33,805 nucleotides of DNA from Chthonomonadales bacterium (lineage in GTDB: Bacteria > Armatimonadota > Chthonomonadetes > Chthonomonadales > CAJBBX01). Location: NCBI GenBank assembly GCA_013360745.1, contig JABWBA010000032.1:1-33805 (forward strand), read 5' to 3'. The stretch's first letter is position 1, and every line of letters starts with the position of its first letter. The position numbers were made by a program, and so were the translations under genes. Positions 1-33,805 of this stretch are shown in pieces. The notes under the pieces were generated by a model. The model made no database searches, was not told the origin of the DNA, and worked only from the letters and a program-made list of their open reading frames with translations.

Positions 1-1
1 C

Positions 2-142
2 GCGGTGCATCCCGAGCGAGACCGAACCGGTTGGATCCAGCCGGACGACGTGGCTCAGGTTGTTCTGGATCTGCTGGCCCTGCCCGATCGGCTGACGGTG
101 GACGAGGTCGTCATGAGGCGGTATCTGGCCGAGCCGATGTAG
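2..142 (+). CDS. Short-chain dehydrogenase/reductase, C-terminal fragment
   Basis: Only the last 46 codons are in the window; the gene begins upstream of base 1. The frame starting at base 2 reads through to a TAG at 140-142. It encodes the tail typical of classical SDR oxidoreductases of the YdfG/SDR type: a segment with Thr-Gly then 'QPDDVAQVVLDLLALP', a Thr-Val-Asp-Glu-Val-Val strand and a closing Arg-Arg-Tyr. In this family that region is the helix and final beta strand after the active site. The catalytic Tyr-x-x-x-Lys and the cofactor motif are not visible, so substrate and cofactor cannot be given. The gene converges with the beta-helix gene, leaving 67 nt between stops. Family assignment is from the pattern of the tail alone. 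Confidence 0.7.
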   Translation, partial: AVHPERDRTGWIQPDDVAQVVLDLLALPDRLTVDEVVMRRYLAEPM

Positions 143-209
143 GCCGTTCTTGCCTCGAACCAGACGCAAGAGGCTCGATCACAACCAACCCGTAAGCGGC
201 CAGCCGCGA

Positions 210-2273
210 TTATCGCCGATGTGCCGGAGCGTCGCCCTTCCCAGCCCACGGCGTCGGCACTACGTTCGGGAGGCCGATCGTTCGAGTTGGGATAGCCTTG
301 AAGCCGAGCTTCCTGAGCGGTGATCCGGAGCGGAGCCGGAAGTCGAGGCCCGCAAGGTCGTAGAAACCAGGGTCTCCTTCGGTGAGATTCGCTTCGAATC
401 GGACCTCCTTATCTGTGAGACCGTCGAGCATTTCGAGCCACTTCCCACCCACAGACACATTCCGGGCAATGACGTTGCCCTTGGCGCGGCCTGGTTGATC
501 CCGGAGTAGATCGACCAGCTGGGGATAGCGCGACGCATAGGGCGGCTGGTCGTGGTGCACCTCCTTCAGGCCGTTCATAATGAAGGGATCGCGACCATCG
601 AACCAGAAGCTCGCCCAGCCGGCGCCCCTGGAGTCGACGTGAACGGCGGGGTTGCAGTCCACGAAAACGTTGTTCTCAATCGTGTTGTCCCGCCCGCCGC
701 CGATCATCGCGGCACGCCCGGCCCGCACGAACACGTTGCCATATACGGTCGTTCCGCAGAAACAATCATCGAGATAGACCGACATCACGTCGACGAAGTT
801 CTGGCTCTCTCCGATCACGCGGGAGATATCATGGAAGTAGTTCCATCGGATCACCGTGCCGCGCATGGTCATGTTTCGTCCTGCGTAGATAGCGCCGGCA
901 TCGCCCGTCTGCAGGCACACTCGACTGATGTCGTTGTACTCGATCGTATGGTCGTTGCCGCTGAACAGGATCGCGTTGTGCGGAGCATCGTGGATCGCGT
1001 TGTTCGCCACACGATTGCCCACACCGTTCAACAGAACCGCCGGACGGTAGGTCCTGCAGATCTGGCTGTAGTCATGGATATGGTTCCGGAGGATTTGGTG
1101 ACGGCCGGGCGTCAGAGCGCTCCGATCTCCGCCCGATACTTCGATACCGCTCTCCCCCAGTTCATGCAGATGACAATCCCGAACCGTATGCGCCGAACCG
1201 CCGTTGATCCGCATCGCCGAGCCTCCGATACAGGAGAGCGACATCCTGCGCACATCCACCTCGGTTCCGCCGTTCACCTCGACTGCCAGGCCACGACAAT
1301 CCCGGATTGCCAGCCCGTCGAGACTGATCCATGAGGCATCTTGCATACGAATCATCGGTGCACTCATCACGGATACGATGAGATCCTCCCGCCCCGGGGT
1401 ATCGGGCGGATAGAAGTAGAGGATTCCGCGCTCCCGATCCAGCCACCATTCGCCGGGGGTATCGAGTTCCTCGAGGATGTTCAGAAAGTAAAACCGTTTG
1501 CCCGGCGTGTAGCCATAGACTCCGTGAGGCGGCGCGGTCGTAACGGTATGAGAAGTCGGATCCAGCGTCGCTACCTTCTCATAAGTATCGGCCCAATCGT
1601 AGGTCCAGTACCCGTGCACCCAGATGTCGGTTGTATTCCGCCATCGTTGCGGATTACCGCCGGAAAACGTGAAGCTGCCGCCCTGCTGTCCGCCCGGAGT
1701 GGCGCGTATCGTGGTCCATCCATCGTTGGGCCAGCGGGCCAGATTCATCCGTTTGCCTCGATAGAACACCTCGAGTCCCATCGGCGTCACCGGCGGGCCA
1801 AACCCTCGTCGGTTCATCTCACCGAAATCCGTAATGCCCTGAGCGCGTAAATCCGCACACAGGACACGCGTGCGGACCGCTTCTGGTAACCGCTGGAGCA
1901 CGGCGGGATCGCTGATCGATCGCCAGCCACCGACCGTCCGACCGCCGCTCAGCACCGGCGTCTCGTTCCGATAGGCGCGATAGACCACACGTCGGCCGGA
2001 AGCCCCGGAGTCCGCGGATCCGAGGGCGAACGTTGCGCTTCGATGGTAGACGCCGCCCCGGACGTGCACAGTCACCGGCTTCCTACCTGCATACGGCCGC
2101 ACCGCCTCTCTTGCCCTCTCCAGGGTTCCAAAGGGGCCATCGTTGGCTGAGGGAGATGGCCGCCGGCCGGACCATGCGTCGTTGCCGTTGGGTGCGACGT
2201 AAAAATCAACAGCTAAGGCCGGAGCCATAACCCCGAACACGAGCGCTGCAAGGACGATGGCGAACATCGTCAT
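210..2273 (-). CDS. Exported right-handed parallel beta-helix protein, probable polysaccharide-active enzyme
   Basis: The ATG at 2271-2273 gives 687 residues. It begins with a hydrophobic signal peptide (about residues 3-21, ending Ala-Leu-Ala), followed by 'DFYVAPNGNDAWSG', the N-terminal strand common to pectate-lyase-like and GH141-like beta-helix proteins. A Gly-Thr-Leu-Glu-Arg-Ala-Arg-x-Ala segment comes next. From roughly residue 310 to 560 there are many short Asn/Gly/His-rich beta-helix rungs. The open frame extends upstream to 2465 but would overlap the preceding gene, so the ATG 4 nt after that gene's stop is preferred; no strong ribosome site is visible. The 4-nt spacing suggests co-transcription with the sialidase-like gene. 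Role: probably glycan cleavage outside the cytoplasm; catalytic residues were not identified and the GH141 relation is only a resemblance. Confidence 0.8.
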   Translation of the reverse strand: MTMFAIVLAALVFGVMAPALAVDFYVAPNGNDAWSGRRPSPSANDGPFGTLERAREAVRPYAGRKPVTVHVRGGVYHRSATFALGSADSGASGRRVVYRAYRNETPVLSGGRTVGGWRSISDPAVLQRLPEAVRTRVLCADLRAQGITDFGEMNRRGFGPPVTPMGLEVFYRGKRMNLARWPNDGWTTIRATPGGQQGGSFTFSGGNPQRWRNTTDIWVHGYWTYDWADTYEKVATLDPTSHTVTTAPPHGVYGYTPGKRFYFLNILEELDTPGEWWLDRERGILYFYPPDTPGREDLIVSVMSAPMIRMQDASWISLDGLAIRDCRGLAVEVNGGTEVDVRRMSLSCIGGSAMRINGGSAHTVRDCHLHELGESGIEVSGGDRSALTPGRHQILRNHIHDYSQICRTYRPAVLLNGVGNRVANNAIHDAPHNAILFSGNDHTIEYNDISRVCLQTGDAGAIYAGRNMTMRGTVIRWNYFHDISRVIGESQNFVDVMSVYLDDCFCGTTVYGNVFVRAGRAAMIGGGRDNTIENNVFVDCNPAVHVDSRGAGWASFWFDGRDPFIMNGLKEVHHDQPPYASRYPQLVDLLRDQPGRAKGNVIARNVSVGGKWLEMLDGLTDKEVRFEANLTEGDPGFYDLAGLDFRLRSGSPLRKLGFKAIPTRTIGLPNVVPTPWAGKGDAPAHRR

Positions 2274-2277
2274 GCGA

Positions 2278-3351
2278 TCAGTTCGCGCCTGCAGCGGCGC
2301 CCTCGACCCAAGCTTGATCGAAGATGGCATGTCGGACGACGGTGCGCTCATCCGTCGTGAACACGACATGGATCCGTGCATCTCTGGTCTGGATCGCGTA
2401 TGGATAGGCATAATCTCCGGCTCCCTCGGCGATGTTTCGGCGAAACGGCCAGGTCCGACCTCCATCTCTGGACAGGGCCACCGTCAGAGGCGTTCGCTCA
2501 TTCATGCTATCGTTGTACACGAGGAGCAGCGCTCCCGACGCGAGTTGCACCAGATCGATTGCGGCGTTCGGGTTCGGCAGCGTCGAGTTCGTGCCCTCGG
2601 ACCATGTCCGGCCACCGTCGTCCGAGGACGATTGCACGATATAACCGTCACGTACGGGTTCATACCCGCCCCCGCGCCTGCACATCGCGAGCAGGTGGCC
2701 AGGCGATGTCTCGGCGATCGCCGGTTGAATATTGCCCTTCGGGGATCGGATGATGCCGGACGGTTTCCATGTCCGATCCGAACCGCTCCAGCGAAGGAAC
2801 CGCGAGGTCGAATCGGCGCCTACGTTTTCGGTATCGTGCCCTGTCTCATGGTAGACCGGAAGCAGATAGTCCCCGGAAGAGAGGACGATGGGCTTGTTCC
2901 GCACCATCATTCCTTCGACATCGGAGACGACGAAGCTGTCCGACCAGGTGCGCGCGCCATCATCAGAGACCTTCCCTTGTATCCGGGAAGTCGACCAGGT
3001 CTCCCCCCAGCGCACAACGTAGAACAGCCAGACTCGACCGTCCGGCGCCTGCCATACGACTGGATTACCGACGGAACGGAATGGGTCGTGGGCGATTCGG
3101 ACCGGTCTGCTCCAGCGCTTCGATCCCGATCGCAGGCGCGATCCGAACACGCCCGTATCCAGCGCGTACTCCCCATCGCCGCCGTAGTATGTCAGGTAGA
3201 GGTCACCGTTGCTCAGTTCCGTGATCGACGCGGGATGCTTGTACCGCCCGGTCGGAACTTCCGGCCCGAACAGTCTATGGATCATCATCGTCCCGGGAGC
3301 CGAAAAGCAACCCATCCCCCAGAGCATCGCGACGACGCCGCATACCCCCAT
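2278..3351 (-). CDS. Exported BNR/Asp-box (sialidase-fold) protein
   Basis: 357 residues with an N-terminal hydrophobic signal (about residues 2-18). Three Asp boxes of the form S-x-D-x-G-x-T-W are visible at residues 129-136, 243-250 and 294-301, the hallmark of six-bladed sialidase/BNR propellers. Other family-like stretches are 'NPNAAIDLVQLASG' and a closing 'VVRHAIFDQAWV'. The ATG at 3349-3351 is preceded by AAAGGGG about 6 nt away. Proteins of this type remove or bind terminal sugars of extracellular glycans. The classical FRIP motif and arginine triad of GH33 sialidases were not confirmed, so the activity may be another exo-glycosidase or non-catalytic. It lies 4 nt upstream of the beta-helix gene and is divergent from the GH2 gene, pointing to one glycan-degradation locus. 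Confidence 0.8.
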   Translation of the reverse strand: MGVCGVVAMLWGMGCFSAPGTMMIHRLFGPEVPTGRYKHPASITELSNGDLYLTYYGGDGEYALDTGVFGSRLRSGSKRWSRPVRIAHDPFRSVGNPVVWQAPDGRVWLFYVVRWGETWSTSRIQGKVSDDGARTWSDSFVVSDVEGMMVRNKPIVLSSGDYLLPVYHETGHDTENVGADSTSRFLRWSGSDRTWKPSGIIRSPKGNIQPAIAETSPGHLLAMCRRGGGYEPVRDGYIVQSSSDDGGRTWSEGTNSTLPNPNAAIDLVQLASGALLLVYNDSMNERTPLTVALSRDGGRTWPFRRNIAEGAGDYAYPYAIQTRDARIHVVFTTDERTVVRHAIFDQAWVEGAAAGAN

Positions 3352-3492
3352 CGCCTACCCCTTTCCCTGTCCTCTGGTCCATTGCGAGTCTAGTTCTGGG
3401 CAATCGTCCCGCCGTCCTTCATACCCCGAGAAGGATGCGCTCGGAACCGCGTCGTATCTTCACCCATTCGTTGTCCCCGAAAGGAACCCTGG

Positions 3493-6400
3493 ATGCGGAT
3501 CGTCGCGACGGTCATGATCTGCTGGATACTGGCGCTTACCATCGATGGAGCAAACGGCATGGACCTTACCATTCCCTCGATGCCCGAGGGCTATCATCTG
3601 ATCACTGCGGACGATTGCGGCGCCCCGGATCGCCAACCCCACGTGTTCGGAGACGGCACGCATACGTTTTCGGCTGAGAACGTTCCGGCGCCGGAATCGG
3701 TTCGGTCGGTCGCCTGGGGCAGGACCCGCGTCATCGCACGGTACGAGAGCCTGCGGGCGAATACCGAATATGCGCTCGCCATCACGTACGCGAACGAACC
3801 GTACAACAATCGGATCCAGAGCCTGTACGCAGGTGAGACGCTGCTGCACGGGCCCAGGGCATTGCCCCGAGGGGGATATGAACGAACGCTTGTGCGGGTT
3901 CCATCAAACGCTATCACCAACGGCCGCTTGGAGCTTACGTTCCGGCTCGAGGGACAGGTCAACGTCGTGGTCTCCAGGATCGAACTCTGGGGACCCTATA
4001 CGGTACCGCCCGTCTTGCATCTTACCGACATTTCAGCGCTATGGAAAGACGTTGAGGGGGCTGTCTACGACGGGGCGTGGGAGCCCGTGGGCGGTGTTGA
4101 GGTTACGCTGAGCGCCGCCAATCGGGTCCTGTCCTCGACGGTAACCGACCAGTCGGGCAAGTTCCGATACGCGCGATCCATACTGGATAACCTTCCGCGG
4201 GATGAGGCGCTTACGCTCGTGGCCGCAACCCGGCAGGCGCGAGCAGAGCTCCGCCTCGCTCCCGAGGATGTGTGGTTCGAGCCCACCCGTTATCGCCCCG
4301 TGCCGAGCCGAGTTACGGGCCTTTCATCCTGCACTCGCCGTCTGGACGGCAGCTGGCGTATCCGAACCGACGACCCGTTGCGGGCTCGTTCTTCCCCGCT
4401 CAACGATCCCGGCTGGCGCCTATTTCGGGTTCCCGGACAATGGCTGCAGCAGGGCATCGATGTACCCATGGAACATCCCGTTAGCGTAGCTCGGGAGTTT
4501 ATCCTACCGGCCGCATGGAAGGGCAAGCGCATCATTCTGCGGTTCGATGCGGTCCATGCAGGTACGCGTTACTACATGAACGGCCATCTGATCGGCAGTT
4601 CCGAGAACCTGTTCACGCCGGTGGAATGGGACATCACGGATCATGTTGTCCGGGATAAACCGAATCGTCTCGACATGGAGATGATCGTTCAGACGGAATC
4701 CGAGCGGCTCAGCCACGCCTCCGGCTACGCCTTTCACAATCTGGGCGGCATTCCGCGAGCGGTGTGTCTGTACGCGCTGCCCTCGACGTACATCCGCGCC
4801 CTCCGGATACGCGCCGGCCTAACACATGCATATACCAGGGGGACTCTGGACGTCGACGCGGAGATTTCGGGCCCGGCCACCGAATCGAGCGAGATCCGCG
4901 TCAGCGTTCCGGGCGAGACGGGAAATGTTCACACGCCGCTGGCCGTCGGCGCACAATCGGTAAGCATGGTTTACCCAAACATCCGCCCCTGGACTCCGGA
5001 GACACCACATCGCTACACGGTCCTGGTGGAGCTCCTGATCGATGGCAAAGTGCAGGAGCGCATCGAACGCAAGATCGGCTTTCGTTCCGTCGAACGCTCC
5101 GGCTCGCAGGTGCTCGTCAACGGCAGATCGATTAAGCTCGCCGGCGCGTGTCGTCACGAGATCGATCCCCTGACGGGCCGTGCCGATACCGCCCGTTGGG
5201 CCGAGACGGATGTCCGATTGCTGAAAGAGGCCAACCTGAACTACATTCGGACGGCCCACTACCCTCCAACGGAAGAGTTTCTTGACGAATGCGACCGGCA
5301 GGGGATCTTCGTCGAAGTCGAAGCGCCCTTCTGCTGGGTGGGCAACGAAAGCTATTCCAGCCTGCGCCCGATCCTAACGCCGACCGCAGCGATGGTGGAC
5401 TACCATCACATGCACCCGAGTGTGATCATCTGGTCGCTCGCCAACGAATCGGCGTTCAATCCGTGCTTCGAGGTATCAAATCAGCTCGTCAAGGATCTGG
5501 ACCCGACGCGCTTGACGACGTTCAACAATCCCGATCCGAAGCGGATCTGCGACATCGCCAACGTCCATTATCCCAAGATGCCGTTCGACGACTATGACAA
5601 GGACGACCCCCGCCCTCTGCTGCTCGGTGAGTACTTCTTCCCCGTGTGCCATGAGCAGACGGATGTTCGGCGAAATCCGGGACTCCGTGAACTCTGGGGC
5701 GCCGGACATAGCGAACCGGAGTCCGCTTACGCAAGGACCATTGCGGCCGATTTCGACTGGCCGTATATGCAGCCGGGCGAGCCGCCGGGAACGTGGACCC
5801 ATATCGTCCGTTCGAAACGAGTCCTGGGGGGCGCGATCTGGGCGGCTCTGGATGAACCGTTCTATCTGCCGGGCGGCAAACAGGCGGGATACGCCTGGGT
5901 GCATGGCTTCTGGGGAATCATCGACGGCTGGCGCCGTCCGAAACCCGAAAGCTGGCTATCGCGGAGCATTTTCTCGCCGGTCTGGTTTCCGGTCCGCCAT
6001 CTTGGTATCGCCCCCGGGCAAAAAGAGCTCACGGTTCCCGTGGAGAATCGGTTCGCGTTCACGAACCTGTCGGATCTCACCTTCGAGGTTTGGCACCGAA
6101 ACCGCCGGATGACCCTGCGATGCGCCGCGGAGCCCGGGCAATCGAGCGCGTTGACCATCCCGCTGCCGCCCGATGCTGCCGCCGGCGAACCGATCGTCGT
6201 GGAACCGAAAACGGCAACGGGTATGTCGATCGTCTCCGCTACGCTCTGGCTCGGTCCGCCCGCGCTCGGCAAAGCGCAGCCTCAGGCGATCCACCGCACC
6301 TCGGGGCTTCAACGGGACGATGCCCCTGGATGGACCCCTACCTTCCACGCCACCCGGTTTGACTTCGCGGATCTATGGCCCGAACGCGCTCCGTTCGCAG

Positions 6401-7002
6401 TTCTGCCAACGGGTCCGGTACACCGAAACCAGACCGCCAAGCCCGGCGCCTGTTTACTCACGGAGCAATCGGACGACTTCTCGGGGGATATCCGAATGAT
6501 CCGAGATCCTGACGGCCGATGGAAGATCAGCTACGATGTCGTCCGGACGGGCCCCGACGTCTACCTTCGGGAGATCGGCGTTCGGTTCGGGCTGCCGGGT
6601 CAGGACTGGGTCCTCTCGTGGGAGCGATGGTCGGAATGGGGCGATGCGCCGGAGGACACGATCATGCGGCGGATTGGAAGCGCGAAACCCTGGCGCGGTC
6701 GCCATCGGTCGTCAAGACCCGAGAGCGTGCGACCGAACAACGCCTGGTCTCTCGATGAGACGGAAGAAGGCACGGCGGACTTTCGGTCCGTCAAACTCAA
6801 CGTACTGTCTGCCTCGCTGGTCGGTTCGCGGGGTCGGGGGATAATCGTCCACGGCGCGGCGGACGTTCACGTTCGCGCAGCGATTGAGGGAACGGAGACC
6901 GGGTTCTATCTCCTGACGCGCTGCGGGATCGGCCCACAACTGGTCCGACAAGGTGAACGACTCACAGGCGGCTTCGTGATCGACATCGCCCGGGGACGAT
7001 GA
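3493..7002 (+). CDS. Large exported glycoside hydrolase family 2 (beta-galactosidase-like)
   Basis: 1169 residues. A signal peptide covers about residues 1-22. A jelly-roll-like region follows to about 170, then a carboxypeptidase-regulatory-like beta domain (about 180-255), the GH2 sugar-binding domain (about 290-440), an Ig-like domain (about 445-545), the TIM barrel (about 550-830) and a long beta-rich tail. In the barrel 'IRTAHYPPTEEFLDECD' is a GH2 signature. Glu652 in Ser-Leu-Ala-Asn-Glu-Ser is the likely acid/base, and Glu713 in Leu-Gly-Glu-Tyr-Phe-Phe the likely nucleophile. A GAAAGGA ribosome site lies 8 nt before the ATG. It should hydrolyse a beta-glycoside (galactoside, glucuronide or mannoside) outside the cytoplasm; the sugar cannot be told from motifs. 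It is divergent from the sialidase-like gene across 141 nt and its stop is 6 nt from the convergent corA stop. Confidence 0.92.
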   Translation: MRIVATVMICWILALTIDGANGMDLTIPSMPEGYHLITADDCGAPDRQPHVFGDGTHTFSAENVPAPESVRSVAWGRTRVIARYESLRANTEYALAITYANEPYNNRIQSLYAGETLLHGPRALPRGGYERTLVRVPSNAITNGRLELTFRLEGQVNVVVSRIELWGPYTVPPVLHLTDISALWKDVEGAVYDGAWEPVGGVEVTLSAANRVLSSTVTDQSGKFRYARSILDNLPRDEALTLVAATRQARAELRLAPEDVWFEPTRYRPVPSRVTGLSSCTRRLDGSWRIRTDDPLRARSSPLNDPGWRLFRVPGQWLQQGIDVPMEHPVSVAREFILPAAWKGKRIILRFDAVHAGTRYYMNGHLIGSSENLFTPVEWDITDHVVRDKPNRLDMEMIVQTESERLSHASGYAFHNLGGIPRAVCLYALPSTYIRALRIRAGLTHAYTRGTLDVDAEISGPATESSEIRVSVPGETGNVHTPLAVGAQSVSMVYPNIRPWTPETPHRYTVLVELLIDGKVQERIERKIGFRSVERSGSQVLVNGRSIKLAGACRHEIDPLTGRADTARWAETDVRLLKEANLNYIRTAHYPPTEEFLDECDRQGIFVEVEAPFCWVGNESYSSLRPILTPTAAMVDYHHMHPSVIIWSLANESAFNPCFEVSNQLVKDLDPTRLTTFNNPDPKRICDIANVHYPKMPFDDYDKDDPRPLLLGEYFFPVCHEQTDVRRNPGLRELWGAGHSEPESAYARTIAADFDWPYMQPGEPPGTWTHIVRSKRVLGGAIWAALDEPFYLPGGKQAGYAWVHGFWGIIDGWRRPKPESWLSRSIFSPVWFPVRHLGIAPGQKELTVPVENRFAFTNLSDLTFEVWHRNRRMTLRCAAEPGQSSALTIPLPPDAAAGEPIVVEPKTATGMSIVSATLWLGPPALGKAQPQAIHRTSGLQRDDAPGWTPTFHATRFDFADLWPERAPFAVLPTGPVHRNQTAKPGACLLTEQSDDFSGDIRMIRDPDGRWKISYDVVRTGPDVYLREIGVRFGLPGQDWVLSWERWSEWGDAPEDTIMRRIGSAKPWRGRHRSSRPESVRPNNAWSLDETEEGTADFRSVKLNVLSASLVGSRGRGIIVHGAADVHVRAAIEGTETGFYLLTRCGIGPQLVRQGERLTGGFVIDIARGR

Positions 7003-7008
7003 CGGCGG

Positions 7009-7983
7009 CTACAGCCATCGGATTCGTTTGAAATAGACAACCAATCCAATGCTGATTCCCGCCATGAGCGCCAGGGTGACGTGATAGCCATAGCGCCAAT
7101 CAAGCTCCGGCATATGACGGAAGTTCATGCCGTAGATGCCCGTGATCAGCGCAAGGATCATGAGGATCGCTGCTACGCTGGTCAGATTCCTCATGATCTG
7201 GTTCAGATGATTGCTGGTCTGCGCGAGTTGCGCCTCCAACGCGCCCGTGAGGATGTCACGGTTCAGATCGATCTGTTCCAGCAGTCGGAGCGTATGGTCG
7301 TAGACGTCCTGAAAGTAGATGCGCGTTGACGAAGGGATTAACTCGAGATCGGCTCGAAGCAGGCTGTTCGCAAGATCACGCATCGGGGCCATGGTTCTTC
7401 GCAACACCAAGAGCCGACGTTTGATCGCGAGCGCCGGCGCGACATCAACGGTCGGTTGCGGCATGTACGCGGCGTCTTCCACGGCGTCGATCTGATCATC
7501 GAGTTCGTCCATCGCTGGGAAGTACGAATCGACGATGGTGTCCAACAGGACATATAGGAGAAACGCGGGTTCATTCGGCATGCGACCTGGTCGTTGCGCC
7601 CAGCGGCTTCTTGTCTCGGTAACGAACGCACAGCCGGTACGGTGGATTGTTACCAGGTAGCGGGATCCCAGAAAGACATCGACCTCTCTGCCTGCAGCCG
7701 CCTCATCGTCGCCCGCCTCGAGGGCGGGATCATAGCCCCGCATGGTGATGAACAAGTAGCCGTCGTACTCATCCATCTTGGCGCGTTGGTTCTGGATCAG
7801 GGCATCCTCCATGGCCAGCGGATGGAAGCCAAAACACTCCTCGAGATCGCTGAGTTCCTCCTCCGAAGGATCCATCAAATCGATCCAGATCAGGGACGCC
7901 TCATCGCTCATCATCTCGGCAATGCCGCTGAGCCCGGCGATTTCGGTCACCGTATGATCACGGCACACGGAAACGCTGGTCAT
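7009..7983 (-). CDS. corA: CorA-family magnesium/divalent-cation channel
   Basis: 324 residues from the ATG at 7981-7983, which has GAAGG about 8 nt upstream; a GTG at 8014-8016 would add 11 residues and has no better ribosome site. The C-terminus has the two CorA membrane helices with the Gly-Met-Asn selectivity motif at residues 285-287, followed by the periplasmic Met-Pro-Glu-Leu loop and a basic cytoplasmic end (KRIRWL). The N-terminal two-thirds is the acidic cytoplasmic funnel, with the usual 'HPLAMEDAL' helix at about 54-62. CorA works as an inner-membrane pentamer for passive Mg2+ (also Co2+/Ni2+) entry. It is the last gene of the minus-strand run, 70 nt after the URO-D-like gene, so it may be co-transcribed but is probably functionally independent. 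Confidence 0.93.
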   Translation of the reverse strand: MTSVSVCRDHTVTEIAGLSGIAEMMSDEASLIWIDLMDPSEEELSDLEECFGFHPLAMEDALIQNQRAKMDEYDGYLFITMRGYDPALEAGDDEAAAGREVDVFLGSRYLVTIHRTGCAFVTETRSRWAQRPGRMPNEPAFLLYVLLDTIVDSYFPAMDELDDQIDAVEDAAYMPQPTVDVAPALAIKRRLLVLRRTMAPMRDLANSLLRADLELIPSSTRIYFQDVYDHTLRLLEQIDLNRDILTGALEAQLAQTSNHLNQIMRNLTSVAAILMILALITGIYGMNFRHMPELDWRYGYHVTLALMAGISIGLVVYFKRIRWL

Positions 7984-8053
7984 CACGCCGCCTTCACGTG
8001 GTATGCGGGACTCCACGGCGAACAGTGCGGGGCGCCCGTGCGGATGGTGACTG

Positions 8054-9151
8054 CTAACGCCATGCGTACTCCCGCGATAGGTCGAGATAGCGCTTGATGC
8101 CTTCCGGAGTAACGTTCCACGGGATGTGATTACCGATGCACATGAAATAGCCCCCGGTCATCCGGCCCGTTTCGACCATTGTGTGCACCATGGCCTCGAT
8201 TTCGTCCGGATCGTTGCGGGTCAGCACTCTGTTATCGCCTTCGCCGGCCAGGGTTACGTTCTCATGACGACGCGCGATCGCTTTGAAATCCGTGTAGGGC
8301 TCGGTGATAATGCCGCGCGCACCGCAGCTAAGGACGTCGTCCGCGTAGGCGTCCATGTTGCCGTCCGACATGAAGATCACCTCTTTGCCCCCGTCGCGCA
8401 GGATGCTCCAAAACTCCTCGTACCGGGGAAAGATATGTCGGTGCATCCATCTCGGCGAGCAGACAGGTCCTCTCGTGTTGACGATGTCATCGTGACAGAT
8501 TACGAAGTTCACGGGCAGTCGTGCGAAGGTGCGGAAGACCCGCCGGTTGATCTCCGCGAACTCCTCCATGACCCGATCGAAACGGTGGTCGAGACAGCAC
8601 TCGAGGAAAAGATCCCAGCCGAATGTAAGCAGCGGCCACATGAACATCGTATTGTAGAAACTTATTGAGGCAGCGGAACCGGCTGGCGCCCGTGAGCCAT
8701 GTTCGGCCGGAAAATACTGACGATACGATTGGTAGAGGCGCTCCTCGTCGGAGTAGTCACGCGATTCCACTACCGGTATCTCGGTGAAGTCCGCATACTC
8801 CAGAGGGCTGAACGCAAAGACATCCTCGGGAGCATGGAAGCCCCTGCCCCAATCCCAGTGCCAGCTTTCCCCGTCGCCCCAGCGTATCGAATGCCGCCCA
8901 TCCTCGTTCACATCGCTGGTGATACCATCCAGATCCATGCGTGGACGTTCTTTCGGCTCATCGGTGTCCGGGATGCGAAGGCCGAGTTCCGGACACAGCT
9001 CCGCGAGCCGTGTCCGGCATAGCCTGGGATGGTCATAGTAATCGATGCCTGTCAGATAGGTCTCGGCATCCGGACAGGACCAGTGTTCCATGTGCGGGAT
9101 ACGCTTGGGTCCCAGACCCATGTACGCGAGATATCGCTCATCTCCGATCAT
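8054..9151 (-). CDS. Uroporphyrinogen decarboxylase-superfamily protein (divergent)
   Basis: 365 residues; the ATG follows AGGA by about 4-5 nt. The C-terminal half aligns by eye with the URO-D-like protein at 12967-14025. It shows an acidic 'HDDI' at 220-223, a Ser-Asp-Gly at 262-264, a 'GEGDNR' at 303-308 and 'GGYFMCIGNHIPW' near 333-345. The superfamily includes HemE and corrinoid-dependent methyltransferases such as MtaA. This one is not HemE: its N-terminus lacks the HemE arginine motif and it sits among carbohydrate genes. The metal-ligand His found before Ser-Asp-Gly in the paralogue is Met261 here, so metal chemistry may differ or be lost. It lies 84 nt downstream of the DUF4838-like gene, in the same direction. 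The reaction is unknown; methyl transfer or sugar-related chemistry is inference. Confidence 0.78.
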   Translation of the reverse strand: MIGDERYLAYMGLGPKRIPHMEHWSCPDAETYLTGIDYYDHPRLCRTRLAELCPELGLRIPDTDEPKERPRMDLDGITSDVNEDGRHSIRWGDGESWHWDWGRGFHAPEDVFAFSPLEYADFTEIPVVESRDYSDEERLYQSYRQYFPAEHGSRAPAGSAASISFYNTMFMWPLLTFGWDLFLECCLDHRFDRVMEEFAEINRRVFRTFARLPVNFVICHDDIVNTRGPVCSPRWMHRHIFPRYEEFWSILRDGGKEVIFMSDGNMDAYADDVLSCGARGIITEPYTDFKAIARRHENVTLAGEGDNRVLTRNDPDEIEAMVHTMVETGRMTGGYFMCIGNHIPWNVTPEGIKRYLDLSREYAWR

Positions 9152-9235
9152 GTCGTCCTGTCCCGTTCTTATTGGGGTGTACCTATGTTCGATCGTCCGG
9201 ATACCGGTTCCTGCGCGGTGCGCTGGCCATTGGGG

Positions 9236-11596
9236 TCATCCAAGCCGCAGAAGTCGTTTCGCCCCACGGGCAGCGACAAGCTGCGCGGGCAGGCAATAGT
9301 CCGCGGCTGGTTTGCCAGGAGGTAACGTCACCTGCTCGTAGGCAGTCCTGTGCCCGCGAGCCTGGTGATAAAGGATGTGCCCCCACAGCGCATAGGCGTA
9401 CTCCGACCGCAAGCGCAGCCTCCAATACCCATCGAGCAGGTGCGCCAGTGGCCAGTTGTCTGCATGATCCTCGAACCGGGTCAAGCCGAGCCACTGGCCT
9501 CCGCCCGTCAGCCGCGCATCCACCACGCGGCGCATCAGGTCTTCGGAGAGGATCCCGCTCGAGAGAAGCTCCGGCCAGTACCGATAGTTAGTGTACGATC
9601 CCAGACGCGATGCCGTCACACGACCTACCGGTCTAGCCATGTTCCCGGTACCATCCCGTTCGACGGTCGGCCGCAGCCACCAATCTCCGCGCTGTCGCGG
9701 CCAGACATCGCGGATTGCTTCAAGGATCGCGATCCGGAACCGAAGCGCTTTCCGACGCATCGCCTCAGCCTCCTGAGTGATCCCGAGCCGACGCGATAGA
9801 ACCCATTCGGCATCGACAAGACCACGCCACAGCCATGCGTTGTTGTGGAAATAGGTCGCCGTGTCCGATGCGGTGTCCGCCTCGGGAACTCCCGCCGCCA
9901 GCATGGGTCTTTCGACAGACCCTGTGAGGCCGTCCATGCGCCTTGCGAGCTTGAGGATCGGATTGACGAGCCCGCTCACCCATGCCGGACTCGCGCCCGC
10001 TTCAAGAACCTGACGGACCACGCTCATCAGCTGACCGTACTCACTCAGAGACGGAGCGTAGTACCGGATACTACCGTCGTCCCGAACAAAGTGCCGCAGC
10101 CAATAGGCGAGCAGCGCTTCCGCCCTGGCGCGCCGATCCCATTTCCGCAACGCATCCACAGCAGCAAGGATCGTTGGAGGGAAGCCGTCATGGATCTCTG
10201 CCGCATAGGCGCCGACGCCGTACTTCGGATGGTCGCCCTGGAACGTCGCGTCGATATGCGCCAGTCCGATCCGGATGGACCAGTGAAGACATCGTACCGG
10301 CTCGCCATCACCACGACGGTTCAGGTCCAGCGCCGAATCCTCATCAGGCAGACCTTCCAGCAGGAGACTGCAGGCGCTGCGCCAGATCATCGCAGGGTCG
10401 AAGGCCGGTTCGCCGTACAGAGGATCGGCGCAGGCTTCGAGCCGCTCGGGCAGCCGCGCGCCAGATCGAAGGATCTCCTCTCTGAAGGGGTCGACGAGGG
10501 AGCTCGTATCCAGTGAGCGATCGACGCGGCGTTTTCCGTCGAGCGAGGGCCTTTTCGCACGGGGCCTCCATCCGCAGAGCAACCGGCCGTACGCATTGAG
10601 CGGAGGATCACCATGAGCAGCCAGGTAATCAGCGTCAAGGTAGACGCCGAACGTAGTGACGGACCGAATGCCTCGATTCCCATATGCCTCGATGTCGGCG
10701 GCGGCCACGGGCGCGCACCATGGAAGACGCGGAGCCGGCCTCTTCCATCCCGCGAACCGGGACGCGTCCAGCCAGTACTCGAGAACGTGGGCCGTCGCTG
10801 CCGGGAAGAGATCAAGATTCGCGTCCAGCATCTCCAACCGATCCGTGAGTGATGGCTCGCGCTGCTGTTCGAATGGGATATCGTATCTCCGATGGATGGG
10901 AGCATACTCGAGAAAGACGTTCGGCTCAGGCCGGACCGATGCAGGAGCTTTGAGCGTGTTGTGGTACGCCAGATGCGCCACCGTCGCGTTGGGCCACACA
11001 CTCCGCAGTGCGCGAGCCATGTGGTTGGCGAGGAAAAGCGCCTGGTCGCTATCTGAAAGCAAGCGGCACTCGGGACAGCGACACCATGGCAACCCGTCAT
11101 CACCCCAGTAGAAGAATCGGCCCGATGTGGGCTTCAGGGTGCGCGAGACCTCTACCGCCCGTTCCGCGACGATATCGAGCGCGCTGCTTGAGTGGACACA
11201 GAGGTTCCCGTCTCTGACTCTCGTCCCGGTCTCGTCCATGCGGAAGAGAGCCCTGTCCCGCTCGAACAGGGCACGGGGGAGGAGCTCCCCAATGGCGTGG
11301 AGTTCATACTCGATCTCAAGGCCCAGTTCCGAACAGCGCTGCATCAGCCGCTCGCCCGGTTGCGTCCTGAGGAATGGAATCACCACAGACGGCGTCGGAT
11401 GCAGGGCGATCGTCGTGAGTCCCGCGCGAACGGCTCTCTCGGGCCAGTCGGCGAGGGAGAAGTCCTCGGGAGTCAGCACGATCCCCCTCGTAGCGAAGTG
11501 CCCTGATGCTGCTTCCATACCCTCCGCCCGATAGGTTGTCAACGCGGCAGCGGCAAAGAGAAGGTCCCGCCGGCTGATCTCACGACGACCATCCAC
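9236..11596 (-). CDS. DUF4838-like exported protein with C-terminal helical (alpha/alpha-toroid-like) half
   Basis: About 786 residues if translation starts at the GTG at 11594-11596, 13 nt after the stop of the GNAT gene and just behind AGGTGA; the frame is open further upstream but inside that gene. Ser-Arg-Arg-Asp-Leu-Leu at residues 8-13 followed by an Ala-rich stretch looks like a Tat signal. The first ~400 residues resemble DUF4838 (alpha-glucuronidase-like TIM barrel), with 'FFYWGDDGLPWCRCPEC' and a later 'HLAYHNTLKAP'. The second half is helical, with Trp/His/Tyr-rich segments ('FHNNAWLWRG', 'NYRYWPELLS', 'HLLDGYWRLRLRSEYAYALWG') like alpha/alpha-barrel carbohydrate enzymes. It probably acts on exported glycans. 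Catalytic residues are unassigned and the fusion reading rests on appearance. Confidence 0.7.
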   Translation of the reverse strand: MDGRREISRRDLLFAAAALTTYRAEGMEAASGHFATRGIVLTPEDFSLADWPERAVRAGLTTIALHPTPSVVIPFLRTQPGERLMQRCSELGLEIEYELHAIGELLPRALFERDRALFRMDETGTRVRDGNLCVHSSSALDIVAERAVEVSRTLKPTSGRFFYWGDDGLPWCRCPECRLLSDSDQALFLANHMARALRSVWPNATVAHLAYHNTLKAPASVRPEPNVFLEYAPIHRRYDIPFEQQREPSLTDRLEMLDANLDLFPAATAHVLEYWLDASRFAGWKRPAPRLPWCAPVAAADIEAYGNRGIRSVTTFGVYLDADYLAAHGDPPLNAYGRLLCGWRPRAKRPSLDGKRRVDRSLDTSSLVDPFREEILRSGARLPERLEACADPLYGEPAFDPAMIWRSACSLLLEGLPDEDSALDLNRRGDGEPVRCLHWSIRIGLAHIDATFQGDHPKYGVGAYAAEIHDGFPPTILAAVDALRKWDRRARAEALLAYWLRHFVRDDGSIRYYAPSLSEYGQLMSVVRQVLEAGASPAWVSGLVNPILKLARRMDGLTGSVERPMLAAGVPEADTASDTATYFHNNAWLWRGLVDAEWVLSRRLGITQEAEAMRRKALRFRIAILEAIRDVWPRQRGDWWLRPTVERDGTGNMARPVGRVTASRLGSYTNYRYWPELLSSGILSEDLMRRVVDARLTGGGQWLGLTRFEDHADNWPLAHLLDGYWRLRLRSEYAYALWGHILYHQARGHRTAYEQVTLPPGKPAADYCLPAQLVAARGAKRLLRLG

Positions 11597-11609
11597 TTCA
11601 CCTGTGACC

Positions 11610-12839
11610 TCAGAAGTCCCAGTCGGGCTGAGGCACGGGCAGCCGCAATACATCATCGAGCGATTGGAGCAGTTCGGCAGGAGCGTTGAGGTCGTCGGCC
11701 ACCTGCAGTCCAGACGCTGGACCAACCCCCAACCAGAGGCGGGTGAAGGCATTAACCGATGCATGCAGCGTGGGAAGGTCCGTATTGGCCCCTGGTGAAC
11801 AGGTAGAGACCTCACCGAAGCTGATGATGTAGTCGCCGCCGAGACCGCTCCACGAGGTCTCCTCGGCATAGGCCTCCATCGGGTCGGTGAGCCGGAGGTT
11901 GAAGCTGAGATTGGCCCCGGGAAGCCGCAGCGCTCCAACACATCTCTGGAGATCTAGAATCCTGAACTGGTGGTAGGCTGCCGACCGGATTCGCCACTCG
12001 TGTTTGCCCCCTTCGGTCACGTTCATATGCCGAAATGGGCGGTCGAGCCAATCCTGCAGGATCATCCCCGGCGGCTCGCGCAACGTAACGGAGAGCACCT
12101 GATCGCCAAGGCTCTTGACGAGCGCCAGAAGCTCCCGAAGCTCGTCTACGGTACGGTAGATGAGTTCGGCCCGATAGGGACCTTGCTCGGCCGATCCGGT
12201 TGTGAAGTAGACAAAGTGGGAGAGTCGCCCTCTCGCAGCATCACGGTAGCCCAGACCAAATCCCCGGTCGCCATCCGCCACCTCGCTGCGAGTAATGCAT
12301 GCCGGCAGGAGGTCGCATACTCCGTGGCAGCGCCGTCGTCCAATCCGGGCGGCATGCATCTCCTCCCAGTCATCGGGAGTCAGCCGAGCTGCCGGTCTTG
12401 GCCGCACGCCGATGCGGAGGTGCGCCGGATCAACCTGGGCCCAACGCTGACAGCTGCCCGAGCCATACCCCAGTGCATCGTAGAACCCGACCTCGAACAC
12501 GCCCAATCCCGCTACCAGGGCGCCTCTCCGAACCTCCCCTACGAGACTCCGTGCAAGAGCTCGGCGAGCAAGTCCGAGACGTCTGGCAGCTCGTCCGGTG
12601 GTCACTCCGGTACAGGCTGCCATCGGAAGGTGCGACTCCTGATAGCGCAAGCGGCCGTCCGTCATCAGGACGAAGCACTCGACCTCCCCGTCAACGACGG
12701 CGACGACCCCGCGGCTCTCCTCGGCATACCAGCGGAGACGCTCGCCTTCGTCCTTGCCGAGCCAGCCGACCTCCCGCCATATCCGCGCCGCGCATGCGAA
12801 ATCGCGATCCGGATCGTACTCACGAAACTCAATCGTCAT
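11610..12839 (-). CDS. Eis-like GNAT N-acetyltransferase
   Basis: 409 residues, the usual length of the Eis (enhanced intracellular survival) family, which carries two GNAT folds and a C-terminal SCP2-like domain. Visible features: an N-terminal 'REYDPDRDFACAARIWREVGW', a GNAT motif-A-like acetyl-CoA loop at about 79-93 (Val-Thr-Thr-Gly-Arg-Ala-Ala-Arg-Arg-Leu-Gly-Leu), then 'GFYDALGYG' as motif B. The last ~100 residues form a beta-rich, SCP2-like section. GGAGGA lies about 14 nt before the ATG, slightly far. Eis proteins acetylate amines on small molecules or peptides; the substrate here is unknown. It heads the minus-strand run and is 13 nt upstream of the DUF4838-like gene, so the two are likely transcribed together. 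It is divergent from the second URO-D-like gene across 127 nt. Confidence 0.82.
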   Translation of the reverse strand: MTIEFREYDPDRDFACAARIWREVGWLGKDEGERLRWYAEESRGVVAVVDGEVECFVLMTDGRLRYQESHLPMAACTGVTTGRAARRLGLARRALARSLVGEVRRGALVAGLGVFEVGFYDALGYGSGSCQRWAQVDPAHLRIGVRPRPAARLTPDDWEEMHAARIGRRRCHGVCDLLPACITRSEVADGDRGFGLGYRDAARGRLSHFVYFTTGSAEQGPYRAELIYRTVDELRELLALVKSLGDQVLSVTLREPPGMILQDWLDRPFRHMNVTEGGKHEWRIRSAAYHQFRILDLQRCVGALRLPGANLSFNLRLTDPMEAYAEETSWSGLGGDYIISFGEVSTCSPGANTDLPTLHASVNAFTRLWLGVGPASGLQVADDLNAPAELLQSLDDVLRLPVPQPDWDF

Positions 12840-12966
12840 GGTCTGAGAGCGCCTCCTCCGGCGATAGTACCCTGCACAGCGCCCTCAAACAGTGTAGGGA
12901 TTCCGGCTTCGGATCCTTTCAGTGCGGAGGGCTTCGGGGTAACCTGTTGACACGGAGTGCGCCCCT

Positions 12967-14025
12967 ATGCCACGTGAAACCATGACGCCGCGCGAGCGCT
13001 GGCTCGCGGTCCTTACCCGCAAGGAGCCCGATCGGGTCCCTATGGATTACTGGGCTACGCCCGAAGCATCCGAAAACCTCGTCCGCCATCTCGGCTGCGC
13101 CAACCTGACGGAAGTTTTCGATCGGCTCCATATTGATGCGGTGGCGCATGTAGGACCGCAATATATTGGCCCGCCACCGAATGATGGCGAGGACATCTGG
13201 GGCGTACGCCACAGAATGATCCAATATGATACCGGCGTCTATTCGGAGGCGATCACCCATCCGCTGGCCAACTATGCCAGCGTCGAAGAGATCGACGCGA
13301 ACTATCGCTGGCCGTCACCCGATTGGTGGGACTTCTCCATGATCCCGCAACAGGTAGCCGCGGCCGGTGAGCGGCCCATCCGCGGCGGCGGATCGGAACC
13401 CTTTCTCCAGTACTGCGTACTCCGCGGCCTGGAACAAGCCATGGTCGACCTTATCGAGTCGCCCGAGATCGTCGAGTATGGACTGGGCAAGCTCTTTGAC
13501 CTCAGTTACGAGATGACTGCACGAATCTATGATCAGGCTCCTGGCCAGGTAATGGTCACCTACATCGCAGAGGACATGGGCTCGCAGGAGAGCATGCTGT
13601 TCTCTCCTGCCCAGGTCAAACGCTTCCTGCTGCCCGGTATGCGCCGCATGATCGATCTCGCGCACGAGGCCGGCGCGTTCGTCTTCCATCATAGCGACGG
13701 GGCCATACGGCCGATCCTGCCCACGATGATTGAGGCGGGCATCGACGTGCTGAACCCCGTCCAGTGGCGATGCAAGGGCATGGACAGAGAAGGCCTCAAA
13801 CGGGACTTCGGCCATCTGGTGATATTCCACGGCGGGGTCGACAATCAGTACACGCTGGCGCGGGGCGCCGTTGAAGAGGTTGAGCGCGAGGTCGCCGACA
13901 ACCTCCGGATCCTGGGAGAAGGGGGCGGCTACATGCTTGCGCCCTGCCATAATATCCAGGCCGTCAGCCCGCCCGCGAACATCGTCGCCATGTATGAAAC
14001 CGGCTATGCGCTGGGCTGGACCTGA
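12967..14025 (+). CDS. Uroporphyrinogen decarboxylase-superfamily protein
   Basis: 352 residues; GGAG lies 9 nt before the ATG. It opens with 'MTPRERWLAVLTRKEPDRVPMDYW', typical of URO-D-like methyltransferase-family proteins rather than HemE. Later motifs are 'YIAEDMGSQ' near 199-207, His241-His242-Ser-Asp244-Gly, 'FHGGVDNQYTL' near 287-297 and 'APCHNIQAVSPP' with Cys327. In corrinoid methyltransferases of the MtaA type zinc is held by His-x-Cys plus a distal Cys; here the pattern reads His242-x-Asp244 plus Cys327. That is inference from position. No corrinoid protein or methyltransferase activator is encoded nearby. The gene is divergent from the Eis-like run and 66 nt upstream of tyrS, with which it might share a transcript. 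Substrate unknown. Confidence 0.87.
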   Translation: MPRETMTPRERWLAVLTRKEPDRVPMDYWATPEASENLVRHLGCANLTEVFDRLHIDAVAHVGPQYIGPPPNDGEDIWGVRHRMIQYDTGVYSEAITHPLANYASVEEIDANYRWPSPDWWDFSMIPQQVAAAGERPIRGGGSEPFLQYCVLRGLEQAMVDLIESPEIVEYGLGKLFDLSYEMTARIYDQAPGQVMVTYIAEDMGSQESMLFSPAQVKRFLLPGMRRMIDLAHEAGAFVFHHSDGAIRPILPTMIEAGIDVLNPVQWRCKGMDREGLKRDFGHLVIFHGGVDNQYTLARGAVEEVEREVADNLRILGEGGGYMLAPCHNIQAVSPPANIVAMYETGYALGWT

Positions 14026-14091
14026 CGTTCGACGTCCCCGGCGGCCCCCTCCTCTGGCTGAAAGGCAAATCGATCGGTAGAAGGATCCTGT

Positions 14092-15315
14092 ATGGCAGAC
14101 ATCCAAGAGCAACTGGCAGCGTTGACACGCGGCACGACGGACGTGATCCCAGCACATGGCCTGGAGGCCAAGCTTCGCCGATCAGCCGACACAGGCAAAC
14201 CTCTGGTCGTGAAGCTCGGGCTCGACCCAACCGCCCCGGATATCCACCTGGGATCGGCGGTTGTCCTCCGCAAACTGAGGACCTTCCAGGATCTCGGGCA
14301 TCAGGTCGTCGTGATCATCGGCGATTTCACCGCCATGATCGGAGACCCAACCGGCAAGAGCGAGACCCGCAAGCCGCTGAGCCGCGACGAGATAGCCGAC
14401 AATGCACGGACCTACGCGGAGCAGTACTGCCGCATCCTCGATGCGGACAGGACACAGGTACGCTTCAACAGCGAGTGGCTCGGCGCGATGGACTTCGGAG
14501 AGGTCATCCACCTGGCGTCCCGGATGACCGTCGCGCATGTGATGGGGCGCGACGACTTCGCTAATCGCTGGCGTGATGGACAGTCGATCGGCCTCCATGA
14601 GCTCCTCTATCCGCTGTGCCAGGCCTACGACTCGGTCGTCATTGGCGCCGACGTCGAGATGGGCGGTACAGACCAGCTCTTCAACATCATGGCGGGCAGG
14701 ACCCTGCAGGGTCAGTGGGGCCAGGACCCTCAGATCGGCATGTTCATGCCGCTTCTCGTTGGTACCGACGGCACGCAGAAGATGTCCAAGTCGCTGGGCA
14801 ACTATGTCGGGATCACCGAGCCGCCCGACGCGATGTACGGCAAGATCCTCTCCATCAGCGACGAGCTGATGCGCTCCTATTTTGAGCTCGCTACGTCGGT
14901 ACCCATGCAGGAGGTCGAAGGCCTGCTTGCCCAGGCGGAATCCGGCGCTCTCAACCCTAAGGATATCAAGAGACGTCTCGCTCGTGAGATTGTCGCGATC
15001 TATCACGGAGATGCTGCGGCTGCGGCTGCGGACGCCGAGTTCGAGCGCGTCCATGCGCGGGGCGATATTCCGTCGGATATGCCGGAGATCCCGCTGCCAG
15101 ATCATATCGTCAAAGATGGGCGCGTCTGGTCCTGCCGTCTCCTCGTCGGCATCGGGCTGGCATCGGGCACAGGTGAAGCGCGCCGGCTCATTCAACAGGG
15201 CGGAGTGTCGATCGACGGCGTTCGCATCAACAGTCCGGATGCAGAACTCGAGGCGGACGCCCTTCATGGGGCCATCATCAAGGTCGGCGCTCGCAGGTTC
15301 CTGCGCATCCTGTGA
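14092..15315 (+). CDS. tyrS: Tyrosyl-tRNA synthetase
   Basis: 407 residues, close to the usual bacterial TyrRS length. The class I HIGH-type signature is His52-Leu-Gly-Ser55, preceded by 'KLGLDPTAPDI'. The KMSKS loop is exact at residues 230-234, and 'GDFTAMIGDPTGKS' is the standard Rossmann segment. The C-terminal ~70 residues form an S4 RNA-binding domain with 'ARRLIQQGGVSIDG'. The enzyme charges tRNA-Tyr with tyrosine in the cytoplasm. The ATG is preceded by AGAAGGA about 6 nt away. By motif spacing it looks like the TyrZ-type subfamily, which is an inference. Nothing is truncated. The downstream unknown exported protein begins 34 nt after the stop. No T-box-like leader is evident in the 66 nt upstream. 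Confidence 0.97.
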   Translation: MADIQEQLAALTRGTTDVIPAHGLEAKLRRSADTGKPLVVKLGLDPTAPDIHLGSAVVLRKLRTFQDLGHQVVVIIGDFTAMIGDPTGKSETRKPLSRDEIADNARTYAEQYCRILDADRTQVRFNSEWLGAMDFGEVIHLASRMTVAHVMGRDDFANRWRDGQSIGLHELLYPLCQAYDSVVIGADVEMGGTDQLFNIMAGRTLQGQWGQDPQIGMFMPLLVGTDGTQKMSKSLGNYVGITEPPDAMYGKILSISDELMRSYFELATSVPMQEVEGLLAQAESGALNPKDIKRRLAREIVAIYHGDAAAAAADAEFERVHARGDIPSDMPEIPLPDHIVKDGRVWSCRLLVGIGLASGTGEARRLIQQGGVSIDGVRINSPDAELEADALHGAIIKVGARRFLRIL

Positions 15316-15349
15316 GCGTTGACCGGGGCCCATCGCTCGGATATGGCGG

Positions 15350-16819
15350 ATGAGTCGCAGACGCCTGCTGCCTCTGTGCGTGACCATCCTTCTTGCAGCA
15401 GGGTTGGGCGCCCTTTTCAAGATGCGCGATTCGAGATCGCCCACAAGGACTGCTGATCACCAGGATACGCGCACGCCAACCGACGCGGCGATACTCGGAC
15501 CCGCAATCGTACCAGACGCCGCAATGATCGGACGGATATCGACGGTATCTGGACAGGCGAGGATCATCGCTAATCTGTCATCCACAGCAGGTCCCTACCT
15601 CGTCAGCATTCGGCAGATCTTCGCTGCAGATCGTGTCCGAAATCTACTAGATCCGCCGTTGGCTCGATCTGGGGACACGGGACCGATCGGCCCGTGGCAG
15701 CTGGTACTGCAGGTCAATACGATCGGCAAGAGCGCCGGCGCCTTCACGATCGATATGGATCAGCTCCATATGGTCGATGACAGAGGGAGCAGGCTGCACC
15801 GGCTCAATCCTCCGCTGACCATCGGCCAGTCCTTGCCGATCTCAGGCGGACGAAGCTTTACGGCATTCTATTCCGCCCCGGAACCATCTGCCACGCTGAT
15901 CTCGCGACTGGACGGAACCGTCCGCGAAACATCCGTCGACGGACGGTTTCGGGACTACCCGTTCGTCATTGTGAACGCCCCATTGCCGACACGGGAACGC
16001 TATTACGGCGGCGTTCGCGTTCTGACACTGGACGATACCATCAGTAGACAACTGCCGCGCGACGGAGGCATTCTCGTCGGTAGCTCCATTGCCGGTGCGA
16101 TGCGAGGCTCACAGACAGATGCCTCCATCCTGGAGCTTCCCTACCTTCGCCTAACTCTCCCGAAAGGGGCCGCCGCCTCGCTATCGGCTCTCCTTCCCGC
16201 CGGCAGACCGAGATGCACACTGATGGCAACAGGGGAGCCCGGTGACAATATCCGCGTATCCGTCGTGATTGGGTCACGGCGATGGCAGGCTCATGTCTGG
16301 GAGCGAGAACCGATGCTTCTCGTCATGCCCGAGAACGGACCGCTGAGCCGCAGAGCCTTTCTCGTGCAGCTGGGTTACCGTGATCAGGCATCTCTCTTGC
16401 CGTCGGCGCGCCCGATCTATCCGGCAACAGGGAAGCAACCCGCCGGCTCCATCGTGCTGACGATGACCGTGAAGGATCGTCCGCTCGGACCCGGTCTTCT
16501 GCAAGTCCACATCGGCCGTCATCAGGGTCAAGGCTGGGGTCCGATGCGGAGCGTTACCGTCCCGGTCCGTTCCAACAGCGAAGCGATCATCGCCAACATA
16601 GCCCCTGGTCGCTATCTTCTCGAACTGTCCATGGATACCTTCAGGCCTCTGGGTACATCGCCGCCCCTGCCCATGGATCTCTATCTTCGTCGTCGTTACG
16701 GTGTTCAGTCGGGGGATTGGAGCAATATCCATCAGGAAGTCACAGTCTATGGAGGGCGACGAACGTACGGAGCTCCCGTTGCGCTGGAGCATTTCCACCC
16801 TGCGGACCAGGCTCGATGA
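15350..16819 (+). CDS. Unrecognised exported or membrane-anchored protein
   Basis: 489 residues and no family recognised. The N-terminus has Arg-Arg-Arg then a hydrophobic stretch (about residues 6-22), a signal peptide or single membrane anchor. A Thr/Ala/Pro/Asp-rich linker (about 28-55) follows, then a long section that reads as beta strands with few cysteines. This suggests an extracytoplasmic beta-sandwich protein. No catalytic motif, repeat or lipobox stands out. The stop overlaps the ATG of the ABC ATPase gene in an ATGA, so the two are translationally coupled and probably functionally linked. One possibility is an accessory factor of that transporter, but nothing in the sequence shows ligand binding. 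No clear ribosome site is seen before the ATG, so the start is uncertain by a few codons. Confidence 0.75.
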   Translation: MSRRRLLPLCVTILLAAGLGALFKMRDSRSPTRTADHQDTRTPTDAAILGPAIVPDAAMIGRISTVSGQARIIANLSSTAGPYLVSIRQIFAADRVRNLLDPPLARSGDTGPIGPWQLVLQVNTIGKSAGAFTIDMDQLHMVDDRGSRLHRLNPPLTIGQSLPISGGRSFTAFYSAPEPSATLISRLDGTVRETSVDGRFRDYPFVIVNAPLPTRERYYGGVRVLTLDDTISRQLPRDGGILVGSSIAGAMRGSQTDASILELPYLRLTLPKGAAASLSALLPAGRPRCTLMATGEPGDNIRVSVVIGSRRWQAHVWEREPMLLVMPENGPLSRRAFLVQLGYRDQASLLPSARPIYPATGKQPAGSIVLTMTVKDRPLGPGLLQVHIGRHQGQGWGPMRSVTVPVRSNSEAIIANIAPGRYLLELSMDTFRPLGTSPPLPMDLYLRRRYGVQSGDWSNIHQEVTVYGGRRTYGAPVALEHFHPADQAR

Positions 16820-18120
16820 TCGCCCCGCAGGCTCCTGCGTTAATCGGTGAGGCGCTCGTCGCCGGATATGAAGGCCGTACCGTTCTGCATGAGGTCTCGC
16901 TGACTCTGTATCCAGGTGAGCTGATCGGTCTGATCGGCCCGAATGGTGCGGGCAAAAGTACCCTGCTGAAGGCCCTGAGCAATGTCCTATCACCTCGCTC
17001 AGGCGATGTACGTCTGTTCGGCACACCGATCGCACAATGCCGTGCATCGGAGCGAGCGCGTAAACTCGCCTATGTGCCGCAATCGGAACCGGCCCTCTTC
17101 GATTTCACCGTGCGTCAGGTAGTACAGATGGGTCGACACGCATACGTAAGACGTTTCGCCAGCGATACCGACGAGGATTATCATATGGTGGCGAAAGCCC
17201 TCGGGATGCTGGACCTGGCCCACCTCGCCGATCGGCCGGTGACCATGCTCTCCGGAGGCGAGCACCGCAGGGTTCTGATAGCACGCGCTATAGCCCAGGC
17301 TGCCCCGATCTGGCTGCTGGACGAGCCGACTGCTCACCTCGACCTGACCCACCAGAGCGAGGTGATCCGTATCATCGCGGAGCGATGTGCGAGCGAACGC
17401 ACCGCCGCGATCGCTGCCCTGCACGACCTGAATCTGGCAGCGGATCATTGCTCCCGCTTGGTTCTGGTCGCACACGGCCGTGTGCTTGCGGATGGGCCGC
17501 CTGAGATGGTTCTGACCGAGGAGATACTCCGGGACGCGTATGGTTCCGAGATCGTGGTGGCGCGCAATCCTGTATCGCTCAGACCGCTTGTTGTACCGGC
17601 CATCGGAGGGAAGTCACCATCGAAAACGGGCGGATCCTGGGTGCACGTGATCGGTGGCGGAGGTTCGGCCTCCGGGGTTCTCGCCGCCCTCAAGCGAGCC
17701 GGCTACAACGTGAGCGCCGGTGTCCTGAACAGGCTGGACAGCGACGAAGAGGCCGCATCGATGCTGGATATCCCATGCGCCCGCGAGGCGCCCTTTTCGC
17801 CGATCTCGGATATCGCATGGGATCAGGCTCGCGGGATGGTCGAGCGAGCGGATGCCGTCGTGGTGGCATCGCTGCCGATCGGCCACGGCAACCTGCGGAA
17901 TCTGGAGCTCGCCGACCTGGCGGTACGCAAAGGCCTGCCGGTCATCGTTGTCTCCGATCGTCTACCCGCAGAAAGGGACTTTACGGAAGGGCGCGGCGCT
18001 CGGGCTCTTACTGAACTCGAACAGCGCGCGTCCGTCGTCCTACCCGATTGGGGCACGGTCGAATCGACGTTACGGCGGTTGATCAGCGGGGAGCAACCTT
18101 GCGTTGGACCTTCAGGGTGA
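16816..18120 (+). CDS. ABC transporter ATPase, cobalamin/iron-siderophore type, with extra C-terminal domain
   Basis: 434 residues from the ATG that overlaps the upstream stop (ATGA). Residues 1-255 are a FecE/BtuD-type ATPase: Walker A at 41-49 (Gly-Pro-Asn-Gly-Ala-Gly-Lys-Ser-Thr), Q-loop Gln89, signature Leu-Ser-Gly-Gly-Glu at 145-149, Walker B with Asp-Glu at 169-170 and switch His203. After a linker, residues about 274-425 form a second alpha/beta domain starting 'WVHVIGGGGSASGVLAALKRAGYNVSAGVLN'. I have seen this arrangement in ATPases annotated for cobalamin or haem uptake. The ATPase drives import through a BtuC/FecD-type permease, but no permease or binding protein lies nearby. Its 3' end overlaps the convergent metalloprotease gene by 38 nt. 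Substrate assignment is inference. Confidence 0.88.
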   Translation: MIAPQAPALIGEALVAGYEGRTVLHEVSLTLYPGELIGLIGPNGAGKSTLLKALSNVLSPRSGDVRLFGTPIAQCRASERARKLAYVPQSEPALFDFTVRQVVQMGRHAYVRRFASDTDEDYHMVAKALGMLDLAHLADRPVTMLSGGEHRRVLIARAIAQAAPIWLLDEPTAHLDLTHQSEVIRIIAERCASERTAAIAALHDLNLAADHCSRLVLVAHGRVLADGPPEMVLTEEILRDAYGSEIVVARNPVSLRPLVVPAIGGKSPSKTGGSWVHVIGGGGSASGVLAALKRAGYNVSAGVLNRLDSDEEAASMLDIPCAREAPFSPISDIAWDQARGMVERADAVVVASLPIGHGNLRNLELADLAVRKGLPVIVVSDRLPAERDFTEGRGARALTELEQRASVVLPDWGTVESTLRRLISGEQPCVGPSG

Positions 18121-19267
18121 TGACCTCGTCATCTGCCTCCCCACGGCACTTCAGACGAATCCTCCGCCATCCCGCCGTCGCAGGGTGGACCAACCACGAG
18201 CCCTCTCCAAGCCGCTTGACGGTGGCGCCTTCCACCTCAATCGTCTGGAGCGATGGTGGGCTGCTGAATAATCGGCCTGGCCCGGCCGGCATATAGACCA
18301 TAATTGGGTCGGAGCATAGCGCCGTAAGGGAGTACTCCGTTTCCCGATCGGCCCAGAGCTCATAGGCCTTCAGGAACTCCACGGCTGTCGGCTCGGCGGT
18401 TCGCATGGCGGGAAGGTAGAACAGCAGCTGCTGGAGGGCCTTTGGGCCATGGGTCGCCGGGATGTAGAGGAGGAGAGCGGTCGCTTCGTCCATGCCGCCC
18501 CTCGTGGTCGCTCGGAGCAGCGCCCGATCCGGTCCGCGGCGGCGGATACGATCGACCAGGGCATCGGTCTGCTTCGCACAGTAGTCGAAGATCTCATCCC
18601 GACTGGCAAAGATCAGATCGGACGGCTTCAGAGCTCCAGACTGTAGATCGTCGCGCAGCCATCCGAGGAATAGGCGCTCGCCGAGGAGGCCGTTCGACCA
18701 AGATTCGGGCTCTGTATATCCCGATGGCCCGGGGAGAAGGTAGTGTCCGAGCTCATGGGCCAGCGTTCTTTCCCATTCGAGACCCGTGGGGATCCCATAG
18801 ACATCGTAGACATAGATACTGTTCCTGGACTGTTCGCCGCCTCCGTTGCCGTCCCGGTTCAGCCAGACATCGAGAGTCGCCGCACGCAGCCGGGCGTTCA
18901 GGCGCCCCTGTCGTTTATCGGCCATGGCCCAGAATCGACCGACGACTCGCGCCGCACGACCGGCGAGAGCCGCCATGTCTTCGCCCGAAGCCGAAACACG
19001 AAATCGGAGGTAATAGCGATCGTTATCGGCGATCCAGACCGAGAGCGTGATCGGATAGGTACGTCCGGATGCGGGATCGAGGCGAGGGCGCCGGGAGGCG
19101 GTCCGTTCCTCGCCGATGATGATCGGTCGGGAATCGGCAACCTCGATCACGTTCGCAGCCAGGTCCCTCACCTCCGACCGCTCCAGACCATCGAAGGCAA
19201 GGCTTTGTGACGCCATGATCAACATCATAAGGAGCGCACAAAGGGCGCAACGCGCGTGGCGGTCCAT
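18083..19267 (-). CDS. Exported zinc metalloprotease-like protein (HELGH)
   Basis: 394 residues from the ATG at 19265-19267, chosen because it places a clean signal peptide (about residues 6-24, ending Ser-Leu-Ala) at the N-terminus; the open frame continues 12 codons upstream. His-Glu-Leu-Gly-His at residues 171-175 is a gluzincin-type zinc motif, preceded by a hydrophobic 'WERTLA' helix. Glu187 or Glu197 could be the third ligand. The remaining ~200 residues are helical and then beta-rich. I do not recognise a named peptidase family. It should act outside the cytoplasm. The 3' end overlaps the convergent ABC ATPase gene by 38 nt, and the start is 131 nt from the divergent M48 protease start, so the two proteases may share a control region. 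The only upstream ribosome site is a weak AGGA. Confidence 0.75.
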   Translation of the reverse strand: MDRHARCALCALLMMLIMASQSLAFDGLERSEVRDLAANVIEVADSRPIIIGEERTASRRPRLDPASGRTYPITLSVWIADNDRYYLRFRVSASGEDMAALAGRAARVVGRFWAMADKRQGRLNARLRAATLDVWLNRDGNGGGEQSRNSIYVYDVYGIPTGLEWERTLAHELGHYLLPGPSGYTEPESWSNGLLGERLFLGWLRDDLQSGALKPSDLIFASRDEIFDYCAKQTDALVDRIRRRGPDRALLRATTRGGMDEATALLLYIPATHGPKALQQLLFYLPAMRTAEPTAVEFLKAYELWADRETEYSLTALCSDPIMVYMPAGPGRLFSSPPSLQTIEVEGATVKRLGEGSWLVHPATAGWRRIRLKCRGEADDEVITLKVQRKVAPR

Positions 19268-19398
19268 GGTCCTAGGTATACCCGACGGTATCCGACACCG
19301 CACTGCGGATAATGATCGATCCCATGGCGGCTTCTCCTCCGTCTATACTGGTGAGGTACTATCCCGATCGGTTCGCCGATGGACCGACGCCTGCTACG

Positions 19399-20601
19399 AT
19401 GAACAGACTACGAGCCATATCGAAAGCGCTGGCCGCAGTGGTCCTTTGCGCCCTGCTGGTCACGCCGCCCTGCGCCTGGGCCGACGGGGATAGAGACCGT
19501 AAAGCTGCCGATGAAGAGATCGAGCTCGGACGGAAGGCCGCAGCCGAGAATGATAAACAGGTCAAACTCGTCACCGATCCTGCGATCCTTGATCGCGTTA
19601 CCCGCATCGGCAATGAACTGGCGGCGATCGCCAACACAATCGAGGTGCCGATGCTCTGGGGCCGACCCGGGCTGAAGCAACTGCCGTATACGTTCAAAGT
19701 AGTAGAGGACAAGGACGTCAACGCCTACTCGCTTCCGGGCGGCTTTATCTACGTGAACACAGGACTCCTGGACTTCGTAAAGTCCGATGACGAGCTCGCA
19801 GGCGTCCTGGGCCATGAGATCGCCCACGCTGCCCATCATCATATGATGCGGCTGATTTCCGAACAGGAGAAGATGCAGTGGATTGCGCTCGGGCCGGCCC
19901 TGGCGTCCATCCTGCTCGGTAAAGGGGGCACGGATACCACGTCGAATCTGCTGCTCGCCGGCCAGCTCTATATGATCGCGAAGTTGAACACGTATGGGGT
20001 CGAAGCCGAGAAAGACTCCGACCATGCGGCCGTCTACTACATGTCTAAGAGCCGTTACAATCCGGTCGGGCTGCTCACGTTTATGGAGCGCCTTGGGCGG
20101 CGGGAACGGCTTCGCCCCGAAGTGGAACTCGGCATCTACCGTACCCACCCGCCCTCCATCGAACGCTCCCAGTCGATGATCGCCCTCCTGACACAGCTTA
20201 AGATACCGATTAACAGGAGGGCGGTTGATCCTACTATCGGCGCGCGCGTAGAAACCGTTACCCACGAATCCGTCACCTATGCCGATGTCACGATGAACGG
20301 TACCCGGATCATCCGCCTTGCCGACGCCGGAGCGACGAGCGCCGATACGCGTGCCAAGACGCTCGCCGAAACGGTGAACAGACTATTCGACGACAACCTC
20401 GTCTCGTTTGATCTGGCATTGAGCGGGGACAAAACCCGAGTGTTGGCGCGGCGACGCACTTTGATCGCGGTAAGCGAGGCGGACGCGCGCGGCGCTGGCC
20501 AGACCGTTCAAGCGACGGCGGAGGGCGCACTCAACGCCCTCCGCAATCTGCTCTGGCAGGATCAGTTCAACCGGACTCCGACTACGGCGTCCGTCCCCTA
20601 A
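19399..20601 (+). CDS. Exported M48-family zinc metalloprotease
   Basis: 400 residues from the ATG at 19399, chosen because it starts directly at a signal peptide (about residues 3-28, ending Ala-Trp-Ala); the open frame reaches back to 19312. His139-Glu-Ile-Ala-His143 within 'GVLGHEIAHAAHHH' is the M48 zinc motif. Glu204-x-x-x-Asp208 gives the third ligand in the usual downstream position, and 'NAYSLPGGFIYVNTGLL' just before the site is standard for M48B/BepA-like proteases. 'THPPSIERSQSM' near 275-290 is another family feature. The C-terminal ~120 residues are extra and unassigned. BepA-like proteases degrade misfolded outer-membrane proteins in the periplasm; that role is inferred here. 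No good ribosome site is visible. It is divergent from the HELGH protease and converges with trpB, 3 nt between stops. Confidence 0.92.
   Translation: MNRLRAISKALAAVVLCALLVTPPCAWADGDRDRKAADEEIELGRKAAAENDKQVKLVTDPAILDRVTRIGNELAAIANTIEVPMLWGRPGLKQLPYTFKVVEDKDVNAYSLPGGFIYVNTGLLDFVKSDDELAGVLGHEIAHAAHHHMMRLISEQEKMQWIALGPALASILLGKGGTDTTSNLLLAGQLYMIAKLNTYGVEAEKDSDHAAVYYMSKSRYNPVGLLTFMERLGRRERLRPEVELGIYRTHPPSIERSQSMIALLTQLKIPINRRAVDPTIGARVETVTHESVTYADVTMNGTRIIRLADAGATSADTRAKTLAETVNRLFDDNLVSFDLALSGDKTRVLARRRTLIAVSEADARGAGQTVQATAEGALNALRNLLWQDQFNRTPTTASVP
20518..20544 (-). terminator. Perfect hairpin inside the 3' end of the M48 gene, possible trpB terminator
   Basis: A 10-bp perfect GC-rich inverted repeat (20518-20527 with 20535-20544) closes a 7-nt loop. 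It lies about 60 nt beyond the trpB stop on the minus strand, within the last codons of the convergent M48 gene. No T-run follows on either strand, so intrinsic termination is only a possibility; it may simply be codon-driven. Confidence 0.3.
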
Positions 20602-20604
20602 CTT

Positions 20605-21912
20605 CTAGACGTCCTGTAGAGCGCCGGCGAGATACGCCTCATAGCTGGTGAGATCGAGCATTCCGTGTCCGCTCATGCCGAAGACGATTACGCACTTCTG
20701 TCCGGCTTCCTTGGCCGCGCGGGCTTCGGCGATGGCGCCCGCAACGGCATGCGCGGATTCCGGAGCCGGTACGATTCCCTCAGACCGAGCGAACTGCACT
20801 GCAGCCTCGAACACCCGGGTCTGAGGCAGCGCAACTGCATCGATCAACCCCAGTTTATGGGCATGGCTGACCATCGGGGCCATGCCGTGGTACCTGAGGC
20901 CGCCAGCGTGGATCGGCGGAGGCATGAAGGTATGTCCAAGCGTATCCATCATCATCAGCGGGGTCATCCCGGCCGTATCGCCATGGTCATATCGGAGCTC
21001 GCCCCGTGTCATCGAGGGACATGCCGTGGGCTCTACTGCGACGATTCGGCAGCTGTCGCCGTTGGCGATCTTATGCTGAATGAATGGGAAGACCAGGCCG
21101 GCGAAGTTGCTTCCGCCGCCTACACAGCCGATCAGCACATCCGGCGCTTCCCCAGCCATCTCCATCTGCTTGATCGTCTCCTGTCCGATGATCGTCTGAT
21201 GGAGACAGACGTGGTTCAGAACGCTGCCCAGTGAGTACTTGGTGGCCGCAGTCCGGACCGTGTCCTCGATAGCTTCGCTGATCGCGATGCCGAGGCTGCC
21301 GGGACAATCAGGATCCTGCTGCAGCACGGCTCGGCCATATTCCGTTTGATCGCTCGGACTGGCGAACACCTCTGCGCCCCAGACATGCATCATCATCTTT
21401 CGATACGGTTTCTGGTTGTAGCTGACCTTTACCATGTACACCGTACACTCAAGCCCGAACAGGCTGCACGCGAACGCCAGCGACGAACCCCATTGGCCGG
21501 CTCCGGTCTCCGTCGCGAGGCGCTTCGTACCTGCCTCCTTGTTATAGTAAGCCTGTGCGACCGCGGTATTCGGCTTATGGCTGCCGGCCGGACTGACGCC
21601 TTCATACTTGTAGTAGATATGGGCGGGCGTATCGAGCGCCCTTTCCAGTCGGACCGCGCGAAGGAGCGGCGTGGGGCGCCAGAGCGCGTAGATATCCCGT
21701 ACCGGTTCGGGTATCTCGATCCAGCGATCGGGAGACATCTCCTGCATAATCAGGTTCTCAGGGAAGATGGCGGCAAGATCGTCAGGGCCCGCTGGCTGCC
21801 GTGTGCCGGGATGCAGCGGCGGCGGCAACGGCTCGGGCATATCGGCATTCAGGTTGTACCAGGCCGTTGGTATGGCGTCGGGTGTGAGCAGAAACGACGT
21901 AGGATGACTCAT
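20605..21912 (-). CDS. trpB: Tryptophan synthase beta chain, TrpB2 type
   Basis: 435 residues from the ATG at 21910-21912, which has AAGGA 8 nt upstream. An in-frame ATG 12 codons earlier lies inside the promoter -10 box and is rejected. The pyridoxal-phosphate lysine is Lys113 in 'GSHKPNTA', and the phosphate-binding loop is '[11 protein letters not shown]'. The length and the N-terminal '[23 protein letters not shown]' identify the TrpB2 subfamily, longer than the classical ~390-residue TrpB1. The enzyme joins indole and serine to make tryptophan. TrpB2 proteins often work without a tight TrpA partner, and no trpA or other trp gene is adjacent here, so this may be an indole-salvage enzyme or a second copy. 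It has its own sigma-70-like promoter and converges with the M48 gene. Confidence 0.95.
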
Positions 21913-21946
21913 CGGGATCGTTCCTTGGTGGGATGGTGTAGGCCGC

Positions 21947-21976
21947 ATTATAACCGCTGTACCGGGTAGCGGTCAA
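21947..21976 (-). promoter_or_regulatory. Sigma-70-type promoter of trpB
   Basis: On the minus strand, TTGACC (21971-21976) and TATAAT (21947-21952) are separated by 18 nt. Transcription would begin near 21940, giving a leader of about 28 nt that contains the AAGGA ribosome site of trpB. Confidence 0.75.
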
Positions 21977-22012
21977 ACGGTACGGTGTGTGCTCGACCCG
22001 TACCTATTGATG

Positions 22013-22043
22013 TTCGCACGACGATCACAGGATGGGTTATACT
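22013..22043 (+). promoter_or_regulatory. Probable promoter of tRNA-Ser
   Basis: A TATACT -10 box (22038-22043) ends 8 nt before the mature tRNA. The best -35 match is TTCGCA (22013-22018) at a rather long 19-nt spacing. The -10 position is convincing; the -35 is weak. Confidence 0.45.
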
Positions 22044-22051
22044 ACGCGTGT

Positions 22052-22135
22052 GGAGAGGTGTCCGAGTGGTTGAAGGATCCCGTCTTGAAAACGGGCAGGC
22101 GATGAGCCTCGCGGGTTCGAATCCCGCCCTCTCCG
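22052..22135 (+). tRNA. tRNA-Ser (anticodon UGA)
   Basis: The acceptor stem GGAGAGG (22052-22058) pairs with CCTCTCC (22128-22134), and G22135 is the discriminator base. The anticodon stem CCCGT/ACGGG holds the 7-nt loop CTTGAAA, giving anticodon TGA at 22086-22088, which reads UCA and probably other UCN codons. A variable arm between the anticodon and T stems makes this a class II (Ser-type) tRNA, and the T arm carries GGTTCGAATCC. The 84-nt length fits. CCA is not encoded, so it must be added by a nucleotidyltransferase. The GH57 gene begins 25 nt downstream. Confidence 0.97.
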
Positions 22136-22160
22136 CTCCAATAGGGGTTCGTGAGTTTCC

Positions 22161-23378
22161 ATGACTCTTGTCACCCTCTATTTCTTTGCCCATCAACCGG
22201 ATCGGCTGCTTCCGTTCGATCACCGTCCGAGCCATATCCATCAGCGAGGCCAGTCGCTTCGAGGTCGCTACTTCGACGAGCAGCTTAACGCGGATGTCTT
22301 TCGGAAGGTTGCTGATAAGTGTTATCGGCCGGCGACCCAGCTCCTGCTGGACACGCTCCGGCGCAGAGCGAGCGACGATAAGCCCTTCAAGCTCGCGTTC
22401 GGCCTCTCCGGCACCTTACTTGAGCAGATGGAACGGTTCGGCCCTGATGTGCTCGACCTGTTCGTTCAGCTGGCGGGTACAGGCCTTGTCGAGTTCGTCG
22501 GAGAAACCTACTTCCATTCCCTGTCGGGGCTCTTCGATCTGGAACGCAAGGAGTTCGCAACTCAGGCGGCGCTCCATGCCGATCGAGTGGAGGCCCTGTT
22601 TGGTCGCCGACCGACAACCTTCCGCAACACGGAGTGTCTGTATAACGACAGCATCGCGTTGGCGGTACAGCGCCTGGGTTATCAGGGAATCCTGACCGAG
22701 GGCGTTGATCGGGCGCTTTCAGGCTGGCGATCCCCGGACTTCGTCTATTCGGCTCCTTGCGGTCTTCCGGTGCTATTGCGCAACTATCGTCTTTCCGATG
22801 ATATCGGTTATCGTTTCAGCAATCGTGATTGGGACGGGTGGCCGTTGCGCGCCGAGCAGTTCGCCGACTGGCTGGGCGCCAATACCGATATGCATATCCT
22901 CCTGGCCCTCGATTACGAAGCGCTTGGAGAGCATATGTGGGCCGATACCGGTATTTTCGAGTTTCTGGCCGCACTCCCGGACGCCATCGCCCAACATCCG
23001 CATCTCGAGTTCGTTACCCCCGCCGAAGCGATCGAGCGCCTCTCGCCTATCGGTGAGATAACCGTTGATGACTATTCCACGATCTCATGGGCCGATCAGG
23101 AACGGGACACTTCTGCGTGGCTCGGCAACGAGATGCAATGGTTTTGCTACGAGGAGATGCGGCGGATTGAGGACGATGTCAAAGGGACAGGAGACCCGGA
23201 GATCATCGACGCATGGCGTCGGATGCTCACTTCGGATCACCTGTATTACATGGCAACGAAGTCGTTGAGCGACCAGGACGTCCATCGGTACTTCAGCGCA
23301 TACGGTTCTGTCTTCGAGGCATTCGTGCGGCTGCATACAGCGCTGACGGATCTGAGGCATATCGCTCGCGGAGCCTGA
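22161..23378 (+). CDS. Glycoside hydrolase family 57 (alpha-amylase-type)
   Basis: 405 residues, short for GH57 but typical of the small alpha-amylase-like group. The N-terminal 'LYFFAHQPDRL' with a following His matches GH57 motif 1 (HQP). Glu158 in 'FRNTECLYND' sits where the nucleophile is expected, and Asp251 in 'LALDYEALGEH' where the acid/base is expected. No signal peptide is present, so it probably acts in the cytoplasm on an alpha-glucan such as glycogen or maltodextrin. There is no classical ribosome site before the ATG. It lies just after tRNA-Ser, possibly reading through from that promoter, and converges with the ParA operon, 12 nt between stops. Exact specificity (amylase, 4-alpha-glucanotransferase or branching type) cannot be fixed from motifs. 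Confidence 0.9.
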   Translation: MTLVTLYFFAHQPDRLLPFDHRPSHIHQRGQSLRGRYFDEQLNADVFRKVADKCYRPATQLLLDTLRRRASDDKPFKLAFGLSGTLLEQMERFGPDVLDLFVQLAGTGLVEFVGETYFHSLSGLFDLERKEFATQAALHADRVEALFGRRPTTFRNTECLYNDSIALAVQRLGYQGILTEGVDRALSGWRSPDFVYSAPCGLPVLLRNYRLSDDIGYRFSNRDWDGWPLRAEQFADWLGANTDMHILLALDYEALGEHMWADTGIFEFLAALPDAIAQHPHLEFVTPAEAIERLSPIGEITVDDYSTISWADQERDTSAWLGNEMQWFCYEEMRRIEDDVKGTGDPEIIDAWRRMLTSDHLYYMATKSLSDQDVHRYFSAYGSVFEAFVRLHTALTDLRHIARGA

Positions 23379-23390
23379 ACTGCCGCACGG

Positions 23391-23948
23391 CTATCCATCC
23401 GGGGATGAGATCGCCGATTCGATCAGATCACCGACGAAGTTCAGATCGGCGTCTGCGGCGAGAAGACCGGAGATCGGCGATTCGGTGAACTCGTAGACCG
23501 ACCAGCAGGGCCGCGGCCAGACCCGTCCCGGAGGCGGGGCGGCAGGGGTTGCGTAGCGGCGGGAGGTCTCCCCAGCCGGATCCACCGTTTCGAGCAACTC
23601 CAGAACATTGTTCACCCTTGCCAGATAGTAGCCGCCATCGCTCGCATCGGAAGCCTGAAGCGCCGACCGGAGTTTGCCCGTCTCCTCCAGCAGGCGAACG
23701 CCGAGCGTCTCGAGTGCGCTTACGAGGCCGCCCTTTAGCTGGCCATCATCGGCAACCGTGGTGTCCTGGATCTGGATCGGGATGATCTCGTCATCGACAG
23801 AGGTAGGAGTCGAGATCGCATCATCAAGTGCGCCGGCCTCGGTCGCATCATCCTCTGTCGATACCCCCTGGATCAGGGCATCAAAATCGAAGCTGCTGGC
23901 GCCTTTGCGCAATCGCGCCCTCAGGGCTTCGGATTTATCCGGCCGCAC
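23391..23948 (-). CDS. Unrecognised small ParA-linked protein, possible ParA partner
   Basis: 185 residues from the GTG at 23946-23948, chosen because GAGGAGG lies 9 nt upstream; this start overlaps the end of parA by 14 nt. No family recognised. The N-terminus is basic (Arg/Lys-rich through about residue 15). An acidic, Ser/Thr/Asp/Glu-rich stretch (about 25-60) follows, then a predicted helical segment rich in Leu/Ala/Glu (about 70-125) and a Pro-rich piece before a final acidic helix. It lacks the ParB nuclease-like fold, the CTPase motif and an obvious helix-turn-helix, so it is not ParB. Translational coupling to parA suggests a partner or regulator. A basic N-terminus that stimulates ParA ATPase is known from ParB and other partners, but that role here is inference. 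Confidence 0.72.
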   Translation of the reverse strand: MRPDKSEALRARLRKGASSFDFDALIQGVSTEDDATEAGALDDAISTPTSVDDEIIPIQIQDTTVADDGQLKGGLVSALETLGVRLLEETGKLRSALQASDASDGGYYLARVNNVLELLETVDPAGETSRRYATPAAPPPGRVWPRPCWSVYEFTESPISGLLAADADLNFVGDLIESAISSPDG

Positions 23949-24711
23949 GGAGCAGCACCTCCTCGGCAAGCGCCTCGTAGTTCTGCGCTCCGGACGCTCG
24001 ACGATCATACAGGATAATCGGAACCCCCTCGAGTTCCGATTCGGAGACCCTTACGTTCTTGTAGATCATGGTCTCGAACACCTTGTCTTCGAACCGCTCC
24101 CTGATCTCAGCCGCGATCGTCGCATGCAGCCGTGTACCACGTTCATACATCGTCACCAGGACACCGAGAAGCTCCACCCTGAAGCGGAGACTCTTCGTCA
24201 GCGCCACGATCATCTTATTCAGTGTATCCATGCCCGCGAAGGCATAGAACTTCGGCTCCGTAGGTATGAGTAGATGGGTCGCGGCTACGATGGCGTTCTG
24301 CGTCAGCGTACCAAGCGAAGGCGGGCAATCGATGAGCACCCAATCATAGGTCTCTTCCGTGTAAAGCGCCTCCAGCGCGTTCCGCAGGCGATAGGCTTTG
24401 TCAGCGTGAGGAAGGAGCACCGCCTCGGTCTGCGCGAGGTCGAGATGGCCCGGAGCCAGTTCCAGCGGCAGATCGGCGATTGGTTTCAGGATCGTACGGA
24501 GCGGCGTCGTTTCGGGATCGAGAAGCACCGTATGAAGGGCGCTCTCCAACTCGTACCACGCGACACCCATCCCGACGGTAAGGTTCGCCTGCGGATCGAG
24601 ATCGATCAGGAGAGTCCGTTTGCCTCGTTCCGCAAGGCACGCCCCCAGATTCGCGACCGTGGTCGTCTTCGCGACGCCGCCCTTCTGATTGACGACCGCA
24701 ACAACCTTCAC
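23935..24711 (-). CDS. ParA/Soj-family ATPase without ParB
   Basis: 258 residues from a GTG at 24709-24711; the stop of the upstream gene and this start share one base (TAGTG). The deviant Walker A motif is at residues 10-17 (Lys-Gly-Gly-Val-Ala-Lys-Thr-Thr), with signature Lys10. 'LLIDLDPQANLT' and 'VLIDCPPSLG' are the other Walker-type motifs, and 'NVRVSESELEGVPIILYD' is the Soj-like C-terminal region. There is no N-terminal helix-turn-helix as in plasmid type Ia ParA. Such ATPases dimerise with ATP, bind DNA or another surface non-specifically, and move plasmids, chromosomes or cargos when a partner stimulates hydrolysis. No ParB, parS-like repeat or gid/rnpA context is visible, so this is probably an orphan positioning ATPase rather than the chromosome-partition ParA. 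Confidence 0.93.
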   Translation of the reverse strand: MKVVAVVNQKGGVAKTTTVANLGACLAERGKRTLLIDLDPQANLTVGMGVAWYELESALHTVLLDPETTPLRTILKPIADLPLELAPGHLDLAQTEAVLLPHADKAYRLRNALEALYTEETYDWVLIDCPPSLGTLTQNAIVAATHLLIPTEPKFYAFAGMDTLNKMIVALTKSLRFRVELLGVLVTMYERGTRLHATIAAEIRERFEDKVFETMIYKNVRVSESELEGVPIILYDRRASGAQNYEALAEEVLLRAAG

Positions 24712-25484
24712 TAGCTCTCACGGTCCCCGGAGGTGGTCTCCTCATCGTTGGCCAGTACCAGCTTTGAGGCGTGAGCCACCAGAAAGCCCAGAGGATTATA
24801 TACCGTTCGGGTTCGCAGAACAACCTCCATCGGATCATGGGCAGCGCGAGCCGCGACGGTGAAAAGCCCGTTCCGCAGATCCTCAAGGAAGAGCATGTAC
24901 TCTGAGGATTTGTAGAGATCCGATTGCACACGGAGTTTCGTCAACTCTACAACCGACTTCCATAGCGCCGAACTGGGATCGACTGCTCTCTCGGGTGGTC
25001 GGAATCGAACGGTATCGCCGATACAGAATGGATTGGTCCAAATATCACCGATCGGGCACCACTCGACACTCGCCGAGGACGCTGATATCGGAACGCCGAG
25101 GGTAGCGCCAGACAGGCCAATCCTGATCGGATACAACGCCTCCTGCACCGCGCCATCCACGGATCGCAGCACGAGCCCGAGGACAGCCCCATCACCGGGC
25201 CGATCTCCGCTTCGTATCAAATGAACCGCGCCATCGGCTCGGGTAAAGGCGCTGACAAAGCCGTAGGCCAGAGGGCGGCGCTCTCGGAGCCAGCGGCGGG
25301 CCGCCTCGACCGCATCGGCCGCACCGGCCCCTTCCGGCCACTCAAGCACGACACACTCCGGGCTGCCATCGCTATGATAGGCAAGAACCGCAGGGCGAAC
25401 TCCGCCCGACCTCACCAGGGCGCCAGTGGCGCCGACGTCGAGGAGGGTAAACTCGGTATCGAAGGCAAACTGTGACGCCGACAA
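24711..25484 (-). CDS. Unrecognised first protein of the ParA operon
   Basis: 257 residues if translation starts at the TTG at 25482-25484, with GGAG 11 nt upstream and the sigma-70 promoter about 80 nt away; other starts are possible. No family recognised. The first ~170 residues look like beta strands and short helices with several Gly-rich turns. The C-terminal third is a long helix ('SSALWKSVVELTKLRVQSDLYKSSEYMLFLEDLRNGLF') followed by 'VVLRTRTVYNPLGFLVAHASKL'. It has no signal peptide or membrane segment, so it is cytoplasmic. Its TAG shares a base with the parA GTG, so the two are tightly coupled. It may be a cargo adaptor or regulator of the ATPase, which is inference from coupling only. 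Confidence 0.7.
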   Translation of the reverse strand: MSASQFAFDTEFTLLDVGATGALVRSGGVRPAVLAYHSDGSPECVVLEWPEGAGAADAVEAARRWLRERRPLAYGFVSAFTRADGAVHLIRSGDRPGDGAVLGLVLRSVDGAVQEALYPIRIGLSGATLGVPISASSASVEWCPIGDIWTNPFCIGDTVRFRPPERAVDPSSALWKSVVELTKLRVQSDLYKSSEYMLFLEDLRNGLFTVAARAAHDPMEVVLRTRTVYNPLGFLVAHASKLVLANDEETTSGDRES

Positions 25485-25508
25485 GTCGTCGTGTACTCCG
25501 ATGGTGAG

Positions 25509-25546
25509 AAAAAAGAGACAGATCTCGATGGTTGCGGATCAACCAT
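25509..25546 (-). promoter_or_regulatory. Hairpins and T6 tract in the leader of the ParA operon
   Basis: On the minus strand, downstream of the promoter start site, a perfect 7-bp stem (25540-25546 with 25528-25534, 5-nt loop) is followed by a small 4-bp stem (25523-25526 with 25515-25518) that runs directly into six Ts (25514-25509). This could be a weak attenuator before the first gene. Both stems are short, so chance is possible. Confidence 0.3.
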
Positions 25547-25564
25547 GATCCCGAACCGTGAGCC

Positions 25565-25594
25565 ATTTTAGTACGCTATGGCATGTGGTGTCAA
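25565..25594 (-). promoter_or_regulatory. Sigma-70-type promoter of the ParA operon
   Basis: On the minus strand a perfect TTGACA (25589-25594) is 18 nt from TAAAAT (25565-25570). Transcription would start near 25558, giving a leader of about 74 nt before the TTG start of the first gene. It is the best promoter match in the window by eye. Confidence 0.75.
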
Positions 25595-25801
25595 TCCCGA
25601 CAACGCCGTGGCGTGGCAGGCGAATCGTACCGGTATTGGCGATACCTCTGTCTCTGGAGTAATGCAGAACCCTGGAGACGGAGAAGGCTTGCTCGTATTC
25701 GGATACAGTGATCGACCATCCGATGATGAACTCCCGGCAACCGGCTGCGTCTATATCGATGAGCCCCGTGGCTCCAACGACAAACGGAGGTTATCATCGA
25801 G
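25595..25801 (+). other. Rest of the 317-nt divergent intergenic region
   Basis: The non-coding gap between the ParA operon and the sigma gene spans 25485-25801. Its left part holds the ParA-operon promoter and leader. In this right part I see no repeat or RNA gene and no convincing sigma-70 or ECF promoter. The only clear element is the GGAGG ribosome site at 25786-25790, 11 nt before the sigma-factor GTG. The sigma promoter must lie here but I could not place it. Confidence 0.5.
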
Positions 25802-26419
25802 GTGCAAGCCGTGGCTGACTCAGATGCGGCGCTCGTGGAACGCTGCAGATCCGACGACCACCGCGCGTTCGATCAAATCGTGGTTCTGTACAAGGATCGC
25901 GTGCTGAACTACGTTCGGGGCATGATATCGGATCGAGACGACGCTGATGACATCGCACAACAAACCTTCGTCAAAGCGTATGTCGGACTTCGATCCTTCC
26001 AAAATCGAGCTTCGCTGCATACATGGATACTGCGCATCGCCACGAACCTGTGCATCGATTATCGTCGACGACGCGGAAGGCCCGATCGGCGCCCGGTATA
26101 TCTAGGAGCCACAGGGGACGATGCTCAGGCAGCAGCGCTGGAGATCGTGGATACTCGTTGCGATCCGGCTCAGGCCTACGCCAGGCAAGAGATGTCCCTG
26201 CTTACGAGGAACGCTATCGAAGCCTTGCCCGATCGATTGAGAACGGTGCTGATCTTGCATGATATGGAGGGGCTGCCCTATGAGGAAATCGCTCGCATCG
26301 TTCGATGTCCGCTGGGCACCGTGAAGTCCCGCCTGTTCCATGCCAGAATGAACGTTCGAGAGCAGTTGTTGCCCTATCTACGAGGCGATGTCCTTGCCCA
26401 GGATGGAGAAAGCCGATGA
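25802..26419 (+). CDS. ECF RNA polymerase sigma factor (RpoE-like)
   Basis: 205 residues from a GTG with GGAGG 11 nt upstream; a second GTG three codons later is an alternative. Region 2 (about residues 22-90) carries 'VLNYVRGMISDRDDADDIAQQTFVKAY' and 'HTWILRIATNLCIDYRRRR', the core-binding and -10 recognition helices. Region 4 (about 135-190) has 'LPDRLRTVLILHDMEGLPYEEIA' and a helix-turn-helix 'CPLGTVKSRLFHAR'. Regions 1 and 3 are missing, as expected of ECF factors. It redirects RNA polymerase, probably in response to envelope stress given its neighbours. The stop overlaps the anti-sigma ATG (ATGA). ECF factors usually activate their own operon, but no matching promoter motif could be placed upstream. 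Confidence 0.95.
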   Translation: MQAVADSDAALVERCRSDDHRAFDQIVVLYKDRVLNYVRGMISDRDDADDIAQQTFVKAYVGLRSFQNRASLHTWILRIATNLCIDYRRRRGRPDRRPVYLGATGDDAQAAALEIVDTRCDPAQAYARQEMSLLTRNAIEALPDRLRTVLILHDMEGLPYEEIARIVRCPLGTVKSRLFHARMNVREQLLPYLRGDVLAQDGESR

Positions 26420-26907
26420 CGTGCGATAAAGCGAGGCGGTTGGTCTCAATGCGGATAGACGGGACGATCTCCGCGGGCGATCTCCTCAACCTCGACGAGC
26501 ATCTAGTCCGGTGCACGGGCTGCAGTGTAGTGGCCTCCGATCTCGAAAGGATCACCGCAAATCTACGGTCTATCGAACACGTTCAGGCGTCGGATGCATT
26601 CCTTGACAACGTACGCCAGCGCCTTTCGGAACTGCCGGACCGTTCACGCCGCGCACCTATGCTTCATTCGTGGTATCGCCCACTGGGCGCAGCCGCAGTG
26701 GCCATCACGGCTGCTGCCGTGTTGATCACCTTTCAGCTACGCAACACGAGCGTACACGAAGATCGTGCTGCCGCGGTGCACGGCGCCATCGCACAGGCTC
26801 GCGTGCAGCATATGGCGCTTGCCGCCTCCAGTCCGCTGGAGGACATCACTGTGGCAACGCTGAACGGCGAAACGGATGTGATCTCGGCGCAGGACTCCGA
26901 TCCTTAG
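26416..26907 (+). CDS. Membrane-anchored zinc-finger anti-sigma factor
   Basis: 163 residues from an ATG overlapping the sigma stop. His29-x-x-x-Cys33-x-x-Cys36 in 'LDEHLVRCTGC' is the zinc-binding anti-sigma (ZAS) motif, with Cys3 as a possible fourth ligand. A single membrane helix lies at about residues 88-108 (Ala/Val/Ile-rich), so the N-terminus is cytoplasmic and the last ~55 residues are periplasmic. It should hold the ECF factor inactive until an envelope signal causes proteolysis or conformational change. The third gene, an RseB-like exported protein, fits as a periplasmic sensor, but the RseA-RseB pairing is inferred from order and topology, not from shared residues. Confidence 0.9.
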   Translation: MTCDKARRLVSMRIDGTISAGDLLNLDEHLVRCTGCSVVASDLERITANLRSIEHVQASDAFLDNVRQRLSELPDRSRRAPMLHSWYRPLGAAAVAITAAAVLITFQLRNTSVHEDRAAAVHGAIAQARVQHMALAASSPLEDITVATLNGETDVISAQDSDP

Positions 26908-26984
26908 GTTCCAGATATAGCCCCATGCAAGATCGAACGTTGAGAACCGCATATCGGCATTCACAGGGATACCACCGATCCATC

Positions 26985-27992
26985 ATGGGTCGAGCGGTGT
27001 GGATTCTCGTTGTTGGGCTGACTTCGATTGCACCGATGGCGCTCGCTCAGCTTCACGTGACGACGGCAGGCTCGAACGAGAACCGAGCGCGGCGTCTTCT
27101 TGCCCTGTATCTGCATCGAGGCCAGACGACGCCCTACATCGCAGAACAGACCACACGAACGTTTACAGGAGGTATGGCGGAATCACGTCAGATCGTGAAG
27201 CACGCTGGACCGGGACGTCAACGGATTGAGTATCTAGCTCCAAATGCTCGCCGAGGCGATGTGATTCTCATCGTCGGCTCGCGAATGCTGCATTATCGCG
27301 CCCAACCTCGACCCCGCCTCTTCACGGGAGACGCCCCGGCCGATCACTTCGCGACACGTGCGCGGGACCTGTTGATCTCGGTCCGCAAGGGTCGCGTCCG
27401 TCTCGATCTGGTCGGCTCTGAGGAGGTCTCCGGACGCCCAGCCGCGATCGTCGATATCCACCCAAAGGGCGGAGGAGCCCACAAGCGATTCTGGATCGAT
27501 ACCGAATACGGCGTCTGCCTCAAACATGAAACGATCAACAGGTCTGGCGATGTCCTTGCATCGACGAAGCTAACCCGCATCGATTATGCACCTAGACTGA
27601 ACGATCGGGAGTTTAACCCGGCCTCGTTGCCAGCGGCGCCGATCGAAGCGATGGTCCCCAGATCGCCCTCCGTCGGGACCATCGCAGAGGCGCAGAAGCA
27701 GGTCGCCTTTACCATCCGAGCGCCCAGCGCGCCGGACCGCTATACGGTACGGGGAATCTGGATTATCGGAGAGGGTGCGAAGCGGGGCGTGCTCCTCCGG
27801 TATTCGGACGACGTGAACCCGTTCACCGTCACGCTCCGAGCGGCCCCAAAACTGGAGGCTCGGACCCTGAAGGACGCACCACCGCGCCGTCGACGCGGCA
27901 TCACTGTTTGGACGAGTCGCGGCGTCGTGTACTCGTTGATCGGCACGCTCTCACCGGAGATGCAGCGATCGATCGTGGACAGTGTGGATTAG
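26985..27992 (+). CDS. Exported MucB/RseB-like (LolA-fold) protein
   Basis: 335 residues from the ATG at 26985, chosen because it gives a clean signal peptide (about residues 3-21, ending Ala-Leu-Ala); an in-frame ATG at 26925 would add 20 residues. The following section resembles the MucB/RseB N-terminal or LolA-like fold: 'PYIAEQTTRTFTGG', 'GRQRIEYLAP', 'GDVILIVGSRMLHYR', then 'FWIDTEYGVCLKHETINRSGDVLASTKLTRIDY', the alternating strands of a half beta barrel. The last ~110 residues form a second domain with an Ala-Gln-x-x-Val-x-Phe start, like the RseB C-terminal or DUF4367-type domain. In the RseB model it binds mislocalised lipids and controls anti-sigma cleavage. That function is inferred from position after the sigma/anti-sigma pair. 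Confidence 0.8.
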   Translation: MGRAVWILVVGLTSIAPMALAQLHVTTAGSNENRARRLLALYLHRGQTTPYIAEQTTRTFTGGMAESRQIVKHAGPGRQRIEYLAPNARRGDVILIVGSRMLHYRAQPRPRLFTGDAPADHFATRARDLLISVRKGRVRLDLVGSEEVSGRPAAIVDIHPKGGGAHKRFWIDTEYGVCLKHETINRSGDVLASTKLTRIDYAPRLNDREFNPASLPAAPIEAMVPRSPSVGTIAEAQKQVAFTIRAPSAPDRYTVRGIWIIGEGAKRGVLLRYSDDVNPFTVTLRAAPKLEARTLKDAPPRRRRGITVWTSRGVVYSLIGTLSPEMQRSIVDSVD

Positions 27993-28026
27993 GCAGCGCC
28001 GATATCGCCGATCGTTGTGAATAGGG

Positions 28027-28055
28027 ACGGGGTACGGTTGGCCGCCGTACCCCGT
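28027..28055. terminator. Perfect hairpin between convergent genes, probable bidirectional terminator
   Basis: An 11-bp perfect stem (28027-28037 with 28045-28055) closes a 7-nt loop in the 74-nt gap between the RseB-like gene and the Gfo/Idh gene. Only a short TTT follows on the plus strand, so efficiency is uncertain, but position and symmetry fit a shared terminator. Confidence 0.7.
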
Positions 28056-28066
28056 TTCCGTGTTGA

Positions 28067-29122
28067 TCAGGCCAGCACAATCTCACGACCATCGGCTGCG
28101 CTGCGATATAGGGCGTCCAGGACGGTGATCACATCGAGCGACTGCTCAGCCGGTACCGGCGATGGAGCTCCTGTCGCTACCGCCTCTGCAAAGGCCATGC
28201 ACTCCAGCGCATGGGGTTCACCGCCCGCCTTGTTCTGCAGCTGGACATCGAAGTGCTGGCGCGTCTCGTTATCCGTTCGAAGCAGTATGTTCTGCGGCCA
28301 ATGCGCACCGCCTCCCTCGCCGTACAGCCACATCTGCATATCCTCGCCGTGGGTCTTCGGGTGATTCAGGAGCCATGAGACCTCGAGAACCAGGGTGGCT
28401 CCGTTCTCGAAGCGAACGAACGCCGCGGCGAACTCCTCGACATCCCAGCTATCCGGTATGGCGCCGCCCCAGTTCGAGAATGCGCCCGGCAGCTTCCGGA
28501 GCCGATCCTGCGTCACACCGCTAACGGTCACCGGGCGCGGATTCCCCATCATCCAGAGAGTCAGATCGAGGATATGGACGCCGATGTCGATACAGGGCCC
28601 GCCTCCGCTATGCTTCTTTTCAACGAACGTTCCGCGCGTCGGAGCGCCTGATCGCCGAAGCATCCAGCTACGCGCGTGGTAGATGCTTCCGAGGGCGCCG
28701 GCGTCGATCTGGGTCTTCAAGGCCTTCGCAGCGCCTTCGAAACGGAAGTGCTGCGCCGTCATCAACATTCGTCCGCTTCGGTCTCTGGCCTCGATCATGG
28801 TGCGAATATCCTCGGGCGTCGGGGCAAGAGGCTTCTCACAGATCACGTGTTTGCCGGCGTCCAGAGCCGCCACGGTTAACGGCGTATGATACATGTTCGG
28901 CGTACATACGTCGATGATGTCGAGCTCCGGATCCGCGATCATGGCGTACGGATCATCGTACAGACGATCGATGCCAAGATCCGATCCGCGGGCTCGCAGC
29001 ACTTCGCCATCGACATCGGCAAGCGCGGCGAGTTCCGCATGCGGGCTATCCCGCCAGCCAGGGAAGTGGGTATTTGCGATGCCACGTACGCCGATCACAC
29101 CGACCTTCAACGTCTTGCTCAT
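28067..29122 (-). CDS. Gfo/Idh/MocA-family NAD(P)-dependent oxidoreductase
   Basis: 351 residues; GGGAGA lies about 5 nt before the ATG. The N-terminal Rossmann fold starts 'KVGVIGVRGIANTH', a Gly-x-Gly variant. Glu96-Lys97-Pro98 in 'HVICEKPLAP' is the family EKP motif, with Lys97 catalytic. Asp179 and His183 in 'CIDIGVHILDL' match the usual catalytic Asp/His pair of the substrate domain. These enzymes oxidise or epimerise sugars and inositols with a bound nucleotide. The gene lies 75 nt after the DegT-type aminotransferase gene in the same direction. This pairing is common in amino-sugar and nucleotide-sugar pathways: a ketone made by one enzyme is aminated by the other. That coupling is inference, and no nucleotidyltransferase is nearby. 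The 3' end meets the hairpin at 28027-28055. Confidence 0.95.
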   Translation of the reverse strand: MSKTLKVGVIGVRGIANTHFPGWRDSPHAELAALADVDGEVLRARGSDLGIDRLYDDPYAMIADPELDIIDVCTPNMYHTPLTVAALDAGKHVICEKPLAPTPEDIRTMIEARDRSGRMLMTAQHFRFEGAAKALKTQIDAGALGSIYHARSWMLRRSGAPTRGTFVEKKHSGGGPCIDIGVHILDLTLWMMGNPRPVTVSGVTQDRLRKLPGAFSNWGGAIPDSWDVEEFAAAFVRFENGATLVLEVSWLLNHPKTHGEDMQMWLYGEGGGAHWPQNILLRTDNETRQHFDVQLQNKAGGEPHALECMAFAEAVATGAPSPVPAEQSLDVITVLDALYRSAADGREIVLA

Positions 29123-29147
29123 AGTTCTCCCTTTGTTGGTGATTACG

Positions 29148-29168
29148 GTTCAGCTCCCAGCGCTGAAC
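29148..29168 (-). other. Intergenic hairpin between DegT and Gfo/Idh genes
   Basis: A perfect 7-bp stem (29148-29154 with 29162-29168) closes a 7-nt loop in the 75-nt gap between the two minus-strand genes. No T-run follows on the minus strand, so a partial terminator or mRNA-stability element is possible, as is chance. Confidence 0.3.
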
Positions 29169-29197
29169 TCATTGCACGACATCATCCTGCATGCTGC

Positions 29198-30472
29198 CTA
29201 TCCAAACGCTCGGTCGACTTTATTGATTGCCGAGGCCATCGCCCGCGCATGCTCGACTTGCATAGTCATCGTGAAGCCAAACCGGAGCGCCCTGTCGAGT
29301 ATATCGAGCGTTCGCGGGCACATCTCTATCGAGTACTCTGTCGAACCCTGATAGCGAGGATCCGTCCACGGTGAAGCTGCAGGCGTGTGCGCTCCCTTGC
29401 CCAGGATCGAATCCCAGTACCGATAGATATGGCGATCTGGAAATCCGTCGTTATGCGCGGTCCCGCACGGAAGCCCTTCAGCCGTCAATGCGGCGGCGAA
29501 CTTCAGGGCCAGCTCAGCGTCGCGGACGATGATCGCGGCGCTGATTCCGCAATCCCCCTCCGGATCATCGACGTGTTGAAGCGCGTAACAACGGGGCTCG
29601 TCGAGGGCGCTGAGAAACGCCTGCTTCAAGGAACGTGTATGGGCAAGGATGCGATCCAGCTTCTGAAGTTGAACCGTTGCGATGGCGCCGAGAAGCTCGG
29701 ACGGCCGGTAGCACTGGGTCGAAAACGGCTCGGAAAGCCAGCCCTCCTCGGGTGTCGCGTCTCGCATCCACATCGGCAGCGCGGGATCAGCGGCAAAACT
29801 GGCGCGTTCGTATACGAGATCGTCGTTAGTGAAGACCAGGCCGCCCTCACCGCAGGTGATGATTTTGAAGTAGTTGAGACTCCATGCGCCCGCGTGTCCC
29901 CATGTCCCGACCACCCTTCCCCGATACCTGCCACCGATGCACTGGCAGCAATCTTCGATGACCAGCAGATCGTGGTCCCGGGCTATCGCACACAGATCTG
30001 CAAGGCGGGCCGGCACTCCCTGCATATGGACCGGGATGATCGCCCGCGTATGCCGGGTGATCTTGCGCTCCACATCGAGGGGGTCGAGGCCCAGGCTGTC
30101 ATCGATCTCGCCAACCACCGGCACAGCCCCCGCAGCGACCACGGCCGCCGCAGTCGCAATATAGGTATAACCGGGCAGGATCACCTCGTCGCCCGGCCCT
30201 ATTCCCAGTCCGGATAGGGCGCAGATCAGTGCGCTGGTACCGGAGTTCACCATCAGCGCATGTTCGACGCCAATCCAATGGGCAGCAGCGCGCTCGAAAT
30301 GACGGACGCGGCTCTCAGGATGGAATCGAAACAGACGTCCCGATCGGAGCACCTCGGTTGCCGCAGCGACTTCCTCATCGCCCAACAGAGAGACGCCGTG
30401 TCCTCCTCCGGGCGTACCGGGCAAGGGCTCAGCGATGGCCTTTGGGCCACCATGAATGGCCAGTCGATCCAT
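29198..30472 (-). CDS. DegT/DnrJ/EryC1/StrS-family PLP aminotransferase
   Basis: 424 residues; GGAG lies 8 nt before the ATG. Fold type I features are visible: 'MVNSGTSALICALSGLGIGPGDEVILPGYTYIATAAAV' (the cofactor-phosphate loop and first helix), Asp174 in 'VIEDCCQCIGG' (pyridine-nitrogen contact) and Lys203 in 'SLNYFKIITCGEGG' as the Schiff-base lysine. An N-terminal 'LAIHGGPKAI' is typical of the branch with StsC/GabT-like sugar or cyclitol aminotransferases. These enzymes transaminate keto-sugars, usually nucleotide-linked, using glutamate or glutamine. Its partner is probably the Gfo/Idh dehydrogenase 75 nt downstream. It is divergent from ccmA, 136 nt between starts. A modest promoter match lies just upstream. 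The exact sugar is unknown. Confidence 0.95.
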   Translation of the reverse strand: MDRLAIHGGPKAIAEPLPGTPGGGHGVSLLGDEEVAAATEVLRSGRLFRFHPESRVRHFERAAAHWIGVEHALMVNSGTSALICALSGLGIGPGDEVILPGYTYIATAAAVVAAGAVPVVGEIDDSLGLDPLDVERKITRHTRAIIPVHMQGVPARLADLCAIARDHDLLVIEDCCQCIGGRYRGRVVGTWGHAGAWSLNYFKIITCGEGGLVFTNDDLVYERASFAADPALPMWMRDATPEEGWLSEPFSTQCYRPSELLGAIATVQLQKLDRILAHTRSLKQAFLSALDEPRCYALQHVDDPEGDCGISAAIIVRDAELALKFAAALTAEGLPCGTAHNDGFPDRHIYRYWDSILGKGAHTPAASPWTDPRYQGSTEYSIEMCPRTLDILDRALRFGFTMTMQVEHARAMASAINKVDRAFG

Positions 30473-30490
30473 TAGATGCTCCAGAGCCGT

Positions 30491-30518
30491 AGCATAGCCT
30501 CCGACGGCGCTGCATCAA
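30491..30518 (-). promoter_or_regulatory. Candidate promoter of the DegT-Gfo/Idh genes
   Basis: On the minus strand TTGATG (30513-30518) and TATGCT (30491-30496) are 16 nt apart, each matching four of six consensus bases. Transcription would begin near 30484, about 12 nt before the ATG, which would cut very close to the GGAG site. Tentative. Confidence 0.3.
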
Positions 30519-30592
30519 GATACTGCGTCGCCCCGGTCTATTCCTCGTCCTCCAGCCATGATATCTGCGCTATCGCCAATGATCGGGCTAGG

Positions 30593-30598
30593 TATACT
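30593..30598 (+). promoter_or_regulatory. Candidate -10 box upstream of ccmA
   Basis: TATACT lies 10 nt before the ATG at 30609, with no matching -35 at 16-18 nt. If it is used, the start would be near 30605 and ccmA would be almost leaderless, which would agree with the absence of a ribosome site. Confidence 0.3.
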
Positions 30599-30608
30599 CC
30601 TCCATCGT

Positions 30609-31274
30609 ATGGACTCGCCTTATCCCCGCTCGATGGAGATCGACGCAACAGTCAGCGCCACCCTCCGTAAAGTGTCGATGGTCTATGGTAGACGCACCGT
30701 GTTTCGTGACATCTGCAGCAGTGTTGAGTCGGGCTCTGTCCTTGCGATCGCCGGCCCGAACGGCTCCGGCAAGAGCACCCTCATCAAGATCATCGCGGGC
30801 CTACTGCAGCCAGAAACAGGCGACGTCGAGATACGGTTCCAGGAACGTCTTCTGGATCCCCTGCACCGACGTCCGTTGATCGGTATGGTCGCGCCCGACC
30901 TCGGACTCTACGGGTCGCTCACCGGAATCGAGCATGTACAACTCTTTGCCAAACTCCGGGGTCTGCGCTACGGCATCGAGACGGCAGGAGAGTTGCTCGC
31001 TCGGGTCGGGCTCAAAGCGCGCCGCGGCGATCCTGTTCGCGCGTATTCCTCCGGCATGCGACAACGACTCCGCCTGGCCTGTGCGGTCTTGCACGCACCG
31101 CGGATCCTGCTTCTCGACGAACCGTATATGGCTCTGGATACATCCGGAGTGGAGGTGGTTCGATCTCTGATCGACGAGCAACGTCGACGAGGGATCACAC
31201 TGATCGCCGGTAATGACGAACGGGAGTTGGCGCTCGCAGATGAACGGCTTTCGCTTGTCGGATCATCAGGCTGA
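30609..31274 (+). CDS. ccmA: CcmA, ATPase of the cytochrome c maturation haem-release ABC complex
   Basis: 221 residues from the ATG at 30609; an ATG at 30633 is an alternative and neither has a clear ribosome site. Walker A is at residues 49-57 (Gly-Pro-Asn-Gly-Ser-Gly-Lys-Ser-Thr), the signature is 'YSSGMRQRL' at 146-154, and Walker B ends Asp170-Glu171-Pro. CcmA with CcmB and CcmC releases haem-loaded CcmE, and its position before ccmB supports the name. Two switch elements look unusual: the Q-loop region reads 'GMVAPDLGLYGSLT' with no Gln, and the H-loop His is replaced by Asn202 in 'IAGNDER'. Both are read by eye and could reflect a subfamily. The gene is divergent from the DegT gene and starts the ccm operon. 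Confidence 0.88.
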   Translation: MDSPYPRSMEIDATVSATLRKVSMVYGRRTVFRDICSSVESGSVLAIAGPNGSGKSTLIKIIAGLLQPETGDVEIRFQERLLDPLHRRPLIGMVAPDLGLYGSLTGIEHVQLFAKLRGLRYGIETAGELLARVGLKARRGDPVRAYSSGMRQRLRLACAVLHAPRILLLDEPYMALDTSGVEVVRSLIDEQRRRGITLIAGNDERELALADERLSLVGSSG

Positions 31275-31284
31275 GATACGGTCG

Positions 31285-31383
31285 ATGGACGGGAGGATCA
31301 CCACTATCAGCGCCGGTATCATGGAGAGCTTTCCTGTTATTACGACCGCGACACGCGGTCCAGGCTCCGTATCGGAACGATGA
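31285..31383 (+). CDS. Possible 32-residue ORF between ccmA and ccmB
   Basis: The 105-nt gap between ccmA and ccmB contains an ATG-started frame of 32 codons whose TGA overlaps the ccmB ATG (ATGA), the same overlap used elsewhere in this operon. No ribosome site precedes it and its sequence ('ITTISAGIMESFPVITTATRG') resembles nothing I know. It could be a coupling leader or chance. Confidence 0.2.
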   Translation: MDGRITTISAGIMESFPVITTATRGPGSVSER

Positions 31384-32066
31384 CCGGTCGATCCATGTGG
31401 TTCGAGCAGGCATTCGCCGTTTGCGCGAAGGACCTGCGCATCGAGTTTCGTGAGCGGACCGCAGTCAGCGCGGTGGTGTTATTTTCCGTAACCTCCCTGG
31501 TAGTCCTGGGCTTCGCATTGGCAGGCAACAATCTCGCCCGTGAGGTAAGTGCGCCACTTCTCTGGGTTGTTATGTTTTATGCCGCCTTCTCGGGGCTTGC
31601 GCACGTATTTACTGTGGAGGAGGACGGCGGAACGAGTATGACTTTGCAGCTTGCGGCGGACCCTACGGCTGTCTACTTCGGAAAACTGCTCTATAATCTG
31701 GCCCTCCTCTCCTGTGTCGCCCTGATCGCGGTGCCGCTGTTCCTGGTGATCTCTGCGGTGCCGGTGCCCTATCCATGGAAGCTGATCGCCGTGGTCAGCG
31801 GCGGTTCGTTCGCACTCGCATCAGCGGCTACCATGACCGGAGTCATCGTCGCGAAAGCCCGCGGGCGCGGCGCCCTGTTTGGGGCTCTCGGTTTCCCTAT
31901 GGTTTTACCTCTGCTCATCATGGCGGTGGTGGCAACGCGGAATGCATTGAACCCGGAATCCATGGCATGGGAACCGCTGCGTGATGTTGGCGGCTTGATC
32001 GCGTACGGTACGATGATGGGCGCGGCATCCTTCCTGCTGTTTCCGTACGTATGGGAGAGCAACTAG
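31380..32066 (+). CDS. ccmB: CcmB, membrane subunit of the CcmABC complex
   Basis: 228 residues with six hydrophobic segments of the expected CcmB layout. It begins with a cytoplasmic 'AVCAKDLRIEFRERTAVSAVVLFS', which matches the conserved CcmB start (KDLRxExR). Next come 'GLAHVFTVEEDGGT' and 'KLLYNLALL', the other family landmarks. In the cytochrome c maturation system it is the permease subunit that pairs with CcmA. It lies between ccmA and ccmC in the standard order. The ATG is preceded by GGAA only 4 nt away, a weak site, so translation may depend on coupling with the small frame ending at 31383 or on read-through from ccmA. A second ATG at codon 6 is possible. Confidence 0.9.
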   Translation: MTGRSMWFEQAFAVCAKDLRIEFRERTAVSAVVLFSVTSLVVLGFALAGNNLAREVSAPLLWVVMFYAAFSGLAHVFTVEEDGGTSMTLQLAADPTAVYFGKLLYNLALLSCVALIAVPLFLVISAVPVPYPWKLIAVVSGGSFALASAATMTGVIVAKARGRGALFGALGFPMVLPLLIMAVVATRNALNPESMAWEPLRDVGGLIAYGTMMGAASFLLFPYVWESN

Positions 32067-32070
32067 CATT

Positions 32071-32745
32071 ATGCGCGGTACTATCGGCCTGCACTGGCAG
32101 ATCGCTGCGGGTCTGTTTCTTACGCTAACCACCTGGGGCGGAATGGCGTACGTGCGGCCCGCGATGGGCTTCCTGTATCCGGACGGCGCCCGGATCATCA
32201 TCTTCCATGTTCCCTGTGCGTGGATCGCGTGCCTTGCCTACATCACTGCCGCCTACCACGCCGTTGGTGTTCTGCGAAAACCGCGGGATTGGTTCCGGTC
32301 GGACGCATCCTGCGAGGCGGCGATGGAGCTGGGTCTGTTGTTCTCACTGTTGACCACGGTTACCGGCAGCATCTTCTCAAGGCTGCAATGGGGTGCGTTC
32401 TGGAGCTGGGATCCCCGTCAGACGTCCATTCTCGTGATCATGCTCCTTTTCGCTGCCTACCTGGTCCTGCGGAGCGCGGTGACGGATCCGAATCTCCGAG
32501 CACGGCTGAGCGCAGCCTATGCTCTGCTCGCCGTCGTCCCCGGCCTATTCCTGATCTGGGTCCTCCCGCGCATCGTGAATACGCTCCACAGCGGGGCGAA
32601 TCAGGCTGTGATCGGCGGAGGCATGGATGCGCAGTATCGGACCGTACTCTACGGCCTTGCGCTGCCCGGCTTCCTCTGCATCTACGCCTGGCTCATGCGA
32701 TTGCGAATCCGCGCCGCAATGGTGATCGCTGCCGGTAGCAACTAG
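32071..32745 (+). CDS. ccmC: CcmC, haem-handling protein of cytochrome c maturation
   Basis: 224 residues with six membrane segments. The tryptophan-rich WWD-type motif is 'WGAFWSWDPRQTS' at about 107-119. Conserved periplasmic histidines are at His46 ('IFHVPCAWI') and His173 ('TLHSG'). CcmC loads haem onto CcmE, and these histidines with the Trp-rich loop hold the haem iron. It starts 4 nt after ccmB and is followed by ccmD, the usual arrangement. No motif residue looks changed here, which contrasts with the altered CcmE haem site downstream. The start ATG has no strong ribosome site, so coupling to ccmB is likely. Confidence 0.95.
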   Translation: MRGTIGLHWQIAAGLFLTLTTWGGMAYVRPAMGFLYPDGARIIIFHVPCAWIACLAYITAAYHAVGVLRKPRDWFRSDASCEAAMELGLLFSLLTTVTGSIFSRLQWGAFWSWDPRQTSILVIMLLFAAYLVLRSAVTDPNLRARLSAAYALLAVVPGLFLIWVLPRIVNTLHSGANQAVIGGGMDAQYRTVLYGLALPGFLCIYAWLMRLRIRAAMVIAAGSN

Positions 32746-32773
32746 TATTGATAACATTGGACGGAGATACACA

Positions 32774-32902
32774 ATGATCTCAAATCAAGCCTGGACGGTA
32801 GCCGTTCCCATCATCGTATGGATCGGCGTCCTGCTATATGTCATGCATGTAGACCGAAAGGTGGCGGCTGCAACACGTGCTCTGGAGGATAACGACCTGT
32901 GA
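32774..32902 (+). CDS. ccmD: CcmD-like small membrane protein
   Basis: 42 residues; GGAG lies 7 nt before the ATG. It has one membrane helix (about residues 8-25, 'VAVPIIVWIGVLLYVMHVD') followed by a basic then acidic helix 'RKVAAATRALE', the CcmD pattern. CcmD helps release haem-CcmE from the CcmABC complex. It sits in the standard place between ccmC and ccmE, and its TGA overlaps the ccmE GTG (GTGA). Such small proteins are easily missed by gene finders; assignment rests on size, topology and position. Confidence 0.85.
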   Translation: MISNQAWTVAVPIIVWIGVLLYVMHVDRKVAAATRALEDNDL

Positions 32903-33342
32903 AGCCTGCTCATATCATCGCGTTCTCGTTGCTCCTCATCTCTGCGTGCGTCACGCTGTTCAGCTTCTCCCAGGCCACCGCCCCTCACGTAAGCATTCCT
33001 CAAGCACGAGCAATGCCGGGCAAGGTCGTCCAGGTGCCAGGGCAGATCGATCACTCCAGCGTCTCCTTCACCATACATGGCACGCAGTCCGAACTCAAGT
33101 TCGATATTACGGACATGCAGGGATCAAAGGATCGGATGACTGTGGTCTATCGTAAACCGAAACCGGAAAACTTCGCTAACGCCACAAGCGTCGAGGCCAT
33201 CGGCCGATACAGCGATAACGCATTCCAGGCGCATACCCTCCTGGTTAAATGCCCGAGTAAGTACGAAGGAGCTGATCCGGCAAGGCCAGCGCCGGCAATG
33301 AAAAATGCCGATCGTACAAGCGCGGTCGGTGGCGCACCATGA
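32899..33342 (+). CDS. ccmE: CcmE haem chaperone, CxxxY variant
   Basis: 147 residues from a GTG overlapping the ccmD stop (GTGA). An N-terminal membrane anchor (about residues 4-24) is followed by the OB-fold periplasmic domain, with 'GKVVQVPGQI', 'ELKFDITD' and 'MTVVYRKPKPENFANATSVEAIGRY' matching the CcmE strands. At the haem-attachment position the usual His-x-x-x-Tyr is replaced: Cys118-Pro-Ser-Lys-Tyr122 in 'LLVKCPSKYEG'. Variants with Cys-x-x-x-Tyr are known from Desulfovibrio and archaea and go with ccm systems lacking CcmH. CcmE carries haem covalently in the periplasm and delivers it to CcmF and apocytochrome. The C-terminal tail is Ala/Pro-rich. The stop overlaps the ccmF ATG. Confidence 0.93.
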   Translation: MKPAHIIAFSLLLISACVTLFSFSQATAPHVSIPQARAMPGKVVQVPGQIDHSSVSFTIHGTQSELKFDITDMQGSKDRMTVVYRKPKPENFANATSVEAIGRYSDNAFQAHTLLVKCPSKYEGADPARPAPAMKNADRTSAVGGAP

Positions 33343-33805
33343 CCGATCCAGGGCGGATCGCTGTTGCCGTTGGCTTCGTCTGCTCCACGTTAGCGTTTCT
33401 CCTATATATTCTTGCGGATCTCGCACGGCGGCGCAATCGCCCCTCCGTCGGCAGGCTCCTCCGTTTCGCGCGCGCAGGCTTTACGATCGCGGCTCTGGCC
33501 TCTGTCTTCGTGTTCCTACAGCTCATGCGATTGGTTGTCGCCAAGCGCTTCGAATACCGGTATGTCTTCGACTACACGTCAGTCGATCTCCATGGCGCCT
33601 TTTTATACGCGGCTACCTGGGCGGGACAGGAAGGCAGCTTCGCGCTCTGGGCGATGCTGGCTTCCTTGATCGGCCTCTTGATGACGTGGAAGGCAGGCGA
33701 CTGGGAGACCCGGGTGATGCCGGTCTACATCAGCCATATCGCGGTCCTGTTCGCCGTCCTGCATATCCTGAGCCCATTCGTCCTCGTCCCAAAGGAGACG
33801 GGGCT
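33339..33805 (+). CDS. ccmF: CcmF, haem lyase subunit, 5' part only
   Basis: The frame opens at the ATG overlapping the ccmE stop (ATGA) and runs off the window end after 155 codons. The visible part has an N-terminal membrane helix, a second helix near 47-66 and the diagnostic 'WAGQEGSFALW' at about 94-104, near-identical to the CcmF/NrfE signature. A 'FDYTSVDLHGAFLYAAT' segment precedes it, as in full-length CcmF. CcmF passes haem from CcmE to apocytochrome c at the membrane. Full-length members are about 650 residues, so most of the gene lies outside. The WWD motif and the later His ligands are not visible here. Confidence 0.95.
   Translation, partial: MTDPGRIAVAVGFVCSTLAFLLYILADLARRRNRPSVGRLLRFARAGFTIAALASVFVFLQLMRLVVAKRFEYRYVFDYTSVDLHGAFLYAATWAGQEGSFALWAMLASLIGLLMTWKAGDWETRVMPVYISHIAVLFAVLHILSPFVLVPKETG

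Follow-up and report, generated by a model that had tools for sequence, protein, structure and literature searches.

A conserved operon encoding a Soj-like ParA ATPase and two proteins of unrecognised families, a probable positioning system in one family of Armatimonadota

The 33,805-nt stretch of DNA analyzed here (the window) comes from the 3.3-Mb genome of a member of the Chthonomonadales (Armatimonadota). The contig is chromosomal in character, with genes for tRNA-Ser, an M48 peptidase and a PLP-dependent TrpB-like enzyme, and its minus strand contains between positions 23391 and 25484 a trio of overlapping genes, P1, parA and P3. The features of the locus are as follows:

24711-25484, minus strand: P1, first gene of the trio, TTG start, 257 aa
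23935-24711, minus strand: ParA, middle gene of the trio, GTG start, 258 aa, Soj-like
23391-23948, minus strand: P3, last gene of the trio, GTG start, 185 aa, putative ParA-activating adaptor
25565-25594, minus strand: promoter-like site TTGACA-N18-TAAAAT, near-consensus (11/12)
23958-23964, minus strand: Shine-Dalgarno sequence GAGGAGG, within the last part of parA and 9 nt ahead of the P3 start codon (GTG)
23862-23948, minus strand: P3 residues 1-29, putative ParA-binding/activating peptide, from conservation, MRPDKSEALRARLRKGASSFDFDALIQGV

The G of the P1 stop codon is also the first base of parA (1-nt overlap, TAGTG), and parA and P3 overlap by 14 nt (GTGCGGCCGGATAA). These overlaps, the three open reading frames and the 11/12 site agree with the initial annotation, which had placed all three genes behind one strong promoter. 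At the lower threshold of 9/12, 0.9 sites are expected in a promoter search of this region. Of the 13 genomes that carry the trio, 11 have an equivalent site (TTGACA/T-N17/18-TANAAT) ahead of P1, which scores 11/12 in ten of them, including that of the window, and 10/12 in the other. Since only 0-0.3% of shuffled sequences reach the score observed in those 11 genomes, the promoter of the window is not a lucky match. The two genomes of genus g5 score no more than 9 and 8 upstream of P1, no better than expected by chance. A perfect inverted repeat (ATGGTTG-N5-CAACCAT, 25528-25546) separates the promoter from the P1 start in the window and is absent at the corresponding place upstream of P1 in the relatives. 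Homologues of P1 and P3 are intact in 13 and 12 genomes, respectively (~33-51% identity to the window proteins), and the gene order is always kept, which indicates that both frames are real genes.

The P1-ParA-P3 order was found in all 12 species examined of the family to which the window genome belongs. Outside that family, a single species of a sister family has it too. Conservation of the three-gene order, a check suggested by the initial annotation, thus extends to 13 genomes, in one of which the contig ends within P3 and only the start of the gene is visible. None of the other 278 of the 291 Armatimonadota genomes surveyed contains the trio, and the distribution of its ParA in these 291 genomes is that of P1. 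A scan of one genome per bacterial or archaeal species with two short peptide patterns, by which distant relatives could be missed, returned only 11 records, all apparently from the same relatives. No gene is conserved beside the trio throughout the loci compared. One neighbour alone recurs: a gene for a GH57 glycoside hydrolase, which converges on the trio (22161-23378 in the window) at 6 of the 11 readable family loci (the window and five others), but which genera g3 and g5 lack at this place. Because neighbours vary between genera in this way, we rejected the neighbourhood as a guide to a cargo. Divergent from the trio, genes coding for an ECF sigma factor, an anti-sigma-like zinc-finger protein and a MucB/RseB-domain protein occupy positions 25802-27992; they also lie beside the trio at one other locus (L021), and were not found there at the remaining loci.

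ParA matches PF13614 (E = 3e-48) and contains a deviant Walker A motif of the KGGxxKT type (NQKGGVAKTTT) with its signature lysine; residues K10, K15, D39 and D128 are invariant in an alignment of the 13 trio ParA sequences. Its nearest solved chains are ParA/Soj proteins (best score 177 bits, against 44.6 bits for McdA), and its score against the MinD family TIGR01968 (61.9 bits) falls far below the cut-off of 212.9 bits. The trio ParA proteins form a single clade (support 100/100, stem of 2.98 changes per column) that joins Soj far from MinD, at an attachment point that is unsure because long branches meet there. In a search with the trio ParA, trio members score 467-529 bits and Soj proteins at most 233 bits. 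The alignment also reveals basic residues at or next to what we take to be the positions of the two DNA-binding arginines of Soj, one of which is shifted by one position.

All 13 trio genomes also carry a separate soj gene immediately followed by parB, and therefore the trio ParA is not the chromosomal ParA of these bacteria. The ParB proteins of these pairs have an N-terminus of the RGLGKGLxALL type, degenerate in the genome of family f3. In the window genome, the soj-parB pair is on another contig (C50), and ParB_N domains were detected only on contigs C50 and C84. The initial annotation had described an orphan ParA with no ParB, and we looked for a ParB or parS site elsewhere that might pair with it; the description stands, as the pair on C50 has its own, different ParA. 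A canonical ParABS assignment for the trio was rejected given the separate soj-parB in 13/13 genomes and the lack of a ParB domain in the trio. The second ParB_N protein (C84, L054:1495-2406) has no adjacent ParA and, when read from a TTG start, lacks the N-terminal ParA-activating motif; its pairing with the trio ParA looks unlikely. On C50, the neighbours of soj-parB are genes for DUF3467 and for a phage portal of the SPP1 type (L019:7370-11584), and DUF3467 also adjoins soj in two relatives (loci L198 and L199). This region might represent a domesticated phage or gene-transfer-agent cluster. Another genome (G010) encodes a paralogue of the trio ParA (419 bits) without P1 or P3, located just upstream of a DUF3467 gene, a terminase-like open reading frame and an SPP1-portal gene (L109:8434-12726, contig C3).

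Mean pairwise identity is 78% for the trio ParA, 66% for Soj, 46% for P1 and 42% for P3, and of 66 genome pairs, 65 show a higher identity for the trio ParA than for Soj. Conservation above that of Soj suggests that the family depends on the trio ParA. A similar profile is known for PomZ, which is conserved relative to the faster-diverging PomX and PomY (PMC7993993). P1, ParA and P3 have diverged in proportion to Soj (r = 0.87-0.92), which points to vertical descent of the trio.

Neither P1 nor P3 yielded anything beyond chance-level matches in Pfam, NCBIfam, PHROGs and PADLOC (for P3, the last three were scanned with the window's own sequence only), and no solved structure in the PDB resembles either predicted fold. 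No DNA-binding, ParB or MinC domain was recognised in either protein, and hhalign found no sequence relation between them. Both partners had been called unrecognised, and indeed the profile searches match them to no known family, partition families included; together with the lack of any description of such an operon in the openly accessible literature searched, this bears out the suggestion that the operon is undescribed. AlphaFold2 predicts for P1 an alpha/beta fold (pLDDT 87.4, pTM 0.81) without a basic N-terminal peptide. The P1 model matches several hypothetical proteins of phages, the best with E = 3.4e-5, a probability of 1.00 and a TM-score of 0.41 by query length over 145 columns, and judging from the order of structural elements the phage-like part appears to be the N-terminal alpha-beta-beta-alpha-beta half. 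The match was traced to Catdawg gp79 (phrog_11268), assigned by its length of 210 aa and without an accession, and hhalign detected no sequence relation between P1 and this protein.

P3 is composed of three parts, as seen in the alignment and the AlphaFold2 model: conserved residues 1-29, a variable linker and a conserved C-terminal helical domain. Residues 1-29 (consensus MRxDKxxxLRxRLRKGADxFxFDALIQGVS, with L13, R14, F20, F22, A24 and L25 invariant) are the most conserved stretch outside the C-terminal domain. Basic residues are interspersed with acidic ones there, which keeps the net charge low (0 to +3), and the model gives this N-terminal helix low confidence (pLDDT about 64). The linker is predicted to be disordered; it spans residues 29-67 with a net charge of -11 in the window, and ranges in the relatives from 20 to 84 aa and from -1 to -12. 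In the C-terminal helical domain, pLDDT is mostly over 90, and W144 and W149 are invariant. The basic N-terminus and the helix of the initial annotation are thus retained, the former with a small net charge, while its acidic stretch is better described as a disordered linker. A basic N-terminus, a linker and a C-terminal domain are also the layout of the ParA-activating adaptors ParB, PomX and McdB, and by this analogy P3 is a putative adaptor of the same kind, with residues 1-29 as its candidate ParA-binding/activating peptide. An N-terminal pattern, FxF[DEN]...L..G, is conserved in both P1 (residues 6-18) and P3 (residues 20-28), and might be a common docking motif or a chance resemblance.

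We consider it probable that the trio is a dedicated, chromosome-borne ParA positioning system in which P3 is the activating adaptor and P1 a second partner. This interpretation is supported by a gene order that is fixed in the 13 trio genomes, to which the trio is confined among the 291 Armatimonadota, by a constraint on ParA above that on Soj, by the invariant ATPase residues and by the existence of a separate soj-parB. Speaking against it are the small net charge of the P3 N-terminus and the low confidence of its predicted helix, the shifted arginine position in ParA and the lack of a cargo gene linked to the trio. In such a system, ATP-bound ParA dimers would coat the nucleoid, and the basic N-terminal helix of P3 would dock on the dimer and stimulate ATP hydrolysis and release from DNA. 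The C-terminal helical domain of P3, on its flexible linker, would hold the cargo or P1, the latter acting as a cargo-side scaffold or as a co-activator, and the resulting ParA gradient would distribute or center the complex. The cargo thus positioned is more likely a protein assembly than DNA. We put forward more tentatively, as a serious possibility short of an even chance, a further interpretation: a three-component ParA system with two new partner families, core to one bacterial family, whose cargo would be the divisome or an undescribed protein assembly, handled by means not described in this phylum.

A specific choice of cargo within the main interpretation would be the division site. 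In this version, P3 would act as PomX and P1 as PomY, and the complex would recruit FtsZ at mid-nucleoid, which we regard as unlikely although two partners lie beside the ATPase, P3 has a PomX-like layout and the operon is core to the family. MinD is absent from all 13 trio genomes and present in 10 of the 18 other genomes of the class (Fisher p = 0.0013, in a test that ignores shared ancestry). However, MinD is missing from 270 of the 291 Armatimonadota genomes, which makes its absence from trio genomes the norm, and family f2 includes six or seven genomes that lack MinD as well as the trio. The idea of the trio as a Min replacement, suggestive within the class, is therefore largely deflated by the phylum survey, and the rarity of MinD in the whole phylum is the reason for our low estimate of the division-site version; P1 also lacks HEAT repeats and P3 an evident long coiled coil. 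The 21 genomes that do encode MinD belong to families f2, f8 and f24.

A DNA partition system whose cargo is the chromosome or a replicon, with P3 or P1 as a centromere-binding protein other than ParB, would fit the Soj-like nature of ParA, and many plasmid ParA proteins have partners that are not ParB homologues. We nevertheless find it quite improbable, for soj-parB is already present in every trio genome, the contig is of chromosomal character and P1 and P3 have no recognised DNA-binding domain. No parS-like site with up to 3 mismatches lies in the window, a weak test because consensus parS is missing throughout the window genome up to 2 mismatches. Some ATPases of the ParA/MinD superfamily are mainly regulators, and the predicted compact alpha/beta structure of P1 is compatible with a function other than positioning, in which the ParA-like ATPase would serve as a molecular switch and control, by way of P1 and P3, an enzyme or an export process. 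We rate this, too, as quite improbable, as the trio has no enzyme or secretion gene as a constant neighbour and the layout of P3 is that of a ParA activator. Finally, a plasmid or prophage leftover, evoked by the phage-like predicted fold of the N-terminal half of P1 and by the ParA paralogue next to portal and DUF3467 genes, is highly improbable in view of the presence of the trio in 12/12 family members, its divergence in step with Soj and the stronger selection on ParA than on Soj, and a viral or plasmid origin was rejected given that the viral contigs searched contain no relatives of P1 or P3 and that plasmid ParA matches stay below 60% identity (best near 42%).

ParA/MinD ATPases are widespread bacterial positioning engines whose partners are too diverse to be found by homology. 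Two candidate partner families come with this operon, from a phylum whose cell biology has hardly been studied; our interpretation predicts that the 29-residue peptide of P3 should activate the trio ParA. If the cargo is the divisome, the trio would represent an independent two-partner solution like PomXYZ; if it is not, the operon would point to a cellular structure so far undescribed in these bacteria.

Among known systems, MinCDE shares with the trio an ATPase of the ParA/MinD superfamily, but the MinD score of ParA is well under the family cut-off and P1 and P3 contain no MinC domain. The likeness to Soj-ParB-parS resides in the Soj-like ParA and in the N-terminus of P3, which would play the role of the N-terminal peptide of ParB; P1 and P3 lack a ParB domain, and the soj-parB pair of the genome is on another contig. 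As in McdAB, ParA adjoins a small protein with a basic N-terminus, and of the McdAB-like arrangement initially proposed the general ParA/adaptor layout holds. Membership in McdAB does not: bacterial microcompartment shell proteins (PF00936) are encoded by 0 of the 31 class genomes, which also excludes such organelles as the cargo, McdA is far from the trio ParA by score, and the trio has a second partner, P1. McdB has an invariant tryptophan near its C-terminus (PMC11321042), unlike the P3 of the window, which has none in its last 20 residues and whose W144 and W149 stand 36-41 residues short of the C-terminus. In function, the nearest parallel is PomXYZ, compared here by architecture. PomXYZ is found in myxobacteria, another phylum; PomY is made of a coiled coil and HEAT repeats (PMC13170346), in contrast with the predicted alpha/beta P1, and P3, half as large as PomX, has a helical C-terminal domain, without an evident long coiled coil. 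In PomX, an N-terminal peptide that is short and charged precedes an Ala/Pro-rich linker and a coiled-coil C-terminal domain (PMC7993993). Both systems nonetheless combine a ParA/MinD ATPase, far more conserved than its partners, with two proteins, P1 and P3 being presumed partners that flank ParA in 12 genomes; one resembles PomX in its layout, in which a conserved N-terminal peptide, short and charged, is followed by a disordered linker and then a C-terminal domain, and the other has no basic N-terminus.
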